Shown here in pieces: positions 1-64,000 of a DNA stretch of 64,000 nt. Origin of the DNA: Teretinema zuelzerae (GTDB lineage: Bacteria > Spirochaetota > Spirochaetia > Treponematales > Treponemataceae); assembly GCF_021021555.1 (NCBI RefSeq), contig NZ_JAINWA010000003.1, positions 186,001 through 250,000 on the forward strand, in the 5' to 3' direction. The position numbers were made by a program, and so were the translations under genes. The notes below the pieces were generated by a model, which was not told where the DNA came from, made no database searches, and saw nothing but the letters and a program-made list of their open reading frames with translations. Positions within the stretch are counted from its first letter, which is position 1. The number at the start of each line of letters is the position of its first letter.

Positions 1-1924
1 GCGTTTCATGCTCTTCCGCATCGAGAGCGATTTCTCCGAAACCGATGTTCTCGTGCGTATGAAATCGAATTTTCTTGAACTTGGACACCTGGGTCCGTAC
101 TAACAGATCTCCGAGAATCACCTCGGATCCTTGCGGCGCAGGTTCGATGCGCTCGTCTTCCGACAAAACCTTGATGTCCGTTTTCACCACCGCATCGGTA
201 TAGTAATTAACCTCGGTTTCCTCGACTTCGGCGCGCCGGTTCGGAATGTCGAGAGAAGTTACGACGTATTGGCGTCCCAGGTGGATGTAGATCGCCCGCG
301 GAAAAAGCAGCTCGCGCGCTGAAGGCCGGTCCATTTCGCCGATCACCGCATTGCGGCCCTTCGTCATGTCCACTACGACGACATTGTCGGCAGTAGCGGA
401 ACGGAGGCTGACCGCTTCCGCCGGATAGGAGCGGTCCGACCAGTGCCACCTGCCTCCGGTATGGCGGAGAATGCCGTCCTCCTGCAGATATTCAAGAATT
501 TCAGTTGCGGCGGTTTCAGGGAAGCCGCCGCGTTCAAGCTCCGCATCGGTAAACGGCAGTTCGAAGGCCGCGCATTTGATATGGTCCGAAATAACGTAGG
601 GATTATCGGGATCGAGCCAGGCGGTCTCCTGGGGGCGCGCAAAGAAATAATCAGGATGGTTCATAATGTATTGATCGAGCGGAGAAGCCGAAGCGATGAA
701 TACGGCGACAGAGGCCCCCCGTCTCCTGCCTGCGCGGCCCGCCTGCTGCCAAAAGGAGGAGAACGAACCGGGAAAGCCTGCGACGACGGCCGCGTCGAGG
801 CCTCCTATATCGATGCCCAGCTCAAGCGCGTTCGTGGACACGACGCCCTGAATATCGCCTTCGCGCAGTCCTTTTTCGATTTTTCGCCGTTCCAGCGGCA
901 AGAGTCCGCCCCGGTACGGAACGACGGTGATGCCATGGTTCTGATTGAACACGTTCGCGAGCGAATCGTTGATGTAGGAGGCGATCACCTCTGTTTTCAC
1001 CCGCGAATGGGCGAACAGTATCGTCTTAATCCCTGCCTTCAGAAAGGACAGGGCCCAGCGCTGGCTTTCGTTCATGACGCTGCGCCTGATGCCCTGCACC
1101 GCGTCCACGAGCGGCGGATTGTACAGAATAACCGTTTTCTCTCCCGAGGGCGCGCCGTTTTTATCAATGAGATTGACCGGCGCTCCGATCAGTTTTTCCG
1201 CAAGCTCGCCGGGATTGCCGATCGTGGCGGAACACAGGATGAATACAGGCTCGGAGCCGTAGAATCGCGCGACACGCAACAGGCGTCTCAGCAGATTCGC
1301 CATGTGGCTGCCGAAAATACCCCGGTACATGTGCATTTCATCGATCACGATGAATTTGAGGTTGGAAAAAAAGCGGATCCATCTGGTGTGATTGGGCAGA
1401 ACTCCCGAATGGAGCATATCAGGATTCGATATGATGATGCGTCCCTTGTCCCGGGCGTCGTTTCTCAGCGACTGAGGAGTGTCTCCGTCGTAGATGCACA
1501 CTCGCAAGGGAATGCGGCTCCCTTCCAGGCCGCCGCCCCGCTCTACATTGCCGACCATTCCGTTGATTTCGTTCTGCTGATCCTGGCTCAGCGCCTTAGT
1601 CGGAAAAAGATAGAGGGCCCGGGCGTCCGGATTCTCGAGAAGGGTTTGCATGACGGGCAGGTTGTAGCAAAGCGTTTTTCCGGATGCAGTCGGCGTTACG
1701 ATGACTGTGTGCGATCCTCCGCGTACCGAGGCCCAGGATTCCCTTTGATGAGAGTACAGCTGCTTCATTCCCCGGTCGCGGCAAGACTCTTCAAGCCGGG
1801 GATCCAGATTTTCCGGAAAGGGAACCAGTATTCCGTCCTTCGCGGGAATCTTTTGAATGTTCCCGATGTAGGGAGCGAACGCGGGATCGGAGAGAATGCG
1901 GGAAAGAGAGTCCTCGGTAGTCAT
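1..1924 (-). CDS. DEAD/DEAH-box helicase, MrfA/YprA-like (3' end outside window)
   Basis: ATP-dependent superfamily 2 helicase; I read at least 641 codons from the ATG at 1922-1924 to the window edge without a stop. Residues about 60-80 hold the Walker A motif TPTASGKT, followed by a DEMH box (VIDEMH), a CSATI motif III and a C-terminal helicase domain with the QAGRAGR motif VI. The order and the long C-terminal extension match the YprA/MrfA family, in which a DUF1998 zinc domain follows and which repairs DNA crosslinks in Bacillus; that last domain would lie outside the window. No Shine-Dalgarno sequence precedes the ATG, and a -10 box lies only 6 nt upstream, so the message may be leaderless. 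It diverges from glgC. Confidence 0.85.
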   Translation of the reverse strand, partial: MTTEDSLSRILSDPAFAPYIGNIQKIPAKDGILVPFPENLDPRLEESCRDRGMKQLYSHQRESWASVRGGSHTVIVTPTASGKTLCYNLPVMQTLLENPDARALYLFPTKALSQDQQNEINGMVGNVERGGGLEGSRIPLRVCIYDGDTPQSLRNDARDKGRIIISNPDMLHSGVLPNHTRWIRFFSNLKFIVIDEMHMYRGIFGSHMANLLRRLLRVARFYGSEPVFILCSATIGNPGELAEKLIGAPVNLIDKNGAPSGEKTVILYNPPLVDAVQGIRRSVMNESQRWALSFLKAGIKTILFAHSRVKTEVIASYINDSLANVFNQNHGITVVPYRGGLLPLERRKIEKGLREGDIQGVVSTNALELGIDIGGLDAAVVAGFPGSFSSFWQQAGRAGRRRGASVAVFIASASPLDQYIMNHPDYFFARPQETAWLDPDNPYVISDHIKCAAFELPFTDAELERGGFPETAATEILEYLQEDGILRHTGGRWHWSDRSYPAEAVSLRSATADNVVVVDMTKGRNAVIGEMDRPSARELLFPRAIYIHLGRQYVVTSLDIPNRRAEVEETEVNYYTDAVVKTDIKVLSEDERIEPAPQGSEVILGDLLVRTQVSKFKKIRFHTHENIGFGEIALDAEEHET

Positions 1925-1930
1925 GAGGGG

Positions 1931-1958
1931 AGTATAGCACAGCGACAAAAAAAGTGAA
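1931..1958 (-). promoter_or_regulatory. Promoter of the helicase gene, leaderless geometry
   Basis: On the minus strand TTCACT (1953-1958), a 16-bp spacer and TATACT (1931-1936) precede the ATG by only 6 nt. Transcription would begin at or next to the start codon. Prediction from consensus only. Confidence 0.45.
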
Positions 1959-1987
1959 TATCTAAACCGGTTAAGCCGCTTTTTAAA

Positions 1988-2017
1988 GTGGCAGACCGCC
2001 GACGGCGGGAGTATAAT
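1988..2017 (+). promoter_or_regulatory. Promoter of glgC
   Basis: A perfect TATAAT at 2012-2017 stands 35 nt before the GTG start of glgC. A weak -35 (GTGGCA, 1988-1993) lies 18 bp upstream. In contrast to the divergent helicase gene, this one leaves room for a normal leader with a Shine-Dalgarno sequence. Confidence 0.5.
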
Positions 2018-2052
2018 CTAGACTGCTTGATAACAACTTGAAGGAGATCATC

Positions 2053-3324
2053 GTGTCAAAAGTCCTCTCGATAATTCTCGGCGGCGGAAAAGGAACCCGC
2101 CTGTATCCATTAACAAAGGAACGATCAAAACCGGCCGTACCGTTCGGGGGAAAGCATAGAATCGTCGATATTCCGATATCGAACTGCATCAACTCGGGAT
2201 TCAATCAGATTTATGTTTTGACACAGTTCAACTCGGCGTCTTTGCATATGCATGTGGCGCACGCGTATAACTTCGATTCGTTTTCAGGCGGCTTCGTAGA
2301 GATTCTTGCGGCAGAACAAACCTTCGAACACTCCGGCTGGTACGAGGGAACCGCAGACGCGGTGCGGAAAAACTTCATGCACTTTAAAACGCAAAAGCCG
2401 ACCCACTACATCATTCTTTCCGGCGATCAGCTGTATCATATGGACCTGGCCGAATTTCTCAAAAAGCACCAAGAATCCGGAGCAGACATCACCATAGCGT
2501 GTACGGCGGTCAATCGCGCCGACGCATCCGGATTCGGCATATTGAAGGCGGACAAAACCAATAAAATCACCGAATTCATGGAGAAACCCGGTTCGACAAA
2601 GGATATATCCGAATGGATCATTCCCGACGAAACCCGGACTCCCGGCGCCGTGAAAGGGAAGGACTACCTCGCTTCCATGGGCATATACATTTTCAATGCA
2701 AACGTCATGGAAGAATCCTTGAACAATACGCTCACGGATTTCGGCAAAGAAATCATCCCCGAGGGAATAAAAAAATACGCGGTCAACGCCTATGTCTACG
2801 ACGGATATTGGGAAGACATCGGAACGATCAGAAGCTTTTACGATGCGACGCTCGATCTCACTGGAATAACGCCGAAATTCAATTTTTACGACGAAGACGC
2901 TCCGATCTACACGCATAACAGAAACCTTCCGTCATCGAAAGTGAATATGGCGACTCTCGACCAGGTTACCACCTCCGAAGGATGCGTCATCACTAACGCC
3001 ACGATTAAGCGCTCTGTGATCGGCATCCGCTCGATAATAGAAAGCGGATCCTATCTTGAAGGCGTAATCTGCATGGGCGCGGACTGTTACGAAACAGATT
3101 CCGAAAAAGCGGACAACGCGGCGAAGAAAATTCCCAACATCGGAATCGGAGAACGCTGCGTAATACGCAGATCGATCATCGACAAAAACGCAAGAATAGG
3201 AAAAGACGTCTCGATCGGAATGGGAAAGATTCCCGAAGACGGAGACTACGGCTGGTATCATGTGGTGGACGGCATCTATGTCATCACCAAGAACGCCTGC
3301 GTACCGGACGGAACTGTGATTTAA
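2053..3324 (+). CDS. glgC: Glucose-1-phosphate adenylyltransferase (ADP-glucose pyrophosphorylase)
   Basis: Makes ADP-glucose from glucose-1-phosphate and ATP, the committed step of bacterial glycogen synthesis, in the cytoplasm. The N-terminal nucleotidyltransferase signature LGGGKGTRLYPLTKERSKPA is complete, followed by FGGKHRIVDIPISNC, the GTADAVRKN segment, the LSGDQLYHMD metal-binding stretch and a C-terminal left-handed beta-helix with repeated hexapeptides (about residues 300-420). Length (423 aa) is normal for the family. The start is taken as GTG at 2053 because AAGGAG lies 7 nt before it; a TTG 15 nt upstream precedes that site. Single-gene transcription unit ending in a strong hairpin at 3358-3412. 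Confidence 0.95.
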   Translation: MSKVLSIILGGGKGTRLYPLTKERSKPAVPFGGKHRIVDIPISNCINSGFNQIYVLTQFNSASLHMHVAHAYNFDSFSGGFVEILAAEQTFEHSGWYEGTADAVRKNFMHFKTQKPTHYIILSGDQLYHMDLAEFLKKHQESGADITIACTAVNRADASGFGILKADKTNKITEFMEKPGSTKDISEWIIPDETRTPGAVKGKDYLASMGIYIFNANVMEESLNNTLTDFGKEIIPEGIKKYAVNAYVYDGYWEDIGTIRSFYDATLDLTGITPKFNFYDEDAPIYTHNRNLPSSKVNMATLDQVTTSEGCVITNATIKRSVIGIRSIIESGSYLEGVICMGADCYETDSEKADNAAKKIPNIGIGERCVIRRSIIDKNARIGKDVSIGMGKIPEDGDYGWYHVVDGIYVITKNACVPDGTVI

Positions 3325-3357
3325 AGGCTCAAAGCCGACGGCTGAAATTGAAATAGA

Positions 3358-3412
3358 GGTTTGCGTTCGAAGCGTCCGAATACAATTCGGGACGCCGGCG
3401 CAAACCTTTTTT
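3358..3412 (+). terminator. Rho-independent terminator after glgC
   Basis: Stem GGTTTGCG (3358-3365) with CGCAAACC (3399-3406), an inner stem built on GCGTCCGAAT and its complement, then six T (3407-3412). It lies between the convergent glgC and avtA genes and may serve both. Confidence 0.85.
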
Positions 3413-3414
3413 AT

Positions 3415-4710
3415 TTACCGGTATATTCCGGAGACTTCCGAAATGATTCGCAAACCTTCCCGAACCTCTTCCGCTGGCCGGGAATAATTCAGTCGGAGGC
3501 ATTTTTCGCGATGCGGGTGGTTTTTCCAAGATTGTTCTGCGTCGGAGCCCTTTTCGCGGCCGAAGAAAAAATACTCGCCCGGAACGACCACGACTCCCCT
3601 GCTTTTCAGATGAGCGTATAACTCGATTGCCGGAATAGTCAGATCTGGAAGATAGAGCCAGAGAAAAATAGATCCTTCATTGCGATGAATCTGCCAGGGC
3701 CTGCCTTCCCAGAACTCGGAAACCCAGGCCTGGGCTTCTCGCGATTTTCCGCGGTAAAAGGGCTGAACGACATCGCTCGCGAGAGATTTGAGCTCCCCGC
3801 TGAGAATCATCCCTTCGGCGAGTACCTGGCCGAGCGACCCGGACGCAAGGGCGACGATGGAATTGAGAGAAGAAATCGCCCGGACGATTTCCGCAGAGGC
3901 AATCACGATTCCGGTGCGCAGCGAAGGCAGGCCGATTTTCGAGAGGCTCATCGATAAAATCGTGTGTTCGTCCCAGTAGGGCGCAGGCGTTCCGTCCAGC
4001 ATGTCCGGGAATATGATGTCGGGAAACGGCATTCCGTAGGCGTTGTCGATCATAAGCGGAATTCCGTGCCGGGCGGCCAATCGGGCAAGGGCGCGGATTT
4101 CGTCATCGGTTAGAACGTTTCCTGTCGGATTCGTCGGCCGGGAAACGCACAGAGCCCCTACTTCCGGATGATCGGCGAGATATTCCGTAACCAAGGGCAA
4201 ATCGATCCTGTACTTGAAGGTATGTTCGTCGTCGTTGGTTGTTCTGGCAGGAAGCGTTACGAAGGTGTCCGGGTCTATGCCCTGATCGGCGTACCCGACG
4301 TACTCGGGAACGAGGGGAAACAGAATGGTTTTCCGTTCCTTTCCGTTCTCGGAAAAAAGATTAAAGAGATAAAAAAAGGCGGACTGGCTGCCGTTCGTTA
4401 TGGCGATGTTCTCCGGTCCTATGTCCCAACCGTACTGGCCGCGGAAAAAGCCGACGAGGGATTCGATAAATCGAATGCGTCCCTGAGGAGCGTCGTATCT
4501 GCTGATCGCGTTTTCAAACTCATCCGGACGGGCCAACAGCGATTCCATTTCACGCCGGTAGGCCTGTTCCACCTTGGTTATGCGCGCGGGATTGCCGCCG
4601 CCCAGCATCCGCGGAACGACGCCCTCGGGCAGCGGGCGTCCCAAATCATCCATAAGCCTCAGAATTCCGGAATCTCCGGTCAATTTTTTACCGAACGAGG
4701 AAAAATTCAT
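3415..4710 (-). CDS. avtA: Valine--pyruvate aminotransferase
   Basis: PLP-dependent fold-type I aminotransferase of the AvtA group, interconverting valine and 2-ketoisovalerate with alanine/pyruvate. The start FSSFGKKLTGDSGILRLMDDL and the LGGGNPA motif match AvtA closely. Further marks are SRPTNPTGNVL, the DNAYGMPFPD aspartate that contacts the PLP ring, and SLSKIGLPSLRTG with the Schiff-base lysine. At 431 aa it is slightly longer than the E. coli enzyme. It lies 21 nt after clpC, so it can be read through from the long operon, but it also has its own promoter, and no Shine-Dalgarno sequence precedes its ATG. Confidence 0.88.
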   Translation of the reverse strand: MNFSSFGKKLTGDSGILRLMDDLGRPLPEGVVPRMLGGGNPARITKVEQAYRREMESLLARPDEFENAISRYDAPQGRIRFIESLVGFFRGQYGWDIGPENIAITNGSQSAFFYLFNLFSENGKERKTILFPLVPEYVGYADQGIDPDTFVTLPARTTNDDEHTFKYRIDLPLVTEYLADHPEVGALCVSRPTNPTGNVLTDDEIRALARLAARHGIPLMIDNAYGMPFPDIIFPDMLDGTPAPYWDEHTILSMSLSKIGLPSLRTGIVIASAEIVRAISSLNSIVALASGSLGQVLAEGMILSGELKSLASDVVQPFYRGKSREAQAWVSEFWEGRPWQIHRNEGSIFLWLYLPDLTIPAIELYAHLKSRGVVVVPGEYFFFGREKGSDAEQSWKNHPHREKCLRLNYSRPAEEVREGLRIISEVSGIYR

Positions 4711-4717
4711 GAAAACG

Positions 4718-4746
4718 AGTATATCAAATTATCATCTCTTTGTGCA
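4718..4746 (-). promoter_or_regulatory. Promoter of avtA, leaderless geometry
   Basis: On the minus strand TGCACA (4741-4746), exactly 17 bp, TATACT (4718-4723), then 7 nt to the avtA ATG. It lies inside the 3' end of clpC. Same arrangement as at the helicase, cas2-like and uvrA genes. Confidence 0.5.
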
Positions 4747-7302
4747 CGGCTCTTCGTTTTCGTGTTCCGGAACTCCCGATAAATCCTCGTCCCTGCTGCG
4801 CAAAGAGTCAGTCGGCGAGGCGGAATCCGAGCGCAAAACCGGCAACAGCGGTTTTTTCACGCTGATCGCCAGCTTTCCGCTGCGGCCGTCCACGCGGACG
4901 GTATCTCCGGGCTGCAATTGTCCTGAAATGATCAACAGCGAAAGCGGATCCTCGATTTCCTTTTGAATCAGGCGACGCATGGGCCGAGCGCCCATGGAAG
5001 GCTCATATCCGTTTTCGACGAGATACGAACGGGCGGCGGGCTTGAGATCGAGAGCGATTTTCTGTTCAGACAGCCTTGATTGCAGCTCTCCGATCTGTAT
5101 TTTCAGGATCGACGCGATCTCGGGCCGGGTAAGCGCGTTGAACACGATGATATCGTCTATGCGGTTGATGAACTCGGGATTGAAAAGACGCTTGAGTTCG
5201 CTCATCGCGCTCGATCGAATTTCTTCATAATCCATCACTCCGTCCCGCCCGAGCGAGAAGCCGAGGCGGTTCTCGCGGTTGATGAGTCGAGCGCCGGCGT
5301 TGCTCGTCATGATGATGACCGTATTGCGGAAGTTGACGGTATGTCCGAGGTTGTCCTTTAGTTCGCCTTCCTCGAGCACCTGCAGGAGCAGATTGAAAAC
5401 ATCCGGGTGAGCTTTTTCTATCTCGTCTAGAAGGATCACCGCGTACGGATTCCGTCGGATTTTTTCCGTTAATAATCCTCCGTCTTCGAAGCCCACATAG
5501 CCGGGAGGAGCGCCGACCAGGCGGGACGCGTTGTGCTTCTCCATATAGTCGCTCATGTCTATGCGAACAAGGGAGTCTTCGGCGCCGAACAAAAATTTTG
5601 CAAGCGTTTTAGCGAGGAGGGTTTTTCCGACTCCTGTGGGCCCGAGGAAGATGAACGAGCCCATCGGCCTGCGCGTCGAGGAAATGCCCGCCCGCGAGCG
5701 CCTGATCGCGCTCGCTATGACGGATATGGCGTCGTTCTGCCCGATGATCGTCTGATGGAGCTCTTTTTCCAGGTTTACAAGCCGTACGGACTCGGACTCG
5801 TTCAACGCGCTCGCAGGAATGCCGGTCATTACGGAGATTACATCGCAGATATCCTGAGGAGTCACCGTATTGACCGAGGCAGGCTCGGGATTCTGCCATT
5901 TGGCACGGATATCCTCGATTTCGCTCTTTAAACGGCGTACTTCATCCCGTATCAGGGCGGCGCGCTCGTAATTCTGCGTTTGAACCAACTCTTTCTTCTG
6001 TTCGGCAAGTTCGTTGATCCGCTGTTCGAGCGTATTCAATTCGTCCGGACGTACGTCGCCCTCGATTTTCTTCATGGCACCGGCTTCGTCGAGGACATCA
6101 ATGGCCTTGTCCGGGAAAAAACGGTCCGTAAGGTAGCGCCGGGAAAGATCAACGATGCTTTGAAGGGTTTCTTCCGTATACACGACCGAGTGATGGGTTT
6201 CATAGCGCGAACGAATACCCTTTAGTATCTTCAAGGTGTCGGCAGGGTCGCTTTCATGGACGAGGATAGTTTGAAACCTCCGCTCGAGAGCCGCGTCTTT
6301 TTCGAAATACTTTCGATATTCGGCGAGAGTGGTCGCTCCGATGCACTGCAAATCGCCGCGGGCCAAGGCTGGTTTGAGCATGTTGGAAGCGTCCATCGCG
6401 CCCTCGGCTCCGCCGGCTCCGATAATCGTATGAAGCTCGTCTATAAAAAGAATTATGTTGCCGGCTTCCGCGATTTCTTTCATGATCCTTTTCAGCCGTT
6501 CCTCGAACTCGCCCCGATATTTCGTTCCGGCTATTACGGAAGCGAGATCGAGAACGAGAAGGCGCTTTCCTACCAGATTATGGGGAACTTTTTCGGCGAC
6601 TATCCGCTGGGCGAGGCCTTCTACAATGGCGGTTTTTCCGACACCCGGCTCTCCTACGAGAACCGGATTATTTTTATTTCTCCGGGAAAGTATCTGCACC
6701 ATCCGCTTGATTTCATTTTCACGGCCTATGACCGGGTCCAGGCGCCCTTCCCTGCTCATCGCGGTTAAATCCCGGCTGAATTCCTGAAGCAGGCTCGCGT
6801 TTCTCTGATTGGCGGTTTCGTTCTGCGAGGGCCGTTTCGGACGGGTTACGACTGTAACGTCCCGGGCGCTGGTCATTTCGAGAATCAACTGGCGTACTTC
6901 GTCCACCGTTATCGTTTCCTGCTCGAAAAACTGGTTCATCACGCTCTGGGATTCCCTGATGCAGGCAAGAAGAATATGTTCGGTTCCGATATAATCATGG
7001 CGTAGCGTGCGCGCTTCGATCGAGGCTGCGTCCAGCATGCCCCGCAGTCGCCTGGAGGGAGGAATATCGCCGAAGACGATGGTTCCGACGCGGGCGGGAA
7101 GCGCCTGTTCAAGCTGAAGCTGCAGTGCGAGAATATTGATTTTCAGCCCCTGCAATACGGAGAACGCGGTGCTGTCCGCCGCGCGGACGAGGGCGAGCAG
7201 AATGTGCTCGGGAAGAAGCTGATCGGCGTTAGATCTTTTCGCTTCTTCCTGTCCCAGTATGGTTAACAGCTTTTGAGCCCGTTGCGACAATCCCTTAAAC
7301 AT
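4732..7302 (-). CDS. clpC: ATP-dependent Clp protease ATP-binding subunit ClpC
   Basis: AAA+ unfoldase that feeds substrates to ClpP. 856 aa: N-terminal double Clp-N repeat (about 1-150), first AAA+ module with [18 protein letters not shown] and [17 protein letters not shown], a middle domain with a UVR-like segment ([16 protein letters not shown]) typical of ClpC rather than ClpB, second AAA+ module with [15 protein letters not shown] and [15 protein letters not shown], and a ClpB_D2-small C-terminus. In Gram-positive bacteria McsB marks proteins with phosphoarginine and ClpC-N binds that mark; both partner genes stand directly upstream (7 nt gap to mcsB). The C-terminus has an acidic tail ([13 protein letters not shown]). 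Confidence 0.93.
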
Positions 7303-7309
7303 ATGGCGG

Positions 7310-8419
7310 CTATCTCCTCTCGTGTATGTCGGCGGTTTTAAGCACTTCCTGAATCACCATAGCTCTCAACCGGTCTAATTTCATTTCTTCCGACGTTATG
7401 TCCTCTTCAATAATAATACCGGTCGACGAAATAACAAAACCGATATGGGCAGTTTGTATTCGATACAGCAGGGCCGTTAAATCGCGGTGCAGAACTCCGG
7501 TCACAAGACCCAGATAGAGGCCGAGCCTCAAGGACCCGAGCAAGGATACGCCCTCGGTTAAACTGATGAAACGGGCGTATTTCGCGGTGACGATAGCACG
7601 GAAAACCGCGTCTTCGACCTCTGTTTTCCGCCGGGCCCACAGGTCTTCGCGAGCTTTGCGCTCAAGCTCGACAAGCTTTGCCGCCCCCTGCTCCATGAAG
7701 GCCAATTGGGACTCGATGGTTCCGACTCCCGCCGACGCGTTGGAAATGTGATACAGAGCCCCTAACGACGCAACCTGAGATTGGGCGGAGTCCCGGCCGG
7801 CTCCGTAATACCCGCGGATTATGTATTGCTGGGAAAGGAATTCCCGGATCACCCGCTCGATCAGTCCGGTCATTTCAAGAGCCGGAAGATTTAAAAGCGC
7901 TGAAATCTTCATGCCGGAACCCGTGTTCGACAGCGAAGAAGCAAGGTACCCGAAACCGGCGAGAGAAGCGAAATGGAGGCGCTCCTGCATTTTACCTTCC
8001 AGGGCGGTTGCCAGATCGAATACGGTCTTCAGCGACAAACCCGGCTGGTAGGCCGCGATTCTGAGATGGTCCTCGATGTTCACCGTGGCCGAAAGCACTC
8101 CGTCTTCGCGGAGTATTACCGCTTTCCATGGTTCGCTTCCAGCTCCGGTTTCCAGAAGGCCGCGCTCCGCGAGAATCTTGCGTCCCGGACCGTCTATGCC
8201 GGAAAGTCGAATCATCTGATAGAGGTCGACTTCATCCACATGATTGAACGCGTCGAACACGAGGGATTGTATGCGCTCGGCTTCATCGGATTTGAGAACG
8301 GCCGGGAAGACGAAGCCGCCCAGGTTTCTCGCCAAGCGAAGGCGCGAAGAAAGGCATACGTCAGAATCCGGACCGTCGCAGGTGTACCATGCGTCTTTTG
8401 GGGATACGCCGTTAGTCAT
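7310..8419 (-). CDS. mcsB: Protein arginine kinase McsB
   Basis: Phosphorylates arginine side chains, marking proteins for ClpCP in Bacillus. 369 aa with the phosphagen-kinase-type catalytic domain: the N-terminal CLSSRLRLARNLGGFVFP segment, an NIEDHLRI stretch, SNTGSGMKISALLNLPAL (the substrate-loop region) and STGIIIEEDITSEEM near the end. The start is taken at 8419, where CGGAG precedes ATG and the gene overlaps the mcsA stop by 8 nt; a longer frame to 8485 would lie inside mcsA. Sits in mcsA-mcsB-clpC order. No ctsR repressor gene is visible in the window, unlike in Firmicutes. Confidence 0.92.
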   Translation of the reverse strand: MTNGVSPKDAWYTCDGPDSDVCLSSRLRLARNLGGFVFPAVLKSDEAERIQSLVFDAFNHVDEVDLYQMIRLSGIDGPGRKILAERGLLETGAGSEPWKAVILREDGVLSATVNIEDHLRIAAYQPGLSLKTVFDLATALEGKMQERLHFASLAGFGYLASSLSNTGSGMKISALLNLPALEMTGLIERVIREFLSQQYIIRGYYGAGRDSAQSQVASLGALYHISNASAGVGTIESQLAFMEQGAAKLVELERKAREDLWARRKTEVEDAVFRAIVTAKYARFISLTEGVSLLGSLRLGLYLGLVTGVLHRDLTALLYRIQTAHIGFVISSTGIIIEEDITSEEMKLDRLRAMVIQEVLKTADIHERR

Positions 8420-8906
8420 TTTTATCTCCGAGCGCCCGTATTCGATCCCGATAATACGCCGCCAACTCGTAATCTTCGCGTTCAATCGCCTTTCTCAATT
8501 CTTCGCGCATGTTTTCCGGAGCGACCCGTTCGTTTTGAAAGGCTTCATGGATTGCGGGAAGCGGGCCTGTATAGGAGAAGTCTATGCCGTCCTTGCGCAG
8601 AATGCCGATGATTTCCGCTTGAAATGCATGATAGCATTCCGCGCAGCCTGCGCGGCCGGTTTTTCGTATTTCAGAAAGCGCGGTACCGCATTGGGGACAG
8701 GAGGGAATGAGTTTTCCCGCATCGGCTGAACCTTCGGTTATTCCGGAAAATATGCCGCCCAGGGATATATCCATCTTGCTTTCGCCGGTGGTGAAACCCC
8801 TCTCGCGGGCGCATTCTTCGCATAAATGCAATTCGATCGATCCGTCCCGCGAAACCTGTTGAACGAAAATAACGGCGGACTTACGCCTGCAAATATCGCA
8901 CTTCAT
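8412..8906 (-). CDS. mcsA: McsA-like zinc-binding activator of McsB (UVR motif)
   Basis: 164 aa. Two zinc-binding CxxC pairs open the protein (CDICRRK and CEECARE), a second set follows (CPQCG and CAECY), and the C-terminus carries a UvrB/UvrC motif (MREELRKAIEREDYELAAYYRDRIRAL). This is the McsA layout; McsA is the activator of the McsB kinase. The start at 8906 overlaps the lolE stop as TGATG and is preceded by AAGGAAGG. An apparent longer frame reaching 9458 runs through lolE and is not supported. Confidence 0.88.
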   Translation of the reverse strand: MKCDICRRKSAVIFVQQVSRDGSIELHLCEECARERGFTTGESKMDISLGGIFSGITEGSADAGKLIPSCPQCGTALSEIRKTGRAGCAECYHAFQAEIIGILRKDGIDFSYTGPLPAIHEAFQNERVAPENMREELRKAIEREDYELAAYYRDRIRALGDKND

Positions 8907-10240
8907 CACACCTTCCTTAAGGTATCGAGCGGTTTTTCCGATCCCGCCCTCAAAGCCGGAAAAATCGAAACAAGCGAAGAAAGCAGCAGGGTTCCGGCCG
9001 CCACGAGATACAGTTCGGCCGCATCGAGCCGAACGGGTATGCCCTGAATATAATACGCCGGATCGAGCAGCTTGACTGCGGCGGGAGGGGCCGACGAGGA
9101 AGAAGAGCCCAACGCATAGGCGAATCCCGAAATGCCGTTTAAAACCTGCTCCAAAAACGAAAAAATCTCGTTGATGTTCAATGCGCACAGGATTCCCAGC
9201 GGAAGGCCCGCGACGACTCCTCCCAGCCCCGTGAAGAAGCCGGCCAGAACGAAGGCGAAGGCGATGTCCGACGGATGAGCGCCGATGCTTTTCAGTATCG
9301 CGATTTCCTTCCGCCTTTCCATTACGGTCATAACCAGGGCCGAAGAAACGTTCACCGAGGCTATGCACAATATGAGAAACATGATGAACAGCAGGAGGAT
9401 GCGCGTTGTATTGAAGGACTGAAGCTGGGATCTGTTCAATTCCTTCCAGGTATAGCAATCGAATCCGTCGGGGAGACTTCCGAGAAGTTCATCCCGGACG
9501 CCGGACAAATCGCCGTAGGGATCGTCCGTATACACGCTGATGAAGGAATGAGCAGTGTCCGGATCGAGGATGCTTGAGTCCGAGGCGAAGGGCACGAAAA
9601 CCCACAGCGCGTCGAGCTCCTGATAGCCTGAGGAAACGACCGAGCGCACTGTTCTCGAGGCGAACTTCGGCGTTTCCTTGCCGGAAGGGCTTCGATGTAT
9701 GGTGAGCAGCCTGATGCGGTCTCCGGGAGCGAGGCCGACAGTTTCGGCAAGTTTCTCTCCGATGACGGCTTCGCCCTGTTCAGGAGCCCCGCCCGTTCCC
9801 GCAACCACGCGGAGGAATCCGTCCGATCCGAAGGATCGGGTAAAGAAAGCATCTGACACGGCGCGAATCGTCGAACCGCTTCTTCCCTTCGGCCCGATGG
9901 CGATTCCGAGCCCCTGGCGTTCTGCCGCGGCGTCCGCAATCGAGGCCGAATACCGGGGCAGTTCGGCTCTCAATGACTCAAGAGCGCCCGCATCCCCTGA
10001 AGCGTCCGAAAGTCCCGAATAATCGGCGACTCGCAGATGGCCCGAGGATAATTCGATAATGCGCCCCGAAATGCCTTCAATCATGCCGTCGGCTACGACG
10101 AGAACCGCGATGAGCGGAACGAGGCTGATTCCGATTCCCGCCACGGCGCCTATCAAACTCTTGCGGGCGTTAGAGAGCGAAAGCCGTGATCCGATTCCCA
10201 TAAGGCGCAGCGCGAAAAGAACCGAGACACCCATTCTCAT
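8906..10240 (-). CDS. LolC/LolE-type lipoprotein exporter permease (second of two)
   Basis: 444 aa FtsX-type permease: one transmembrane helix near residue 30 (SLIGAVAGIGISLVPLIAVL), a periplasmic domain of about 220 residues, and three C-terminal helices (from about 265, 320 and 420). This topology and the setting next to an ABC ATPase and a second permease point to LolCDE, which releases lipoproteins from the inner membrane in diderms. The MacB and general FtsX families share the fold, so the substrate is inferred. Overlaps lolD by ATGA and mcsA by TGATG. Confidence 0.8.
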   Translation of the reverse strand: MRMGVSVLFALRLMGIGSRLSLSNARKSLIGAVAGIGISLVPLIAVLVVADGMIEGISGRIIELSSGHLRVADYSGLSDASGDAGALESLRAELPRYSASIADAAAERQGLGIAIGPKGRSGSTIRAVSDAFFTRSFGSDGFLRVVAGTGGAPEQGEAVIGEKLAETVGLAPGDRIRLLTIHRSPSGKETPKFASRTVRSVVSSGYQELDALWVFVPFASDSSILDPDTAHSFISVYTDDPYGDLSGVRDELLGSLPDGFDCYTWKELNRSQLQSFNTTRILLLFIMFLILCIASVNVSSALVMTVMERRKEIAILKSIGAHPSDIAFAFVLAGFFTGLGGVVAGLPLGILCALNINEIFSFLEQVLNGISGFAYALGSSSSSAPPAAVKLLDPAYYIQGIPVRLDAAELYLVAAGTLLLSSLVSIFPALRAGSEKPLDTLRKV

Positions 10241-10917
10241 GAGCGGACCAGCCTTCCTTCCTGAAGCCGATACAGATGATCGGCCCGCGAAGCCATAGCC
10301 GGATCGTGAGTGACGATGATCAGCGAAGCGTTGTGACGATCGGCGGCCGAGAATAGCACATCCTGGATCATCAGAGCGTTCGCGGGATCGAGATTTCCCG
10401 TCGGCTCGTCGGCGAGCATTAATGCAGGCCTGTTCACCAGGGCCCGGGCGACGGCTGCCCGCTGCCTCTCTCCGCCCGATAATTGCGAAGGGAAATGATG
10501 CAGCCGGTGTTCCAAACCGACGTCTGCAAGCAGCTCTTTCGCCCTCTCAAGAGCTTCCCTCCGGGATACGCCCGCCATGAAAGCAGGCAGCATCACGTTT
10601 TCGAGGGCGGAAAAATCCTTTAACAGGTAATGGAACTGAAACACCAGCCCGAGATACGAGCTTCTATACCGCGCAAGATCGCGTTCGCTCAAGGCATGAA
10701 CCGAAAAGGAACCGGCCTGTATCGTTCCTGCATCCGGAGTATCCAGCCCTCCGATGATATTGAGAAGGGTGCTCTTACCGCATCCCGACTCTCCTGTTAT
10801 CGCGATTTTCTCGCCCCTGGAGAGCGCAAGGCTCGCGCCGTTCAATATGCGCAGCACTTCGGCTTCGCTGGGATAGGTTTTTGAAACGTCCTGCAATTCC
10901 AGAACTATATCACTCAT
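10237..10917 (-). CDS. lolD: LolD-type ABC transporter ATP-binding protein
   Basis: 226 aa ABC ATPase: Walker A GESGCGKSTLLNIIGG (about residue 38), Q-loop FQFHYLLKDFSALENVMLPA, signature LSGGERQRAAVARAL, Walker B LMLADEPTGNLD and the H-loop THDP. The sequence is of the LolD/MacB subgroup. It lies between two permease genes, overlapping each (8 nt with the upstream lolC, ATGA with the downstream lolE). Confidence 0.88.
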   Translation of the reverse strand: MSDIVLELQDVSKTYPSEAEVLRILNGASLALSRGEKIAITGESGCGKSTLLNIIGGLDTPDAGTIQAGSFSVHALSERDLARYRSSYLGLVFQFHYLLKDFSALENVMLPAFMAGVSRREALERAKELLADVGLEHRLHHFPSQLSGGERQRAAVARALVNRPALMLADEPTGNLDPANALMIQDVLFSAADRHNASLIIVTHDPAMASRADHLYRLQEGRLVRS

Positions 10918-12193
10918 ACCGAAGGACCTCCGCCGGTTTCAGCCGCGTGATAGCACGGCTCGCCAGCCATGCAGCGCAGGATGCTGAAAATACTCCGAAT
11001 AAAAACACGAAAACGACTTCAGGGAAAAGAATGCGGACGGGAATTTCATCCATGTAAAAATAATCGGGACTGAACAAAGTGAACGAAGAGCCCGGAGCGG
11101 AAAGCAGGAGCGCCGAAACGAAGGTCTGTATTCCGTTCACCGCGGTTTCTGCGAAGGAGAAAAAATCGTTGATGCGCACCGAGACGAGCAAACCTGAAAG
11201 AAGGCCGATGACCGAGCCGGCAAGCCCGATTCCCAAACCGTTAAAAACGAATACGTATTGGACGTGTTTCGGAGCGGCTCCCATCGCAGTCAATACGCTG
11301 ATCTCTTCCCTTCGTTCATAGACGGACCGGCGCATTGCGTTGTAGATATTCACCGTAACGACGAGAAAAATCAATACAGTCAAAAAAAGAAGCATGTTCT
11401 TTTCTATGCGCAAGGCGTTGAAAAACGCCCGATTGTAGTCGCGCCAGGAACGGATCTTAGCGCCGGGATACATCGAGGAGAGCTCGCGAATAAAGGCCGA
11501 GTCTCGTTCGAGAGAGTTTAATTTCACCGCCGTTTTTATGTTCGATCCGCCGCCGAGAAGCAAGCCGGCCTCCTGGCTCACCAGCGCGAAGGAGCTGTCG
11601 ATTTCGTAATAGCCGGTTTTAAATAATCCCCGGACGATGAACTCGGCGTTTTCAGGAAACAAGTCCGTGTCCGCTCCTCCGGCAACCGCGACGAGAGACA
11701 CCCTGTCGCCCGTGCGCACGGAGATAAGCCGGGCAAGCTCGTATCCGAGCAGGATCGACGAAGGTGATTCGAGAGAAAACGAGCCCGTCTGCATTTCGAC
11801 TTTGTTTTTAAAACCGGCGTCGATCGACGGCAAATCTTCCGGAATGCCCCTCAGGAGCACGCCGGATTCACGGCTATACCTGCCCCGTATCAGAGCCTGC
11901 GTTTCGCTGTATTGGTACGCCGTCCGTACACCGGGAAGGCCTATAATCTCGATCGGACCGGGATCCGCGCCTTCGACCTGGACATGGGCGGAGCTGAATT
12001 CAAGGATGCTCTCGATATAACCCATCTGAAATCCGTTCATCACGGATAAAATGACAATGAGGGTCATGACTCCGAAGCCGATGCCCAATACCGAAAGAAG
12101 GCTCGTCACGGCGGATCGGCCCTTGTAATCGACCGATCCGAATCTTCGGGCGGTAAAAGATATCCAACGCGCGTCGGCAAGGCGTAATCTCAT
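10910..12193 (-). CDS. LolC/LolE-type lipoprotein exporter permease (first of two)
   Basis: About 427 aa, FtsX-type permease with the same one-plus-three helix plan as its partner: helix near residue 30 (LLSVLGIGFGVMTLIVILSVM), periplasmic domain, then helices near 260, 315 and 390. The start at 12193 is chosen because ATG overlaps the upstream stop as ATGA; a start 36 nt further up would lie within the previous gene. Two different permeases flanking one LolD suggest a LolC/LolE heterodimer rather than a LolF homodimer. Confidence 0.8.
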   Translation of the reverse strand: MRLRLADARWISFTARRFGSVDYKGRSAVTSLLSVLGIGFGVMTLIVILSVMNGFQMGYIESILEFSSAHVQVEGADPGPIEIIGLPGVRTAYQYSETQALIRGRYSRESGVLLRGIPEDLPSIDAGFKNKVEMQTGSFSLESPSSILLGYELARLISVRTGDRVSLVAVAGGADTDLFPENAEFIVRGLFKTGYYEIDSSFALVSQEAGLLLGGGSNIKTAVKLNSLERDSAFIRELSSMYPGAKIRSWRDYNRAFFNALRIEKNMLLFLTVLIFLVVTVNIYNAMRRSVYERREEISVLTAMGAAPKHVQYVFVFNGLGIGLAGSVIGLLSGLLVSVRINDFFSFAETAVNGIQTFVSALLLSAPGSSFTLFSPDYFYMDEIPVRILFPEVVFVFLFGVFSASCAAWLASRAITRLKPAEVLRYE

Positions 12194-12807
12194 CGGGAAA
12201 CCATCCCGGTTCGAATGCCGTCGACCCATTCGATAGTTAAAATCTCCAGGCCGTTTCTATAAATAGTTTCCGTCCAGTCGTCTTCATCCGTGTATACGGA
12301 TCTGCTTTGCATCGCGGAATTCCGGAAAAAATCCACCGTCTTAAGGTACGGCTCGTCGCTGTAGCGGATTTCCTTGCGCGTAACAACCGCGCCGGCCGAT
12401 TTTTCGTACGAGGTCAACCTGTTTTGTTCGTCCCAGGTCCACGATTCCCGTTCAAGAATCGATCCTTCGGCGTCCTTGCTTTCGCGGGAAACGGGATTTC
12501 CGGCGGAATCCCATTTTTGTTCTATCGTTTCCGTTTCCTTCGTATCTATGCGGAAGGTCGGAATAGAGCTGTTTCCTTCATAGACCCAGGAGGTTTCTAC
12601 GGTAATCGCGTTATTCACCCAGGTCAACGCCGACGACGGCCGGGTTAATTGATCGTACTCTTCAAGAATCCATTCGTCGCCCGTGACGAGAATGGTCGAA
12701 TCTCGTCCGGTTCTCGCATAGGACGGCTGTGCGTTCTCCTGTGAAAATGCGGAAAATGAGGAGAAAAGAACGAAGCAAGCCGAGGCAAGAGGCAGAATAG
12801 ATTTCAT
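12190..12807 (-). CDS. Secreted YD-repeat-like protein of unknown function
   Basis: 205 aa with a signal peptide (KSILPLASACFVLFSSFSAFS). The mature part is a run of short aromatic and acidic beta-rich units of the form W-D-x-x-G-N and Y-x-x-D-E-x-x-x-T-x-x-Y-R-x-G, resembling the antitoxin/YD-type repeat blocks of treponemal secreted proteins. Its place between ftsY and the lol genes suggests an envelope role, possibly a lipoprotein-trafficking client or chaperone; nothing in the sequence proves this. The start is ATG at 12807, overlapping the ftsY stop (TGATG); a GTG directly upstream is possible. Confidence 0.6.
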   Translation of the reverse strand: MKSILPLASACFVLFSSFSAFSQENAQPSYARTGRDSTILVTGDEWILEEYDQLTRPSSALTWVNNAITVETSWVYEGNSSIPTFRIDTKETETIEQKWDSAGNPVSRESKDAEGSILERESWTWDEQNRLTSYEKSAGAVVTRKEIRYSDEPYLKTVDFFRNSAMQSRSVYTDEDDWTETIYRNGLEILTIEWVDGIRTGMVSR

Positions 12808-13688
12808 CACTCTGTCAGTCCGATGAACTCGTCAAGATATTTCGATGCCGAGAACCGGGAAAAATCTCCGTAGCCTTCTCCGGTGCCGACAAAGGCGACG
12901 GGAAGCCCCAACTCCCTCCCCGCCGCGAGCGCGACGCCTCCGCGTGCGGTGGAGTCGTATTTCGTCAATATCAAGGCGTCGACGCCGACGGCTTCGTGAA
13001 AGACTTCCGCCTGGCGCAATCCGTTCTGACCGGTGGTCGCGTCGAGCACGAGCAGCTTTTTATAGCAGCCGTGGTCCGAGCGCGATGCGGCGATGCGGTC
13101 GATTTTCTGGAGTTCCCGGACAAGATTGTCCTTATTGTGCAGCCGGCCAGCCGTGTCGGCGATCACCAAGCCGCCGCCCTGCGAGCGGACCGCTTCGGCG
13201 GCGTCGTATATCACCGCGCCGGGATCGGCTCCGTGCGCCTGGGCGACGACCCTCAGCGAAAGACGCTCGCCGTGAAGCTGCAATTGTTCGATGGCCGCGG
13301 CGCGGAAGGTGTCGGCGGCGGCCAATACGACTGGCACATATCCCTGGGCGTTGTAGGCATGGGCCATCTTCGCGGCTGAGGTGGTTTTACCTACTCCGTT
13401 GACTCCCAGAAGAAGATACACATTCGTTTTGCCGATTTCAGGAACCAGAGAACATTCGCGGACATCCGGAGCCAACAGCTCCCCGAGCTTCCCCAGAATT
13501 TCGGATTTTTCCGTTAAGCCCTCGGTTTTGCAGCGTTTCTCCAGCGTCTCCACGATTTCAAAAGCCGCCCTGGCTCCGAAATCGCCCTCTATCAAGGCGT
13601 CGGCGAGATCTTCGAAGAAAGCATCGTCCATGCTGCCGTGAAGCCCGAAAAAGCGTTTCAATTTCTGTGCAAAAGAAGTACCAGCCAT
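12807..13688 (-). CDS. ftsY: Signal recognition particle receptor FtsY
   Basis: SRP-family GTPase that docks SRP-ribosome complexes at the membrane for co-translational insertion. 293 aa: N-domain helices at about 1-80, then the G domain with LLLGVNGVGKTTSAAKMAH (G1), DTFRAAAIEQLQ (G2), VIADTAGRLHNKDNL (G3), TKYDSTARGG (G4) and a FVGTGEGYGDFSRF closing stretch. The long acidic A-domain of E. coli FtsY is absent, as in many bacteria. The start is taken at 13688 (ATGGCTGG) with AAGGAATAGGG upstream; a frame to 13835 would run into the previous gene. Confidence 0.92.
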   Translation of the reverse strand: MAGTSFAQKLKRFFGLHGSMDDAFFEDLADALIEGDFGARAAFEIVETLEKRCKTEGLTEKSEILGKLGELLAPDVRECSLVPEIGKTNVYLLLGVNGVGKTTSAAKMAHAYNAQGYVPVVLAAADTFRAAAIEQLQLHGERLSLRVVAQAHGADPGAVIYDAAEAVRSQGGGLVIADTAGRLHNKDNLVRELQKIDRIAASRSDHGCYKKLLVLDATTGQNGLRQAEVFHEAVGVDALILTKYDSTARGGVALAAGRELGLPVAFVGTGEGYGDFSRFSASKYLDEFIGLTE

Positions 13689-13692
13689 CACC

Positions 13693-15144
13693 CTATTCCT
13701 TTTCGGCGGAGAAAGAAGCTCTGCGCGGGACAGCCTGTTCGGCCGCCAAAATATATCTGACCAATTGAACGGCCAGATTGATTCCCAGTCCGATGCTGAC
13801 CCCCCGGGAAACGGCGGCGGCCTGAGTCCACGCATTGATCGATTCGGCGATATCCGCCGTTTGCTCCAGCCTGCCCTCGTTGTATGCCCGATACATATTA
13901 AGGCTTTTCCCCTGAAGCATCAACGTCGGCGGGAGCGAAAGATAGAGCGCGCCCAGCGACCAATAAAAGGTTTTGCGCGCCTTTTCCATGCGTTTTTCAG
14001 TGTTCGTTTTATTGAGTCTCACCTGCGCTTCGAACGCGTCTTCCTGCTCGGTTGACGGGATGTCGAGAACGAACCAGGTGCGGACGTTCCCAGTTTCGAT
14101 GTTGCCGACCGCTTCTCCGGGGACAAGATCAAGCACGGATGAAGAATCGGTTTTCAGCGTCTTATCGTGAATATAAACGGTCGAATCGAGGGAACCAGGA
14201 TTGAAAGCGACCTGCACTGTCTGCAGGGGTTCGAGGGAAATGGCAACATCGAACTCGGACGCATCGAAAAAAGCCGCCTTCTTTTCGGCTGAACGGTAGC
14301 CCGGAGCCTCGACGCGCAGAACATGTTCGCCCTCATGGGTGCGGACTTCTCCGTCTGCAATATCCAGCAATGAACCGTCCAGAAAGACTCGGGCTTCCGC
14401 GGGGTCCGCCTTGATTCGAAGCACAACAGAGGGGCGATTCGACAGAGTCGGCGTCAATCTGAGGGCGAGCAACGTAACGAGCTGGTCCAGGTCTTCCCAG
14501 GCGCCCGCGGCCACTACGGGTTCTGCCGGTAAACCCGGCAAACCTGTTTGAAACGAGGCGGATACGCAAGCATAGCCGGCAATGTCTTCGACGGTTCCGG
14601 TCAAGAGGGCCGATACGCCGGCGGCTTTCAACTCCGATGCAAGGCTTGCCCCTTCTTTTCTCGTCCAGTATTGATTTCCGTCCTTCCAAAGACCGATCTT
14701 TCGCATCGAAGTTTGCGGAGACGGGTCGGACAGGAATACGTCGATTTCTTTCGATTTTGCATCGATTTCAGCTTGTTTTGCGGCGATATCATCCGCCGCC
14801 TTCCGTCGTTTTTTTTCTTTTTCGGAATCGTCTTCGGCGGAGAACAGAATCTTATCCCGGCTTAGAAGCAGATCCGAACGGGATTTGACGAGGGCCAGCT
14901 TTGCGTCCGACAGTTCTTTCAGCTTCCTGGCCTGCAATTCGTCGGGAAGCACCATGCGGGACGACACGGTAGAGATCCTGCCGAGAAGGAGAGACGGAAT
15001 AGCCTTCGAATACGGAGCATAGAGGGGATTCGGTTCCGTCAAAGAGAACTCTTCGGCCGCGATAACCCAAGCGTCTTGCGCGCAAAGCCGGGAAACGAAC
15101 AAGAAAGCCAGGACGGCCGGCGAAATGCGCCTAATGAGAGACAA
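13693..15144 (-). CDS. PEGA-domain secreted protein
   Basis: About 483 aa. A hydrophobic N-terminal segment (SPAVLAFLFVSRLCA) acts as signal peptide. A charged, lysine-rich stretch follows (about 90-160, likely coiled coil). A PEGA domain occupies about residues 275-340 (IKADPAEARVFLDGS, HVLRVEAPGYRSAEKKAAF), and a C-terminal hydrophobic segment lies near 400-470. PEGA domains are beta-sandwich units of envelope proteins. The start is taken as TTG at 15144, with GGAG upstream; the longer frame to 15225 overlaps the previous gene too far. Role unknown. Confidence 0.65.
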   Translation of the reverse strand: MSLIRRISPAVLAFLFVSRLCAQDAWVIAAEEFSLTEPNPLYAPYSKAIPSLLLGRISTVSSRMVLPDELQARKLKELSDAKLALVKSRSDLLLSRDKILFSAEDDSEKEKKRRKAADDIAAKQAEIDAKSKEIDVFLSDPSPQTSMRKIGLWKDGNQYWTRKEGASLASELKAAGVSALLTGTVEDIAGYACVSASFQTGLPGLPAEPVVAAGAWEDLDQLVTLLALRLTPTLSNRPSVVLRIKADPAEARVFLDGSLLDIADGEVRTHEGEHVLRVEAPGYRSAEKKAAFFDASEFDVAISLEPLQTVQVAFNPGSLDSTVYIHDKTLKTDSSSVLDLVPGEAVGNIETGNVRTWFVLDIPSTEQEDAFEAQVRLNKTNTEKRMEKARKTFYWSLGALYLSLPPTLMLQGKSLNMYRAYNEGRLEQTADIAESINAWTQAAAVSRGVSIGLGINLAVQLVRYILAAEQAVPRRASFSAEKE

Positions 15145-15490
15145 GGTCGAGAACTCCGGGAATATCGGGACAGGAGAAAGGTTTTTGAACGAAGGCGGAA
15201 GCCCCGCATGAAAGCGCTTTTTCAACGAGGTCTTCTTCTCCCGGCGATGAAATGAAAATGAAATGAGTCGAAGGGCTGAGCGATTTCAGGGGAGCGGGAT
15301 CTACGAAAAAAAGAGATTCGTAAAAAACGGCGAAAACATTCGAAGAGGATAATGTTCCGCTCAGCCAAGAGAGCGATTCGGCTGTCGAATCTTCTGATAT
15401 AGCGGAAAGACAGGAGAGAACCTTCCTTCCCGCGATATTCAGAGAAATCTCATCGGCAAGAAACCTGGACCTGCTCAGCACTGCGATCAT
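15131..15490 (-). CDS. Receiver-like (pseudo-receiver) domain protein
   Basis: 119 aa with the length and ending of a CheY-type receiver: FIFISSPGEEDLVEKALSCGASAFVQKPF reproduces strand 4 (S/T), the alpha-4 region and the K-P of strand 5. The expected phosphoacceptor aspartate at the end of strand 3 is missing (FAVFYES instead of a D), and the N-terminal acidic pair is also not seen. It is therefore probably phosphorylation-independent. It overlaps the prfB stop by ATGA. Single domain, no output domain. Confidence 0.6.
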   Translation of the reverse strand: MIAVLSRSRFLADEISLNIAGRKVLSCLSAISEDSTAESLSWLSGTLSSSNVFAVFYESLFFVDPAPLKSLSPSTHFIFISSPGEEDLVEKALSCGASAFVQKPFSCPDIPGVLDLVSH

Positions 15491-16618
15491 AAATCTTCGT
15501 CGTCTCCTTCCAGCGGCAATCCTTTCCATTTGCTGTTAAGCCACGCTTCCATGAAGGGATCCAGGTCTCCGTCCATGACGGCCTGTATATTTCCGGTTTC
15601 GTGGCGGGTGCGGAGATCCTTGACCATGGTATACGGCTGAAACACATAGGAACGTATCTGGTTACCCCAGGAAATATCCTTTTTTTCGGCGGAAAATTTC
15701 TGGTTTTCCTGTTCTTTCTTCTCCTTGTAATACTCGTATAATCTGGCTTTCAGTATGTTCATCGCAGTCTGTCTATTCATGATCTGGCTGCGTTCGGACT
15801 GGCATGCTACGACGATGCCGGTCGGAAGGTGCGTAAAGCGTACTGCAGAATCGGTTTTATTGACGTGCTGGCCTCCGGCTCCTCCCGCACGATACGTATC
15901 AACGCGGAGATCCTCAGGGCGGATATCGACTTCGATGGTGTCGTCGAGAATCGGGAACGCATGGACGGAGGTGAAAGAAGTATGCCGGCGCGCATTGGCG
16001 TCGAAAGGACTGATGCGCACCAGACGATGAACGCCCGACTCGCCTTTCAAATAGCCGAACGCGTATTCTCCGGTTATCTGGTAGGTCACGGATTTAATGC
16101 CGCCGTCGGCTTCGAGAATATCGACCGTATCTATTTTCAAACCCCGCCGCTCCGCCCAGCGGACGTACATGCGCGCGAGCATCTGAGCCCAATCGCAGGC
16201 TTCCGTGCCGCCCGCTCCGGCATGTATGGATAGCCAGGCGCCGTTTCGGTCGACTTCATCGGAAAGCAGATTGAGAATATTGAGTTTTTCGAATCGTTCT
16301 CGAGAAGCCTTCAAGCCCTGTTCGATTTCAGGAACCAGCGAATCGTCGCCGGATTCCTCGGCGAGTTCGTACAGGGCTTCCAAATCGGCGATCTGGGTGC
16401 GAAGAACGCTCCAGGGCTCGATTCGCGCCTTCAGACTCTTGAGTTCGGCCATGGTTTTTTCAGCTTTCTTCTGATCGTTCCAAAAACCCGGGGACGCGGA
16501 AAAATCCTCTTTTTCCGCTATTTTTTCGCGAATGGTATCCGGGTCAAAGACGCCCCCAGATTTCATCGACTGCGGTTTTTAATTCATAAACCGGCGCTTT
16601 GCATTCTTCTAATATCAT
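15487..16618 (-). CDS. prfB: Peptide chain release factor 2, with programmed +1 frameshift
   Basis: Recognises UGA/UAA and releases the peptide. The start ATG (16616-16618) follows GAGGAG. After 24 codons the frame meets CTT TGA (16544-16549), preceded by a GGGGG anti-Shine-Dalgarno-pairing run, and a +1 shift on CTT T GAC continues into the main frame. This is the autoregulatory site known from E. coli prfB: low RF2 stalls at UGA and favours the shift. The main frame has the SPF-type recognition region replaced by the RF2 set and the catalytic GGQ (RAGGAGGQHVNKTDSAVR). Product about 376 aa. Confidence 0.95.
16540..16556 (-). promoter_or_regulatory. prfB recoding site (CTTTGA with upstream G-run)
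   Basis: On the minus strand the message reads TGGGGGCGTCTTTGACCC. The G-run can pair with the 16S rRNA tail, CTT is the slippery P-site codon and TGA the in-frame stop. The downstream frame continues as DPDTIREK, the normal RF2 sequence. Confidence 0.92.
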
Positions 16619-16651
16619 TATCTAAACTCCTCTGCTCTGATAGTATTTGAT

Positions 16652-16969
16652 TTATGCCCTTCCGCTCGTTTTTGCGCGGCCGGGAGAAGGCGGAACAGGA
16701 GGTTTTACGAGTATCCTCTTCCATTTTTTCTTCGACAAAACGGTGACGGCCATTGCTCCATCAACCGGAAACTGATAGAGCCGAACCGAATCGTAGTAAT
16801 CGGTAACCCTATCGATCTCCTGCTTCAATTGAGCGGCGGAATGCTCGGAAATCGAGACCGATTCCCAACACGCCCGCTGAACTTTTTCAAAGCCCCAGGT
16901 CGCAAGTATTTCCGCTAATTGACGCGCTGATTCCTCCCCGCCGGGATCGAGAACAACAGATACAAACAT
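16652..16969 (-). CDS. Orphan Cas2-like protein
   Basis: 105 aa with the Cas2 ferredoxin-like plan: a first strand ending in the conserved aspartate (MFVSVVLDPG), a helix (ARQLAEILATWGFEKVQRACWE), a second helix (LKQEIDRVTDYYDSVRLYQFP) and a final strand pair. Cas2 works with Cas1 in CRISPR spacer capture; the same fold occurs in VapD ribonucleases. No cas1, other cas genes or repeat array is present in the window, and the gene is the first of a housekeeping operon just ahead of prfB. A nuclease role outside CRISPR is possible; this is inference. Confidence 0.6.
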   Translation of the reverse strand: MFVSVVLDPGGEESARQLAEILATWGFEKVQRACWESVSISEHSAAQLKQEIDRVTDYYDSVRLYQFPVDGAMAVTVLSKKKWKRILVKPPVPPSPGRAKTSGRA

Positions 16970-16974
16970 AGCCT

Positions 16975-17003
16975 AGAATACGGGAAAGAAATTATCTTGT
17001 CAA
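16975..17003 (-). promoter_or_regulatory. Promoter of the cas2-like/prfB/ftsY/lol/mcs/clpC operon, leaderless geometry
   Basis: On the minus strand TTGACA (16998-17003), 17 bp, TATTCT (16975-16980), then 5 nt to the ATG of the cas2-like gene. The -35 region also reads TTGTCA on the plus strand (16997-17002), facing the rightward gene at 17044. Confidence 0.65.
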
Positions 17004-17043
17004 ATCATCAATTAACTGCGAAAATAAAAGGACGGAGATTCTG

Positions 17044-18297
17044 ATGAAAAAAATCGTTATGCTGACGTATATTGCGCTGCTTGTTCCGCTCTTTTCGCAG
17101 GAAGCCGATCCTTCGATTTTACCGGACGATGCGCGTACGGAAGATTTCGACAGAACCGTACCGCCCGCTCCCGTGGTTACCGATCTTCGCGCCTCTATTT
17201 CCGAAACAGTTGTCAGCCTTTCATGGAACAGCCCGCCGACGCCCGCCGGCGGATTCGTCATTCTCAGATCGGACAAGCCGATTTCATCGATTTCATGGTT
17301 TTCGGCGGAACAGCGCGCCCGGCTCTCGCCCGACTCAACCGAATGGTCGGAAGCGATAGAACCGGGAGAATCATGGTATTACGCGGTGCTTTCCACAAAC
17401 CCCGACGGGGGAGAATTCGGCTTGTTCATCCCGGCCGGCAATTCATTGCTGATACCGGTGGCTTCAGGCGGATCCGCCGCACAAGTTCCCGCTGTCTTCT
17501 CGTCGTTCGACGTCATGACGCGAAACGAGTCCGTTATTATCACATGGAAGGCGTCCGTCCCGGGCAAACAGCTTGTGTTGTACCGTTCTACCGCTCCCTT
17601 TACCGGGATCTCCGATCTTGCTCAGGCTGTAGTGGTTGGTTCCTTCATCGACACGAACATGCCCTTCGTCGACTACCCGGTGCCGGGAATACCTTTTTTC
17701 TATGCAATGCTGGACGAGGATCTTTTACGAAGCGGGGCTATTTCATTTTTGGACGGATCGAATACGAACCGGATTCCGGTTGAAATTCCGGTTCTGTACA
17801 TCGGACTTTCCAGAAAACCGCTTCCCGCTGTGCGCCCGATGCCGCTGCCGTGGCTCAACCCCTCTCAATCGTTGGCGCGGGAAAAAATTGTATTTTCAAC
17901 GGCCACGGAGCGAATGATACGCGAGATCGCGGAAATGGCGGATCGGCAGAAAATCAAAGCGCGCATGCCCTACGTGTTTCCCGCGGAAAAGGGGCCGTTT
18001 CAGGGAGCAGGCGAAGAACTGGCTCTACGAAAAATAATCGAAACGAGTTTTATTCAATCGAATTGGGAAGATGCATGCGCTGAAATAGAAACATTTCTTT
18101 CGATACGAAGGTCTCCCGAAGTCGCCTCCCGGGCAAGGTTTTATCTCGGCCAGGCTCACTATTATTCAGGAAGACCCGAGAAAGCGCTATTGGAATTTTT
18201 GCTCATCCGTGAAAGCGTATATGAAAAATCGCAGGAATGGATTCAATATTCTCTCGAACTCATGGCCTCTTCATCGCGGAATACAGCTGCGCGATGA
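17044..18297 (+). CDS. Secreted protein with fibronectin type III-like repeats and C-terminal TPR-like end
   Basis: 417 aa with a signal peptide (KKIVMLTYIALLVPLFS). Two FnIII-like beta-sandwich segments are visible, at about 45-130 (VSLSWNSPPTPAGGFVILRS) and 155-240 (VIITWKASVPGKQLVLYRS). A helical end at about 330-410 contains a TPR-like unit (ARFYLGQAHYYSGRPEKALLEF). GGAG precedes the ATG by 7 nt. Probably periplasmic. It is convergent with the TPR gene at 18306, and the two stops are only a few nt apart. Confidence 0.6.
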   Translation: MKKIVMLTYIALLVPLFSQEADPSILPDDARTEDFDRTVPPAPVVTDLRASISETVVSLSWNSPPTPAGGFVILRSDKPISSISWFSAEQRARLSPDSTEWSEAIEPGESWYYAVLSTNPDGGEFGLFIPAGNSLLIPVASGGSAAQVPAVFSSFDVMTRNESVIITWKASVPGKQLVLYRSTAPFTGISDLAQAVVVGSFIDTNMPFVDYPVPGIPFFYAMLDEDLLRSGAISFLDGSNTNRIPVEIPVLYIGLSRKPLPAVRPMPLPWLNPSQSLAREKIVFSTATERMIREIAEMADRQKIKARMPYVFPAEKGPFQGAGEELALRKIIETSFIQSNWEDACAEIETFLSIRRSPEVASRARFYLGQAHYYSGRPEKALLEFLLIRESVYEKSQEWIQYSLELMASSSRNTAAR

Positions 18298-18305
18298 AAC
18301 GACGA

Positions 18306-20279
18306 TTATCTGATCGACCGCAATAAAGCGAACAGAGGACTTTTCATTTCTTCACCGGCAAGACGCTCGGCCGAAGCCGGATCCTTTTCTTTTTCGACCG
18401 AGGGAATAACGGTATCGCCTGCTTTTACCCGATCGAACACGCCGTTGCGATCGATCCTTCCCAAAGACACATCCTCGTCGACCTCAGCAATCGTAATTGT
18501 ACCGATTATCGACTCGGGAGCGTATTCAAGACCGAAGCCTTCATTTGAGACCCTTGCCTTCCCCGGAGCGAGAATCTCAAATTTGTCGCCTTTTTTAATT
18601 CCGTCCGTTTTTCCCAGATCAATAACCGCATCCGACTGGTATCTTCCGACGACGGCCGCGCGGACGGGAAGAGCTTGGGTGAGCGCTTGAGCCATGCGCC
18701 TGAGCGACGAGGAGTACCGATCGTTTCCGGTTCTGAACACGGTGAACCGCTCAGCCAGAGCTCCCGTTCTGGAAACATACACGTCCAGGACCAGCGAAAG
18801 GTCCTGATCGTTTTCCCTCAGCTCAAGCATGGCAAAATAATCGTCGCCGGAGGTGCGGGAAGCCCGAAAAGCTTCCGAATAGCTTTCAGACGGAATCTCT
18901 GAATATCGCACCTTGATGCGTTGATTGTAGGAAAGCGTTTCAGCCAACATGCGGGTCGTAATTTTATCCGCCTCGGGATGAAGAATATTTTCCGGGTCGG
19001 AGACGAAATACAAGCCTACCTGTATATGCGACTTCGACAAATATAACGGATCGATCTTCCATCTGTTTTGAACAGAGGATTGAAGCATTTTCTTATAAGA
19101 TTCAACCGAATCGTTCACGGTTCTGTCGCTTTTTACCAGGGACTGGATGAACTCCAGCTGTTCCACATGGCGGGATGGAAGCCCCCGCGACAACAGCAAA
19201 GAAGCATAAGACTTCCGGAGCGCTACATTGTACGGATCGATCTTCAACGCCCGGCGGAAGGAGAATAGGGACTGGTCCGAAAGGTTTTTATCGAGGAATT
19301 GATGCGCCCGGTCTCCATGCCACTTTGCCCATTTAGAACGGGAGGTATCTTCGAGGGGTGCATGGTCGATGACGAGATTTTCAAGATAGGCCCTGAGAAT
19401 CTCGTCGGAAGGATCTATTTCAACTCCGACGGCGGCTGCCCGTATCGCATCGTCGGTTCTGCCGGAAAGCTGATGCACCAATGCCTTCATATACCAGGCG
19501 TTTGAAATGTTTCTATCGCGTTCGATTCGTTTATCGCAAAGCTCGGAAACTTCCGCATACCTTTTTTGAGAAAATAATAGAGCGGAGAGAAGTTCTTCGG
19601 CTTCTTCATACTCTGGCTTAAGGGCAAGGGCCGATCTAAGCCTGTTTTCTGCCTCTCCGTATTGGCCGTCCCTTGCTGCGAGATACCCGGCTATGTAAAA
19701 CACTTGAGGATTTTCGCCGTGAAAACGCAGGGCTTTTTGAATGTAGTCCCGGGCAAGTTCGCCCTTGCCGCTTTCAAGGCTCACGAGCGCGAGGGATAGC
19801 AAGGCCTTTCTGTTTTCAGGCTGTCGGTGCAGGGCTTCCTGATACAGGCCTGCAGCGCTCGACGTGCGTCCCAAGGCTAATTCGATTTCTGCTTTGCCGA
19901 ACCTTGCTTGAACATCGTTCGGCCAAATCGTAAGGATTCGGGAAAAAAGAACGCGTGCATCGTCAAGTTTTCCCAAACCTACCAGATTGAACGCCTTCAG
20001 ATTCAGCAGCATCGGATCGTCCTTGCCGAATCGCGCCGCCTTTTCTATCTGATCGAGCGATTGAACGAACTCTCCCAATGAGTAGAAGCATTCGGCCAAA
20101 CCTGCATATGATTCCTTATGGTTCGGATTGACGCGCAGCGATTCTTGATATGCCTCGATCGCTGAATACCAATCCTCGCTGTCCTGATAACGACGGGCTC
20201 TTTCGAACAAATCAACCGCGTCGGCTGCGATTACCGAGCATAACATCGATAGAAAGAACAGAGCGATCAGTCGTTTCAC
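18306..20279 (-). CDS. Large periplasmic TPR protein
   Basis: 657 aa, GTG start with AAGGAAGG upstream. Signal peptide (RLIALFFLSMLCSVIAADA), then about ten tetratricopeptide repeats to residue 340 (e.g. AIEAYQESLRVNPNHKESYAGLAECFYSLGEF). A C-terminal beta-rich portion (about 400-640) contains a GIKKGDKFEILAPGK stretch like those of secreted treponemal proteins. TPRs mediate protein contacts; the partner is unknown. Last gene of the phoH-HD-ybeY-corC-TPR group, 4 nt after corC. Confidence 0.7.
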   Translation of the reverse strand: MKRLIALFFLSMLCSVIAADAVDLFERARRYQDSEDWYSAIEAYQESLRVNPNHKESYAGLAECFYSLGEFVQSLDQIEKAARFGKDDPMLLNLKAFNLVGLGKLDDARVLFSRILTIWPNDVQARFGKAEIELALGRTSSAAGLYQEALHRQPENRKALLSLALVSLESGKGELARDYIQKALRFHGENPQVFYIAGYLAARDGQYGEAENRLRSALALKPEYEEAEELLSALLFSQKRYAEVSELCDKRIERDRNISNAWYMKALVHQLSGRTDDAIRAAAVGVEIDPSDEILRAYLENLVIDHAPLEDTSRSKWAKWHGDRAHQFLDKNLSDQSLFSFRRALKIDPYNVALRKSYASLLLSRGLPSRHVEQLEFIQSLVKSDRTVNDSVESYKKMLQSSVQNRWKIDPLYLSKSHIQVGLYFVSDPENILHPEADKITTRMLAETLSYNQRIKVRYSEIPSESYSEAFRASRTSGDDYFAMLELRENDQDLSLVLDVYVSRTGALAERFTVFRTGNDRYSSSLRRMAQALTQALPVRAAVVGRYQSDAVIDLGKTDGIKKGDKFEILAPGKARVSNEGFGLEYAPESIIGTITIAEVDEDVSLGRIDRNGVFDRVKAGDTVIPSVEKEKDPASAERLAGEEMKSPLFALLRSIR

Positions 20280-20283
20280 GGAA

Positions 20284-21066
20284 TCAACCTTCCTTTTGCT
20301 TCGCTATTTTCACCGTATTTATTCTATGTCCGTCCATATCCTGGATGACGAAATCGAAGTTCTTCCATGAAACCTTCTCGAATTTTACCGGGATTTTCCC
20401 GAACAGATCGAAAACGAAACCGCCGAGCGTGTCGAACTCGTTTTCAGGAAACTCCTCTCCGAGAATCGGAGACAATTCGTCGAGATTCATGCGGGCGTCG
20501 CACAGCCACGAGCCCTCGCCTATCGAAAGGATATCCTCGCGTTCGTTGTCGAATTCGTCCTGAATGTCTCCGACGATTTCTTCGATGATGTCCTCCATGC
20601 AGACTATGCCTGAAACGCCGCCGTACTCGTCGACGGCGATCGCGATATGGACATGCCGTCTTTTAAATTCCCGCAGAAGGGAGTCTATGCGTTTCGATTC
20701 GGGAACGAAAAAAGGCTTGCGTACAATTTTCTCAAGCTCGATCGGTTCCTTACGCGATGACAGCTTGATGAGATCTTTCACATAGAGCACGCCGATGACG
20801 TTGTCGATGGAATCCCTGTACACGGGGAATCTCGAATGGCCGCTCTCGGCTACTCGGGTCAACAGTTCGTCTCCCGAAGTTTCAAAGGGCAGAAAATCCA
20901 CGTCGATTCTCGGAATCATTACTTCTTTGACAGACGTCTCCGATAGATCTACGATTCCCTTGATCATATCGCGTTTTTCTTCGTTTAAATTTTCGGCTAT
21001 GCTTTCTTTGAGATCCAGCACCGGATCTGCATTCTTTTTGTTTTTAAAAAAAGCGCGAATGTCCAT
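20284..21066 (-). CDS. CBS-domain/CorC-HlyC family protein
   Basis: 260 aa. Two CBS motifs (about 60-115 with VMIPRIDVDFLPFETSGDELL and 120-180 with VHIAIAVDEYGGVSGIVCMEDIIEEIVGDIQDE) are followed by a CorC/HlyC C-terminal domain (SWLCDARMNLDELSPILGEEFPE). CorC-type proteins are linked to magnesium/cobalt efflux and bind adenosine nucleotides through CBS. It lacks the membrane DUF21 domain, like E. coli CorC (YbeX), and, as in E. coli, follows ybeY directly (TAATG overlap). Confidence 0.85.
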   Translation of the reverse strand: MDIRAFFKNKKNADPVLDLKESIAENLNEEKRDMIKGIVDLSETSVKEVMIPRIDVDFLPFETSGDELLTRVAESGHSRFPVYRDSIDNVIGVLYVKDLIKLSSRKEPIELEKIVRKPFFVPESKRIDSLLREFKRRHVHIAIAVDEYGGVSGIVCMEDIIEEIVGDIQDEFDNEREDILSIGEGSWLCDARMNLDELSPILGEEFPENEFDTLGGFVFDLFGKIPVKFEKVSWKNFDFVIQDMDGHRINTVKIAKQKEG

Positions 21067-21536
21067 TACGATTCACCAACCAATGATATCGAAGAAAAAC
21101 CGGAGAGCAGGTGCTCCTGGAATTGAAGCATTTCCTGTTCCGGAGAATTGTCCGCATGATCCATGCCGTCCAGGTGCAGAATGCCGTGGACGAGGAGCCG
21201 TTTGAGTTCGTCGTTCATCGACACGTTGAATTCCTCGCAATTCCGGGCAAGGGCGTCTACGCTGATCACGATGTCTCCGGCGTTGAACCAGGTAACCTCG
21301 TCGTCGTCGATGTACTCGTCTCCCTGTTCGAATGAAAGAACGTCCGTCGGACCTTCTATATCCCTGAAGCGCTTGTTGAGATCGGCGATAAAGGGGTCAT
21401 GGCAGAACAATACCGACAACTCCCACTGATCGATATCGAGACGATTGAACACTTTCTGAATAAATGGTTCAACCCCGGTTATCCAAACAGGTTCAGCAAG
21501 CGCTTCGTCCGACGATACTTCGATCTTGTTACTCAT
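21066..21536 (-). CDS. ybeY: Endoribonuclease YbeY
   Basis: 156 aa metal-dependent RNase for 16S rRNA 3' maturation and ribosome quality control. The zinc motif H-G-x-L-H-L-x-G-x-D-H is complete (VHGILHLDGMDH), preceded by the LSFEQGDEY and GDIVISVD strands. It overlaps the HD-protein stop by 8 nt and the corC start by TAATG. Gene order phoH - HD - ybeY - corC is the usual one. Confidence 0.95.
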   Translation of the reverse strand: MSNKIEVSSDEALAEPVWITGVEPFIQKVFNRLDIDQWELSVLFCHDPFIADLNKRFRDIEGPTDVLSFEQGDEYIDDDEVTWFNAGDIVISVDALARNCEEFNVSMNDELKRLLVHGILHLDGMDHADNSPEQEMLQFQEHLLSGFSSISLVGES

Positions 21537-23790
21537 TTCTTTTCCCTTTACCGATTAGGTCTTTTATCTTTTGTTCCTGGGCATCCGGATCTTTTTGGTT
21601 CGGATACTCGATTCTTGAATGATAATATCCGGCCAGAATATTCACAAATGTTCGCGTTATGATTCCGATGTCGCGGAATGTCAATTCAGAGGAATCCAAT
21701 TGATGGGCGTTGATCTTCTGTGAAATTAGCTCTCCGATGAATTTCTCCAAACGCGGAACGGACGGCTTGTCCAATGTGCGGCACGCGGCTTCTACGACGT
21801 CCGCCAGCATGACGACGGCGGACTCCTTCGTTTTAGGAGGATTTCCGGGATACGTGAAATCTTCGGGATCGACTGAATCGTCAAGCTTCTTCGCTTCGTT
21901 ATAAAAATAGGTGATCAGGCTGTTGCCGTGGTGTTCGGAGATAATATCGATGATTTCTCTGGGGAGCCGCAGCTGGCGCGCTTTTTCGATGCCCTGCTTC
22001 ACATGGCTGCGGATGACTGTCGCCGATAGCCTCGGATTGATGTCCAGGTGCTTATTGTAATCCGTTTGATTTTCGACGAAATATTCGCTTTGATCCATTT
22101 TTCCGATGTCGTGATAATACGCCCCGACTCGCGCGATGAGGGGATCGGCGCCTATTTCGCGGCACGCGCTCTCTGCCAGAGTCGCTACCATGATGGAATG
22201 ATTATACGTCCCGGAAACCGAGAGCAGCATTTTTTTCATGATGGGAGAATTAAGATCGGAAAACTCCATCAATCTGAAGCTGCTCGAAGTATTTAAAAGA
22301 GATTCGATGATCGGCAAAAAACCGAGCACGAATATGCCGCTCATGAATCCGTTTATCGAAGATCCGAATACCGGAGTCCACGCATCCCTCGATGAGGAGG
22401 GAAATACAACGCTTAAAAAGACAACAAGAAGAGGATTCAATACTGCGAGAATACAGGCAGATTTAACAAGATCGATGCGCTTTCCCGATACCCGCATCAC
22501 CGCGATGCCGCTGATGCCAGAAAACAGGGAAAACAAGGCGGGAGCCAGAGTGAAATTCGAGGCGATCAAAGATCCGCACGCCAAAATCACGGAGAACAGC
22601 ACGGCGACGCGCTGATTTATCAATATAGTCACCAGCATGGCGATCATGGCCGACGGAATGATCATAACCATATCCAGGGGAAGGGAGAAAAAGTGAATTC
22701 TCCCCGCGATGAGAACGATCAGATAATTGAGGGAAAAGAAGACGCATAAAAGAACTATCGTCCGGAACTCGGCCAACTCCTGGGGAAGCGCGGTGAAAAA
22801 CATATAAAAGGACAAGAAAATAGTAAGAAGCAGAAACAGCAAGGAACCGCTGAATTGGCGTATATCTATGTATACGCCTGAATTAGCAAGCGCGTGAAGC
22901 TGGCGGAAGCTTTCATCAGTTATAATGAAACCCCTTTTGATTATTTTCTGGCCCTTTTGGAGAACAACCAGCACAGGCTGAACCTGGCGGATAGCGGCTT
23001 CCAGCTTAGCTTCGCTTTCGTCCGCCTGATACACCAGGTTTTCAGAGACGAAGGGTAAAAAGAGCGGCATAATCAAATCTGCCAGTTCAGTTTTTTTCTG
23101 CATGAGAGAAAGAGACTTCACGACATAGGACCGTAAACCGTCTCTGGTCAGCAAAGTCTTGATCGGCACTTCCTGCCGTTCGACACGGTCGTTTCGCGAC
23201 CGAACGACCTCAACCTCAAGTTCGTTGAAACGCTCCATGCCCGCATCGGGAAAGGCCGTGACGCCCTCATTAACAAGCTGCTTAAAAAGACTTCGCGCAG
23301 TCAACAGCACGTCATCCCTGTTTTGAGCCGAGAACAGTTTTTTTGCCTCTTTCTGTTCAAGAATGCCGGGATATTCCTGTTGAAGATTCAGCATGAACTG
23401 ATCAAATTGGCGGTACTCGTTGAACGATTGCGTTAAAAACAGAGCGAAGGATGAAAAATTATTCTGCATCGACGCGGAGAGCGCGTTGTCGTATCGGAAA
23501 ACGGCAGTTATCAGTTTTTGCCTGGCTTCCCGGCGTATTCTGGTGGCGTTTTCGTCTACGAAGGATATTTCACGGGACGTGGTAACGTCTCGTTCTGCGA
23601 CTTTACCTACCTCGAAATCCAGCAGATTCACCTGCCGGAAGCCGTTCATTTCCAGAAAGCTGAAATACGTCGCAAACGCCAATATCGCAAACACCGAAGA
23701 GAAGAGTATCAGCAACGCTAATTTCGCGCGTATCGTTTGCACTGCAAGAGAAATCAAATGTGCGAAAAGGCTATTTTTTTTCTTGTTCAT
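21529..23790 (-). CDS. Membrane 7TM-HD phosphohydrolase (PgpH-like)
   Basis: 753 aa. An N-terminal helix (about 20-45) is followed by a large extracytoplasmic domain. Then come seven transmembrane helices (about 315-500: LLFLLLTIFLSFYMFF, TIVLLCVFFSLNYLIVL, MIAMLVTILINQRV and others) and a cytoplasmic HD domain at about 540-700 with HSIMVATLAESACREIGADPLIARVGAYYHDIGK and ISEHHGNSL. This is the 7TMR-HDED plus HD layout of PgpH, which degrades cyclic di-AMP in Listeria. The nucleotide substrate here is inferred. Confidence 0.85.
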   Translation of the reverse strand: MNKKKNSLFAHLISLAVQTIRAKLALLILFSSVFAILAFATYFSFLEMNGFRQVNLLDFEVGKVAERDVTTSREISFVDENATRIRREARQKLITAVFRYDNALSASMQNNFSSFALFLTQSFNEYRQFDQFMLNLQQEYPGILEQKEAKKLFSAQNRDDVLLTARSLFKQLVNEGVTAFPDAGMERFNELEVEVVRSRNDRVERQEVPIKTLLTRDGLRSYVVKSLSLMQKKTELADLIMPLFLPFVSENLVYQADESEAKLEAAIRQVQPVLVVLQKGQKIIKRGFIITDESFRQLHALANSGVYIDIRQFSGSLLFLLLTIFLSFYMFFTALPQELAEFRTIVLLCVFFSLNYLIVLIAGRIHFFSLPLDMVMIIPSAMIAMLVTILINQRVAVLFSVILACGSLIASNFTLAPALFSLFSGISGIAVMRVSGKRIDLVKSACILAVLNPLLVVFLSVVFPSSSRDAWTPVFGSSINGFMSGIFVLGFLPIIESLLNTSSSFRLMEFSDLNSPIMKKMLLSVSGTYNHSIMVATLAESACREIGADPLIARVGAYYHDIGKMDQSEYFVENQTDYNKHLDINPRLSATVIRSHVKQGIEKARQLRLPREIIDIISEHHGNSLITYFYNEAKKLDDSVDPEDFTYPGNPPKTKESAVVMLADVVEAACRTLDKPSVPRLEKFIGELISQKINAHQLDSSELTFRDIGIITRTFVNILAGYYHSRIEYPNQKDPDAQEQKIKDLIGKGKRNE

Positions 23791-24706
23791 ATGCCTGTAT
23801 TATTTTTTTGACCAAGGGATGGCGGATGACATCGCGATTCTCCATCTGAACTATACCAATCTCAGGTATATTTCGTAAAAGATCAAGGGCATGAGACAAA
23901 CCCCCGCTCATTCTCCCGGGCAGATCGGTCTGGCTTGGATCTCCGGTTATTATCGCTCGGGATCCTTCCCCGAGCCGGGTTAAGAACATCTTCATTTGCT
24001 CAGGTGTAGCGTTCTGGGCTTCGTCCAGAATTACCACGCAATGATCCAGGGTTCTGCCGCGCATATACGCCAGGGGAGCCATCTCGATCATCCGCGAATC
24101 TTCCATTTTACGCAAAATTTCCGGCGGAAGAAGGGTCTCCATCGAATCGTACAGCGGTCGAAGATAGGGACTCAGCTTCTGCTCAAGGTCGCCGGGGAGA
24201 AAACCGAGGCTCTCGCCTGCTTCGACGACAGGCCTGGTCAGAACCATCTTCCTCGCCTGCCTCGACAAGACAAGACGAAGAGCTTCCGCTACCGCGATAA
24301 AGGTTTTTCCCGTTCCGGCTGGTCCAACCGCGAATACTATTTCGTTCCGTTGAAGCCGCTGAATCAATTCGGCCTGTTTTACGGTTTTAGGATAGACGCG
24401 TTTAATTCCATGGGGAATCTGGATGTACGCCTCCTCGGAAGGCGTTTCGTGCTCTAAGGACGATACGAGCGCCGCGATCATATCGGGACAGGGAGTTTCC
24501 GTGTATGACGAAATAAGCCTCTCGACGATAATCTGAAATTTCCTGCAAACGGACTCGTCAGATGAAGCGACGCTCAGTTCATTACCCCGAGAGACAACCG
24601 GCGCTCCAAGATAGTCTTCAATCGCGCGCAGATTGCCGTCGTTGACGCCGCACAATGAAAAAAGACGTTCCTGATCGCCTACGACAATCGTGTATCCAGT
24701 ATCCAA
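23771..24706 (-). CDS. phoH: PhoH-like ATPase
   Basis: 311 aa with Walker A FAVGPAGTGKTFIAVAEAL (about residue 130), the VEAGESLGFLPGDLEQKLSPYLRPLYD segment and Walker B VVILDEAQNATPEQMKMFLTRLG with GDPSQTDLP. PhoH proteins are RNA-linked ATPases next to ybeY in most bacteria. Start taken as TTG at 24706 with GAGG 7 nt upstream; no ATG fits. Its end overlaps the HD gene by 20 nt. First gene of this group. Confidence 0.92.
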   Translation of the reverse strand: MDTGYTIVVGDQERLFSLCGVNDGNLRAIEDYLGAPVVSRGNELSVASSDESVCRKFQIIVERLISSYTETPCPDMIAALVSSLEHETPSEEAYIQIPHGIKRVYPKTVKQAELIQRLQRNEIVFAVGPAGTGKTFIAVAEALRLVLSRQARKMVLTRPVVEAGESLGFLPGDLEQKLSPYLRPLYDSMETLLPPEILRKMEDSRMIEMAPLAYMRGRTLDHCVVILDEAQNATPEQMKMFLTRLGEGSRAIITGDPSQTDLPGRMSGGLSHALDLLRNIPEIGIVQMENRDVIRHPLVKKIIQAYEQEKK

Positions 24707-24764
24707 ATGAACCTCGTTTCAGAAGTGTACATAGAAGAACCGAGCACCGTCAAGGAGTCTTTCT

Positions 24765-27700
24765 TCATTCATCGGTTTCGTCCGTGGTATTCAAGGAAAA
24801 CACCCCTTTTTCGGATGTCACCGTCGTTTTTATGTCGGATATGGGTTTCCACTGAACGACGAAGGTGATGATCGGGGTGAATTCGTATCGATAGCCGCCG
24901 TCGGTTTGAAGCTCAGGCTTGACGGACACCTTGAGATTCGCGGTCCAGTCATGAAGATAATGAGTCATTTCCATGCTCAGGCTCTTAAGTTTATAGCCGG
25001 TAGCTGTTCTATCCTGTTCGTTCCAGAAATTAAATGATTTGACTAGATCCGTAACCAAATTTGTTTCGCCCGGAAGCGGCGCGGGAAGATCCATCCAATC
25101 CTGAAAATAGCGCGCGATTTCCGAGTTTCTGCTGGTGGAACTGAACGACAAATCGAGGAATTCATATATTTTGAACGTAATAGTAGGGACGAAATCGAAG
25201 GAACTTTCCGTCAGTTTAAGAAGATTGAATTTGACGTTGGTGGATACCTTCGCCTGCAGAGATACCCGGTTTTTCCAAAGATTCAAGGACAGGGGTTTTG
25301 CGCTGTTCGTGTAGGAAAGCCCCGCCGCGGAAGGAAGAAATTCTTTTTCGTCAGCGCTCAGCTTCCATCCTGAACCGGCTACCAGCTCGTAGGGAACCGT
25401 ATTCGTAAAAGTGTAAAACGCAGACGCGCCGTTCTTTGAAAGTGAAAAATGAAGCCGCGAGGGTTCGTCGCCTTGAAGGTCATAGGCATATTCCTGTCCG
25501 GCTTTTACTCCGAACGGCAGAGTCCAGGTTAAAGACGCTTTAAACGGATCCCACAACCAATCGTCTTCGTCGTCGACCGTCTTTTCATACAATTTCGAGC
25601 TGAACGACGCATTCAAAAAGGAAGTAGCGAAAGCCGCCGTGCCGGTCCAGGATTCGAGCAAAGGAGGGAGATTGCTGACCAAAGTGAATTTCTGATCATA
25701 GCCTCCGAGCTTCGCTCCGATGACCGCTGTGGCGGAATGAACATCGATGAAATCCTTCTCCCATTCAAGAGGCTTGGTTTCCCATTCAGGTTCATCGACC
25801 GTGCCGGTGAACTCGGATTTTATAAGATCGCCGGTAAAATTCCAGGCAAACGATACGGGCTTCAACACGGCATGCCTGTTAAGCGGAACGCACTTTACGG
25901 ATGAGGAATTCTCGACAGTGTAGGTGCTTGCCTTATAATCGACAAGCTTAACCGTGTTTTTTTTCGCTTCGGTGTCGTACACTTCATCCGAAAGCCAGGG
26001 ATGGTCCTGGCGAGTCCCGTTAAGGGAAACCGACGAAGAAACGTCTAAAAAGTTCTGATCGTAAGACCAAGCCCCCTTGAGAGCGCCGGTCGCCTTAGCC
26101 TGATAATAAATCGATGAGTACGTGTTCCATCCGATTTCATCGGGAGACTCCCAATCCGTCGGATTATACCTTATTTCCTGAACAACCGAAGGGTCGACAT
26201 TCCAGGTCACAGACCACGCTGATTGCCCGGAAGACGAAGTAATCGCAGAAGTTCCTGTGGTGCCGGCGGCAGGAATGAATCTTTCCGCCTCGGTCTTGTC
26301 AGGCGCTTTCTGAGCGGAAAGCGTATCGTCAGGTTCTGCTGAACTGTCAGTGAAAGGATTCTCCAGCGAACCGATGTCCGGCTTCTCCTTCTCCGCCTCT
26401 TTTTTCTTTGGACTCCGGGTCTTTGAAGAAGAGATAAGAGTACCAGCTAAGGCCGCCTTGAATTCCGGCTTAATCATTTCAGGATAAAAGAATCTCCGCT
26501 CCGGAGAATACGACGATTCCGACCCGGTTATCGTCGCGTTCGGCTTTGAATTGAAAGAGAGAAGCCCGGAAAAAGAAGATATCGAAAAAGTCGTCAACCA
26601 GGGAGCCGCAAAACTCACATCAGGTTGAACCGACCCGTTCAGGTTCCAGGAAAACGAAGTTTCCTGGCTGATGGAAGATCCGGACGCAAGCTCCGCCTGA
26701 TCCGTAAGCAGGGTGAACCAGTTCAAATCTTCGCTTCTATCGAGAAAGTCCTGTTTGAAAAAAGGATCCGATATCAGAGGCAGCGTTGCCGTGAGCCGAA
26801 ACGGTTTTTTATCGAAAGTCAGGGATAGATTTGCCCGATACCTGAACGGCAATTCGTTCCCGAAAAACCATCCCGAATTCCAGTATTCAGTTCCTGTTGA
26901 ATCGTACGTACTGTAAAACAAACCTGAAGACGGTGGGAACAGGGTTCTCGAAAATCCGGCATATCCGGAAAACGAAAGGCTTTTAATCAAACCGGTGCCG
27001 GAGAAGGATCCGTCGGCTCCGGTCATATATCCCAGTGATGAGTACGTATCGGCGACTATTTTGAAATAGTCCGACGAGGTCGACTTTGCGTCGGATTCAA
27101 GGTTTCGCAGAAACAACCCTTCGCGCTTCTGTTCTTTCAGCGTATCGCTTTGCAAAAAGTCCGAAAATGATGTTCCCGACGTTGTCGAACTCTTCGCCGC
27201 GATCGGTTTTCGTCCGTACAAATAGGTCGAAGTTTGAACAAAGTACCCCTCCCGGTTGCGGAAACCGAATACGGGATGAAAGATCATTTCGTCGGAGGGA
27301 TAGTAAAATGCGGGGATGTAGAAAACAGGCAAGGGGCCGATGAAGAAAATGCCGTTCAATATGGCGATCTCGTTTCCCGGCAAGAGCCAGATGCGCGACG
27401 CGTTTATTGACCAATGCGGATTGTCTGCGTCGCAGGTCGTCAGAACGCCGTTCTTAAACGCCATCGTCGTGCTCGAGTCGCGACCGGAAATTTCTGCCTG
27501 TATGATGTACGGATCGGATTTAGCCTTTCCGGTCTCCTGGGTCACCGCGCCTGAAAGGAAAACGCCTTCCTGTTTTTTTATATCGAAACGGAGCGCCTGA
27601 CCCTTGAATTTCTGAGAGCCTGATTTTCCGGTTGTATGTTCGTAGGTGACGTTGCCGCGCGCTTCAAGCATGTCTTTGTTTTTATCGTAGGTGACTTCGT

Positions 27701-27911
27701 CGGCGCCGATCTTGGAAACAGAGGTTCCCTCGGTAACGACAATCTTGACGTCTCCCCTAAACCGGATGAGCTCGCGGTCTTTCGACGAGCCGTCTTGAGA
27801 ATCTGAAATATATTCCGTAGATCTTGCGGATTCGATCGTAACGGTGCGGTCGGCCGCCGAAACGGCGGAAGCGCAGACGACCGCAAGCGCCAGGATAATG
27901 CGGAGCTTCAT
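24765..27911 (-). CDS. LPS-assembly protein LptD/OstA-like outer-membrane protein
   Basis: 1,048 aa. Signal peptide ([18 protein letters not shown]), an N-terminal OstA/LptA-like beta-jellyroll (about 25-180: [40 protein letters not shown]), then a very long beta-strand-rich domain that can form the outer-membrane barrel, and a C-terminal strand run. A low-complexity K/E/P stretch lies near 505-540. Treponemes keep LptD-like proteins although some lack classical LPS, so the lipid substrate is open. The start at 27911 overlaps the uvrA stop by ATGA. Confidence 0.82.
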
Positions 27912-30775
27912 CCCATGCGGTCCAAAAGCTCTTTTATATAGTATCCGGTGTACGACTCTGAACAATCCGCTAATTCTTCGGGGGTTCCCTCGGCGATTAT
28001 CGTGCCGCCTCGTATTCCCCCTTCAGGACCGAGGTCTATGAGACGGTCGGCCTGCAGTATCACATCAAGATTGTGCTCGATCATCAGAACCGTGTTTCCC
28101 TGGTCCACCAGGCGCTGAATGACGACCATAAGCTGCATGACATCGGCGAAATGAAGTCCGGTAGTCGGCTCGTCGAGAATGTACAGCGTTTTTCCGGTGG
28201 ATCTGCGCGCAAGTTCGTTTGCGAGCTTCACCCGCTGAGCTTCGCCGCCCGAGAGGGTTAAGGCGGACTGTCCGAGGCGGACATAGCCGAGCCCGACGGA
28301 CAGAAGAGTTTCGAGCTTGCGGGCGATATGGGGTATGGGAGCGAAAAACTCCGCGGCTTCCTCGATGGTCATTTCAAGGACGTCCGAGATGTTCTTTCCT
28401 TTATATCTCACTTCCAGGGTTTCCCTGTTGAACCTTTTTCCCCCGCATACATCGCAGGCTACGTATACGTCCGGAAGAAAATTCATTTCTATCGTCAACG
28501 TACCGTCGCCCTGGCAGTTTTCGCACCTTCCGCCCTTCACATTAAATGAAAATCTTCCGGCCTTGTACCCGCGCTGTTTTGCGTCCGGAAGGCTTGCGAA
28601 TAGATCGCGAATTCCGGTGAAGACGCCGACATACGTCGCGGGATTGGATCGGGGCGTTCTTCCGATGGGGCTTTGATCGATGTTGATAACCTTATCTAGC
28701 TGATCCAGGCCTTCAATCGAGGCGTAGGCTCCTTCGGCATGGGAAGACCGCATTACCCGGTTCGATATCGCCGGATACAGAACGTCAGATAGCAGCGTCG
28801 ACTTGCCCGAGCCGGAAACTCCCGTTATGCAGGTGAAGGTTCCCAGAGGAATACGGACATCGATGTTTTTCAAATTATGTTCGGTTGCGCCGACGAGTGA
28901 AATAAAATGTCCGTTGCCGGTTCGGCGGTTTTTCGGGATCTCCATCTTCAACGTTCCGGCGAGATACTGCCCGGTAAGGCTTTCCTTAACCTTCATGACT
29001 TCTTCGGGCGTCCCTTGAGCTACGATATAGCCGCCGTGTACGCCGGCACCGGGCCCGAGATCCACCACATGATCCGCCGTTCTGAGAGTCTGTTCGTCGT
29101 GTTCGACTACTATGAGGGTGTTTCCAAGATCGCGGAGATACAACAGAGTGTCGATCAGGCGCTGATTATCGCGCTGATGTAGTCCGATGGAAGGTTCGTC
29201 GAGAATGTACAGAACCCCTATCAAACTCGATCCGATCTGAGTCGCAAGCCGTATGCGCTGGGCTTCGCCGCCCGAGAGCGTAGCCGCTTTCCGTTCCAAC
29301 GAAAGATAGTCGAGCCCGACGTTTTTCATGAACTCGAGGCGCGAAGTAATTTCTTTTAAAATTTGGGAAGCTATTTGCGATTCGGTTTCTGTAAGGGCCA
29401 GTCGTTCGAAGAAAACGAGCGAGTCGGCAACGGAAAGAGCGGAAAGATCGTGGATGTTCTTGTCTCCGACGGTAACAGCAAGCACTTCCGGCTTAAGCCT
29501 CATTCCATGGCACAGCTCGCACTCGCGATTGGACATGTATTTCTCGTAATTCTCGCGTTGCGACTGGGAAAAAGTTTCGGTGTAGCGCCGCTTGAGATCG
29601 GCCATGATTCCAGGCCATGGACGATGATAATTAAAATGCCCTGTCCCTTCCCTGTTCTTATAGACGAAGTCTATGGATTCTTCGCCAGTTCCATGCAACA
29701 AAATGTTGTATATTTTTTTAGATAAATCGCAAATCGGAGTGGAAAGAGAAAACGAATATTTCTTGGCAAGAGCTTCGAACTGGCTGCGGTTCCAGGCGCT
29801 TTCGGGATTATACGGGAGTATTCCGCCTTCGTTAAAAGACAAATTAGGATCGGGTATGATCAAGTCCGGGTCGAATTCCTGCTTCGCCCCCAGACCGGTG
29901 CATTCGGGACAGGCGCCGAACGGATTGTTGAACGAAAACAAACGCGGCTGCAATTCCGGTATCGATATTCCGCAATCGGGACAGGCGTTTTTCTGGGAAA
30001 ACAGAGTCTCGGAATCAGGCCCCTCTTTGTTTTGTCTGGTAACGAGAATTATGCCGCCCGAACTCGACAACGCAGTCTCGACGGATTCTGCGATTCTTTT
30101 TTGCGATTCCTTCGATACGACGATGCGGTCGACAACGACTTCTATCGTGTGTTTTTTTTGCTTGTCGAGTTTAATATCGTCTTCCAGGCTTACGAGAAGG
30201 CCGTCGATTCTCGCGCGCACGAAACCGGCTTTTTTCGCGTCTGCGATGACTTTTTGATGCTCACCCTTTTTCGCCTTGATTATCGGCGCGAGAATCTGGA
30301 TTTTCGATCCTTCGTCCCATCCCACGATGGTGTTGACTATTTGATCAACCGACTGTTCCCTGATTTCGTTTCCGCACTGGGGACAATGAACATGGCCGAC
30401 GCGGGCAAATAAAAGCCGGTAATAGTCGTATATCTCGGTAACGGTGCCTACGGTGGACCGCGGATTATTGTGGGTGGTTTTCTGCTCGATGGATATAGCC
30501 GGGGACAAGCCTTCAATGTAATCGATGTCCGGCTTGTCCATCCTGCCGAGAAATTGCCTGGCGTAGGATGAAAGGGATTCTACATAGCGCCTCTGGCCTT
30601 CGGCGAATATTGTGTCGAATGCCAAGGAACTTTTTCCGGATCCGGACAATCCTGAAATGACAATTAGGGCGTCGCGCGGAAGTTCTATATCGATGTTTTT
30701 TAAATTATGTTCTCGAGCGCCCTTCACGAAAATACGATCATGTCCGCGAGGGCTTTTTGCTTGAAGTTGCTTCAT
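27908..30775 (-). CDS. uvrA: Excinuclease ABC subunit A
   Basis: 955 aa. Damage-recognition ATPase of nucleotide excision repair. Contains both ABC modules: Walker [19 protein letters not shown] (about 35) with signature [17 protein letters not shown], and [18 protein letters not shown] (about 660) with [15 protein letters not shown]. Both zinc modules are present ([13 protein letters not shown] region and [17 protein letters not shown]), and [12 protein letters not shown] and [12 protein letters not shown] are the Walker B boxes. The start is taken at 30775; no Shine-Dalgarno sequence precedes it and a promoter lies 7 nt upstream. Last host gene before the prophage. Confidence 0.96.
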
Positions 30776-30782
30776 GAAATTG

Positions 30783-30811
30783 ATAATACCTCTTGTTCGT
30801 CCCGCGGTCAA
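30783..30811 (-). promoter_or_regulatory. Promoter of uvrA, leaderless geometry
   Basis: On the minus strand TTGACC (30806-30811), 17 bp, TATTAT (30783-30788), then 7 nt to the uvrA ATG. No LexA-like palindrome is seen around it. Confidence 0.6.
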
Positions 30812-30832
30812 TTATCAGGGATGAGGACAAAA

Positions 30833-30860
30833 AAAAGACCACGTAAATACGTGGTCTTTT
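30833..30860. terminator. Bidirectional terminator, displaced from tRNA-Val
   Basis: A perfect 12-bp stem AAAAGACCACGT / ACGTGGTCTTTT with loop AAAT. It directly abuts the left attachment repeat. In the uninterrupted chromosome it would lie at the 3' end of tRNA-Val; after integration it is about 29.5 kb away from the tRNA. Confidence 0.85.
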
Positions 30861-30902
30861 GGGCGCTGAGGGGATCGAACCCCCGACATTCTGGGTGTAA
30901 AC
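30858..30902. repeat. attL: 45-bp duplicate of the tRNA-Val 3' part
   Basis: Identical over 45 bp to 60344-60388 and in the same orientation. It covers the tRNA 3' end back to the anticodon loop (GTGTAAAC end), after which the two copies diverge. Marks the left prophage boundary. It is only a tRNA fragment and cannot be a functional tRNA. Confidence 0.93.
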
Positions 30903-30998
30903 TCATTCCCGCCTTGCGACATAGGCTTATTACCAGTAAATAGAATAGTATAATATAGAAGAATAAATCAATACCTGTAAATGAAATATTTATATTGT

Positions 30999-31018
30999 GG
31001 CACAATTTTGACACACAA
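30999..31018 (+). repeat. Candidate integrase arm-type site, left end
   Basis: GGCACAATTTTGACACACAA occurs here and again, exactly, at 60260-60279 in the same orientation. An inverted relative (GTGTGCCAGAATTGTGCC) lies at 31061-31078, and a short palindrome of the same words at 60248-60265. Placement at both prophage ends outside genes fits attP arm sites. Confidence 0.6.
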
Positions 31019-31078
31019 GACATTCTGGTAAGTGAGACAGCCGGCACAAAGGCGTTTTTAGTGTGCCAGAATTGTGCC

Positions 31079-31121
31079 AAAAAAAAGGAGAAATCCGGCC
31101 AACCTTATGCCGAATTTCTCC
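31079..31121 (-). terminator. Terminator of the late/lysis operon
   Basis: On the minus strand GGAGAAATTCGGC (31109-31121) pairs with GCCGGATTTCTCC (31087-31099), followed by eight T (31079-31086). Lies just after the spanin-like genes and ends leftward late transcription before attL. Confidence 0.88.
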
Positions 31122-31144
31122 CTATTCCTTCCTTGGTTCTCCAC

Positions 31145-31582
31145 CTAATGAGGCCTCTTTCTTAACAAAATTAAGGTTATTATAACAAAGGCAGCGGTGC
31201 TAACGATCGAGAAAAGTATATTTCGCTGCACTTTGCACCTGGCTAATTCATTATTGATTCGCCCTATTTCTCCTTCTTTCTGTGAGAGGACCCGGGACTG
31301 GCCGATCGCGTATACTTCGAAGGATTTCCGTAAACTCGTCGTTGTCGTCCGTTCCGTCCTCAATTGAGAGTTCAAGAGTTGCGAGTCCTTGTTCAAGGAT
31401 TCTGCTTTCATCCTCAATTCTTGAACCTGTGATTCCCAATTCTGCCTGTTGCTCTGAGAGGTCTCCCAGAGCTTCTCTAGTCGGTCCAGTTCGTTCGAGT
31501 TCGCCAGAAACCACGCTTCCGGGTGTACGGCACCCAAAAAGAGAAAGAACAAGAATATAAAGGCAGATGTTTTTTGCTTCAT
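31145..31582 (-). CDS. Inner-membrane spanin-like lysis protein
   Basis: 145 aa: an N-terminal hydrophobic segment (AFIFLFFLFLGAVHPEA), a long polar helical part with heptad character (about 28-115), and a C-terminal transmembrane helix (ILFSIVSTAAFVIITLILL). Length, coiled coil and place after the endolysin resemble an Rz-type i-spanin, which links to an outer-membrane lipoprotein partner to fuse the membranes at lysis. Unlike lambda Rz it has a second, C-terminal membrane helix. Starts 10 nt inside the lipoprotein gene, in another frame. Confidence 0.6.
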   Translation of the reverse strand: MKQKTSAFIFLFFLFLGAVHPEAWFLANSNELDRLEKLWETSQSNRQNWESQVQELRMKAESLNKDSQLLNSQLRTERTTTTSLRKSFEVYAIGQSRVLSQKEGEIGRINNELARCKVQRNILFSIVSTAAFVIITLILLRKRPH

Positions 31583-31592
31583 AGGTTTTCAT
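31251..31592 (-). CDS. Outer-membrane spanin-like lipoprotein, overlapping in another frame
   Basis: 113 aa starting MKTYEAKNICLYILVLSLFGC: a short lipoprotein signal peptide with lipobox LFGC. The mature part is polar and ends in a proline- and arginine-rich tail. Its ATG overlaps the endolysin stop (ATGA). It shares about 330 nt with the 145-aa gene in a different frame, both starting within 10 nt. In lambda, Rz1 lies inside Rz in a similar way. Whether both frames are expressed cannot be decided by eye. Confidence 0.5.
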   Translation of the reverse strand: MKTYEAKNICLYILVLSLFGCRTPGSVVSGELERTGPTREALGDLSEQQAELGITGSRIEDESRILEQGLATLELSIEDGTDDNDEFTEILRSIRDRPVPGPLTERRRNRANQ

Positions 31593-32029
31593 GATCCCAA
31601 CTGATAATGAGGGTAATCCGGATAATCTTTCCAATCACCTCCCCAGGCAAATCCGCGCGCTTTGAAAACATTCGCGATTACTTGCCATCGGGGATCTGTT
31701 GCAGGTGGCCAAACAGCCCGCCCGCCTTCAAGCGGCACAACGTCAAGGGCCTTCCCGCTTTGGTGCCGGCTTCGGTTCTGGATACCATCAGCGTTGGTAA
31801 CGGTATATCGATTTTCCTTTTCCGGAAGAGTCCCGAGACCGGCGATAGCCCGCAGCCTGTTTACCTCGGCCAAATCCTTTCGCCCTTGAGCAAAAAGAGC
31901 CTGCTGCTCTTCAGTTGTTCTCAAGGTCGAAACAACCGATACCCGGACCCCAAGCCTCCTCAGTTCGGCAAGGGCTTCTTCCGCCCGGCTTCTGGCCGGT
32001 TCTTTCAGATCGGATAATGCGCGGCTCAT
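31589..32029 (-). CDS. Endolysin, M15-type D-Ala/L-Ala peptidase
   Basis: 146 aa, a zinc peptidase of the VanY/M15 type that cuts peptidoglycan cross-bridges or stem peptides. The S-x-H-x-x-G-x-A-x-D motif is complete (SRHQSGKALDVVPL) and the catalytic end WGGDWKDYPDYPHYQL supplies the second glutamate/aspartate and histidine. No signal peptide, so it needs a holin. Starts by ATGA overlap with the gene before it. Confidence 0.88.
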   Translation of the reverse strand: MSRALSDLKEPARSRAEEALAELRRLGVRVSVVSTLRTTEEQQALFAQGRKDLAEVNRLRAIAGLGTLPEKENRYTVTNADGIQNRSRHQSGKALDVVPLEGGRAVWPPATDPRWQVIANVFKARGFAWGGDWKDYPDYPHYQLGS

Positions 32030-32766
32030 ACGGGACCGCCTTCAAGGGACAAGAGATACCCTTCGTTCTTCAAGATAGGGTCATCAACAGACGTCTTCCG
32101 AAATTCGGGCAGGATGAACCGGTCGCGGGATGCCTTGTAGAGAAATATTTTCTCCCTTGTTCTGGTACAGATTACGTCTCTCGTTTTATTTGCCCAAGTG
32201 TACAAAATGATACTAATTCCTTGGGATATGATATCCCAGGAGGGGTACCCTTCCCCGCAGGTTGTTTTATGGGTCGCCGTCAGAAATACGGCATACTCCT
32301 TCTGAATGTCATGAAGAACATCTGCGAGATACCCAGCAATTTCATTAAAGGAAAGCTTCTCCCGCATGTGATTTTCATCGATTCGTTGAAACAACTCGCC
32401 CTTAATGAAATTCTCCACCTGGACGGCCGGAAACTCGCATTTAACATATTGGGTAAAGACGCGGTAAATATCGTCGCTCAAGGAGCGGACGATCCGGCGC
32501 ATGTCTGCTTTTACTTTATCGTCGATGATGTTCGATTCGCGGAAAAGCGACTTCCTGATTTCTTCATCGTGTGCGCGTGCGGCTTCTTTTTCGTCGAGCT
32601 CTTTTTTTAACGAATTGAGTTTTTTATCAACCGTATCGCCAATAGAAACGCTTTTGTCTCCGGCGCCGAGCTTAAGGCCGCGGAACCATACAAGCACAAA
32701 AAGCAGAATCAATCCCATCCCGATCACCAGCCAGCCGGCGGTCGGGATGTATTGTACTCTCTCCAT
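32026..32766 (-). CDS. Membrane-anchored protein of the lysis module, possible holin-related
   Basis: 246 aa with one N-terminal transmembrane helix (TAGWLVIGMGLILLFVLVWF), then a charged coiled-coil stretch (KLNSLKKELDEKEAARAHDEEIRK) and a cytoplasmic or periplasmic domain. It lies immediately before the endolysin, where holins are usually found, but it is too long for a classic holin and has a single helix. GGGGGA precedes the ATG, and the junction element (CCTGACTATA) lies upstream. Function not established. Confidence 0.5.
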   Translation of the reverse strand: MERVQYIPTAGWLVIGMGLILLFVLVWFRGLKLGAGDKSVSIGDTVDKKLNSLKKELDEKEAARAHDEEIRKSLFRESNIIDDKVKADMRRIVRSLSDDIYRVFTQYVKCEFPAVQVENFIKGELFQRIDENHMREKLSFNEIAGYLADVLHDIQKEYAVFLTATHKTTCGEGYPSWDIISQGISIILYTWANKTRDVICTRTREKIFLYKASRDRFILPEFRKTSVDDPILKNEGYLLSLEGGPV

Positions 32767-32777
32767 TTAAATCCCCC

Positions 32778-32798
32778 TGACACTATAGTCAGGTTAGG
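32778..32798 (-). promoter_or_regulatory. Late junction element copy 1
   Basis: On the minus strand TAACCTGACTATAGTGTCAGG. The core CTGACTATA is shared by all five copies. Here CCTGAC and GTCAGG also form a 6-bp hairpin with loop TATAGT-like centre just before the ribosome binding site of the gene at 32766. Confidence 0.55.
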
Positions 32799-32801
32799 AT
32801 T

Positions 32802-34139
32802 TTATGCTTGATAAATTATGAACTCTACCTGTAATGATCCAGATAAGGTAGTTCCTGATCCACTTGTTATAACCAAGAAAGAGCCATTACCGTTATGAAC
32901 AAACTCAAGCTGTGTAGAAGTAACACGATGAAGTCTAGCTATTTCATTATGTAGATACCTTCCGTCACAACCAATACTGGTTCCAACTGCTGGGTTTAAA
33001 TAAGGGCTCAATGCCGTATATACTGCTGCCTGTGTCGTTCCGGGGGCGAAGTATTTATAGAGCTTCGGAGCAACATCGGCCACGTTGGCATATGAAGGGA
33101 AATACCGTCCATCCCAGAGTTTGTTAAGTTCTCCTCTGGTGGCATCGTACACCTTTCCTACGACGCCGCCACCGGCTTCAAGGGGATCGGAGCGGATTAA
33201 TATACCGGAACCTGGGCTAATATATCCGCCAGCAATAAACACTCCATTATCATCGGTTGCGACGCATGAAAAGTCACCGACTGCTCCAAATGGTTGCTGT
33301 ATATTCTCTTCACTAAAATCTTTGCCGGTTGTCGAAAAGGCAATCTTTCCGCTTCCACCAACGGCGACCCATTTTCCACTTCCATAGACAACATCCAGTA
33401 TTGTATTTGTCCCAAATGAACTTGATCCTAGCGTAAAAGATGTTCCGGTTGTAGAATATGCAACCTTGCCTTGCCATCCAACGGCGACCCACATTCCGTT
33501 CCCGTAAGCAACACCTTCAATAATGCTGACACCGAATGGACTACTTCCAAGGGAGAAAGATGTGCCATTGGTTGAATAGGATATAATTCCACTATTTCCA
33601 ACGGCTACCCATGTTTCATTTCCATAAGCAACATCAAGTATAGCATTAGATCCGAATGGACTACTTCCAAGAGTAAAGGAGGTTCCATTGGTTGAATATG
33701 CAATCTTTCCAACATTACCACCAGCGACCCACATTCCATTTCCGTAGGAAATTGCCCATATGATTGTTGATCCGAATGGACTACTTCCAAGAGTAAAGGT
33801 GGTTCCATTGGTTGAATAGGCAATCTTTCCAGCATCACCAACGGCGACCCACATTCCATTCCCATATGCAATATCCTGGATGCTAGATGTACCAAATGGA
33901 CTAGTTCCAAGAGTAAAGGTGGTTCCATTGGTTGAATAGGCAATCTTGCTTCCACCAACGGCGACCCACCTTCCATTCCCATATGCAATTGACCTTATGG
34001 TATCTGATCCGAACACACTTGATAGTCTTTCCCAAACAACGCCCGGATGTGATTCCACGCCATCATTTGCCTGAACACACCCAGCAAGCGTTAGCGCCGC
34101 GGCTCCGGTTGCCAGCATTCGAGTCCAGAAGTGCTTCAT
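32802..34139 (-). CDS. Possible separate lipoprotein started inside the tail-fibre frame
   Basis: ATG at 34137-34139 is preceded by GGGAGG with 6 nt spacing and opens MKHFWTRMLATGAAALTLAGC, a convincing lipoprotein signal peptide with lipobox LAGC, in frame with the longer ORF. The 445-aa product would be a lipoprotein carrying the whole propeller. Either both a fibre and a surface lipoprotein are made, or two genes were fused when the stop between them was lost (the junction reads TTTGGATG, one base from a TGATG overlap). Confidence 0.5.
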   Translation of the reverse strand: MKHFWTRMLATGAAALTLAGCVQANDGVESHPGVVWERLSSVFGSDTIRSIAYGNGRWVAVGGSKIAYSTNGTTFTLGTSPFGTSSIQDIAYGNGMWVAVGDAGKIAYSTNGTTFTLGSSPFGSTIIWAISYGNGMWVAGGNVGKIAYSTNGTSFTLGSSPFGSNAILDVAYGNETWVAVGNSGIISYSTNGTSFSLGSSPFGVSIIEGVAYGNGMWVAVGWQGKVAYSTTGTSFTLGSSSFGTNTILDVVYGSGKWVAVGGSGKIAFSTTGKDFSEENIQQPFGAVGDFSCVATDDNGVFIAGGYISPGSGILIRSDPLEAGGGVVGKVYDATRGELNKLWDGRYFPSYANVADVAPKLYKYFAPGTTQAAVYTALSPYLNPAVGTSIGCDGRYLHNEIARLHRVTSTQLEFVHNGNGSFLVITSGSGTTLSGSLQVEFIIYQA

Positions 34140-35186
34140 CCAAACCTCCCTTGTTCCATCCATGCCTAAATATTCTTGCATCGCGAATTCATACTCGCGT
34201 GTTGCATCATTAGGATAGCGCGGATTCTTCCCCATGTAAATCTGTCTTGTGCCCGGAGTTGATCCAGATCGTGGGACGAGAGTATTTCCGGCTATAGATG
34301 CGACGAATTCCTCGAACTGGATTTCCAGCGTCTTTATTTTCTCTGCCATCAAAACATTCGTCACAAGCACATCATACGCCGCATCGATGTCGGCCGGGAT
34401 CGCCACACCATTCGCCTTGTACACTCGAGCTGATGCCGCGAGATCGATCAGCGCCATTGACCGGTACTTGAGGTAATCCTCGGTTCTGGGAGCCTCCCAG
34501 TAGTAGCCGTCGAACACCCGGAGCGCCTTGATTGAATCGCTCGTACCTGCCTGTACCAGTGTCCCGCCGCGAACGAATACGCAGTCCCCCGGCCGCGCCC
34601 TCTTCCCTACCGCAGATGCGGAGAACTTGTACGGCGCTGAGGTTGTCTGGTAGAGCGATACCGAACCGGACCCGTTTGTAACCGCCCCGGCGATACCAAG
34701 GAACTGCTGCTTGAGGGCGATTCGCACATCCGAGAGTCGTACCGCACGGGGATAGAGGGATACCGATTCCGTTACCTCGGCGCCGGTGTTTATCATCTCG
34801 CCGATCGCAAGCCAACTGGCTTCCGTTAAGGCGGTGAACGTCCCTTCAACAATACTATACCATGTCTGGTTTGATATCCTGAAAAACCCCACAACCGGGA
34901 CACCGCCAGCGACAGGGAGCAGGATGTACCCGTCGAGTGCATAGTTCGGATTAAGCATGTTATTATTGACGGTGAGTTTCTTTTCATCGAAGTAGATAAA
35001 TCCGGGAACGTCGGCGGCGACTCCTGCTGTCGTAAACCCGTGGATATAACATTCACCATCGTTGATATCTGCGAAGGCGGCGTATCCCTTTTTAACGCCG
35101 ATGCCGAGCGAGGATTGCCCTTGGGGCCGGTAGCACCGGTTGGGCCAGTAGACCCTTGCGGCCCTTGTATAGCCGTCGGGGTCCAC
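32802..35186 (-). CDS. Tail fibre/receptor-binding protein, downstream frame, with seven-repeat propeller
   Basis: The open frame covers 794 codons, but its first about 25 codons overlap, in another frame, the collagen-like end of the preceding tail gene, and no ribosome binding site is seen there. I therefore read it as the continuation of that gene after a -1 frame change. Parts: a tail domain to about residue 320, then from residue 350 an internal methionine with a lipoprotein-type signal, then about seven 40-aa repeats (YGNGMWVAVG core) and a C-terminal domain. The repeats look like the blades of a seven-bladed beta-propeller. Probably receptor binding. Confidence 0.6.
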   Translation of the reverse strand: MDPDGYTRAARVYWPNRCYRPQGQSSLGIGVKKGYAAFADINDGECYIHGFTTAGVAADVPGFIYFDEKKLTVNNNMLNPNYALDGYILLPVAGGVPVVGFFRISNQTWYSIVEGTFTALTEASWLAIGEMINTGAEVTESVSLYPRAVRLSDVRIALKQQFLGIAGAVTNGSGSVSLYQTTSAPYKFSASAVGKRARPGDCVFVRGGTLVQAGTSDSIKALRVFDGYYWEAPRTEDYLKYRSMALIDLAASARVYKANGVAIPADIDAAYDVLVTNVLMAEKIKTLEIQFEEFVASIAGNTLVPRSGSTPGTRQIYMGKNPRYPNDATREYEFAMQEYLGMDGTREVWMKHFWTRMLATGAAALTLAGCVQANDGVESHPGVVWERLSSVFGSDTIRSIAYGNGRWVAVGGSKIAYSTNGTTFTLGTSPFGTSSIQDIAYGNGMWVAVGDAGKIAYSTNGTTFTLGSSPFGSTIIWAISYGNGMWVAGGNVGKIAYSTNGTSFTLGSSPFGSNAILDVAYGNETWVAVGNSGIISYSTNGTSFSLGSSPFGVSIIEGVAYGNGMWVAVGWQGKVAYSTTGTSFTLGSSSFGTNTILDVVYGSGKWVAVGGSGKIAFSTTGKDFSEENIQQPFGAVGDFSCVATDDNGVFIAGGYISPGSGILIRSDPLEAGGGVVGKVYDATRGELNKLWDGRYFPSYANVADVAPKLYKYFAPGTTQAAVYTALSPYLNPAVGTSIGCDGRYLHNEIARLHRVTSTQLEFVHNGNGSFLVITSGSGTTLSGSLQVEFIIYQA
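33280..34010 (-). repeat. Tandem repeat array, period 120 bp, about seven copies
   Basis: The word GGCGACCCA recurs at about 33363, 33483, 33723, 33843 and 33960 (GGCTACCCA at 33603): steps of 120 bp, the last one 117. Each copy encodes about 40 residues with YGNGxWVAVG and AYSTNGTTFTLGSSPFG. Adjacent copies are highly similar at the DNA level, so the array is prone to recombination. Confidence 0.88.
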
Positions 35187-37822
35187 GGAGAAAGGCCTGT
35201 CTGGCCGGGCGATGCGCGCGCGAAAAGAGGCTGGGTGAAGAAAAAGTATGAGTCGGAGCCTGATATTGTACCGCTCTTTCTAAGAATAAGCCGTGCGTAA
35301 ACCGCATTTGCCGGCGCGGTTGCAATACCCCCAATAAGTTTATATGCGGTTAGATATTTTCCGCCGGCCATCTCCCCATTATTAGCATAGAGAGGTGAGT
35401 TTCCAACCGTAGCGCCCGAAACATCGTACCAATAAACAAACACCTCGGCCTTACACCTATGCGCTCCAGACCTCACCTGATATTCGTATGTCTCCCCACC
35501 GATTACCGGAATTGACCTTGAGTGTAGGTCGCTATATCCGCCGGCGGTTGCGGACGATTGCCTAATATATCCGGTAAGACCGCCGAGTAGGTTCCAGTCC
35601 AGGCTCAGATTTACTCCAAATGTAGAAACCGGCGAATTTGCTCCAAATACCCACCCATCCGTACCGTTTTCCAGTGTAGAGTTATAGCACTCGTTACCGT
35701 TTGCGCCGCGAATTCCCTGCTCCCCGGTAGCCCCCGTCTTCGCCTTCGTGATGGTCTGGGTCTTCGTGAACGAGAACGAAACACCAGCCGAGGTCTTCCC
35801 GGTAATGGTATAAAGGATAGTTGCGATAGCGGTACCGGCTGGCATCTCGGAGTGAACGGCTACGGTAGCGAATGCGCCTGAGTCGGAGATTCCGCCCGGA
35901 GTAATTCCGGTACCGGCCGCTGTTACCTTCCATGATCCGTTTGCGGTGCCGACTCCATCGTAAGCAAGCAGGGTCGCCCCTTCGTACACCCGGATTTCCG
36001 TACCTGATCCGGTGTAACTGGTGACGTTGCCGTCAGCGTCGGCGGGTACGGAGTGCGATTCGTTCTGTAGGATGCCGGAGATTGCGGAGGCACCGGTAGA
36101 GCCGGGGGTTCCGGTTGATCCATCGGAGACCACAAGAACGGTCAGGGTATCAAGGAGCGTGGTAACGCCCCCGGCCGCGTACAGCTCGCACCGAATCCCA
36201 TTCACTGATGAGTCAGTCGGCGTGCGGGTTTTACCCGTGGCGTTCGCCGATGCCGTTTCCTTGAGCACCCAGCTTGATCCGTCGGTTGTCTCGTAGATTT
36301 TCCAGTATCCCGCATACGGGACAGGAGCGGCGGTACCGGTTGTAGAAAAGAAAGAGAACGATGCGGCGGCGGGAGTGAACACCCCGGCAACGCTTTTTGC
36401 AAGGACGGGAGAGGCGGAGGAGATTGAATAGACGGTGGCCGGAAGCCCCTGCGGGCCGACAGTATTATTCTTCGGAGGGGCGATTCTCTCAATTTCTTTT
36501 TCGGTTACGGTTGCCGCGCCAACTGCTTCAATAGAGTATTCATACGATTTTGACGTTATCGATTTATACCTGGTGATTTTCTTTACTATCCGGCACTTTT
36601 GAGAAATTCCAGAAAAGGTTTGTTCCGAAAGTGTAACGAATGAGCCGACAAGTAAATCGGCTTTTGATTTTACGGTATAAGAAAAATCGAGATTGTTGAA
36701 ATAATTATAGAGTAGATCAGCAAGTTCTTCGGCTGCAGAAGTCGAATTAAGATACTGGGCATCATATTTATATTTTTTCTTTCCACCCTTATTACTGGTT
36801 GTGATATTAGTTTCATTTTCAGCGTATACGGTCGTTGCTGTGATTCTCAATTTTGTTATTGAACACGGTGAGGCTCCCGCGGTAATTTTCAGATCGGCAT
36901 ACAAGCCAAGATCTGTAAACGAAAGTGTACTACTTGGGCTTCGAACTACATCCGGAGCCGCGCCAACGACCAGCAGTATTTTTTCTCCGGTCTGTAATTG
37001 ATACTGGGATAGTACCGCCTGGCCATCACTGGAAGACGGATATACCGCCCCTGCTTCTACCGTGATATTGCAGGGGTTCGTATCGTCTGCGCCGGTAGTA
37101 TCTTCAAAGACAACCGTATTAGATAGAGTCTTAACGGACTTCCAGTTCACATTTATCTGATCGTAGCGAGTTCTATTTTTTTCCAAACGAACGACGCAAA
37201 GATCGGAAATAATGGGAGCAACATCAGACCCTGTGTTAATCAGTTTGTATAGTCGCAAGCTACCTGATTCATCGATGTAAAATGTATATCCGAAATCGAG
37301 AAGCAACGGTTTAAGAACAGAGTAATATTGAACATCATCAACATCCCGGATTACTTTAAAAATCTTTTTTGTATCAAGATCGCCCAAGTAATATGAGGAA
37401 GTGACAAATACAATTCCAGCGAGTGAACAAATATCTGAGACCACTGAGATTGCAGATACATTATTATAAACGGTTTGTTTACCGTTTAATGATTGCCAGG
37501 ACTTCTTAAGCTTTTTATTTAAACAATCTTCTGCAACTAGACTTATCTGTTGCCTGCCTTTTGCATCAACGCCAAAAGACCAGTTATCGGTCAGAAATCC
37601 TGTGAAAACAGGAACACCGCTTTCTGTAACGAGACATTCAATTTCGTCTATAGCTGTTAGCAGATCATCATAAATATTAGATTGCTGTAACAGCGAAAAA
37701 TTAAAGGTCGCGCTCGATGGTTCCAGAGCACGAAAAAGGGGCTTTGTGAAAACCATCGACTCGATGATTACATCATTGGTTACGTCATACCCTACATCAT
37801 TAATTACAAGATTTATTGTCAT
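34826..37822 (-). CDS. Tail hub/fibre protein, upstream frame with collagen-like end
   Basis: 998 codons. The N-terminal 400 residues are beta-rich and follow the tape measure by ATGA overlap, the place of the tail hub or Tal/gpJ-like protein. The middle (about 470-720) holds Ig-like or carbohydrate-binding-type sandwiches, and a GXY collagen-like run (GPQGSTGPTGATGPKG) ends near position 35,125. The last about 95 codons after that (NPRSASALKRDTPPSQ onward) look non-coding, while the frame of 32802-35186 takes over with a good sequence. A -1 shift in 35089-35130 would give a joined product of about 1,670 aa. Confidence 0.65.
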   Translation of the reverse strand: MTINLVINDVGYDVTNDVIIESMVFTKPLFRALEPSSATFNFSLLQQSNIYDDLLTAIDEIECLVTESGVPVFTGFLTDNWSFGVDAKGRQQISLVAEDCLNKKLKKSWQSLNGKQTVYNNVSAISVVSDICSLAGIVFVTSSYYLGDLDTKKIFKVIRDVDDVQYYSVLKPLLLDFGYTFYIDESGSLRLYKLINTGSDVAPIISDLCVVRLEKNRTRYDQINVNWKSVKTLSNTVVFEDTTGADDTNPCNITVEAGAVYPSSSDGQAVLSQYQLQTGEKILLVVGAAPDVVRSPSSTLSFTDLGLYADLKITAGASPCSITKLRITATTVYAENETNITTSNKGGKKKYKYDAQYLNSTSAAEELADLLYNYFNNLDFSYTVKSKADLLVGSFVTLSEQTFSGISQKCRIVKKITRYKSITSKSYEYSIEAVGAATVTEKEIERIAPPKNNTVGPQGLPATVYSISSASPVLAKSVAGVFTPAAASFSFFSTTGTAAPVPYAGYWKIYETTDGSSWVLKETASANATGKTRTPTDSSVNGIRCELYAAGGVTTLLDTLTVLVVSDGSTGTPGSTGASAISGILQNESHSVPADADGNVTSYTGSGTEIRVYEGATLLAYDGVGTANGSWKVTAAGTGITPGGISDSGAFATVAVHSEMPAGTAIATILYTITGKTSAGVSFSFTKTQTITKAKTGATGEQGIRGANGNECYNSTLENGTDGWVFGANSPVSTFGVNLSLDWNLLGGLTGYIRQSSATAGGYSDLHSRSIPVIGGETYEYQVRSGAHRCKAEVFVYWYDVSGATVGNSPLYANNGEMAGGKYLTAYKLIGGIATAPANAVYARLILRKSGTISGSDSYFFFTQPLFARASPGQTGLSPWTPTAIQGPQGSTGPTGATGPKGNPRSASALKRDTPPSQISTMVNVISTGLRQQESPPTFPDLSTSMKRNSPSIITCLIRTMHSTGTSCSLSLAVSRLWGFSGYQTRHGIVLLKGRSPP

Positions 37823-39771
37823 TGATTGTAATACCCCAAGGTGTCCAGTTCATCTCTCAGCATCAACGTGAATTCCTTCATTCCGTTACTGCCGACTAAC
37901 GGTGCGTTCTGATAAATATTTATGATTATGTTTTGTGATCCGGTATAGGTTGCTCCGCCCGAACTTGAGTTGTTCATACTATTGACCGTTCCACCGCCAG
38001 CCGCAATAATTTGAGCTCCGGTTAAAGCTTGTAGTTTTTCATCTTCCAAATTCAATTTGGGGATTTTATCAATATCCACAAAAGGAAGTCTATTCAAGGC
38101 TCCTATAACTTTATTAGCCGCCTCGATAAAAAAGTTCGCGATTGCCTCAACGATATCGATCATTCCATTCTGGAATGGAACTAATGCCTTGTTATATACC
38201 CATATGAATGCTTCTGTAATAAAACTGATTACCGGCGCCAGCATTTTCAGTGCCGGGGCAATAAGGGTCCCAAGGAACTCACCTACAATTGTAAGAATCC
38301 CAATTAAAGGAGTCAGCAAATCATTAATGATCGGGCCGAGAACATTCATTATACCTTGCAGGATTACGCCGAACGGATTAAGAATCGCTTTCACCGTCGT
38401 AAGAGAACCGATCATTCCGGTTATCCCACCGAAAAAAGAATCGAGGCCTCCAACAACCTTTGTGATTACATCTCCCATTTTTCCCATTCCATCGAATGGG
38501 TTAAATCCGAATCCAGGTGTTTGAACTTCGGGCTTGCTGGTCGCACCGGCTCCGGAGAAGTCAAGCAAAGAACCGCCAGTCCCAAGGCCATTATCTGCCC
38601 CAGGAAGAAGAGAAAAACGGAGCTTTGATATATCCTCTCCGAAGAGATCGGAAACATTCAATCCGCTTGAAACACCAGAACCAGAGCCACTTCCTTTTTT
38701 ACCCTCCTCAGTGACCTTGGTATTTTTTTCGAGTTCGGCGGTTAGATCATTTATTTCCTTTTGCAGTTTTTCAAGAAGAGCGACATCTTCTTTAGATGTC
38801 ATTCTTGATCTTTCCCTGGAAAATTCCATATTGTATTTTTGACGATCAGCATTTGAATTTCCGGAGTATCGATCATAATCAAGCGCGCGTTGGTTCTTTA
38901 ACCACGTTTCGAAACTCCCAAGACCTTGACTTCGCAGACCAATTTCCATATCAGTTTGCAAATCGGATGCCTGATTTTTTTTATCCTTTATACGATCAGA
39001 AAGCGATGCATTCGCGCCTTCCTTCATGACTTTCTGATGAAGGCGGCTGGCTTCGATTGCGTCATTGGTTCGATCGATCAGCTTTTGAAGCCAGTCAAGC
39101 ATCGGAGAAAACATATTGAATGAATCAGTCCCGATGTTTTCTTTCAGGTCTCCGAACGACTCCGAAAGATTTCTGATTCTTTGAGCGGCACCACCGGCCA
39201 GTCTGTCCGTCATATCCTGCAATCGTTCGTTGATTATTTCAGTCGCCGCGCCAGCCTTCGCCTGCGATTCCGTCAGATTTCCAAGTTCTGGGATAAGCTT
39301 AGAAAGTCGCGCAGAAACCTTCCCTTCGAAGGTATCAGCAAGCAGGAGATATGAGGAATTCAAATCCTGCCCGGTTGCGTTAGCCAGGTTAACCGACGCC
39401 CGCGTGATTGCTTCTATCTGTTCATCTGATTTTCCAAGAGCAGAAAGAGCCGAAACAACATTATCAATGTCATCCTTTGAACCCTCGTAGCTCCTTCCCA
39501 TCGTGTCGATCACATCGGATAAACGATCAAAGCTATTTCCAAGACGCAATTGAGCGCGTTCGGCAGTTGCGAAATCAGATATACAAGCCCCGGTGAAATC
39601 TGAAATTTTCTTCGCGAGAACTGTGAACGCGGTAATAGATGCAAATTTTGTTAGGGTATCCGAGAATGAACCAGCAGATTTTTCACCATCGGCGAAATTC
39701 TTTTTCACGCCACTAATTGCTGATGAGGTTTTATCCTGTGCGCTGATTATAAACTTTGCTTCTGCTGCCAT
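37819..39771 (-). CDS. Tail tape measure protein
   Basis: 650 aa. Sets siphophage tail length. Long helical N-terminal part, then a hydrophobic block at about 440-560 (FGVILQGIMNVLGPIINDLLTPLIGILTIVGEFLGTLIAPALKML) typical of tape measures, and a short C-terminal domain. The start ATG is part of the junction element (TGACTATACAGTCATG), where TGACT and AGTCA can pair around the start. The protein is short for a tape measure, predicting a short tail (about 100 nm by the usual 0.15 nm per residue rule). Confidence 0.85.
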   Translation of the reverse strand: MAAEAKFIISAQDKTSSAISGVKKNFADGEKSAGSFSDTLTKFASITAFTVLAKKISDFTGACISDFATAERAQLRLGNSFDRLSDVIDTMGRSYEGSKDDIDNVVSALSALGKSDEQIEAITRASVNLANATGQDLNSSYLLLADTFEGKVSARLSKLIPELGNLTESQAKAGAATEIINERLQDMTDRLAGGAAQRIRNLSESFGDLKENIGTDSFNMFSPMLDWLQKLIDRTNDAIEASRLHQKVMKEGANASLSDRIKDKKNQASDLQTDMEIGLRSQGLGSFETWLKNQRALDYDRYSGNSNADRQKYNMEFSRERSRMTSKEDVALLEKLQKEINDLTAELEKNTKVTEEGKKGSGSGSGVSSGLNVSDLFGEDISKLRFSLLPGADNGLGTGGSLLDFSGAGATSKPEVQTPGFGFNPFDGMGKMGDVITKVVGGLDSFFGGITGMIGSLTTVKAILNPFGVILQGIMNVLGPIINDLLTPLIGILTIVGEFLGTLIAPALKMLAPVISFITEAFIWVYNKALVPFQNGMIDIVEAIANFFIEAANKVIGALNRLPFVDIDKIPKLNLEDEKLQALTGAQIIAAGGGTVNSMNNSSSGGATYTGSQNIIINIYQNAPLVGSNGMKEFTLMLRDELDTLGYYNQ

Positions 39772-39776
39772 GACTG

Positions 39777-39790
39777 TATAGTCAGGTCAG
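39777..39790 (-). promoter_or_regulatory. Late junction element copy 2, before the tape measure gene
   Basis: On the minus strand CTGACCTGACTATA, followed by CAGTCATG. It comes directly after the hairpin at 39801-39819, so it is placed where transcription or translation has to restart. Confidence 0.55.
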
Positions 39791-39819
39791 AGAAGAAATA
39801 AGCCCGGGGATTCCGGGCT
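39791..39819 (-). terminator. Hairpin after the tail chaperone
   Basis: On the minus strand AGCCCGG (39813-39819), loop AATCC, CCGGGCT (39801-39807), then TATTTCTTC. Begins in the stop codon of the chaperone extension. Looks like an intrinsic terminator of moderate strength inside the tail operon. Confidence 0.6.
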
Positions 39820-40449
39820 ATTTCTGTTTCGATTTCAGGTAATCGATATATTCATTTTTTATTATGTCCAGTATAAACATCGTGATTGCGCCCTGTTCAA
39901 GGTATCCTCCTGGATATGGATAATGAACATAGTAGGCATTCTGGTTATCAATAAGGCTGTAAAGCATTTGACACCAGAATAGATATTGATCACCTCCCTC
40001 AGATAATACATCATCTGAAATACGCCCATAATTAAAATAATCATGGGCCACATTATGGATTAATCTGTTTTCTTCCCCCGATCTGAGCTCTCCTCCTCTT
40101 TCATCTCGGGCATGATAATAAAAAGGACTTTCTCATAGTATTGCATGACTACATGTTCGAACATTTCAATCTTGGAAAGAATTGTCTCGACCATCTCCTG
40201 GCTCGAATACTTTTCATTCTCGGATTTGTATCCGTTGTGCTCTACAATCAAGTTCGGCAGGAGGTCCACAAGCGCATACATCGACTGTGAAGCTGATCCG
40301 CGGGTAACCCGCCACTTTTCTTTCAGATCGTATAGCTCGGTCGTTGAAGGCTCTCTGAGTTCTACGAAACAATCCTCCGGCGATCCGCCGAGAAAGTTCC
40401 CTATTAAAATCTTTGTTCTAATCAAATACCGGTTCTTTTCAATAATCAA
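39818..40449 (-). CDS. Tail assembly chaperone, full-length -1 frameshift product (GT-type)
   Basis: Lies between the major tail protein and the tape measure, the place of lambda gpG/gpGT. The upstream frame (40060-40449) ends soon after CGGGGGAAG. A -1 slip on GGG (run of five G, 40075-40079) enters a frame that reads GEENRLIHNVAHDYFNYGRISDDV and stops at 39818, giving about 210 aa. A Shine-Dalgarno-like GAGGAGGAG (40090-40098) ends 10 nt before the run, as at dnaX. The extension frame on its own has no plausible start. Confidence 0.8.
40060..40449 (-). CDS. Tail assembly chaperone, short product (G-type)
   Basis: 129 aa from TTG at 40449, preceded by AAAGGAG. Acidic at the end (MKEEESSDRGKKTD). 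Chaperones of this type coat the tape measure during assembly and are not in the virion; the ratio of short to frameshifted product is critical in lambda. No motif of its own is recognised; the identification rests on position, size and the frameshift site. Confidence 0.75.
   Translation of the reverse strand: MIIEKNRYLIRTKILIGNFLGGSPEDCFVELREPSTTELYDLKEKWRVTRGSASQSMYALVDLLPNLIVEHNGYKSENEKYSSQEMVETILSKIEMFEHVVMQYYEKVLFIIMPEMKEEESSDRGKKTD
40072..40098 (-). promoter_or_regulatory. -1 ribosomal frameshift site of the tail chaperone
   Basis: Slip run GGGGG (40075-40079) followed by AAG, with the SD-like stimulator GAGGAGGAG at 40090-40098. Only the P-site tRNA on GGG re-pairs perfectly, so it is not a canonical two-codon heptamer. 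Confidence 0.7.
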
Positions 40450-40464
40450 AATAAGCTCCTTTAT

Positions 40465-41433
40465 TTAAAAGATGGTTGCGATGTCGGAAACGACAGTCAC
40501 CGTACACGGGGAAACGCCATCTTTTTCCAAAGCCACACCGGTTATAGATACAGTAAGATCTTCTTTCCCATTGATGTTCGGAAGACCGCCGTTAATCAAC
40601 ACGGCAGGAAGCGAAATTTCAAACTGGTGTTTTATACCAGCTTCTATCTCCTCCGGGCTTTCAAAGGTCAACTCGACTTCTACCGTGTCGCCGGTTTTAT
40701 ACTTCGTCTCGATTAGCGAATTCGCGGCCGCGTTGAACTTCGTATCAAGAGTGACCGAATACTCCCGGATCCCATGACCACCTTCGGAAGGAAGCAAGCC
40801 GGAACCAAGGGTATGATCTCCGACAGTCGCGGCATTGTTCCCTGAAAAGACAACATTCGTTACATCGGCGAAGGGTGTCCCATCAATCGCACAAACACCG
40901 TTAACGAATTTGTACGCTTTCTTCGAAGGTTTCGGAAGGGTCGTAATTGTCCCGGTTTCTTCCGATTTGCAAATTGCCGTTACCTTTGTTCTGATGTAAT
41001 CCTTCGACTTTGCAGAAATCTCAAAGGTGCCGACCTGACATCCGGCATAGGCTTTGACATGGAGCTTACGGTCAACAATTGCTGTAAAACTCGGCAGCGC
41101 GACATTCGCCCCGACTGGAGTAATAACATGGTCTTTCGCTACGGTCGCGCCGTCATGGGAAACCGGAGCGGCCTGTAACCCAAGGGCCAAGGCGAAAAAA
41201 GAAACTGCGTTCTCTGGTTTCAAAATCGAGTCGTATCCGCCAGAAACATTGAAAGCCGCGATATCCTTATCGCGCGCGGAAATCGAGCCTATCACAGAAT
41301 CTTCTTCGATGAATTCCGGTTCCATCTTGAACGACTCAGACAGAAAATTGATGTTCTGGGTTGCCGGAACCTTGGTACCCCAGACAGACTCTTTTCCGAT
41401 TTGCAGGGTTGTATCTATACCGTTAATATTCAT
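40465..41433 (-). CDS. Major tail (tube) protein
   Basis: 322 aa, beta-rich, starting NINGIDTTLQIGKESVWGTKVPAT, a common opening of siphophage tail tube proteins. Expected to polymerise as rings around the tape measure. The ATG is preceded by AAGGGAGAGG inside a possible hairpin TGACTA...TAGTCA formed with the junction element. Followed after 15 nt by the chaperone gene. Confidence 0.8.
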   Translation of the reverse strand: MNINGIDTTLQIGKESVWGTKVPATQNINFLSESFKMEPEFIEEDSVIGSISARDKDIAAFNVSGGYDSILKPENAVSFFALALGLQAAPVSHDGATVAKDHVITPVGANVALPSFTAIVDRKLHVKAYAGCQVGTFEISAKSKDYIRTKVTAICKSEETGTITTLPKPSKKAYKFVNGVCAIDGTPFADVTNVVFSGNNAATVGDHTLGSGLLPSEGGHGIREYSVTLDTKFNAAANSLIETKYKTGDTVEVELTFESPEEIEAGIKHQFEISLPAVLINGGLPNINGKEDLTVSITGVALEKDGVSPCTVTVVSDIATIF

Positions 41434-41451
41434 TATGACTACCTCTCCCTT

Positions 41452-41465
41452 TATAGTCAGATCAC
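41452..41465 (-). promoter_or_regulatory. Late junction element copy 3, before the major tail gene
   Basis: On the minus strand GTGATCTGACTATA; the TGA is the stop codon of the preceding gene. TGACTA can pair with TAGTCA next to the start codon, placing the Shine-Dalgarno sequence in the loop. Confidence 0.55.
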
Positions 41466-41899
41466 CAAACGATTTCGCACGAAAGCATAAAGGCCTTTAT
41501 CGAAGAATTTCCTTCCATTCCGTCGAAATAATCTCCGCTTTTTATATCAATGGTCCCGATCCCGGCAAGATTCAAATCAGCGATAAAAAGGTCTTTTAAC
41601 GCTTTTCCATATCGGAGAACTTTCTTGTAGAGAATCTCCGGAGCACTATTACGACACACCATAAGTAGATCAAGAGAAAGCGACTGCTCATAATCGCTGA
41701 TACTTAAATCAGAGAATGAAATTGAATCAGGATTGATGAAAAGCGTATTCGCAGCGGAATGTTTTGCGATATCACAATCACCAATGACAATGTTTGAAGT
41801 CGATAAGTCAGGAAGCGGAACTTCTTCTGTTGAAGCCGTTAGATATAACGGAAGTTCCGCAACGATGTAAGCTTTAAAACTCTCGAGAAGTTCTTCCAT
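41462..41899 (-). CDS. Probable tail terminator protein
   Basis: 145 aa. Position between the HK97 gp10-like gene and the major tail protein, and the size, fit the tail terminator/minor tail protein (gpU-like) that caps the tail tube. Sequence starts MEELLESFKAYIVAELPLY. No motif is diagnostic. Follows the upstream gene by 3 nt. Confidence 0.55.
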   Translation of the reverse strand: MEELLESFKAYIVAELPLYLTASTEEVPLPDLSTSNIVIGDCDIAKHSAANTLFINPDSISFSDLSISDYEQSLSLDLLMVCRNSAPEILYKKVLRYGKALKDLFIADLNLAGIGTIDIKSGDYFDGMEGNSSIKAFMLSCEIVW

Positions 41900-41902
41900 T
41901 TC

Positions 41903-42376
41903 TTATTTTCCCTCCGCCTGCTTATTGAACTTAACGATTGCCTTTTCAAGAATCTTGTCGATGTCTCCCTGGAGTTTTCCGGATTGGTAAGAGCCAACGC
42001 CTTCGGAAAAAAACGGAGCTCGCGGTAAAGTAATGCTTTTTGTTTTTACCCAGGTGTCCCCGACTCGATATGTCAGGTACTTATATTTTTTTGATTGAAT
42101 CGTTGATCCGCGTTCGAACGCTGTAGCGATGTATTGTTTTGTCGGGCTATACACAATTGCAAAGCCCTTCTTTCTGTTCGTCTTTACTTTATACGATTTA
42201 TATAAACCTCCGGTCGGCTGCCGTAAATATTTCTTGTATCCTCTTTTCACCTCTGCAAGCGAAGCGCGACCGACCGCGCGGAGCATGTCGATTTTATAAA
42301 ATTTTGTCGATGCTCCAAGGCGTTCAAGCTCACTGATTGCATTTTTGAAATCACCTTGTACATTTATTACGATCAT
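41903..42376 (-). CDS. HK97 gp10-like head-tail joining protein
   Basis: 157 aa, basic. The pattern FKNAISELERLGASTKFYKIDMLRAVGRASLAEVKRGYKKYL and the later APFFSEGVG match the HK97-gp10 family found between the connector and tail genes. Acts in completing the head-tail interface. Starts by ATGA overlap with the upstream connector gene. Confidence 0.65.
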   Translation of the reverse strand: MIVINVQGDFKNAISELERLGASTKFYKIDMLRAVGRASLAEVKRGYKKYLRQPTGGLYKSYKVKTNRKKGFAIVYSPTKQYIATAFERGSTIQSKKYKYLTYRVGDTWVKTKSITLPRAPFFSEGVGSYQSGKLQGDIDKILEKAIVKFNKQAEGK

Positions 42377-42897
42377 ACCAGCGCCTTGAATAATTTGTAC
42401 TTTTTGATATTTTTCAGGTAACGGTCAAAATTAGAGTAACTGATGAAGGTTCTTGAGCCTGTATTTTGATCACTATATCCAGAAATCCCGACTTTCCCCC
42501 GTTCGGTGAGAAGAAGCGAAGCTATTTGAAGAATCACATGCAAGATAGAATCAGGAACTGTTTCAAACCCAGCTTCATAGGATACCGGAATTCGTGACTT
42601 AAACGTAAATGTCGTATCGCGAATCGTAACTATATTTTGATTAAGGTCAAAACTTCCCGATTCGTAAATCGTTCCGTCAACGGTGATGGATCCAGAGACA
42701 GGAAATGCTTGAAGGTAAAGGTTTCCATCGCCTAGACCAACGACATCATGAGTGTACCCCTTTTTCACCGGATGAAACCCAAGGTACTCGGTTACAATAT
42801 CTTCCGCGGAAGCTTCGCATTCATTGACGATAGAATCAGTTTCCGGGAATATTGCTGAAAAGTCTTTTATTGCAGATGCTGTCACCAATGCAGCCAT
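42373..42897 (-). CDS. Head-tail connector (gp6-like adaptor)
   Basis: 174 aa, mostly helical at its N-terminus (SAIKDFSAIFPETDSIVNECEASAEDIVTEYLGF), the style of gp6-like DNA-packaging adaptors that sit under the portal. First gene after the capsid; AAGAGG lies before its ATG. A strong hairpin separates it from the capsid gene. Confidence 0.6.
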   Translation of the reverse strand: MAALVTASAIKDFSAIFPETDSIVNECEASAEDIVTEYLGFHPVKKGYTHDVVGLGDGNLYLQAFPVSGSITVDGTIYESGSFDLNQNIVTIRDTTFTFKSRIPVSYEAGFETVPDSILHVILQIASLLLTERGKVGISGYSDQNTGSRTFISYSNFDRYLKNIKKYKLFKALV

Positions 42898-42910
42898 ACA
42901 TACCTCTTAA

Positions 42911-42963
42911 AGAAAAATGCCGGCCTACATGATGTGCAGGAAATCTGAACATCGCAGGCCGGC
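42911..42963 (-). terminator. Strong hairpin with U-tract between capsid and connector genes
   Basis: On the minus strand GCCGGCCT (42956-42963) pairs with AGGCCGGC (42919-42926), with an inner GATGT/ACATC stem, followed by ATTTTTCTTT. It would cut transcription after the capsid gene and so raise capsid mRNA over that of the tail genes. Confidence 0.75.
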
Positions 42964-42982
42964 GCCCTTAACCGCTACCGGA

Positions 42983-44155
42983 TCAGGTCTGCGCTCCGGT
43001 CTTCAGATACGCGAAGGAATCGGTGACAATTGCTTTCCCATCGAAGTAGGAAACGCCCTGCAGGTTGCTATTCAGGCTTCCGGCTACCGGGTTGATCATC
43101 CGGAGCTCGACGTTCTGAGCAACCGCAACGCCGTAATCAGTGAAGTTACCAATTACCGCGACCTTGCTTCCAGCGGTAAGAGTGGTCGGGGCATTGTCGT
43201 TCTCGAATATCTTCACACCATCGAAAGCGAATATTCCATTCTGGAAAGTCACATGAGTGTGATAAATATCCTCAGCCATGATCGCGCCCCAGAAAATGGG
43301 ATTTATCACGATGGACAATTCTGAACGGAGGAATTTTCCGGTCAGCTTTGCGATGAGTGCGGTGATATCCACGATCTTCGGGCCTCCCGGCGCCGCGGTA
43401 GTAGCGTTTGCGGTTATCCCGGTATCCTTGAAAACGCCAAGCATTTCGCCGCTTCCGGTTCCGAAAACGATTTCTTTTGCCATCTTGCGAAGGAATTGTT
43501 TGTTGAACATCGGGGCAAGCTTGGCGACAGCTCCGCCGGGGTTCTGCTTCAAGAAGCTGTCAGAAACAGGTACAAAGGCGAGGTACGGCGCCGGAGTAAC
43601 CACGACAGGAGTAAACGCCGTAGTTGATACGGTTGATCCAGTACCATCTTCGGAAACCCGCTTTACGTTGTCCAGGTTCGGCGAGAACAGAGGGAACTTC
43701 GTATTCGGAGCGGCATTTGTCTCCATCGTGATTGCGTTGAGAATATTCGTGAGATCGCCGGGTATTTCGAACACCCTGTTGGAAAACTGGCTGTCTCCAT
43801 TTGCTCCTACAGCGACCGCGCGTTTCTCAAGCAACGCCGTAGCAATTGCCCGGGACTCGGCCTCTTCTTTCATCTCCACGGCAGCCAGCTCAAGCGCCCT
43901 GGTTTCGGCGACGACTATTCCGGCAACGCCTGGCGCCGGGGGGGCCGAACGAGTTTCCGGCGCCTGCGGGGCCGCGGGGTCTGATCGCTTTTCGGTTGGC
44001 TGGGCCGGAGGCTCTTCGGAGTGGAACGCGAGAACTTCGTTTCTGGCTTCGAAGAGTTCTTTTTCAGCCGGCGTAAGTTCTCGGTTTTCTTTCTTGATCT
44101 GATCAAGAAGCGCGTCATTCGCCTTCCGGAGTTCTTCAAGTTTTTTCTTGTTCAT
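42983..44155 (-). CDS. Major capsid protein, HK97 fold, with N-terminal delta domain
   Basis: 390 aa. The first about 110 residues are helical and charged (KKLEELRKANDALLDQIKKENRELTPAEKELFEARNEV), the scaffold-like delta domain removed by the protease. The rest has the phage-capsid pattern (FPLFSPNLDNVKRVSEDGTG, LAFVPVSDSFLKQNPGGAVAKLAPMFNKQFLRKMAKEIVFGTGSGEMLG). AAAGGATGATG precedes the start. Forms the icosahedral shell. Confidence 0.88.
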   Translation of the reverse strand: MNKKKLEELRKANDALLDQIKKENRELTPAEKELFEARNEVLAFHSEEPPAQPTEKRSDPAAPQAPETRSAPPAPGVAGIVVAETRALELAAVEMKEEAESRAIATALLEKRAVAVGANGDSQFSNRVFEIPGDLTNILNAITMETNAAPNTKFPLFSPNLDNVKRVSEDGTGSTVSTTAFTPVVVTPAPYLAFVPVSDSFLKQNPGGAVAKLAPMFNKQFLRKMAKEIVFGTGSGEMLGVFKDTGITANATTAAPGGPKIVDITALIAKLTGKFLRSELSIVINPIFWGAIMAEDIYHTHVTFQNGIFAFDGVKIFENDNAPTTLTAGSKVAVIGNFTDYGVAVAQNVELRMINPVAGSLNSNLQGVSYFDGKAIVTDSFAYLKTGAQT

Positions 44156-44165
44156 ACATCATCCT

Positions 44166-44879
44166 TTATCTGGGAATCTCTTTTTTGAGGTTCTCGTAAT
44201 AGGTTTCCGGAATGACGGCGACTTTCGGTTCCTGAATCTTGTTCTCTGACCTCTTAGTTAAAGACTGCAACGCAGTCTGTAAAGCAACTATGGTTTTTTT
44301 ATCATCTTCTGAAAACTGATACGATTGGTTCTGCGCCCGAAGCAAGAGTCCTTCTAGTTCTTCGAATCCTGAGTCTTCGAAGGCTTTCGACCGGGCCTGC
44401 GCCTGTGCTTCGGGATAAGCCGGAAAAACGACGAAAGAAATTTCGATCAGTTTCACATCCTTGAGCGTTCTCAGGGCGGGTGTTACGGTGGTATCCCATT
44501 CATCGATGAGCGTATAAAAACCGAAAGAGATACTGGTTATATTCCCGGTTCTCACGTTCTCGTAAAGATCGTTTGCATAGGATGTATTTGCCAGTTCTAC
44601 TTCGAAATGGAGTCCATCAGATTCAGATCGAAGCTTAAGGGTCTCGTTCTTTACGCGGCCGAGAATTTTGCTCCGGTCATGATCGATGAGACATTTAACG
44701 TCCGCACCATCATTCAGAGTATGCGCGAATGCGCTTGGAGCGATTACCTCAAAGAAACCGCCCATATTTTCAGAACGCGAAAGATACGGAATCACACCCG
44801 TAAGAACTTTCGCAGCGCCTTCCTGTTCCCGGATTTCAATTTTCGCCTGGTATTCGCGCAGTTCATATCTCTTTGCCAT
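44166..44879 (-). CDS. Prohead protease (HK97/U35 type)
   Basis: 237 aa serine protease that matures the prohead. Signature residues: the histidine in CLIDHDRSKILGRV, the serine in ITSISFGFYT and the closing IEISFVVFPAYPEA. The start is put at ATG 44879, 9 nt after GGGAG; a GTG 6 nt upstream is too close to that site. Directly precedes the capsid gene, and the junction element lies upstream. Confidence 0.9.
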   Translation of the reverse strand: MAKRYELREYQAKIEIREQEGAAKVLTGVIPYLSRSENMGGFFEVIAPSAFAHTLNDGADVKCLIDHDRSKILGRVKNETLKLRSESDGLHFEVELANTSYANDLYENVRTGNITSISFGFYTLIDEWDTTVTPALRTLKDVKLIEISFVVFPAYPEAQAQARSKAFEDSGFEELEGLLLRAQNQSYQFSEDDKKTIVALQTALQSLTKRSENKIQEPKVAVIPETYYENLKKEIPR

Positions 44880-44899
44880 TATCACTAGCTCCCTTGTTA

Positions 44900-44913
44900 T
44901 ATAGTCAGATCAG
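44900..44913 (-). promoter_or_regulatory. Late junction element copy 4, before the protease gene
   Basis: On the minus strand CTGATCTGACTATA; its TGA is the portal stop codon. Followed by TAACAAGGGAGC and the protease start. A partly matching arm (TAGTGA) next to the start gives a weaker version of the hairpin seen at copy 3. Confidence 0.55.
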
Positions 44914-46190
44914 GATTTATCATCTCCGCTTTTATTATGCTTGGATTCTGCCGCCGACTTTTGAAGAGCAAGTTTTGACTGTGCGAGAACCGCCCGAACA
45001 TTATCATCCGTGAGCGGCATAATATTGACCGGTATAAAATGAACGTTACCAGCATATGCTTCATCCAAGGCCGGCATGTTTTCTTTCGCGCGGATTTCGT
45101 TAACAGAATAAATACCGCCCTCAATCGCGGCACGATAAGCTGTATATTTTGCCGACATTGAGACGGTCAGGATTGGATCGGTCGAAGTCTCAAAATAATA
45201 CCGCTCTTCTTCGTAAGGCGTGAGAAGTTGATTCAGGTATGTATCGATGAGCCTGATCCAGGGGGAAAGTGTGTACGAAAGGAAAAGCTGATTTGTTTTT
45301 TCAAGGTCTTCGGTTCCGGTCCCGGTTAAAAGTGGAAGCGGCAAATTGAAAACCTTAGCGATTTCTTTAACCTGCATTTCACGAGACTCATTCAACTGAG
45401 CGTCTCGGTTGCTTGATATATCCACTGGCGTTCCCTTCGTTTTTGGGAGCATTACGAGGGCCTTCCCTGCGTTAGCAGGTCCAGTGCCATGATTTGCATA
45501 GTACCGCCCGATGTTGTTCAAGGCGGTCGTTGTTTTATCTTCATCCTCCCCATATTGGTTAAGATACTCCGTTGTGTCGATTAACAGCCCTGTATTAATT
45601 CCGTTTCCGATTGAATTCTTTGCAAATTCGTCAAGGGTATTACCAACTTCAACGGCATATTTCGCCGCTTCCATAGGCGAGTGTCCGACAAGTCCATCGT
45701 AATGTAATGAGGGGATATGAAGGATTTGTTCAGCTGTATATTCAGTGCCGGCATATAAGAAAATCTTTCTTCCTGTTTTATCACGAGTGACGTTCACATA
45801 AACGGGATTGAGGAATCGTAATTCGATAATATTTCCTGAACCATCCTGAGCTTTAAAGATGAACGCATTTCCATTTTCAAGCAAATACCTGATCAGGCGG
45901 TATATAAAGGTGAAAACACTTTCTTCTCCGTTCGGCTTCCTTTTCAGTAACGTAAAAAGAGGATGCCAGGTTGCGCGGACACGGCTATCATCATTTTTTT
46001 TAAAATACAGAACAATCGGAAGCTTTGCGATTGTTCCGGCAATGAGATTTATAGCAGCCGAAACAGTTGGATTTGCAATATTTGAAGTATACAGCGAAGG
46101 GCTACCAAAATTTAAAAGCGGATAATAAAAATCTGTTTTACTACTACGGGTTTCCTTCGTTATGTTCCATCCGAATATTTTCATAGACAT
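44910..46190 (-). CDS. Portal protein (HK97 family)
   Basis: 426 aa. Forms the dodecameric DNA channel at one capsid vertex. Typical patterns are AINLIAGTIAKLPIVLYFKK, the HPLFTLLKRKPNGEESVFTFIYRLIRYLLENGNAFIF segment and SREMQVKEIAKVFNLPLPLLTG. No Shine-Dalgarno sequence precedes either ATG (46190 or 46184). Instead the junction element (TGATCTGACTATATG) runs straight into the first ATG. Confidence 0.9.
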   Translation of the reverse strand: MSMKIFGWNITKETRSSKTDFYYPLLNFGSPSLYTSNIANPTVSAAINLIAGTIAKLPIVLYFKKNDDSRVRATWHPLFTLLKRKPNGEESVFTFIYRLIRYLLENGNAFIFKAQDGSGNIIELRFLNPVYVNVTRDKTGRKIFLYAGTEYTAEQILHIPSLHYDGLVGHSPMEAAKYAVEVGNTLDEFAKNSIGNGINTGLLIDTTEYLNQYGEDEDKTTTALNNIGRYYANHGTGPANAGKALVMLPKTKGTPVDISSNRDAQLNESREMQVKEIAKVFNLPLPLLTGTGTEDLEKTNQLFLSYTLSPWIRLIDTYLNQLLTPYEEERYYFETSTDPILTVSMSAKYTAYRAAIEGGIYSVNEIRAKENMPALDEAYAGNVHFIPVNIMPLTDDNVRAVLAQSKLALQKSAAESKHNKSGDDKS

Positions 46191-46203
46191 ATAGTCAGAT
46201 CAG
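46190..46203 (-). promoter_or_regulatory. Late junction element copy 5, overlapping the portal start
   Basis: On the minus strand CTGATCTGACTATA then TGTCTATG. Its TGA is the stop codon of the terminase gene and its last A begins the portal ATG. No other ribosome binding signal is visible here. Confidence 0.6.
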
Positions 46204-47894
46204 AACATCAGCGAATCAAAATTGATAATGGTCTTTGCGCTCGTTTCTTCCGGCATATTTCCAGCGGCAAGGGAGACGGCCATCACGCTTGTAATTACTC
46301 CATCGATGCGGGATCCGGATGTTTTATCCTCGTTCACTTTCGTAAGTTTCAGTAGGTTTTTCGGCAACGTCTTGCATTGGGCGTTCGACATCATCCATTT
46401 GAAAACCGGATTATTGTCTAAATCTGTAATATTTCCCCTGGATATTTCTCTTTCAAAAAGCGAAATAGGACCGCTCATATTCAAGTGTGATTGCGAAAAC
46501 TTATGAACCAGGTCGGGATATAAGGCGGATATTTCTTGTGCTCGATACGGATCAACACCAATTGCGCGAAGATTGTATTTTTCTAAATCGTCGTTGATGT
46601 CTTCGTACAGGTTTTCCATGTCGATCATTTCACCATCACATGGTTTTATAAATCCTTTTTCAATCCAGTCAAATATATGTTTCGAATCTGATGCGAATCG
46701 CTGGGTTACGGTTGCATCTGGAATATAAAACTTATGTCGTAAAATAAATCGTCGAAGTACTGGGATAAACCAGCAAAGCGTATACGCGGTGAAGTCGTTT
46801 TTTATTGATAAGTCGATAGCGCCGAAGCATGGATATTCCGTTAAGTCCAGAGCTTTGCTTACTTCATCCGGCTCAGCTTTTTTTAACACTTCCGGAGTAA
46901 TCCATGAGTCGAACGATTTCAAGAAAATATTACAGTGTTTGGTCATAAACTCGGCCCGTTTGGATCCGGAGTTTTTTGCATCCTGTAGCTGAGAAAGTAA
47001 AAAAGACTCCTTTACGGAAACATTGAGATTTGGATTCGCCTTGATAAAACAGGTCGGGTCGTCCCATCGATCTTCTTTATCGTATTGATAGATGATCGTA
47101 AAAAAGCGTTCATCTTCCAAAGCGCCGGTTAAAATCTTTCTGGACTTTTCATACTCCTGGTAACCGGGGGATTCGAAGTTATAACCGGCGGTTGTTATTT
47201 GTACCAGTGCAGGATTACGCCGGGATCCCATTGAAGACTGAACGACATCAACAAGGTAAGAATCCCGCATCGCGGCCACTTCATCGGCAAGTCCATAAGA
47301 TATCGACATTCCATCTTGAAACTTTGATTCCTTCGAAAGGCAGAAGAACCGCCCGGCGCTCCCCTTGTTCTGGATTTCAGCTCGATAGACAGTAAGCAAT
47401 TCTTCAAGGTCAGAGTTTTTAGCAATTATTTGCTTGAGATTTCGGAGTATAATTTGAGCTTGTTCTCTGGTTGTGGCAAAACTACATACCTGGGCTCCTG
47501 GTTCGGTTAAAAGATTCTCAAGAGCAAATCCGGAAAAGAGAAAAGATTTTCCGTTTTTACGTGCTACCATGATGAAGGCCCGGAGAAATCTTCGGCTTGT
47601 CGGATCGATTTTCAATCTCCATCCGACGATATTTGCAATTATGAAACACTGCCAATCGGACAATACCAGGAACTTATTATTGAACTCGCCTTCAAACTGT
47701 TTTAATAGTTCCAGGAAAGCGATCATTTTATCCGCGCGACGCTCATCAAAATAATACGGATAGTCTGATTCCTTAGACCTTTCAAGATCAGAAAGGAATC
47801 GTTTAACGGACAAGTTGACCAATGAACAATGGGGAATTCTATTATCTATGATATCAGAACAATATGAATGATATCTTTTCTTCTTCTCAGTCAT
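46200..47894 (-). CDS. Terminase large subunit
   Basis: 564 aa DNA-packaging motor. N-terminal ATPase with Walker A-like VARKNGKSFLFSG and Walker B GLADEVAAM, coupling TTAG, then a nuclease domain with an aspartate cluster (FGAIDLSIKNDFTA, DPYRAQEISALY). The sequence is of the HK97/lambda-like Terminase_1 group. Overlaps the small subunit stop by 8 nt. Confidence 0.92.
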   Translation of the reverse strand: MTEKKKRYHSYCSDIIDNRIPHCSLVNLSVKRFLSDLERSKESDYPYYFDERRADKMIAFLELLKQFEGEFNNKFLVLSDWQCFIIANIVGWRLKIDPTSRRFLRAFIMVARKNGKSFLFSGFALENLLTEPGAQVCSFATTREQAQIILRNLKQIIAKNSDLEELLTVYRAEIQNKGSAGRFFCLSKESKFQDGMSISYGLADEVAAMRDSYLVDVVQSSMGSRRNPALVQITTAGYNFESPGYQEYEKSRKILTGALEDERFFTIIYQYDKEDRWDDPTCFIKANPNLNVSVKESFLLSQLQDAKNSGSKRAEFMTKHCNIFLKSFDSWITPEVLKKAEPDEVSKALDLTEYPCFGAIDLSIKNDFTAYTLCWFIPVLRRFILRHKFYIPDATVTQRFASDSKHIFDWIEKGFIKPCDGEMIDMENLYEDINDDLEKYNLRAIGVDPYRAQEISALYPDLVHKFSQSHLNMSGPISLFEREISRGNITDLDNNPVFKWMMSNAQCKTLPKNLLKLTKVNEDKTSGSRIDGVITSVMAVSLAAGNMPEETSAKTIINFDSLMF

Positions 47895-48348
47895 TCTTCA
47901 ACGCTTCAAGCAACGGATTCTTTTTTTCAACTTTTTTCTTATTCATCAAATCAGACACCTTCGTCCTCTCTGAGGGTACAGCACCGAACTGCTTGATGAT
48001 CTGATTAAATGTTTTCACACCTGTGGAATAAAGAGTGGAAAGACGTTTGTAAATTTCAGATGTAACGGGCGTTTCCTTCAGAACCGTATACACTCGTTGA
48101 TTTTCCGCATAGACATTAAACGCCTCATAGAGAGAAGTTAAGTCCATTACCGTCAGGACTCCGTTCTTCTTCAAAAAACCTGCGACTCTTTTGAACTCTG
48201 CAGCAGTAACTTTGTCATAAGATTTCGGGATAGAAATGACGATCTTGTCAGATGCGGTTCCTTGAACCTCTGTACGTTTCCCTTGCCGGGAAGGCCGGTA
48301 ATTTCCAGTTTCTTTCAATTCCTGAATGGTCTTCCTTGGTGGTGCCAA
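47887..48348 (-). CDS. Terminase small subunit (P27-like)
   Basis: 153 aa from TTG at 48348, preceded by GGGGGAG. The opening PPRKTIQELKETGNYRPSR is typical of P27-family small terminases, which bind the packaging start site. The rest is helical. Ends in a basic tail (KKKVEKKNPLLEALKND). Confidence 0.8.
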   Translation of the reverse strand: MAPPRKTIQELKETGNYRPSRQGKRTEVQGTASDKIVISIPKSYDKVTAAEFKRVAGFLKKNGVLTVMDLTSLYEAFNVYAENQRVYTVLKETPVTSEIYKRLSTLYSTGVKTFNQIIKQFGAVPSERTKVSDLMNKKKVEKKNPLLEALKND

Positions 48349-48467
48349 TTTTCTCCCCCTTCTAAAAATCGAGCCATTAACACGTTAGCGTACATTCTAC
48401 GTCAGGGCTGTGGTACATATTTTTATCCACCTCATTTTCCCTTGACCCCCTATCCGGTTATCTTTTT
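48349..48467. other. Intergenic stretch between HNH and terminase genes, candidate cos region
   Basis: No gene. It contains short inverted words (GTACATTCTACGTC with GTGGTACAT). HNH nucleases next to terminase are usual in cos-type HK97-like phages, so the packaging site may lie here; no cohesive-end sequence can be named. Confidence 0.3.
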
Positions 48468-48794
48468 TCATTTTCGTTTCGCTCCGTAATATTTTGCATG
48501 ACACTTTTTTCCAATTGCGATCAAGGTATCAGGATTTAGTGGATCAGAATAATCCTTATGGTGCACCTCTGAGGACGGTTCCTTCCCACACTCTTCACAG
48601 ATCAAGCGTGAGCTGAGTATATTCCTTGACAGGCGGCGCCAAGCTGCGCTTCGGTAAAACGCTTCCCTCTTTCCTTTGTAGTTTTTTTCCAGGTGTGCTA
48701 ACTGGAGTTTTGTTTCGTTCTCTTCTACCTGAAGATGCTCTGGGCAATAGATTCCCGATTCGGTTAACTTCTTGCATATTCTGCAGATTCCCAT
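48468..48794 (-). CDS. HNH endonuclease of the packaging module
   Basis: 108 aa. Zinc-ribbon N-terminus (CRICKK...YCPEH) and HNH core: FYRSAAWRRLSRNIL, CEECGKEP, VHHKDYSDPLNPDTLIAIGKKCHAKYY. HNH proteins beside terminase are needed for DNA cleavage at packaging in HK97-type phages. The start is taken at ATG 48794 (GGGGAAGG upstream). The preceding sigma-like frame overlaps it by about 200 nt. Confidence 0.85.
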   Translation of the reverse strand: MGICRICKKLTESGIYCPEHLQVEENETKLQLAHLEKNYKGKREAFYRSAAWRRLSRNILSSRLICEECGKEPSSEVHHKDYSDPLNPDTLIAIGKKCHAKYYGAKRK

Positions 48795-49140
48795 AACTAT
48801 TACCTTCCCCAAGTTCATCAATTATCGATTCGTAGCTAATATCAAAATCTTTCTTTCTCCGGTATAATGCAAAATGTTTCACCCGATAAAAGAGCATTGT
48901 CGTAATTGACTTCCGAACGATCTGCCCTTTGATAAAACAGTTCTCCCATAAAGACGTAGTTGCATCATTGGCGACATCATCATGATCGCGAATATTTGGA
49001 AGCTTCCGTTGTATTGATCGTGAGAATCTTTTCGCATTATCAATACAAACGATAAACCATTCTTGCGATAGGTCTGCATCTTGAAGATCATGCCTCATCA
49101 GAATGGTTAACGCTTTTAAATATTCGTCTGTCGCGTTCAT
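48595..49140 (-). CDS. Sigma-70 region 2-like protein, candidate late regulator
   Basis: 181 codons. Residues about 25-100 resemble sigma region 2 of ECF-type factors: NIRDHDDVANDATTSLWENC followed by ITTMLFYRVKHFALYRRKK. It stands just before the packaging genes, where phage late regulators are often encoded. No region 4 is recognisable: the last about 65 codons overlap the HNH gene in another frame and look unconstrained. The gene may therefore end naturally as a short regulator or be truncated. It starts by ATGA overlap with the small gene upstream. Confidence 0.45.
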   Translation of the reverse strand: MNATDEYLKALTILMRHDLQDADLSQEWFIVCIDNAKRFSRSIQRKLPNIRDHDDVANDATTSLWENCFIKGQIVRKSITTMLFYRVKHFALYRRKKDFDISYESIIDELGEGNSYGNLQNMQEVNRIGNLLPRASSGRRERNKTPVSTPGKKLQRKEGSVLPKRSLAPPVKEYTQLTLDL

Positions 49141-49268
49141 CCGAAAACTATATTAATAGTCCACTTAGCGACTTTAAAAAGCACTCCAATCAATCCCATA
49201 AAGACGATTGATGAAAGGAGTACTTTTATTGCGAATGAATATTGTGCTTGAAATTTTTGTTCGTCCAT
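49137..49268 (-). CDS. Small 43-aa membrane protein
   Basis: MDEQKFQAQYSFAIKVLLSS opens it, then a clear transmembrane helix (VLLSSIVFMGLIGVLFKVA) and a short tail ending INIVFG. The stop overlaps the next gene's start as ATGA, which supports translation. No strong Shine-Dalgarno sequence. One-helix proteins near phage late control can be holin-like or superinfection factors; nothing decides here. Confidence 0.55.
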   Translation of the reverse strand: MDEQKFQAQYSFAIKVLLSSIVFMGLIGVLFKVAKWTINIVFG

Positions 49269-49331
49269 AATTGATCCAGACGAACAGAAGGGAAGTAATT
49301 AGTAGCGGTGGATAAGACTATGGTATCACGT

Positions 49332-49484
49332 TTATTTTTCTTTTTCAAGTTTTATAATTGCCTTGTCATAACGCGTAATTAGCTCAGCAGGAACATCTAT
49401 TCCATGTTTATCCAATGTTGAGAGCATATCCCTTCCGCAGATAAGAAGCTCCTTAACCTCATTCAAAAAATTGATATCATTCAT
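49332..49484 (-). CDS. Small phage protein, 50 aa
   Basis: Begins MNDINFLNEVKELLICGRDM after AAAGGAGAAGGT, an excellent ribosome binding site; a longer frame to 49517 starts before that site and is not favoured. Acidic and helical, no recognised motif. Confidence 0.55.
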   Translation of the reverse strand: MNDINFLNEVKELLICGRDMLSTLDKHGIDVPAELITRYDKAIIKLEKEK

Positions 49485-49556
49485 ACCTTCTCCTTTTAAC
49501 ATTTGGTTCACCTGCAATCCGTAGGATTGTCAGGTGTAACCAGTTGTTAGAAACTC

Positions 49557-49937
49557 TTACTTGACTTCGATAGTCGGAACGATAACAGACGGCTTGAAAA
49601 TAACCTTGTAGCCTTTCACTGAAACATCATTCGGCCTCAACGCTTCAGAAAAATACGTCACGTTGTCCGAAAGACCAAGATAGTGCTTGAGGTATTGGCC
49701 GTCTTCGGTTTTTACCGTTACGACGAGATCACCATCGGTATCGACCGTGACCGCGAGATTGCCTTCGATGGTGAGAATATACTCGCCGGTTATGCCGTTA
49801 TAGAAAACGACACGGCGATATACCTGAAAGTTCTGCTCGGCGGTTTCAAGATTAGCCCGCGCGACTGAAGCATCCGAGCATCCGGTGAATACTGCCACCA
49901 GAAAAACAGCCATGATTGCGATAATTGCTTTCTTCAT
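49557..49937 (-). CDS. Phage lipoprotein, beta-sandwich type
   Basis: 126 aa with signal peptide and lipobox (AIIAIMAVFLVAVFTGC). The mature part contains RRVVFYNGITGEYILTIEGNLAV and LGLSDNVTYFSEALRP, a pattern I recall from many unrelated temperate phages. Its function is not settled; surface lipoproteins of prophages often block superinfection. Start at 49937 with GGAGAAG upstream. Lies between hairpin-rich spacers, alone in its transcription neighbourhood, so it may be expressed in the lysogen. Confidence 0.65.
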   Translation of the reverse strand: MKKAIIAIMAVFLVAVFTGCSDASVARANLETAEQNFQVYRRVVFYNGITGEYILTIEGNLAVTVDTDGDLVVTVKTEDGQYLKHYLGLSDNVTYFSEALRPNDVSVKGYKVIFKPSVIVPTIEVK

Positions 49938-49972
49938 ATTCTTCTCCTTTTCTTCCCGCAAATTATCCGTGT

Positions 49973-50066
49973 AGTGGCCGAAGGCCGGTACACGGTTGTT
50001 TGTCGTTCTAACATTGAGTTGAGCCGCGAGCTATTCGCGAGTCGGCTCGAACTTGTTGTTCGACGC
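49973..50066. repeat. Two adjacent strong stem-loops, one attC-like
   Basis: First: CCGTGTA...TACACGG enclosing GGCCGAAGGCC. Second, about 50007-50066: GAGCCG...CGGCTC with an inner CGCGA/TCGCG stem. On the minus strand AGTT-C-GAGCCG pairs with CGGCTC-AACT leaving one unpaired C, and GTCGAAC and GTTAGAAC stand outside. The overlap with the 3' end of the 85-aa gene and the single extrahelical base recall an integron attC site, but the outer core sites are imperfect. Confidence 0.4.
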
Positions 50067-50288
50067 CGCCCGAAAATAAATCGTGCATTCCATCTTGTAT
50101 GTAGTAATTTTATTGAGAGATTCCAGTGCAAGTTTTGCACGGTTCAACGATGTGTACTTCTTTGCATCTTCAATGGAGCTACAGGTACAAGGGAAAATAT
50201 CTCCTTGGTGTGAATATTTCTTGCCTATATAATATCCGTAATCACTACCTCCTTTGCTTATGTCATAAAGATGTAAAACATATTCCAC
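50031..50288 (-). CDS. Small phage protein, 85 aa
   Basis: Starts at GTG 50288 after AAAGGAG. Sequence MEYVLHLYDISKGGSDYGYY; contains a repeated-basic helical centre (YTSLNRAKLALESLNK). No known motif. Flanked on both sides by stem-loops, with GTTCGAC/GTCGAAC words in opposite orientation at the flanks. Confidence 0.55.
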   Translation of the reverse strand: MEYVLHLYDISKGGSDYGYYIGKKYSHQGDIFPCTCSSIEDAKKYTSLNRAKLALESLNKITTYKMECTIYFRAASNNKFEPTRE

Positions 50289-50305
50289 TGGTTACTCCTT
50301 TCGGG

Positions 50306-50364
50306 CGGTTTAGTTGACCGTCCGCATGACGCAGTTATGCGGCGCGTCAATCCGTCGAACTAAA
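50306..50364. repeat. Nested stem-loop between replication genes and the small genes
   Basis: TTTAGTTGAC (50309-50318) pairs with GTCGAACTAAA (50354-50364) with one bulge; CCGCAT (50322-50327) pairs with ATGCGG (50337-50342) inside. No T-run follows on the minus strand, so an RNA-processing or protein site is as likely as a terminator. Confidence 0.5.
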
Positions 50365-50387
50365 TCTATGCTGGTCAGCATAAAATC

Positions 50388-50918
50388 TTACCTTGAGTCA
50401 GCCCCGGAAAAACCTATTTTCTTGAAGCGACAACTATTCGGATAGACGGTCTTCATTACGGCATCAGCGTCCTTCCTCGCCTCCCTCTCTCCCAGGGACA
50501 CGATTTTTCGCAGGACATCATCCGCGGTGAATCGCTTCGCCTTCCCGGCCTTGAAATCCTCCCACCAGCGGGCATGCTCTTCAACGTCATCAGCGACGTC
50601 ATACCCGCAAACGGAACAGGTATATTTCGTGCCGGATAGTACCGTCTTGCATACAGGGCATGACCTGGTGTTGACCCGCGCCCCGGAGCGAAGACGCAAG
50701 GTTCGCTTCTGGCTCAGGTTCTTTACGACAGATACGACGGATAGAACGTCCGGCGCTCCATAGCTGGCCGGACGAGTCCGAATAATTTCATCGCTAATCG
50801 CCTCAAGCTCTGAATCGTCATATCGGCGGAGTTCCTTCAAAACGTGTTCGCTTACGGCCGGGATGGACCACGGCCCGAAATACTCCTGGAGCGCCTGTAA
50901 CGCTTCAAACGCTGTCAT
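50388..50918 (-). CDS. Zinc-ribbon phage replication-module protein
   Basis: 176 aa. Helical N-terminus (AFEALQALQEYFGPWSIPAVSEHVLKELRRY) and a C4 zinc ribbon at about 87-107 (CPVCKTVLSGTKYTCSVCG). Follows the initiator gene by ATGA overlap. The position suggests a replication accessory role such as helicase loading, but no AAA+ motif is present, so this is only positional. Confidence 0.55.
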   Translation of the reverse strand: MTAFEALQALQEYFGPWSIPAVSEHVLKELRRYDDSELEAISDEIIRTRPASYGAPDVLSVVSVVKNLSQKRTLRLRSGARVNTRSCPVCKTVLSGTKYTCSVCGYDVADDVEEHARWWEDFKAGKAKRFTADDVLRKIVSLGEREARKDADAVMKTVYPNSCRFKKIGFSGADSR

Positions 50919-52165
50919 GTTCTACCTCCCTGCAGCGCCGCTTCTTCCTCGGCGATAATCTTGGCTTCCATGGCCTTAAAATCCTCTTCGGTCAAATACT
51001 TCCCGGCAGGCCTTTTCCCCCGGGAAGCCCCGGAACTGTCCCCGGCTTCTGCCGCGACCGTAACTGCTTCAAGCTCGAGAATTTCCGCAAAATGCCGGCA
51101 GAAGTTCCGGAAGTTCCAGTACGGCTTTTTCTGTTCCTCAGGCGCTTTTCTGGTGTGCTCAGCGGTCAAATACCAGGCATGGCGCCAAAGCGTAAAATGC
51201 TTCTCCACGGCTCGGGATATTGTTTCCTCGGATGCCCCGGAAAGCAGTTCCGGGAACTGCCAGATTAAGCTTTTAGCATCGGCTACGTCAGATGCGGCGG
51301 GATTCTGGATCCGGCAGGTTCTGGACTGGAACTCTTTGTACCAGCGGAATACGAGGCGCTTCCCAACCTGGTTAACGGCCTGTAGTTCTGTTTCGTTGGG
51401 GTTCCAGTTCCAGTGCCGGGAGGGAGGTGCCTCCGGATCGTCGGAATCGATGTGCAGTTCGTGCGGAGAGAGAGACATTTCCTTTTTCGTTTCAAGCATT
51501 TCATTCTTCGCTTCAAGCATTTGTTGCCCAGCACCGGTGTACCGGTCTACCGCACCCCCTGAAAACAGGGGTACCGGCGAACCGGTATAGCGGTCGTCAG
51601 GAGTACCGGCTTCCCGCTGTAGCTGTTCTTCGGTGTATCTGGCCAGTGGTACACCGGCATTCTCTCCGTCCCGTTCAGGACCATCGAAAAAGATATCCTC
51701 TGCGGTGAGCACCGCCTCTTCTGCTCCGCCTGTTTCCGGGGCTACAGGGGCCGGATCAGGGAAAGGAACCTCTACGGAATCATCCGGGCGTGAGAGAGCG
51801 GATGAAGGAATAAAGCAAATTCGAATATACGCCGGCCCCATTTTCCCGTTAATGCGGTCCTGTACGTACTTTATCAGGCCTTTTCGGTGCAAAAATGTCT
51901 TTGCGCGCCGGATAGCTTCCTTCCCGAGAGGAAGGGCGTTCGAAAGGTATACGTCATTTGCCCATACCTGATTTGTCTCCTGCAGCCGTGCGGTATAGAT
52001 CAGGTGCTGGTACACCATATTCGCGATTAAACCATCTTTCCCGTGTGCCAGGAACATGCTGTAAAGCCCCACCGAAATAGGAATAATGTCGTATGATTTT
52101 TCAACGCTGATCTGCTCCACCCGCTCCCGGAGGGCCTGTTTATCGTCAACAACGGTTATGGTCAT
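50915..52165 (-). CDS. Phage replication initiator-like protein (winged-helix N-terminus)
   Basis: 416 aa. Residues about 25-125 look like a replisome-organiser winged helix (NAL PLGKEAIRRAKTFLHRKGLIKYVQDR). The middle (about 150-240) is low-complexity with repeated DRYTG. The C-terminal part (about 265-380) is helical and aromatic, resembling DnaB/DnaD-type domains. The low-complexity middle coincides with DNA iterons, as in lambda O where the origin lies inside the gene. ATGA overlaps on both sides. Confidence 0.65.
   Translation of the reverse strand: MTITVVDDKQALRERVEQISVEKSYDIIPISVGLYSMFLAHGKDGLIANMVYQHLIYTARLQETNQVWANDVYLSNALPLGKEAIRRAKTFLHRKGLIKYVQDRINGKMGPAYIRICFIPSSALSRPDDSVEVPFPDPAPVAPETGGAEEAVLTAEDIFFDGPERDGENAGVPLARYTEEQLQREAGTPDDRYTGSPVPLFSGGAVDRYTGAGQQMLEAKNEMLETKKEMSLSPHELHIDSDDPEAPPSRHWNWNPNETELQAVNQVGKRLVFRWYKEFQSRTCRIQNPAASDVADAKSLIWQFPELLSGASEETISRAVEKHFTLWRHAWYLTAEHTRKAPEEQKKPYWNFRNFCRHFAEILELEAVTVAAEAGDSSGASRGKRPAGKYLTEEDFKAMEAKIIAEEEAALQGGRT
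51470..51658. other. Candidate phage replication origin: iterons plus AT-rich tract
   Basis: On the minus strand the word CCGGTAC/TGYACC recurs five times within 51531-51658 (for example GCCGGTACTCCTG, GCCGGTACCCCTG, ACCGGTACACCGGT), with a hairpin CCCCTG-AAAA-CAGGGG in the array. A purine- and AT-rich tract with two copies of ATGCTTGAA follows at 51470-51530. This is the lambda ori order: iterons, then AT-rich DNA, inside the initiator gene. Confidence 0.5.
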
Positions 52166-53019
52166 GACTGTACCCCCGCGGGCGCCGGGAACATCCGTTT
52201 AGCAAGCCATACTTCACCCTTGCCGGTAACGTAGGTCTGGGAAGAAAGATGTGCGCTTTCCTCATCGCCGTAGGTGCGTTCCTTTACCACGAAATACCCA
52301 AGATCGATGTATTCCTGGTGAGGGATCCAGTTGCCCCGGAGACGATACAGGATTTTCCGGCCGGAAAGCATCTCAAAGAGCTTCCGTGGCCCGATTCCGT
52401 TGATCTTCGCGACTTCGGTAATGGTTTTGAGTCCTTCCGCTATCGCGATCGTTCTGGCGACGCGGGCATCGTCGGCAAGGGAAGCAATCCGTTCCGCCTG
52501 CTTCCGGATAACCTCCTGCGCGGCCTGCAGGCCCCGGACCATTACCATTTCAGGCGTGTTCCAGGCGTTTTCGATGGAAATAAAGTGCTCCCGGACGGCC
52601 TTTCCGGCGCTCGTGTTGGTCATCAGGGCGATGTGCTTGGCGGCGTCTATAGTGAGGGAATAATCGGTGCTTGGGCGGCCGGTTTTCCCTGCGGGAGTTT
52701 TTCCCAATTTTGTGAAAAAGTCGATGCCCTGCTGGAAATTGTTGCGCTCGATCTGGTATTCCATCCAGTCGGTAAACTTTCGGTTGCTCTCAAGGGCTTC
52801 CCAGAGCATCCGGGCATCCACCGGAAACGGTTTGGCGGCATCAGCAAGGGATACAAGTTCAAGGGGCTTCCGGGGTGTGTCTGTTGTTTTTTCGTGTTCT
52901 ACAACACAGGGAACGTTGCCTGACTCATCCTCGGAAGTACTTCCGAGGTACGGTTTCCGTTGCTCTCCGGAAAACAGGTCTCCGGCATAGCCTTCCGCCG
53001 GGGGAACAAAATTCGTCAT
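52162..53019 (-). CDS. Antirepressor, AntA/AntB plus KilAC domains
   Basis: 285 aa. An AntA-type domain at about 65-160 (DARMLWEALESNRKFTDWMEYQIERNNFQQGIDFF, then IDAAKHIALMTNTSAGKAVREHFI) and a C-terminal KilAC/ANT domain at about 190-280 (TITEVAKINGIGPRKLFEMLSGRKILYRLRGNWIPHQEYIDLGYF). Such proteins bind and inactivate the prophage repressor. As the repressor here lacks a self-cleavage domain, this gene is the likely induction trigger. Second gene of early operon II. Confidence 0.85.
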   Translation of the reverse strand: MTNFVPPAEGYAGDLFSGEQRKPYLGSTSEDESGNVPCVVEHEKTTDTPRKPLELVSLADAAKPFPVDARMLWEALESNRKFTDWMEYQIERNNFQQGIDFFTKLGKTPAGKTGRPSTDYSLTIDAAKHIALMTNTSAGKAVREHFISIENAWNTPEMVMVRGLQAAQEVIRKQAERIASLADDARVARTIAIAEGLKTITEVAKINGIGPRKLFEMLSGRKILYRLRGNWIPHQEYIDLGYFVVKERTYGDEESAHLSSQTYVTGKGEVWLAKRMFPAPAGVQS

Positions 53020-53309
53020 GATTGACTCCTTTTCTCCGCTACCGGGGCGATACCAGTGCTTCGTTTGTTGAATATTTTCGGTTCAAACCCAAAGTACAGG
53101 GCTTGGATAACGTTCTCGAGAATGTAGAGCGCCTGCGCTTCCTCCGTTCTCCGTTCCATCCGGGAGATCGTCCGGAGGTACCGGGCGGTCGTAGGGTCAA
53201 GATCAAGCGAAATCGTCGCTTTCCGGGGCGCTCTCGTGCGCCTCGTGGCTTCGTTTGCGGTCGGTAGTCCGGACGTGCCGGTACCGTCATGGGCAGTCTT
53301 TTCCTGCAT
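53016..53309 (-). CDS. Ribbon-helix-helix-like DNA-binding protein
   Basis: 97 aa. ATG at 53309 follows GGAAAGGAAAC; a longer frame to 53705 crosses the leader and promoter and is rejected. The core RKATISLDLDPTTARYLRTISRMERRTEEAQALYILENVI has the strand-helix-helix layout of Arc/CopG-type regulators. First gene of early operon II, so it may control its own promoter or the structured leader. Confidence 0.6.
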   Translation of the reverse strand: MQEKTAHDGTGTSGLPTANEATRRTRAPRKATISLDLDPTTARYLRTISRMERRTEEAQALYILENVIQALYFGFEPKIFNKRSTGIAPVAEKRSQS

Positions 53310-53558
53310 GCTTAGTTTCCTTTCCCCGGTCGCTGGTTTCGGCAACGGTTCCGGGGCAATAGGGATAATTTGCAGGGTATACAAACAAAAGGCCACAAAG
53401 GCAGCCTCTTGGTCGAAACCCTGCAAACCAACGACTAAGCGGCGTTGATAAACAGGCCCAAGAGGCCACCTTTCTGGCCTATTATGAGTCCTTGATGTAT
53501 CAGTGTTTCCGCTTAGTTCGATGTGAGTACGGGGACTGGTTTCGGCAGTTGACCCGTA
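53310..53558 (-). promoter_or_regulatory. Highly structured leader of early operon II
   Basis: About 250 nt without a gene between the promoter and the first ATG. Three long inverted repeats interlock along the RNA: a1 (53509-53517) with a2 (53434-53442), b1 (53458-53466) with b2 (53404-53412), c1 (53418-53427) with c2 (53369-53378), in the order a1 b1 a2 c1 b2 c2. A simple 6-bp hairpin (53463-53480) overlaps b1. A third copy of the a word (ACTAAGC, 53310-53316) touches the start codon and could pair with a2. A 12-bp direct repeat (53333-53344, 53536-53547) frames the region. Confidence 0.6.
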
Positions 53559-53565
53559 CAAGAGC

Positions 53566-53594
53566 AGAATAAACGGTGTGCAAGGATTTGTCAA
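53566..53594 (-). promoter_or_regulatory. Promoter of early operon II
   Basis: On the minus strand TTGACA (53589-53594), 17 bp, TATTCT (53566-53571). Transcription should start near 53559. No copy of the repressor operator is visible here, unlike at PR. Confidence 0.7.
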
Positions 53595-53634
53595 CATTAT
53601 CGGTACACCTCGAATAAAAAGAAGTAGAAAAGAA

Positions 53635-53717
53635 CCCTCCGGATACCGTGATATACTCCTTTTAACCACAAAAGCCCGTAGCGTATGCAAACGGGAAAAT
53701 ATCACGTCCCCGGAGGG
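53635..53717. promoter_or_regulatory. Long two-part hairpin enclosing the ribosome binding site of the 61-aa gene
   Basis: CCCTCCGG (53635-53642) pairs with CCGGAGGG (53710-53717), and CGTGATAT (53647-53654) with ATATCACG (53699-53706); an inner CCCGT/ACGGG adds a third stem. Rightward, the 3' arm is the Shine-Dalgarno sequence of the gene at 53722, so the stem would block its translation. Leftward, it is followed by TTCTTTTC and could end early operon I. A TATACT at 53652-53657 lies in the stem. Confidence 0.55.
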
Positions 53718-53721
53718 AAAA

Positions 53722-53907
53722 ATGCCAATACTCGATCAAGGAAGCAGAAAATCTGCTATTGAAACAGTTCTTAAACTATTTGAAGGACGACCGGAATTGC
53801 TAAGCGGTCTACATCCAAGTCAAGCCGTTGATGCCTTAATTGCCGGTGCAGAAAAAATTGGAACGTATGTAGTTCATGGAACTATTGAGCCTCAATCAAA
53901 AGACTGA
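53722..53907 (+). CDS. Small rightward phage protein, 61 aa
   Basis: Begins MPILDQGSRKSAIETVLKLF after GGAGGG with good spacing. Acidic and helical, no recognised family. It runs against both early operons and converges with the 57-aa gene (26-nt overlap). With its ribosome binding site in a hairpin it is a candidate regulated toxin-like, anti-defence or regulatory peptide; none of these is shown. Confidence 0.5.
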   Translation: MPILDQGSRKSAIETVLKLFEGRPELLSGLHPSQAVDALIAGAEKIGTYVVHGTIEPQSKD

Positions 53908-54055
53908 TAGTTCCAAAAAGTGAAATGTCATCCCCGGAACGTTCCGCTCGAAATTGAGTATACGGTTCCGGGGCAGTATCAATTTCTATGACCGAATATC
54001 CTGCATCCGATAGAACCTTCACAAGATTCATCAACGCTTCATCTTTTGCTTTCAA
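53882..54055 (-). CDS. Small phage protein, 57 aa, last gene of early operon I
   Basis: TTG at 54055 preceded by AGGAGGAAGCGA, a full Shine-Dalgarno sequence lying inside the end of the previous gene. Sequence MKAKDEALMNLVKVLSDAGY then SVIEIDTAPEPYTQF. No family recognised. Overlaps the rightward 61-aa gene at its 3' end. Confidence 0.5.
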   Translation of the reverse strand: MKAKDEALMNLVKVLSDAGYSVIEIDTAPEPYTQFRAERSGDDISLFGTISLLIEAQ

Positions 54056-54509
54056 TCGCTTCCTCCTCGGGTAGTATCTTCAGAACCTTCCGAACCCGGA
54101 TAAGTTCATCGCGAAGACGCTCAATTCCATATTCGACCGGCGCACCGGTATCAATGTCGGATTCAACAGCGGTTGCGGCCTCTTCAAGAGCAAAAAGAGC
54201 TTTCTTAAGTTCATCCCGTTCAGCCTCAGACTTCTTCCGCATAGAAAATTGTTCGTCAATGCTATCCAGCTCTTTCTTGATCAAATATTCAGGGTCTTCT
54301 AGTATTTCCTGAGATATTCCACGGCAAGCATTTACGCAAGCGACGACCCTTAATGCATCATCGGGCTTATAAAAAGCTCCAAAGCCATGACCGCATTCCT
54401 CGACCACTGTGAGGATGCTTTCATTCTCCTTTGCGATTGTTAGGAAATTTCTCCTATCTCCAATTTCTTCAACTCTCCAAGGCTCCTGCGTGTGCTCGAT
54501 AGTTCCCAT
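54039..54509 (-). CDS. Early phage protein with coiled coil, 156 aa
   Basis: The N-terminal part (HTQEPWRVEEIGDRRNFLTIAKENE) and the motif ALRVVACVNACRGI are common in small early proteins of temperate phages. From residue 70 the chain is a charged coiled coil. Unknown function. Second to last gene of operon I. Confidence 0.6.
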   Translation of the reverse strand: MGTIEHTQEPWRVEEIGDRRNFLTIAKENESILTVVEECGHGFGAFYKPDDALRVVACVNACRGISQEILEDPEYLIKKELDSIDEQFSMRKKSEAERDELKKALFALEEAATAVESDIDTGAPVEYGIERLRDELIRVRKVLKILPEEEAIESKR

Positions 54510-54521
54510 GGTATTCCTCCC

Positions 54522-55049
54522 TCAAAAATCCATAAACGGTTCATCCGCGGAACCGCCCTGCATGCCTTGAGCAGGATTTTTAATCTGCTTCTCGATCGCT
54601 GTTTTAATCCAGTCGGGAATAAAGCCATCCTGCAGTCGTTTCGGGAAAGGTGGATCTTCTTTCGGCTTCCTTCGGAGCTGGAAGATATCCGTCCAATCCT
54701 TTCCGGTTTTCGTTGATTTTTTCTTCGTTAAGGTCAGGTAGGCATATTTGCTTTCCAGGGGGGCGGTGTCGAATACCTTTACTTCCTCATCGGTGAAAGG
54801 CCTGCCGCGCCATGATTCGATAAACCGCCTCAGATTTGCTTTCGGATGCATTGAAGCGGTGAATCGTTTCGTTATCGTCATCGGTTTTCCGTCGCCCGTC
54901 ACGGCGTCTAATTCAAATAAAAAAGCAACTTCGTGCTGAGGTCCTTCGATGCCTGGTTGATACCCAAGGTCGAATACCTTATACAGCCTCGAAAGGGTTT
55001 CAGTTTCCGGATATTCCGTCGATTCCATATTATCCGTCCGAATTATCAT
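54522..55049 (-). CDS. Early phage protein, 175 aa, possible DNA-binding/replication factor
   Basis: Start ATG 55049 after GGAGGGAAAGG (a longer frame to 55091 is not favoured), overlapping the previous stop by ATGA. A beta-rich centre (HEVAFLFELDAVTGDGKPMTITKRFTASM, then FIESWRGRPFTDEE) and a basic, proline-rich end (LRRKPKEDPPFPKRLQDGFIPDWIKTAI). The pattern recalls phage proteins next to recombination or replication genes, but I cannot name the family. Confidence 0.5.
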   Translation of the reverse strand: MIIRTDNMESTEYPETETLSRLYKVFDLGYQPGIEGPQHEVAFLFELDAVTGDGKPMTITKRFTASMHPKANLRRFIESWRGRPFTDEEVKVFDTAPLESKYAYLTLTKKKSTKTGKDWTDIFQLRRKPKEDPPFPKRLQDGFIPDWIKTAIEKQIKNPAQGMQGGSADEPFMDF

Positions 55050-55231
55050 TCCTTTCCCTCCTTGATCATCCGCCTGGACATGTATACGCAACGCGCTCTC
55101 ATACGAGCAAACGCTTTTTTCAATTCATTATGTTTCCGCACCCGCCGGATCATGTCCCGCTGGATTTGAAGTTTTTCCGCCTTCAATGTCGCTATTTCGT
55201 CTTTCAGCCTTTCTATCTCTGTTTTCGGCAT
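55046..55231 (-). CDS. Small coiled-coil phage protein, 61 aa
   Basis: Sequence EIERLKDEIATLKAEKLQIQ is a perfect heptad coiled coil, followed by an arginine-rich tail. Overlaps both neighbours (18 nt with the 46-aa gene, ATGA with the next). Probably dimeric; role unknown. Confidence 0.55.
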   Translation of the reverse strand: MPKTEIERLKDEIATLKAEKLQIQRDMIRRVRKHNELKKAFARMRARCVYMSRRMIKEGKE

Positions 55232-55353
55232 TCCGGTTTTCCTGGTTCTTTTCTTTGGTACAGGAGCCGGGCCTTGCAGTTTTCAGGCTTGCAATCAATC
55301 CGCTGCGCACATGTCGCGCAGGAATCAGGCCGGCTACCCCTATCTATATTCAT
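55213..55353 (-). CDS. Small cysteine-rich phage protein, 46 aa
   Basis: Has a CxxC-x5-C-x4-C arrangement (SCATCAQRIDCKPENCKAR), which can bind one zinc ion, and a basic end. The start at 55353 overlaps the 122-aa gene's stop by ATGA with AAGGGA upstream; the same frame stays open upward to 55659, but that part overlaps the previous gene and is not favoured. Confidence 0.5.
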   Translation of the reverse strand: MNIDRGSRPDSCATCAQRIDCKPENCKARLLYQRKEPGKPECRKQR

Positions 55354-55718
55354 GGCGTCCATCCCTTCGAAACGAGATTGATGAACGCCAGAAATCCAAT
55401 GATCGCGGTTCCAATTGCTATATCGAGAATGATCTTCAAAAGAAGCCGAAAAGGTAGAACAACGTGCCGATCCACCGCCACTAATTGCACTTCCTTTTCT
55501 GTATCGACTTCCGGTTTTACAGCCCCGGAAAGTAAAGGCTGAGGTTGTGAAAGCCGCAACGCGGCCTTTCTGGCGTTTTCCATCGCCAGCATTATTTCTG
55601 AAAGGGTTAAAAACCGCCCCGGAAGGTAGAACCCGAAAACTGTTTGATAGAGAATCCAACCGCCTTCAGGGTGCCGGTGAATAGGAATGGAAAGATACTT
55701 TGCTCCCAGCACATTCAT
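55350..55718 (-). CDS. Early phage membrane protein, 122 aa
   Basis: A soluble N-terminal part (ILYQTVFGFYLPGRFLTLSEIMLAMENARKAALRL) and a C-terminal transmembrane helix (LLLKIILDIAIGTAIIGFLAFINLV). Tail-anchored early proteins in phages can act in exclusion or host takeover. Linked by ATGA overlaps to genes on both sides. Confidence 0.55.
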   Translation of the reverse strand: MNVLGAKYLSIPIHRHPEGGWILYQTVFGFYLPGRFLTLSEIMLAMENARKAALRLSQPQPLLSGAVKPEVDTEKEVQLVAVDRHVVLPFRLLLKIILDIAIGTAIIGFLAFINLVSKGWTP

Positions 55719-56101
55719 ACCGCGGCCTCCGCAAGCAATCGCCGGTCAATTCGGCTACGTTTCTGCAGCGCGGCGGCGATGAATTCCGGCACCCTTTCCC
55801 CGGGCGCTACCTCGGAAAGATATTGCCCAAGGGTTTCGTCCGATACCCGGGCCCAGCGTTCAACAGTTTCGCGCTTCCATGCCTTTTTCGAGTGTTGCCA
55901 CCCGTCAGGGCGCCCGGCAGCCGGTTGCAAAGCCGTATTTTTCTTGATGGTCAGAATAGACGGTCCGAGCTCGGGAGAGCCGTATTTGACGGCATAGGCC
56001 TGTTCCAGGGTGTACCACTCCGGCGCTGACTGCCCCCGGAGCGCCCTTTCAAGCATTTCTTTGATTTCAGTTATCTCGGGTACTTCCAGGGGGATTGTCA
56101 T
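55715..56101 (-). CDS. Early phage protein, 128 aa
   Basis: Contains WYTLEQAYAVKYGSPELGPSILTIKKN, resembling a helix-turn-helix used in phage excisionase-like or helix-loop DNA-binding proteins, then WQHSKKAWKRETVERWARVSDETLGQYL. The segment order suits a winged DNA-binding domain, possibly an excisionase-like factor, but it is far from the integrase gene. Function not assigned. Confidence 0.5.
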   Translation of the reverse strand: MTIPLEVPEITEIKEMLERALRGQSAPEWYTLEQAYAVKYGSPELGPSILTIKKNTALQPAAGRPDGWQHSKKAWKRETVERWARVSDETLGQYLSEVAPGERVPEFIAAALQKRSRIDRRLLAEAAV

Positions 56102-56117
56102 AATCTCGCGCCCTCCC

Positions 56118-56855
56118 TTACGCCAGTACCGGGATTGCTACATCAGAGACGATGCTTTGTTCGATGTAGTCCTTGATCGCCAGAATGGCGTTATTCCTCC
56201 AGATTCCGCCTTCCGCGTCGAAAAGGGCTATCCGGGGGAGGCCGTTTTCGGTTGGCTTGAAGCGAAGGATAAAGCTTGCTTCCGGCTGTTCTACTTCCCG
56301 GAACGTCCGGTACGGACGGAGCCGATAGATACCCTTGGTTTCGACAGAATCCTTTGCCGCCCCGGAAACACCGCGGCGAACCTGAATCTCTTGCGAAAGG
56401 CCGTCATCCTGAGTAATCACCTCGTTTTGGGCGACTACCTTGCTGGCCATTGCAATAACGATATCAAGGTCATTCGATGGACCAATCAGGGCACGAGCTT
56501 TGATACAGAACTCTTCCGGATAGATAAACGAGTCGAACGGAAATTCCGGAAGGTCATCGTCCAATTTTGCCTGGTAGAAACAGGAACGTTTCAGGTCTTC
56601 ATCGTCGAAACGGGCATACAGCCGAACCGAATGGTGCGATTCTATCTGAATCATGCACTGGTCAAGCTGGACTTGTTCCCGGTTATTCTTGATGTAATCA
56701 AGAAGGCCGGTAAGGGTGTAACCCCGGAGGGTGTCCGGGCGCGGGCAGAACATTACGGGTTTGTATTCTTTTCGGGCGAACGTGGTTCCGCATATTTCGA
56801 GCGTCTGGTTTTCGTCGGCGAGTCGCTCGATCTCTTTTACAGCTGAGCCGTCCAT
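56118..56855 (-). CDS. Conserved early phage protein, 245 aa
   Basis: The pattern GYTLTGLLDYIKNN, LRPYRTFREVEQPEASFILR and LFDAEGGIWRNNAILAIKDYIE matches a family I recall from temperate phages of Firmicutes, of unknown function, normally paired with the gene before it. Starts by TGATG overlap with that gene. Confidence 0.6.
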   Translation of the reverse strand: MDGSAVKEIERLADENQTLEICGTTFARKEYKPVMFCPRPDTLRGYTLTGLLDYIKNNREQVQLDQCMIQIESHHSVRLYARFDDEDLKRSCFYQAKLDDDLPEFPFDSFIYPEEFCIKARALIGPSNDLDIVIAMASKVVAQNEVITQDDGLSQEIQVRRGVSGAAKDSVETKGIYRLRPYRTFREVEQPEASFILRFKPTENGLPRIALFDAEGGIWRNNAILAIKDYIEQSIVSDVAIPVLA

Positions 56856-57211
56856 CAGTTCTCTCCTACTGTTCGTCTTTCAAACGGGATCGGATTGATT
56901 CCGTCGAGATCGGGTTGATTAATCGGGCCGTTTACATACGCTTCAACAGAGCGGCCATTGAAAGCGAAGGAAACAGTTGATTCATGGGGATTCATGGGCG
57001 CCAGGCTGGAAGATACCTTTACCTTGCTTGTGGCCATGCTCCGATCTGCCATGGGTTTGAGTTCGATCTTTATAGTGATCGCCCTCACAGCGGTTGGGGA
57101 TGTATTATCATCCGCGATGTTTTTTAACGCTTTTTCGAACTCTTCCTCGAAAAGCTCCAGGACGGCTCCGCTATTCAGGGTTGAAAGCGTCACCAGTCGG
57201 TCGTTCTGCAT
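56855..57211 (-). CDS. Conserved early phage protein of the kind labelled replication terminator protein
   Basis: 118 aa, first protein gene of early operon I, after AGGAGGT. LNSGAVLELFEEEFEKALKNIADDNTSPTAVRAITIKIELKP and a later MNPHESTVSFAF give the usual pattern of this family. The name is a database label for relatives; no biochemical evidence is known to me. The upstream 230 nt are non-coding leader. Confidence 0.55.
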   Translation of the reverse strand: MQNDRLVTLSTLNSGAVLELFEEEFEKALKNIADDNTSPTAVRAITIKIELKPMADRSMATSKVKVSSSLAPMNPHESTVSFAFNGRSVEAYVNGPINQPDLDGINPIPFERRTVGEN

Positions 57212-57213
57212 AC

Positions 57214-57387
57214 TTACCTACCTCCTAAAAAGAAGCTGTTGCCTGGGACCGGGGGGATTCGAACCCCCTGATCTTCTGATCCAAAGAAGTAAAACGCCGA
57301 TGTACAGTCCCGAAAAAAAGAAAAGGTCAGATGTTCGTCACAGCAAAGATCGCCCCCGGTTCGCCCGGGCAGTGCCGTAAAAAACAT
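57214..57387 (-). CDS. Doubtful leader ORF, 57 codons
   Basis: ATG at 57387 has GGAGG 10 nt upstream and the frame is open to 57214. However, its coding part is the hairpin and the tRNA-like sequence, and GSEDQGVRIPPVPGN is the kind of peptide produced by reading through a tRNA. If translated it would act as a leader peptide that melts the hairpin. More likely a by-product of the RNA structures. Confidence 0.25.
   Translation of the reverse strand: MFFTALPGRTGGDLCCDEHLTFSFFRDCTSAFYFFGSEDQGVRIPPVPGNSFFLGGR
57244..57311 (-). ncRNA. tRNA-like element in the early leader
   Basis: 68 nt that fold like a tRNA: acceptor GGGACTG (57305-57311) with CGGTCCC (57245-57251), one G-U pair, then unpaired A; a perfect T-arm GGGGG-TTCGAAT-CCCCC (57252-57268); anticodon stem CTTCT/AGAAG with a seven-base loop TTGGATC (formal anticodon GGA, Ser). 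The D-arm space is only 13 nt with no good stem, and position 37 is a T. Either a degenerate phage tRNA, a tRNA mimic or a relic of an older attachment site. Confidence 0.5.
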
Positions 57388-57397
57388 CTGACCTTTT
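57321..57397 (-). terminator. Long perfect hairpin with U-tract in the PR leader
   Basis: On the minus strand AAAAGGTCAGATGTT (57383-57397) pairs over 15 bp with AACATCTGACCTTTT (57321-57335), enclosing an inner CCCGG/CCGGG hairpin, followed by CTTTTTTT. An early terminator or attenuator about 120 nt after the start of PR; it predicts antitermination or a short abundant leader RNA. Confidence 0.7.
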
Positions 57398-57423
57398 CCT
57401 CCGGTGCGATTTGCCGGATTAAA

Positions 57424-57502
57424 ACTACCCAAATCAGTAGTTTTATTCATCGTACTACCGATTTAAGTACTTGTCAACAAGGAAAATACTGAAATTAGTA
57501 GT
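57424..57502. promoter_or_regulatory. Three repressor operators O1-O3
   Basis: 18-bp sites at 57424-57441 (ACTACCCAAATCAGTAGT), 57454-57471 (ACTACCGATTTAAGTACT) and 57485-57502 (AATACTGAAATTAGTAGT). Centres are 30 and 31 bp apart, about three helical turns, so all face the same side of the DNA. O1 covers the start of PR, O2 lies between its -35 and -10, and O3 covers the -35 of the repressor promoter. Confidence 0.75.
57449..57477 (-). promoter_or_regulatory. PR: promoter of early operon I
   Basis: On the minus strand TTGACA (57472-57477), exactly 17 bp, TACGAT (57449-57454); start near 57442. Operator O2 fills the spacer. Confidence 0.72.
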
Positions 57503-57517
57503 TTTCTGTACGATAAT
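57489..57517 (+). promoter_or_regulatory. PRM-like promoter of the repressor, leaderless geometry
   Basis: CTGAAA (57489-57494), 17 bp, GATAAT (57512-57517), then 6 nt to the repressor ATG; no Shine-Dalgarno sequence. As for lambda PRM, the message would start at the AUG. Confidence 0.55.
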
Positions 57518-57523
57518 GAAAGC

Positions 57524-57871
57524 ATGAACTTTTGGAATCGCACAAAAGTTGAAGTTGAAAAACAGAACACAACTTTTAGATGGATAGCTGAGAAACTCGG
57601 AATACCGGAAACGACAATCTCCGGATGGCGTAAACAAGATATCTTGCCACGCGCAGATATTGCTGTAGAAATTGCTGGTTTATTCGGTGTTTCAGTTGAA
57701 TACCTGGTTACTGGCGCAGATCGACAGGTAAAAGTATTAAGAGATAGCGAAAAAGAAATTATTAATTTTATGCATGACCTTTCCGAAGATGATATAGAAG
57801 TTCTTCTCTGTACTGTAAAGGCCCTTGGAAAAAGAAAAGCTATTGATCTTTCAACCCAAACGGCTGGGTAA
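57524..57871 (+). CDS. Prophage repressor, XRE-type, without peptidase domain
   Basis: 115 aa. Helix-turn-helix at about 16-60 (TFRWIAEKLGIPETTISGWRKQDILPRADIAVEIAGLFGVSVEYL), then a 50-residue helical tail for dimerisation (DSEKEIINFMHDLSEDDIEVLLCTVKAL). There is no S24/LexA-like peptidase domain, so RecA-stimulated self-cleavage is not expected and an antirepressor is the probable inducer. Divergent from early operon I with the operators between. Confidence 0.88.
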   Translation: MNFWNRTKVEVEKQNTTFRWIAEKLGIPETTISGWRKQDILPRADIAVEIAGLFGVSVEYLVTGADRQVKVLRDSEKEIINFMHDLSEDDIEVLLCTVKALGKRKAIDLSTQTAG

Positions 57872-58052
57872 AAGCGGGGGAAAGGTTTTCAAAAAAATGT
57901 GTCACTATTGACAATTAAAATTACTGACGATCATTACAACAGACGTATTATCTGACCTACTAATCCGATTTACTGCATTTAAATCTATACTATATAAAGA
58001 AATAAGCAACCGCGCAAACGGTGCATAATTTAACATATTGGAGATTTTGAAA
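57872..58052 (+). promoter_or_regulatory. Intergenic region before the lysogeny membrane-protein gene
   Basis: About 180 nt, AT-rich. Two possible promoters face right: TTGACA near 57912 with an AT-rich region 17 bp on, and a TATACTATAT-rich stretch near 57985-57998. This would let the next gene be expressed in the lysogen independently of the repressor. Confidence 0.4.
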
Positions 58053-58973
58053 ATGGAAGAACTGGTAATTTCGGATTATTCGCAGATGAATTCGCTTTTT
58101 CAACAACTAACAACCGATGTGAGTTGGTTTGAAAACAAGGAAGTCAAACTCAGTGACTCTTTGGGAGGATTCAAGATTCATGTTGAAGGCGATGTTTTTG
58201 ACTCGACTATAACTACAGGAATAATGCGTGGTATGCTAAGCTTGCAAAACGCAGTATATGATGCATACTCTCATTATTGTTATGGCTATGTTAAGCGTCT
58301 TTCTGATGAAGAAAGGAAAATGTTGGAAATCCGAGTTAAAATTGAACCGGGTTCGTCGTACATTGAGATTTTAATTAAAGATATTGCAAAGGCTGTGGGA
58401 GACAGAATAAGGACAATGACCACAAAAGAATTTATTGCTTCAGTAGCGATTGTTTCTACCATTGCAGCTGTCAGCCTCAATGTGGGTAAACACATTGATT
58501 CAAAAAAAGAGATTGCCCGAATACAGGCACAAAACGAGCTGGTAACTGATGTCCAAAAAACGACTAATGAGGTTGCAATAGCAGCTCTTGAGGCACAGTC
58601 CAGTTTCTATAGATCAATGTCGAAACAGGATTTTACGTCTTTCTCAATAAACAATGAAACTGTTACTCCTGTAGAAATTGCAGAAATGACGAAAATTACA
58701 AGAGAAAAAAGACCTGTTGAGCAAGTTGTTTATAAAGGGAAATTTACCATCACCGATATACATTTTGAAGAAGAGACAATTTATCTCGACGTTATTAATC
58801 CTACCGATGGTAAAACTATAAAGTATGTGAATATCTTCAAAGACATCGTAACAGAGGATGATTACCAATGGTTTAAAGATTCTGCAAACAGGCAATCAAT
58901 AGATATGACGATTGTTGCAACGGAAAAGAAAGGTGAAATAATCGGGGCCTTCCTTCAGAGCTTCAAAAAGTAA
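58053..58973 (+). CDS. Unknown membrane protein of the lysogeny block
   Basis: 306 aa; ATG at 58053 with GGAG 9 nt upstream (a TTG at 58038 lies before that site). N-terminal domain of about 110 residues (FKIHVEGDVFDSTITTGIMRGMLSLQNAVYDAYSHY), one transmembrane helix at about 137-158 (FIASVAIVSTIAAVSLNVG), a coiled segment, and a C-terminal beta domain (YKGKFTITDIHFEEETIYLDV). Position between repressor and integrase, own promoter and own terminator mark it as cargo expressed in the lysogen, typical for superinfection exclusion or anti-phage defence. No known defence motif recognised. Confidence 0.65.
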   Translation: MEELVISDYSQMNSLFQQLTTDVSWFENKEVKLSDSLGGFKIHVEGDVFDSTITTGIMRGMLSLQNAVYDAYSHYCYGYVKRLSDEERKMLEIRVKIEPGSSYIEILIKDIAKAVGDRIRTMTTKEFIASVAIVSTIAAVSLNVGKHIDSKKEIARIQAQNELVTDVQKTTNEVAIAALEAQSSFYRSMSKQDFTSFSINNETVTPVEIAEMTKITREKRPVEQVVYKGKFTITDIHFEEETIYLDVINPTDGKTIKYVNIFKDIVTEDDYQWFKDSANRQSIDMTIVATEKKGEIIGAFLQSFKK

Positions 58974-58992
58974 GAAATCTGTAAAACACAAA

Positions 58993-59020
58993 AGGCCGGG
59001 TCTCCCCGGCCTCTTTTTTT
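58993..59020. terminator. Terminator between the lysogeny gene and integrase
   Basis: AGGCCGGG (58993-59000), loop TCTC, CCCGGCCT (59005-59012), then CTTTTTTT. Serves the rightward gene; on the other strand it follows the integrase stop with a shorter U-run. Confidence 0.85.
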
Positions 59021-60221
59021 ATCCCAACTTCCAGAATCCATTCACCGCAGGCAGGACTTTATCCCGGTATTCGTCCAGGCGTTCTTCAAGGACAGGGCGG
59101 TCATAGTGGTCCGTCATGCTGTCGGTTTTATGACCGATGATATCCCGGAGCATTTCGCGCGGGATCGCGTTTTTCATCCTGGTGTTATAGGTATACCGAA
59201 GTCCGTGGAAGGTTATCCGCCGGCCGGAAAGATCGATTCCGGCTTTTTTCATCGCCGCGCGAAACCGCTTCAAAAGATACCCTGATGAAATACTATGCCC
59301 GCGGTAGGTGAACAATAACCCCGGGTGATCGCCCCGGAGCTCTATCCAGCGCGTCAAAATGCTCATTGTATATACCGACATCGGAACAACCCGGATACGT
59401 GGATCAGCGGCGCTTCCCTTCTTAACATGATCGGTTTTTCCCTTTTCATCCAGGGCGCGGTCAATAATCAGCCCCTTCCCCGGAACGATCTGATCCATGG
59501 AAAGAGCCAGTGATTCGCCGGATCTGAGACCGCAGGATACCGCGATCGCCGAGAGTGTCGCAAAACACCGCCCCGGAATGGGGTCCCCTTCGTCGCTATC
59601 GGTTTCCCAGACTTTCCCGAATTCCTCCGGAGCAAACGGGAATAATCGTTGTAATTCCTGTTCGGTAAGGGTGTTCTGTCGCTTCGAATTGCGGGCATAT
59701 GTAACGAATGTCGGGACAGAAGGAATCAAGCCGTCGAAATGGGCTTCCCTGAGAATAATCATAAGGGTGTCTTTTATGGAGTTCTTCGCAGATCCTGATA
59801 GCGGCCTGGACGGCTTCTCGTTTCGTCCGATTGTCCGGGCGTCGAGCAGATTAAGATCAAGAGCCTTCGCCGTGATAGAGTCCAGGAACGAGCTTCCAAA
59901 CCACGGAATGAGATAGTTTTTCAGGTAGGCATGATGATTGGCCAGCGTGCGGTTTTTGGGATTCTTCCCATGTTTATTCCACCGCTTCACGATAGGACCT
60001 TTCGGATCAAAGAACTTTTCAGCGTAATCCAGGAACAAGGTTCTTTCCGAATTCCGCCTCTTTTGTTCTTCAAGAATTTCAAGACGCGCCAGAAAAGCCT
60101 TTGCGTCAGACCTTTTTGAACAGCCGGTTGACCGGCGGACGCGCTTCCCGTTCTCATCGATGTAGTGGAAATAAAAAAACGTTTGGCCATTTACCAAACG
60201 CTCGTACAGGGTGTATTCCAT
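59019..60221 (-). CDS. int: Tyrosine site-specific integrase
   Basis: 400 aa. Catalyses integration at tRNA-Val and, with a helper, excision. N-terminal arm-binding and core-binding domains (to about 180), catalytic domain with the first arginine in SCGLRSGESLAL, the lysine region near KKGSAADPRIRVVPM, H-x-x-R in FHGLRYTYN, and the late histidine and tyrosine in IIGHKTDSMTDHYDR. The gene lies 125 nt from attR. The Shine-Dalgarno sequence AAGGA sits in the loop of a small palindrome ACCGTAAGGACGGT (60227-60240). Confidence 0.95.
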   Translation of the reverse strand: MEYTLYERLVNGQTFFYFHYIDENGKRVRRSTGCSKRSDAKAFLARLEILEEQKRRNSERTLFLDYAEKFFDPKGPIVKRWNKHGKNPKNRTLANHHAYLKNYLIPWFGSSFLDSITAKALDLNLLDARTIGRNEKPSRPLSGSAKNSIKDTLMIILREAHFDGLIPSVPTFVTYARNSKRQNTLTEQELQRLFPFAPEEFGKVWETDSDEGDPIPGRCFATLSAIAVSCGLRSGESLALSMDQIVPGKGLIIDRALDEKGKTDHVKKGSAADPRIRVVPMSVYTMSILTRWIELRGDHPGLLFTYRGHSISSGYLLKRFRAAMKKAGIDLSGRRITFHGLRYTYNTRMKNAIPREMLRDIIGHKTDSMTDHYDRPVLEERLDEYRDKVLPAVNGFWKLG

Positions 60222-60259
60222 TGTAAACCGTCCTTACGGTCAAAACTGTGCCGAAACTT

Positions 60260-60279
60260 GGCACAATTTTGACACACAA
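60260..60279 (+). repeat. Candidate integrase arm-type site, right end
   Basis: Second exact copy of GGCACAATTTTGACACACAA (first at 30999-31018), lying between the integrase start and attR. An overlapping palindrome TGTGCC...GGCACA lies at 60248-60265. Confidence 0.6.
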
Positions 60280-60304
60280 AAAGATGCGGCAACAGCTTCT
60301 TTTT
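60278..60304 (-). terminator. Phage-supplied terminator for tRNA-Val
   Basis: On the minus strand AAAAAGAAGC (60295-60304), loop, GCATCTTTTT (60278-60287); nine of ten positions pair and the 3' arm is a U-run. It stands 42 nt after the tRNA 3' end, replacing the host terminator now at 30833-30860. Confidence 0.6.
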
Positions 60305-60343
60305 GCAAGGCAGTTTTTTTTCCTTACATAGTAAGGATTTAAC

Positions 60344-60388
60344 TTTGGGCGCTGAGGGGATCGAACCCCCGACATTCTGGGTGTAAAC
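60344..60388. repeat. attR: 45-bp repeat within the restored tRNA-Val
   Basis: Exact copy of 30858-30902. Here it continues into the tRNA 5' half, so integration keeps a complete tRNA at this end. Confidence 0.93.
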
Positions 60389-60419
60389 CAGACGCTCGTA
60401 CCAGCTGAGCTAAGCGCCC
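60346..60419 (-). tRNA. tRNA-Val (anticodon UAC)
   Basis: 74 nt. Acceptor GGGCGCT/AGCGCCC with discriminator A, D-arm GCTC...GAGC, anticodon stem TCTGG/CCAGA with loop TTTACAC (anticodon TAC), T-arm CGGGG/CCCCT-type with TTCGATC. CCA is not encoded. It is the prophage attachment gene and stays intact, its 3' half now supplied by the phage copy. Confidence 0.95.
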
Positions 60420-60429
60420 GATAAACAAG

Positions 60430-60458
60430 AATCTATCAGATCGAATAAAAAAGGTCAA
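60430..60458 (-). promoter_or_regulatory. Promoter of tRNA-Val
   Basis: On the minus strand TTGACC (60453-60458), 17 bp, TAGATT (60430-60435), about 11 nt before the tRNA 5' end. Confidence 0.6.
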
Positions 60459-60464
60459 GAGATG

Positions 60465-61235
60465 TCAATTGTCGGTAATTATGATCGATCCCATGGTAAA
60501 CGAGGGACTGTAAATGCTGTTATACGTCGCATCGGTTCCATACGCGAATACGAGTGCGAGAACGTGCCATTTATCTGTCTCAACAGAAGAAGTATAGGTG
60601 ACGTCGTCGTCGTCTGTGTCGATTTCGTCGTAACTGAATAGATAGTCGTCGCTTGACGCGTCGGTTACCCCTTCAGAATTGGTGCGCAAGGGAATTCCCA
60701 AATCGAAAGAAGTAGTAAGCAACCCCGCCAATTGTTCGTCTTGATCCGCGGCACTGGTTATTCCGAGATTTCCGACGAAAATTCTTGACGGAACATTGTC
60801 GGTATATTGCGTAAATCTGATATACACTTCGCGGTTATCCGAAGCCGAAGGAATTAGAGGATACTCGTTTACACGTACACTGTTCGCCATGCGGTGAAAT
60901 TTTTTGGTATTCGAAAGCCAGTTTTGGATAAGCCCGTCGTAGCTTTCATAGTAGGTGCTGATGGCCGCAATGTCCTGGTTTCGCGCGCTCGAGCTGTTGT
61001 ATATGCGATAATATACTTCGAAACCCCTGAAGCTGTCCGGTTCTTCAGCCTGATTGCGCGAATCGCTCGTTCTCACGTGGAAATATTGGGCGCTTACGTC
61101 TTCTGAATCCGTCGGATTATTCAGCTGCTGCGATACGGGAAAAAGATAGATATAATTATCTATTCCGCAACTTTGAAGAAACACCGCGAGAGAAACAATG
61201 AAAAGAGAAGAAAGTACTGATCGAATATGAATCAC
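60465..61235 (-). CDS. Lipoprotein of unknown function
   Basis: 256 aa from GTG at 61235 (GTGA overlap with the cyclase stop). Signal peptide with lipobox (SLFIVSLAVFLQSC). The mature part is rich in Tyr, Ser, Asp and Asn, with an acidic run (DEIDTDDDDVTY). No family recognised. The coupling to the cyclase gene suggests a shared envelope sensing role, unproven. Confidence 0.6.
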   Translation of the reverse strand: MIHIRSVLSSLFIVSLAVFLQSCGIDNYIYLFPVSQQLNNPTDSEDVSAQYFHVRTSDSRNQAEEPDSFRGFEVYYRIYNSSSARNQDIAAISTYYESYDGLIQNWLSNTKKFHRMANSVRVNEYPLIPSASDNREVYIRFTQYTDNVPSRIFVGNLGITSAADQDEQLAGLLTTSFDLGIPLRTNSEGVTDASSDDYLFSYDEIDTDDDDVTYTSSVETDKWHVLALVFAYGTDATYNSIYSPSFTMGSIIITDN

Positions 61236-63499
61236 GAAAGCCAGTCCACCAATTCATATATAACGACAGGCTTGTTCTTTCCCTTCACGCGAATAATATC
61301 CAGTTCCCGGAATATATACTCGTCGCGCACAAGGGCATAGGTGTACTCGCTTACTATAATCATGGTTCCGTACATCTTGTTCGTTCCTTCGAGCCGTGCG
61401 CCGAGATTTACGTTGTCGCCCATGAGGGTATAATTCATTCTTCCCTCCGAGCCCATATTCCCGACGGTCATGACGCCGGTGTTGATTCCGATTCCGATGG
61501 CGAGCCGTTTTTCCTGCGGCCATGCGTTGTTCAAGTCTTCAAGTTTTTTCTTCTGAAGCAAGGCGCACTTGCAGGCTCTGCTGGCATGATCCTTCACTTC
61601 GAGCGGAGCCCCCCAGAAGCACATGATCTCGTCGCCCACGTACTTGTCCAGAGTGCCGCCGGTTTCGAGAATGATGTCCGTCATCGCAGACAAATACTCG
61701 TTCAAGTGTTTGACCAGCTCCTGAGGCGTCAAGGTTTCCGACAAACTGGTGAAACCGCGGATATCGGAGAAAAATACGGTCAAATCGCGATCGACCCCTC
61801 CAAGCTCTGGAGGGTTGTCGAGCATCTGCGCGACGACGTCGGGACTGACGTATTTGCCGAACATATTGCGCAGCTTGCGCTTATCCCTCTCTTCGGTCGT
61901 CGCACGGTATAGAATTATCGTAACATAGGTGAAAAACATTCCCGCCGCGGGTACTGAATAATTCAGAAGAATACCTGCTTCATCGAATAAATACGAGCAA
62001 AAGAGATAAAACAGGGAAGCGTACAGGAGAGACAGGGGAAGGGATAAAAGGCTCTTCATCCGGGCCGCCAGGAAGGCGACGAGCATTACCGAAAGAAATA
62101 CAGCAAGGGCGAATGCGATCCCGTCCGGTCTGTCGATAAACCGCTCAGTCAACAGGGTGTTGAGAGCGTTTGCATGAATTTCTATGCCGAACATCATCCC
62201 GTAAGGGGTTTGCTTCTCATCGTCGGCCATCCCCTTTTCAAAGGCTCCGACGAGCAGGATTTTATCCTTCACACCCCGCGTCTCCGGCTGTTGTTCGACT
62301 TCCGGAGACGAGTCTCTTACATAGCCGGCGTAGGAACGAACGGGAAAGGTCCTATAGCCCTCAGAAGAGGAGGATGAAGGACGCCCGGCGAAATTAATCC
62401 ACATGGCGCACTGGTAATCGACGGGTATAACCGCATCGCTTTGACCCGTCCGCGCGATCCTGATTTCCTTGCCGGGTAAAACTGAACAATCGTCTGCCTT
62501 CGCGTTCCAAGAATGCAAGGCAAGACTGAGCGCGATCGACGGGTAAAACGAATCGCGGTATATTTCGATTACTCTTGTTTCGGTTTCCGGAACGCCGTCG
62601 CCGTCCGCATCGTAGACGAGCGGAGGAGCTTTTCGTTCCATTGCCTTTCTTAAGCGAGCAATCGAGGCTTCTGTAAGGGGTTGTTCTATTTGATGTTCCA
62701 GGCCCTCCGAATCGAACCAACTTAACCGTTCGAAAACAGATTCATCCGCTAAAAATCCTGGAACAAGCTCTTCGTAGGCGATTTCGCCGACTAATTCAGA
62801 ATACTTAAAAACAAGAGGCTGGCGCCTAACTACAGTATCCTGAAAATCCATATTCGCCGCTCCATAGCCGCGGGCGGCGGAATTAAGACCGGCGAGATTC
62901 GTTTGCAAGCCTTGAAACGATGCCATATCCTTCCACCCCTGCCCGATCTTGGTCAGGGATGGAGTCTTTGCATCTAAATAGGATTGACGGTGTTTCATTT
63001 CCTGATCGATGTCGATTTCAGAGGGAAATTGCTCGAGTATCGACTCGAGAAACACTCTGTCGGATTCGCGTATGCTTGATTCCAAAGCTTCATCGTCTTC
63101 GCGGTTGCGCGAATCATCGATAAAAAAGAAATCGAGGAGCAAGGCTCTTTCGCGTTCGCTCTGATCAGAAATTCGGGAGAATGAATTCACGAGATCCGCA
63201 TGAACGGATCGGGGGAACGGCCATGATCCGAACCGTTGCAGCGTTTTAAGATCGACCCCGACGATTACGATATCCGAAGAAACCTTGTCATCCTCCGGAT
63301 TGAACCAAACGCCCTTCTGTATTGAACGGCGAGAATAAAATTCCTTCAATGAAAAATAGCTGTCAAGGATTCCAGGCTCAAGATTCCTGAAAAATCCCGA
63401 ACCCGAGCCTATAACCGTCAGTAAAACCGCAAAAAAAAGACCGATACACAATCCGAAGTTGCGCGTTTTCAACAGTTTGGCGTATTTTTTGACAGCCAT
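61232..63499 (-). CDS. CHASE2-domain adenylate/guanylate cyclase
   Basis: 755 aa. A first helix (about 14-33), an extracytoplasmic CHASE2 sensor (about 40-430, with RRSIQKGVWFNPEDDKVSSDIVIVGVDLKTLQRFGSWPFPRSVHADLV), and three helices near 450-530 (IAFALAVFLSVMLVAFLAARM and two more). The cytoplasmic class III cyclase domain (about 555-735) has the metal aspartates in FFSDIRGFTSLSETL and VGDEIMCFWGAP and the transition-state region TVGNMGSEGRMNYTLMGDNVNLGARLEG. Makes cAMP or cGMP in response to an envelope signal. Confidence 0.9.
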   Translation of the reverse strand: MAVKKYAKLLKTRNFGLCIGLFFAVLLTVIGSGSGFFRNLEPGILDSYFSLKEFYSRRSIQKGVWFNPEDDKVSSDIVIVGVDLKTLQRFGSWPFPRSVHADLVNSFSRISDQSERERALLLDFFFIDDSRNREDDEALESSIRESDRVFLESILEQFPSEIDIDQEMKHRQSYLDAKTPSLTKIGQGWKDMASFQGLQTNLAGLNSAARGYGAANMDFQDTVVRRQPLVFKYSELVGEIAYEELVPGFLADESVFERLSWFDSEGLEHQIEQPLTEASIARLRKAMERKAPPLVYDADGDGVPETETRVIEIYRDSFYPSIALSLALHSWNAKADDCSVLPGKEIRIARTGQSDAVIPVDYQCAMWINFAGRPSSSSSEGYRTFPVRSYAGYVRDSSPEVEQQPETRGVKDKILLVGAFEKGMADDEKQTPYGMMFGIEIHANALNTLLTERFIDRPDGIAFALAVFLSVMLVAFLAARMKSLLSLPLSLLYASLFYLFCSYLFDEAGILLNYSVPAAGMFFTYVTIILYRATTEERDKRKLRNMFGKYVSPDVVAQMLDNPPELGGVDRDLTVFFSDIRGFTSLSETLTPQELVKHLNEYLSAMTDIILETGGTLDKYVGDEIMCFWGAPLEVKDHASRACKCALLQKKKLEDLNNAWPQEKRLAIGIGINTGVMTVGNMGSEGRMNYTLMGDNVNLGARLEGTNKMYGTMIIVSEYTYALVRDEYIFRELDIIRVKGKNKPVVIYELVDWLS

Positions 63500-63515
63500 G
63501 CATACCTCTCGAGGG

Positions 63516-64000
63516 TTATTTCACTTCCATAGCGACCAGACGCGACTTTGCAAGCTTGGTCCACTGGTCTTCGGGATAATCGGCGGCAAGTTTTTTATAC
63601 GCCTCTGCGGCGGCTTCGGTATTCATTCTCTGTTCTTCAACTCTTCCCAGATTAAATAAAGCGCGGGGCTTCATCGAAAACGAAGAAGTATCGCTTGCTG
63701 TCTTGAAGTATAGCGCCGCTTCGTCGGCATTGTTCAGTTCGTCTGCGCAAACAGCCGCGTTGAAAAATGCGATGCCGGAAGTATAAGCCTGAACATCCGC
63801 CTGGCCTGCTTGAACATACCACTTCTGCGCCGTCGCCCAGTCTTTTTTTGCGAAATAGACTTCACCCAGGGACATCGCAGCGCGAATTCCCGCGAAACGC
63901 TTCATCTGTTTTTCGGCGATAGGAGTCAATTCGGCAATAAGAGCATCCTCTGCGGCGGTTATGGCAGCCTTGTCCGTAGAGATACGAGCTTCCTCCCAGG
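63516..64000 (-). CDS. TPR protein (5' end outside window)
   Basis: The frame stays open from its stop at 63516 to the window edge, at least 160 residues. TPR units are visible (AMSLGEVYFAKKDWATAQKWYVQAGQ, AFFNAAVCADELNNADEAALYFKTA, ALFNLGRVEEQRMNTEAAAEAYKKLAADYPE). The TTG at 63929 is an internal codon, since sequence of the same kind (EEARISTDKAAITAAEDAL) continues before it. Stop lies 16 nt before the cyclase start, so the two are probably co-transcribed. Confidence 0.7.
   Translation of the reverse strand, partial: WEEARISTDKAAITAAEDALIAELTPIAEKQMKRFAGIRAAMSLGEVYFAKKDWATAQKWYVQAGQADVQAYTSGIAFFNAAVCADELNNADEAALYFKTASDTSSFSMKPRALFNLGRVEEQRMNTEAAAEAYKKLAADYPEDQWTKLAKSRLVAMEVK

Follow-up and report, generated by a model that had tools for sequence, protein, structure and literature searches.

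The prophage locus and its antirepressor operon

The window, by which we mean the whole 64-kb stretch of DNA analysed here, is made up in part of a prophage whose antirepressor operon is encoded on the minus strand (Table 1). A leader precedes a gene for a 97-aa protein starting at 53309, and the end of this gene overlaps the start of the next by 4 bases. Domain matches to AntA and KilAC in the second gene agree with the earlier note, which had placed an antirepressor downstream of the leader. The 97-aa protein is without a family match in Pfam, NCBIfam or the PHROG matched by Icd of phage P1, and its structure model, which is of low confidence, has one long helix; Pfam gave no match to the ribbon-helix-helix fold that the earlier note had assigned to it. 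The search for relatives of this protein drew a blank in viral contigs; in genome contigs it returned a single one, at the homologous locus described below.

A promoter-like site with 10 of 12 consensus matches lies upstream of the leader and may serve as its promoter. If it is used, transcription would start near 53560, just ahead of the hairpin that presents the first target word. We note that the intergenic sequence ahead of the repressor-like gene (57205-57530) has repeated ACTAC/GTAGT elements of operator-like appearance, together with a long inverted repeat formed by AAGGTCAGATGTT ... AACATCTGACCTT. Another stretch (57240-57300), GGGACCGGGGGGATTCGAACCCCC, is similar to a portion of a tRNA gene and received no Rfam tRNA call; it lies between the early operon and the repressor-like gene. 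An operator common to this intergenic sequence and the promoter of the antirepressor was looked for, and nothing convincing was found.

Table 1. Features of the prophage and of the antirepressor operon leader, in window positions; words are given as RNA
Feature	Position	Strand	Description
Integrase gene	59019-60221		adjoins tRNA 60346-60419
Repressor-like gene	57524-57871		
Terminase, portal, protease and capsid genes	between 48 and 43 kb		
Promoter-like site	53566-53594	minus	TTGACA-17-TATTCT; same in MAG11
Upstream target word 1	53538-53544	minus	CGAAACC; in hairpin loop
Upstream target word 2 (arm a1)	53511-53517	minus	ACUAAGC
C4-like antisense RNA domain	53390-53480	minus	closing helix, extended hairpin, 7-nt junction
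Arm b1	53458-53480	minus	5' arm of closing helix
Antisense word 2 (arm a2)	53434-53440	minus	GCUUAGU; in 9-nt loop of hairpin 53449-53427
Arm c1	53418-53427	minus	UUUGCAGGGU; pairs with c2 in the alternative fold, in which the closing helix is open
Antisense word 1	53414-53420	minus	GGUUUCG; mostly in 7-nt junction
Arm b2	53390-53412	minus	3' arm of closing helix
Arm c2	53369-53378	minus	ACCCUGCAAA
Ribosome-binding-site target word 1	53335-53341	minus	CGAAACC; 5' of Shine-Dalgarno, in hairpin loop
Shine-Dalgarno stretch	53318-53327	minus	GGGGAAAGGA
Ribosome-binding-site target word 2	53310-53316	minus	ACUAAGC; 3' of Shine-Dalgarno, abuts AUG at 53309
First operon gene	53016-53309	minus	97 aa; in the position of icd in P1
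Antirepressor gene	52162-53019	minus	AntA and KilAC

Two nested words and two exclusive folds in the leader

The earlier note had described three interlocking inverted repeats with the arm order a1 b1 a2 c1 b2 c2 and an extra ACUAAGC between the Shine-Dalgarno and the AUG. We located all of these arms on the minus strand, where b1 and b2 form a 23-nt helix with one mismatch, and the extra copy at 53316-53310. A search without a family model, for a pair of words nested as u v ... v' u' ... u v, retrieved CGAAACC and ACTAAGC from the leader; none of 1000 shuffles scored as high or higher, and at this score the pattern is unique in the window on both strands.

The 258-nt leader (minus strand, about 53562-53305) folds at -104.4 kcal/mol, compared with -74.2 +/- 5.0 kcal/mol for dinucleotide shuffles (z -6.07; 0 of 200 shuffles), and its opposite strand is less remarkable (z -2.91). 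Within the leader, the C4-like domain has a fold of -55.4 kcal/mol, with a z of -7.4 when the domain is taken alone (53482-53388).

The most stable fold of the full leader in the window combines a1:a2 with c1:c2 (-104.4 kcal/mol), and the closed fold, in which b1 and b2 pair, lies 9.4 kcal/mol above it. Comparison of the two reveals mutually exclusive folds rather than one double pseudoknot, which settles in favour of the former the choice that had been offered for the crossing arms. When the chain is folded as growing prefixes, the leaders of both the window and the homologue from Treponema sp. MAG11 pass through the closed fold, the window leader starting from a1:a2 and later returning to it. 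In the full leader of MAG11, the closed fold is itself the most stable, with a probability above 0.999, and the alternative fold is therefore not conserved as a ground state. Since the closed fold is common to P1 and to the ground state of MAG11, we take it to be the functional antisense form. Given the 9.4 kcal/mol, processing or kinetics would be needed for the closed form to appear in the window leader, and the alternative fold may represent a precursor in which the upstream words act as decoys. The stem of the C4-like domain starts with GG, as described for processing sites (PMC5320573), a weak sign of the RNase P processing that yields the short RNA in C4. We also find that the b2 arm and a U-rich tail (53411-53386) score as a terminator-like hairpin, which competes with the closing helix.

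Concerted rewriting of the words in a homologous leader

The genome of Treponema sp. MAG11, from the same genus as the host of the window, contains the sole homologous leader that we found, and it aligns without gaps. The two leaders differ at 32 of 258 bases, and the six 7-nt words account for 15 of these (hypergeometric P 1e-5). The target words of MAG11 are UGAACCC and ACAGAAC, in two copies each, with the complements GGGUUCA and GUUCUGU. Five word triplets have changed in concert, and 14 of 14 three-way pairings are still Watson-Crick in MAG11. When the same number of changes was randomly placed in the 42 word bases, 100000 trials gave at most two concerted triplets. The nested search returned the MAG11 words from the MAG11 leader, again with no equal score in 1000 shuffles. 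Cognate pairings (-9.5 to -12.0 kcal/mol) are stronger than cross pairings (-3.3 to -8.7 kcal/mol), which fits word specificity.

The covariation check that had been suggested thus turned out favourably, on a single comparison because one homologue was found. The earlier idea that a2 can pair with either a1 or the start-proximal copy is likewise upheld, both pairings surviving the concerted substitution. The pairings of the a-words were predicted from the window alone, and MAG11 is therefore an independent test for them; the second word pair was identified with both leaders in view. One pair of leaders has little power for ordinary helices, and a helix shuffle control was uninformative; it is the concerted three-way change that carries weight. 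In the closed domain, all 34 pairs are kept in MAG11, with one compensatory change from U-A to G-C that involves both sides, and a change from C-G to U-G in the closing helix preserves pairing only in RNA. Read from the alignment, all 10 standard pairs of c1:c2 are retained, and the terminator-like hairpin drops one pair while the closing helix is kept.

The first proteins of the two loci are 76% identical. The antirepressor that comes after this leader and first gene in MAG11 is a different one, of the Bro-N plus KilAC kind (L002 2044-2853 onward), and the leader and first gene may therefore move as a cassette, with the promoter-like site at its edge: identity between the two loci starts only 18 bases upstream of where the first promoter-like hexamer ends. 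A second KilAC gene lies just downstream of the MAG11 antirepressor (G026:C180:6249-6536).

A frame upstream of the first gene (53597-53310, minus strand), beginning MLTNPCTPF, is stop-free in both loci. It includes a 13-base word, AATCCTTGCACAC, that overlaps the promoter-like site and also occurs at the start of P1 icd (MVNANPCTRP). The changed codons between window and MAG11 comprise 21 nonsynonymous and 6 synonymous cases, so that a coding constraint on the leader is unsupported.

Comparison with C4 RNA of phages P1 and P7

The anatomy of the locus is colinear with that of the C4 locus of P1, whose record gives the order a1, b1, C4, a2, b2, icd, ant1. In P1 and P7, as in the window, target words are followed by an antisense RNA, by target words at the first ribosome-binding site, by a small gene and by a KilAC antirepressor; the KilAC domain is found in P1 Ant1, and icd and ant1 overlap by 4 bases, as do the two genes of the window. 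The nested search, applied to P1, returned exactly the annotated a and b sites (TTGACAG and GTTAGTG), and no shuffle in 1000 scored as high. The spacings in P1 and in the window are similar, at 14 and 27 bases between the upstream targets (in C4 loci, the sites of Rfam RF03163), 13 and 20 bases between the antisense words, and 29 and 25 bases between the targets at the ribosome-binding site. Similarly to C4, the closed domain has two 7-nt antisense words: one occupies a hairpin loop and the other a 7-nt junction ahead of the closing helix, and both are complementary to targets that occur upstream and again at the first ribosome-binding site. In P1 and in the window alike, the start-proximal target is the partner of the loop word, and the distal target that of the junction word. 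Between P1 and P7, four triplets have changed in concert, in the manner seen between the window and MAG11.

There are also differences. The closing helix, loop word and junction of C4 are present in the window domain, but the first of the two inner hairpins of C4 (with a UUCG loop in P1) is absent. A short helix is stacked under the loop hairpin and the closing helix is longer. The second target word lies between the Shine-Dalgarno and the AUG, the first gene is not Icd-like as it is in the immI operon, and the host is a spirochaete. The Rfam C4 model RF01695 scores P1 at 68.8 bits as a positive control and gave no match to the window or MAG11 leader at E up to 10. Because the Rfam model does not match, and because the locus departs from C4 in its inner fold and in its first gene, we describe the leader RNA as a new variant of the C4 type and do not assign it to RF01695, the two-hairpin feature also being absent.

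Among other immunity and leader RNAs, the CI RNA of satellite phage P4 is similar in that this immunity RNA arises by processing of a leader and has complementary copies on both sides, upstream and downstream, and the IsrK region of the Salmonella prophage Gifsy-1 in that a prophage operon with this leader RNA leads to an antirepressor gene (PMC4825925). P4 CI RNA differs in acting by transcription termination and not on an antirepressor operon. The IsrK Rfam model scores the P1 region, below cut-off, and gave no match in the window.

Rfam scans of the window and the leaders, at gathering thresholds and at E 10, yielded only one tRNA and chance matches of microRNA or snoRNA type, and the C4 model gave none above cut-off in the sampled spirochaete genomes. 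The leader DNA and its translated frame, searched against phages and plasmids, gave nothing above chance, and a DNA-pattern scan of viral contigs gave 0 matches. A covariance model built from the two leaders, whose score is strand-asymmetric (121 vs 43 bits), found no third member among 265 genomes of the family or 296 of the phylum. At other antirepressor loci of the family, among the matches listed, the nested two-word pattern occurred only as low-complexity matches.

An antisense RNA that may control the antirepressor

The anatomy of the leader, the shuffle statistics, the concerted change in MAG11 and the colinearity with P1 together make it very probable that a C4-type antisense RNA encoded in the leader prevents translation of the first gene, hence of the coupled antirepressor, and confers prophage-specific immunity. 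The antisense RNA would be about 91 nt long (near 53480-53390) and would come from the same transcript as its own target. Its closed stem would display GCUUAGU in the hairpin loop and GGUUUCG in the junction, the former pairing with ACUAAGC between the Shine-Dalgarno and the AUG and the latter with CGAAACC just upstream. These pairings would bracket the ribosome-binding site and thus leave the first gene untranslated; the antirepressor would be silenced with it, because its start lies within the last bases of that gene. The RNA would build up in a lysogen and act in trans, as P1 C4 RNA does in repressing Ant synthesis (PMC8546580), and an incoming phage with the same words would be silenced. 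In a fresh transcript, the upstream copies would bind the antisense words and oppose the closed fold, and a newly arrived phage could therefore make antirepressor before the RNA accumulates. The on/off translation switch envisaged earlier accordingly stands in outline, though the second word pair, the closed-stem domain and the C4 precedent had been missed.

A switch that works in cis, the antisense words pairing the upstream copies (on) or the copies at the ribosome-binding site (off) with no separate RNA, would account for the stability of the alternative fold in the window leader, for the excursion of the growing chain through the closed fold and back, and for the intact c1:c2 pairs of MAG11. 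We consider it improbable, as the closed fold is the most stable at full length in MAG11 and the antisense words sit within one self-contained domain, as in P1, whose RNA acts in trans (PMC8546580). Premature transcription termination by an antisense RNA, in the manner of P4 immunity, would be in keeping with the pairing of P4 CI RNA to one upstream and one downstream copy (PMC4825925) and with the terminator-like score of the b2 arm and its U-rich tail. Yet this hairpin loses a pair in MAG11 where the closing helix does not, and two words with targets at the ribosome-binding site, followed directly by the open gene and the antirepressor, fit C4 better; we regard termination as very improbable.

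The repeats could also be DNA operator half-sites for the first protein or another regulator, the copies having changed together with the protein. A concerted change of every copy would be expected here too, and the first protein is 24% different between the loci. Several features nevertheless belong to RNA: the antisense copies fall in a loop and a junction and the target copies flank the Shine-Dalgarno, the closing-helix change from C-G to U-G keeps pairing only in RNA, and the model score is asymmetric between strands. Moreover, two distinct words stand in strict nested order, P1 matches the same nested pattern, and a DNA-binding fold of the first protein is unconfirmed by its low-confidence model. 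Binding sites for the first protein, which the earlier note had entertained, are therefore disfavoured, and we give operators in general hardly any credence.

Beyond the C4-type antisense RNA that we favour, it is conceivable, if rather unlikely, that spirochaete phages evolved a two-word nested antisense immunity RNA independently of P1-like phages, with the metastable leader as an antirepressor timer. The balance between the closed antisense fold and the upstream-decoy fold would then set the timing of antirepressor expression.

Implications for treponeme prophages

A difference of 4 nt is enough to stop cross-reaction between C4 RNAs (PMC5320573). The window and MAG11 loci are a natural pair with rewritten words, and therefore offer a ready test of specificity. 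The nested two-word search, being free of a family model, could be used to look for further such loci. Listed C4 RNAs come from Proteobacteria and their phages (PMC2864571), the only groups in which this kind of switch has been catalogued; a treponeme prophage appears to carry one as well, and a sister prophage the same switch with rewritten words. From such a diverged locus, antisense control of antirepressors would seem to be more ancient or wider in distribution than model searches show, or to have arisen twice.

What the first reader, a model, noticed from the sequence alone, without database searches (positions are those of the whole stretch)
57212..57442. Early leader with a 15-bp terminator hairpin followed by a tRNA-like RNA
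Between PR and the first early gene lie about 230 nt containing a perfect long hairpin with U-tract and then a 68-nt element with tRNA acceptor, T-arm and anticodon arm but almost no D-arm. This could be an attenuator with a tRNA mimic that recruits a host factor (RNase P, a synthetase or EF-Tu), a phage antitermination RNA, or a relic of an older tRNA attachment. I know of no described phage switch with this pairing.
Basis: partly seen in the sequence, partly recalled or inferred. Interest (0 to 1): 0.75.

Follow-up and report, generated by a model that had tools for sequence, protein, structure and literature searches.

The report
Phage early leader with tRNA-like RNA
The first lytic message of a Treponema-type prophage starts with a long hairpin and a stripped-down tRNA look-alike that ends exactly where a stretch complementary to the integrase message begins, which suggests an RNA-based switch, so far supported only by sequence comparison.

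Summary
On the minus strand, between PR and the first early gene, lie a 16-bp perfect hairpin plus U7 (57398-57313) and a 68-nt element (57311-57244) that passes Rfam's tRNA cut-off (32.7 against 29 bits). One other genome carries this leader (Treponema sp. MAG11, cut inside the hairpin). There the acceptor, T stem and a small 4-bp hairpin keep 15 of 16 pairs with three double compensatory changes. The "anticodon arm" keeps only 3 of 5 pairs, and the reading frame across it acquires a stop. So this is an acceptor/T-arm mini-tRNA, not a tRNA.

The 26 nt just after the element's 3' end, covering the early SD, are complementary to the integrase leader at attL: 17 bp exact, 24 bp as RNA. Integration removes tRNA-Val's terminator, so the tRNA-Val promoter should drive that antisense RNA in the lysogen.

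Best reading: a tRNA-derived RNase P/RNase Z processing element in the early leader, next to a pairing site through which int-leader RNA and early mRNA control each other. The parts are shown; processing and pairing are inferred. It is a variant of phage RNase P/antisense immunity leaders.

The parts
57449..57477 (-). early promoter PR (TTGACA-17-TACGAT)
   Evidence: pattern match 10 of 12; coordinates; three operator-like repeats around it: 57422-57444, 57451-57472, 57486-57505
57383..57398 (-). 5' arm of the 16-bp hairpin; its first base belongs to an SD-like GGAGG (57402-57398), and it holds the ATG (57387-57385) of a short unconserved ORF
57313..57335 (-). 3' arm of the hairpin (57335-57320) and U7 tract (57319-57313); 24 of 24 nt from 57336 to 57313 identical in Treponema sp. 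MAG11
57244..57311 (-). tRNA-like element: 7-bp acceptor, 4-bp mini hairpin, 5-bp T stem with TTCGAAT loop, discriminator A; no D-arm and no conserved anticodon arm
   Evidence: Rfam 32.7 bits; 55 of 68 nt identical in the relative, 15 of 16 pairs kept, 3 double changes
57218..57243 (-). pairing segment that starts at the first base after the discriminator and covers the SD GGAGG (57225-57221) of the first early gene; complementary to 60288-60313 (minus-strand RNA)
56855..57211 (-). first early gene, 118 aa, phrog_997 ('replication terminator')
56118..56855 (-). second early gene, 245 aa, phrog_1029 (unknown function)
57524..57871 (+). CI-type repressor (Phage_CI_repr / HTH_3), divergent
60288..60313 (-). 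antisense segment in the int leader, between tRNA-Val and int; part of a 9-bp hairpin with the core in its loop
60218..60345 (-). int leader RNA, strongly structured (z -6.1); part of this fold comes from inverted integrase arm-type sites, so the z-score is not evidence for RNA alone
60177..60203 (-). terminator-like hairpin plus T-run inside the first codons of int
59019..60221 (-). tyrosine integrase, 400 aa
60344..60388 (-). attL core inside tRNA-Val (60346-60419); the direct repeat at 30858-30902 is attR
60430..60458 (-). tRNA-Val promoter-like site TTGACC-17-TAGATT
30829..30860 (-). host terminator of tRNA-Val, displaced beyond attR by the integration
30952..30981 (-). promoter-like site pointing across attR; in the circular phage it would face int

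Best explanation
This is the structured 5' leader of a prophage's early (PR) mRNA. From 5' to 3' it holds a long hairpin with a U-tract (attenuator), a mini-tRNA (acceptor plus T arm) left from a phage tRNA gene, and a 26-nt single-stranded target that covers the SD of the first early gene. Proposed mechanism: host RNase P cuts just after the U-tract and RNase Z just after the discriminator. This separates the terminator hairpin from the message and leaves the coding part starting at GGCAACAGC..., which is the segment that can pair with the leader of the integrase transcript. In a lysogen the tRNA-Val promoter, whose terminator now lies 29 kb away beyond attR, is expected to transcribe that int leader. 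The RNA would then mask the early SD and back up the CI repressor. Conversely, an early transcript made on induction would open the int leader, whose own fold pairs the int SD. Shown: the anatomy, the conservation and covariation in one relative, the complementarity, the displaced terminator, and the presence of RNase Z in the host. Inferred: all cleavage, transcription and pairing.
For: Rfam tRNA match above gathering. Covariation: 15 of 16 pairs kept, 3 double changes; P for at least 3 doubles 0.0017 with the stem substitutions placed at random. The frame across it is not conserved: 1 synonymous, 10 nonsynonymous, 1 stop among 12 changed codons. 24 of 24 and 18 of 18 nt are identical in the hairpin arm plus U-tract and in the pairing segment, against 55 of 68 in the mini-tRNA and 81% in the 738-nt second early gene. 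Host RNase Z 356.9 bits, over its cut-off; 10 of 10 sampled host tRNA genes encode no CCA, so RNase Z ends are the normal route here. A 17-nt exact complement 3 kb away: longest shared word 8-14 in 2000 shuffles of leader and 57443-60480, 10-16 in 300 shuffles against the whole prophage; the 17-mer occurs exactly twice in the 3.6-Mb genome. Net pairing -20.0 kcal/mol against mean -10.1, sd 3.8; 1 of 200 shuffled int leaders does as well. tRNA-Val terminator beyond attR. Relatives carry tRNA genes at the same spot: 88, 30 and 120 nt upstream of the phrog_997 homologue in L068, L150 and L076.
Against: Only two sequences carry the element, and the relative's contig starts inside the hairpin loop, so the 5' arm and the int leader cannot be compared there. 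With all 13 substitutions spread over all 68 sites the number of kept pairs is not significant (P 0.06 for 16 pairs, 0.17 for 12). Acceptor pair 1 is broken in the relative (A.C). The mini hairpin was chosen after seeing the alignment. The complementarity was noticed by eye before it was tested. Relatives with 47-51% identical early proteins (L144-L149) lack the tRNA-like. The leader's centroid fold leaves the acceptor unpaired. No transcript data exist.
Confidence: 0.4

Rival explanations
1. Relic plus attenuator: the tRNA-like is a decaying phage tRNA gene with no present role, and only the hairpin (an intrinsic terminator or RNA-stability element) matters. The complementarity to the int leader is chance.
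For: The relative's element no longer matches the tRNA model; one acceptor pair and two of five anticodon-stem pairs are broken there; related phages carry intact tRNA genes nearby.
Against: Two double compensations in the acceptor and T stem (P 0.018 given the stem substitutions); intact T-loop; 18 of 18 identity exactly in the pairing segment; complementarity beyond 2000 local shuffles.
Confidence: 0.27
2. The repeated 17 nt is a DNA site: a protein (excisionase, repressor or nucleoid protein) binds both near attP and in the early leader, or the inverted pair bounds an invertible segment holding the repressor.
For: The int-side copy lies between the att core and the arm-type integrase sites (60259-60279, repeated at 30998-31018); the two copies are inverted.
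Against: The early copy ends at the tRNA-like and covers the SD, downstream of the promoter. Of four mismatches in the 26-nt pair, two are G.U compatible as RNA. No third copy with 2 or fewer mismatches in the window. For inversion, the arms are only 22 of 26 identical.
Confidence: 0.13
3. The mini-tRNA and hairpin recruit a host factor (EF-Tu, RNase P without cleavage) to RNA polymerase, or act in cis as an antitermination RNA like the put sites of HK022.
For: Position between PR and the first gene, directly after a terminator-like hairpin; acceptor and T arm are the parts that EF-Tu and RNase P bind (recalled, not from a call).
Against: The put sites act before the terminators they suppress (recalled); here the structure follows the hairpin, so it is not yet made when the polymerase reaches the U-tract.
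Confidence: 0.1
4. Leader-peptide attenuation: a ribosome that starts at the ATG in the 5' arm (57387, SD 57402-57398) opens the hairpin and allows transcription into the early genes.
For: GGAGG lies 10 nt before an ATG; the frame would run 57 codons to a stop 3 nt before the early ATG.
Against: In the relative the frame stops directly after the U-tract, and the codon changes are nonsynonymous. A short 24-25 codon peptide ending there is not excluded, because the relative's 5' part is missing.
Confidence: 0.1

Closest known systems
P4 CI RNA / seqA-seqC immunity
   Same: Untranslated early leader; small RNA made by processing of the primary transcript; antisense pairing in the leader controls early expression (passages of PMC4825925; the RNase P step in P4 is recalled).
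   Different: P4 has no protein repressor and uses premature termination within one transcript; here a CI-type repressor with operators is present and the partner RNA comes from the int leader at attL.
P1/P7 C4 antisense RNA and phi80-type M3 RNA (RNase P substrates)
   Same: Phage leader RNA recognised by RNase P (passage of PMC11143913; that M3 is from phi80 is recalled).
   Different: The C4 precursor is not a covarying acceptor/T-arm mini-tRNA; no sequence relation was found or tested here.
Gifsy-1 IsrK
   Same: Prophage leader with an intrinsic terminator, a small ORF, and RNA that exposes or masks a ribosome site in trans (abstract and passages of PMC4825925).
   Different: No tRNA-like element; both RNAs come from one promoter.
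mascRNA/menRNA (RF01684)
   Same: tRNA-like with acceptor and T arm and a reduced rest; the window element aligns at 25.3 bits.
   Different: Below the family's gathering score of 42.5; eukaryotic; function differs.
tRNA-dependent lysogeny and integration-dependent immunity
   Same: Phage tRNA genes, tRNA attachment sites and integration used as part of the lysogeny decision (PMC10865867, abstract read; PMC4557955, listing only).
   Different: There an intact tRNA replaces a lost host tRNA, or attP sits in the repressor gene; here tRNA-Val is rebuilt and the element cannot decode.

Membership tests
tRNA (Rfam RF00005) | score above the gathering cut-off | tested here: met
   32.7 against 29 bits in the window; the relative's copy has no match up to E 5
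tRNA (Rfam RF00005) | D-arm and conserved anticodon arm, decoding ability | tested here: not met
   36 nt between acceptor and T stem, no D-arm; claimed anticodon stem keeps 3 of 5 pairs; not called by ARAGORN
mascRNA-menRNA (RF01684) | score above the gathering cut-off | tested here: not met
   25.3 against 42.5 bits
intrinsic terminator | stable stem directly followed by a U-tract | tested here: met
   16 bp plus U7; -49.4 kcal/mol for the hairpin
intrinsic terminator | short loop typical of strong terminators | tested here: not met
   47-nt loop, itself folded
RNase P / RNase Z substrate | stacked acceptor and T stems, CCA-less 3' end, host enzymes present | tested here: met
   12 acceptor/T pairs in the window (11 kept in the relative); RNase Z in the genome; RNase P not searched
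RNase P / RNase Z substrate | actual cleavage at both ends | not testable with these tools
   needs RNA ends
antisense-regulated phage leader (P4 CI, P1 C4 type) | complementarity between a phage RNA and the early leader beyond chance | tested here: met
   17 nt exact; 0 of 2000 local and 0 of 300 whole-prophage shuffles reach it
antisense-regulated phage leader (P4 CI, P1 C4 type) | complementarity kept by covariation in relatives | tested here: inconclusive
   the target is identical in the one relative; its int leader is not in the assembly
antisense-regulated phage leader (P4 CI, P1 C4 type) | processed small RNA observed | not testable with these tools
   no transcriptome

The most novel reading that the evidence does not exclude
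An integration-dependent RNA immunity switch. Only when the phage is integrated does the host's tRNA-Val promoter, robbed of its terminator, produce an antisense RNA from the int leader that masks the ribosome site of the first lytic gene. That site is released by cleavage at a phage-made mini-tRNA. The same pairing, driven from the early side on induction, opens the int message for excision.
Probability: 0.15. Interest if true: 0.88.

Novelty: new variant of a known kind. Interest (0 to 1): 0.6.

Why it matters
Phage lysogeny decisions controlled by processed leader RNAs are known from a few enterobacterial elements. Here is a candidate in spirochaete phages that uses a minimal tRNA as a processing tag and couples integration state to early translation. 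Related phages carry tRNAs and other D-arm-less mini-tRNAs in early gene gaps, which makes the role of 'odd' phage tRNAs a directly testable question.

Tried and rejected
Protein explanation: the 78-aa frame (57450-57214) starts upstream of the expected transcript start, and its inner part is not conserved; no Pfam or PHROG match for the 57-aa version. Att relic: rejected because the att core is in tRNA-Val. Copy of a host tRNA: the best host match is 23 of 25 nt of tRNA-Arg(TCT), T arm and 3' acceptor only; the alignment to host tRNA-Pro is partial. More relatives: exact patterns and the 118-aa protein found none in IMG/VR. 10 and then 80 loci came from the 245-aa protein or its alignment, and 80 of 239 from genome contigs (capped at 80). 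The family-wide DNA search gave 30 of 274 genomes with a match, of which only the own genome and G009 hold the leader; all 31 listed places were read as rows, and of the others I examined only those whose loci I ran. The model R1 finds full matches only in the window and L064 among 161 sources, and in 7 of 269 genomes; the five weak ones (28.9-32.8 bits) were not examined. The two one-mismatch copies of the 17-mer in G001 and G009 lie inside coding frames and were rejected as chance. The integrase upstream regions of three relatives (L236-L238) were read and hold no obvious counterpart. The first pair test used a T stem shifted by one and is superseded (corrected). The first fold was of the wrong strand. 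No prediction of protein structure was run.

Full report
Where it is. The window lies in a 3.6-Mb genome of a Treponema-like spirochaete; the nearest named relative is Treponema sp. MAG11 (SHOL01000024.1, handle G009). A prophage of about 29.5 kb lies between a 45-nt direct repeat at 30858-30902 and 60344-60388, the 3' part of tRNA-Val. The integrase (59019-60221, minus) sits beside tRNA-Val; a CI-type repressor (57524-57871, plus) faces the early operon (minus), whose first genes belong to phrog_997 and phrog_1029. PR (57477-57449) and the repressor promoter are covered by three operator-like repeats.

The hairpin. 16 bp, perfect, 47-nt loop with its own stem, then U7. No other non-palindromic inverted repeat of this size and spacing occurs in the 64 kb. 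Its 3' arm and U-tract are identical in the relative over 24 of 24 nt. The relative's contig begins inside the loop, so its 5' arm is unknown. A terminator is the natural reading, but the loop is far longer than usual.

The tRNA-like. Rfam's tRNA model scores 57311-57244 at 32.7 bits, over its cut-off. In the relative 13 of 68 nt differ. The acceptor stem keeps 6 of 7 pairs, with A-U to G-C changed on both sides and U.G to U-A on one; the T stem keeps 5 of 5 with one G-C to C-G. A 4-bp hairpin (GATC-AGAA-GATC against GACC-AAAC-GGTC) keeps 4 of 4 with one double change. With the stem substitutions placed at random, three double changes in 16 pairs arise with P 0.0017, and two in the 12 acceptor/T pairs with P 0.018. 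With all substitutions spread over the whole element, the kept-pair count alone is not significant (0.06 and 0.17). This rests on two sequences. The protein frame is not conserved: 1 synonymous, 10 nonsynonymous and one stop change.

How common it is. The covariance model made from the two copies finds full matches only in the window and in L064 among 161 sources. The closest IMG/VR relatives of the early genes (47-51% protein identity, L144-L149) have none. By ARAGORN, 21 of 160 related loci (L064-L223) hold at least one tRNA gene (several of these loci are near-duplicates). In three the tRNA ends 30, 88 or 120 nt before the phrog_997 homologue; the one in L068 has an odd four-base anticodon. 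A scan of 1.25 Mb for a 7-bp acceptor stacked on a TTCRANY T arm gave no hit in shuffled sequence. Besides tRNAs, it gave elements without room for a D-arm or anticodon arm, e.g. L214 2095-2142 (48 nt, 16 nt between stems) and L179 5264-5319. The model adds L158 1674-1727 (54 nt, but only 16.1 bits and E 0.78). The L214 and L158 elements lie in or mostly in gaps between early genes; the L179 element overlaps open frames of unknown reality. I did not measure how often such elements occur in unrelated phages, so no enrichment is claimed.

The first base after the element's discriminator opens a 26-nt stretch (57243-57218) that covers the SD of the first early gene and is complementary to 60313-60288, in the leader of int on the same strand: 17 nt exact, then a 2x2 mismatch, then 7 pairs of which two are G.U (pairing drawn). 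The longest shared word in 2000 shuffles of the leader and 57443-60480 was 14, and 16 in 300 shuffles against the whole prophage. Co-folding gains 20.0 kcal/mol; of 200 shuffled int leaders one did as well. The 17-mer occurs exactly twice in the genome. In the relative the early copy is intact (18 of 18 nt), but its int leader is not in the assembly. The int-side copy lies in a structured leader (z -6.1), part of which is explained by inverted integrase arm sites (21-nt repeat at 60259-60279 and 30998-31018). A DNA-site reading is therefore not excluded.

Why integration matters. The terminator of tRNA-Val (30860-30833, minus) lies beyond attR, and a promoter-like site at 30981-30952 that would face int in the circular phage stays at attR. 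In the lysogen the transcript from the tRNA-Val promoter (60458-60430) has no terminator-like site before the antisense segment; the next one is inside int at 60203-60177. This makes an integration-dependent antisense RNA possible; it is inference.

Mechanism and confidence. Host RNase Z is present, and 10 of 10 sampled host tRNA genes need it, as they lack an encoded CCA. I therefore think the mini-tRNA is a processing tag that separates the terminator hairpin from the message and leaves the pairing segment at the new 5' end (0.4 for the whole reading; the switch in its full form 0.15). Known neighbours are P4 CI RNA, P1/P7 C4 RNA and IsrK (passages read; otherwise recalled). Searches showed no report of a tRNA-like element in a phage early leader paired with an int leader. 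They cover only the held open-access library, and I saw listings only, except the papers named here. The Treponema prophage survey PMC11144348 was checked for the words 'leader' and 'antisense' (0 occurrences each).

Noticed in passing
57512-57524 (+): The repressor's promoter-like -10 (GATAAT, ending 57517) lies so close to its ATG (57524) that the repressor mRNA is probably leaderless, as for lambda cI from PRM (recalled).
   Followed up: no
30858-31080 and 60259-60388: att structure: 45-nt core in tRNA-Val, arm-type integrase sites on both sides, and an int promoter-like site that integration separates from int.
   Followed up: partly
58038-58973 (+): 311-aa gene beside the repressor, phrog_6191, unknown function.
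   Followed up: no
L150 3051-3122, L076 2931-3006, L096 527-599, L158 1256-1329, L174 785-860, L159 694-773, L069 1943-2014: Phages with the same early genes repeatedly carry tRNA-Met(CAT) genes in the early region. Several show initiator-like features such as G-C rich anticodon stems; in L150 positions 1 and 72 are A and A.
   Followed up: partly
L214 2095-2142, L179 5264-5319, L158 1674-1727, L189 4650-4735, L089 5749-5840, L096 732-830: Non-canonical tRNA-like elements (acceptor plus T arm, missing or odd middle), mostly in gaps between early genes and on the coding strand.
   Followed up: partly
L068 2953-3043 (Brucepastera parasyntrophica): tRNA with a four-base anticodon (cccg) between an excisionase-like gene and the phrog_997 homologue.
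   Followed up: no
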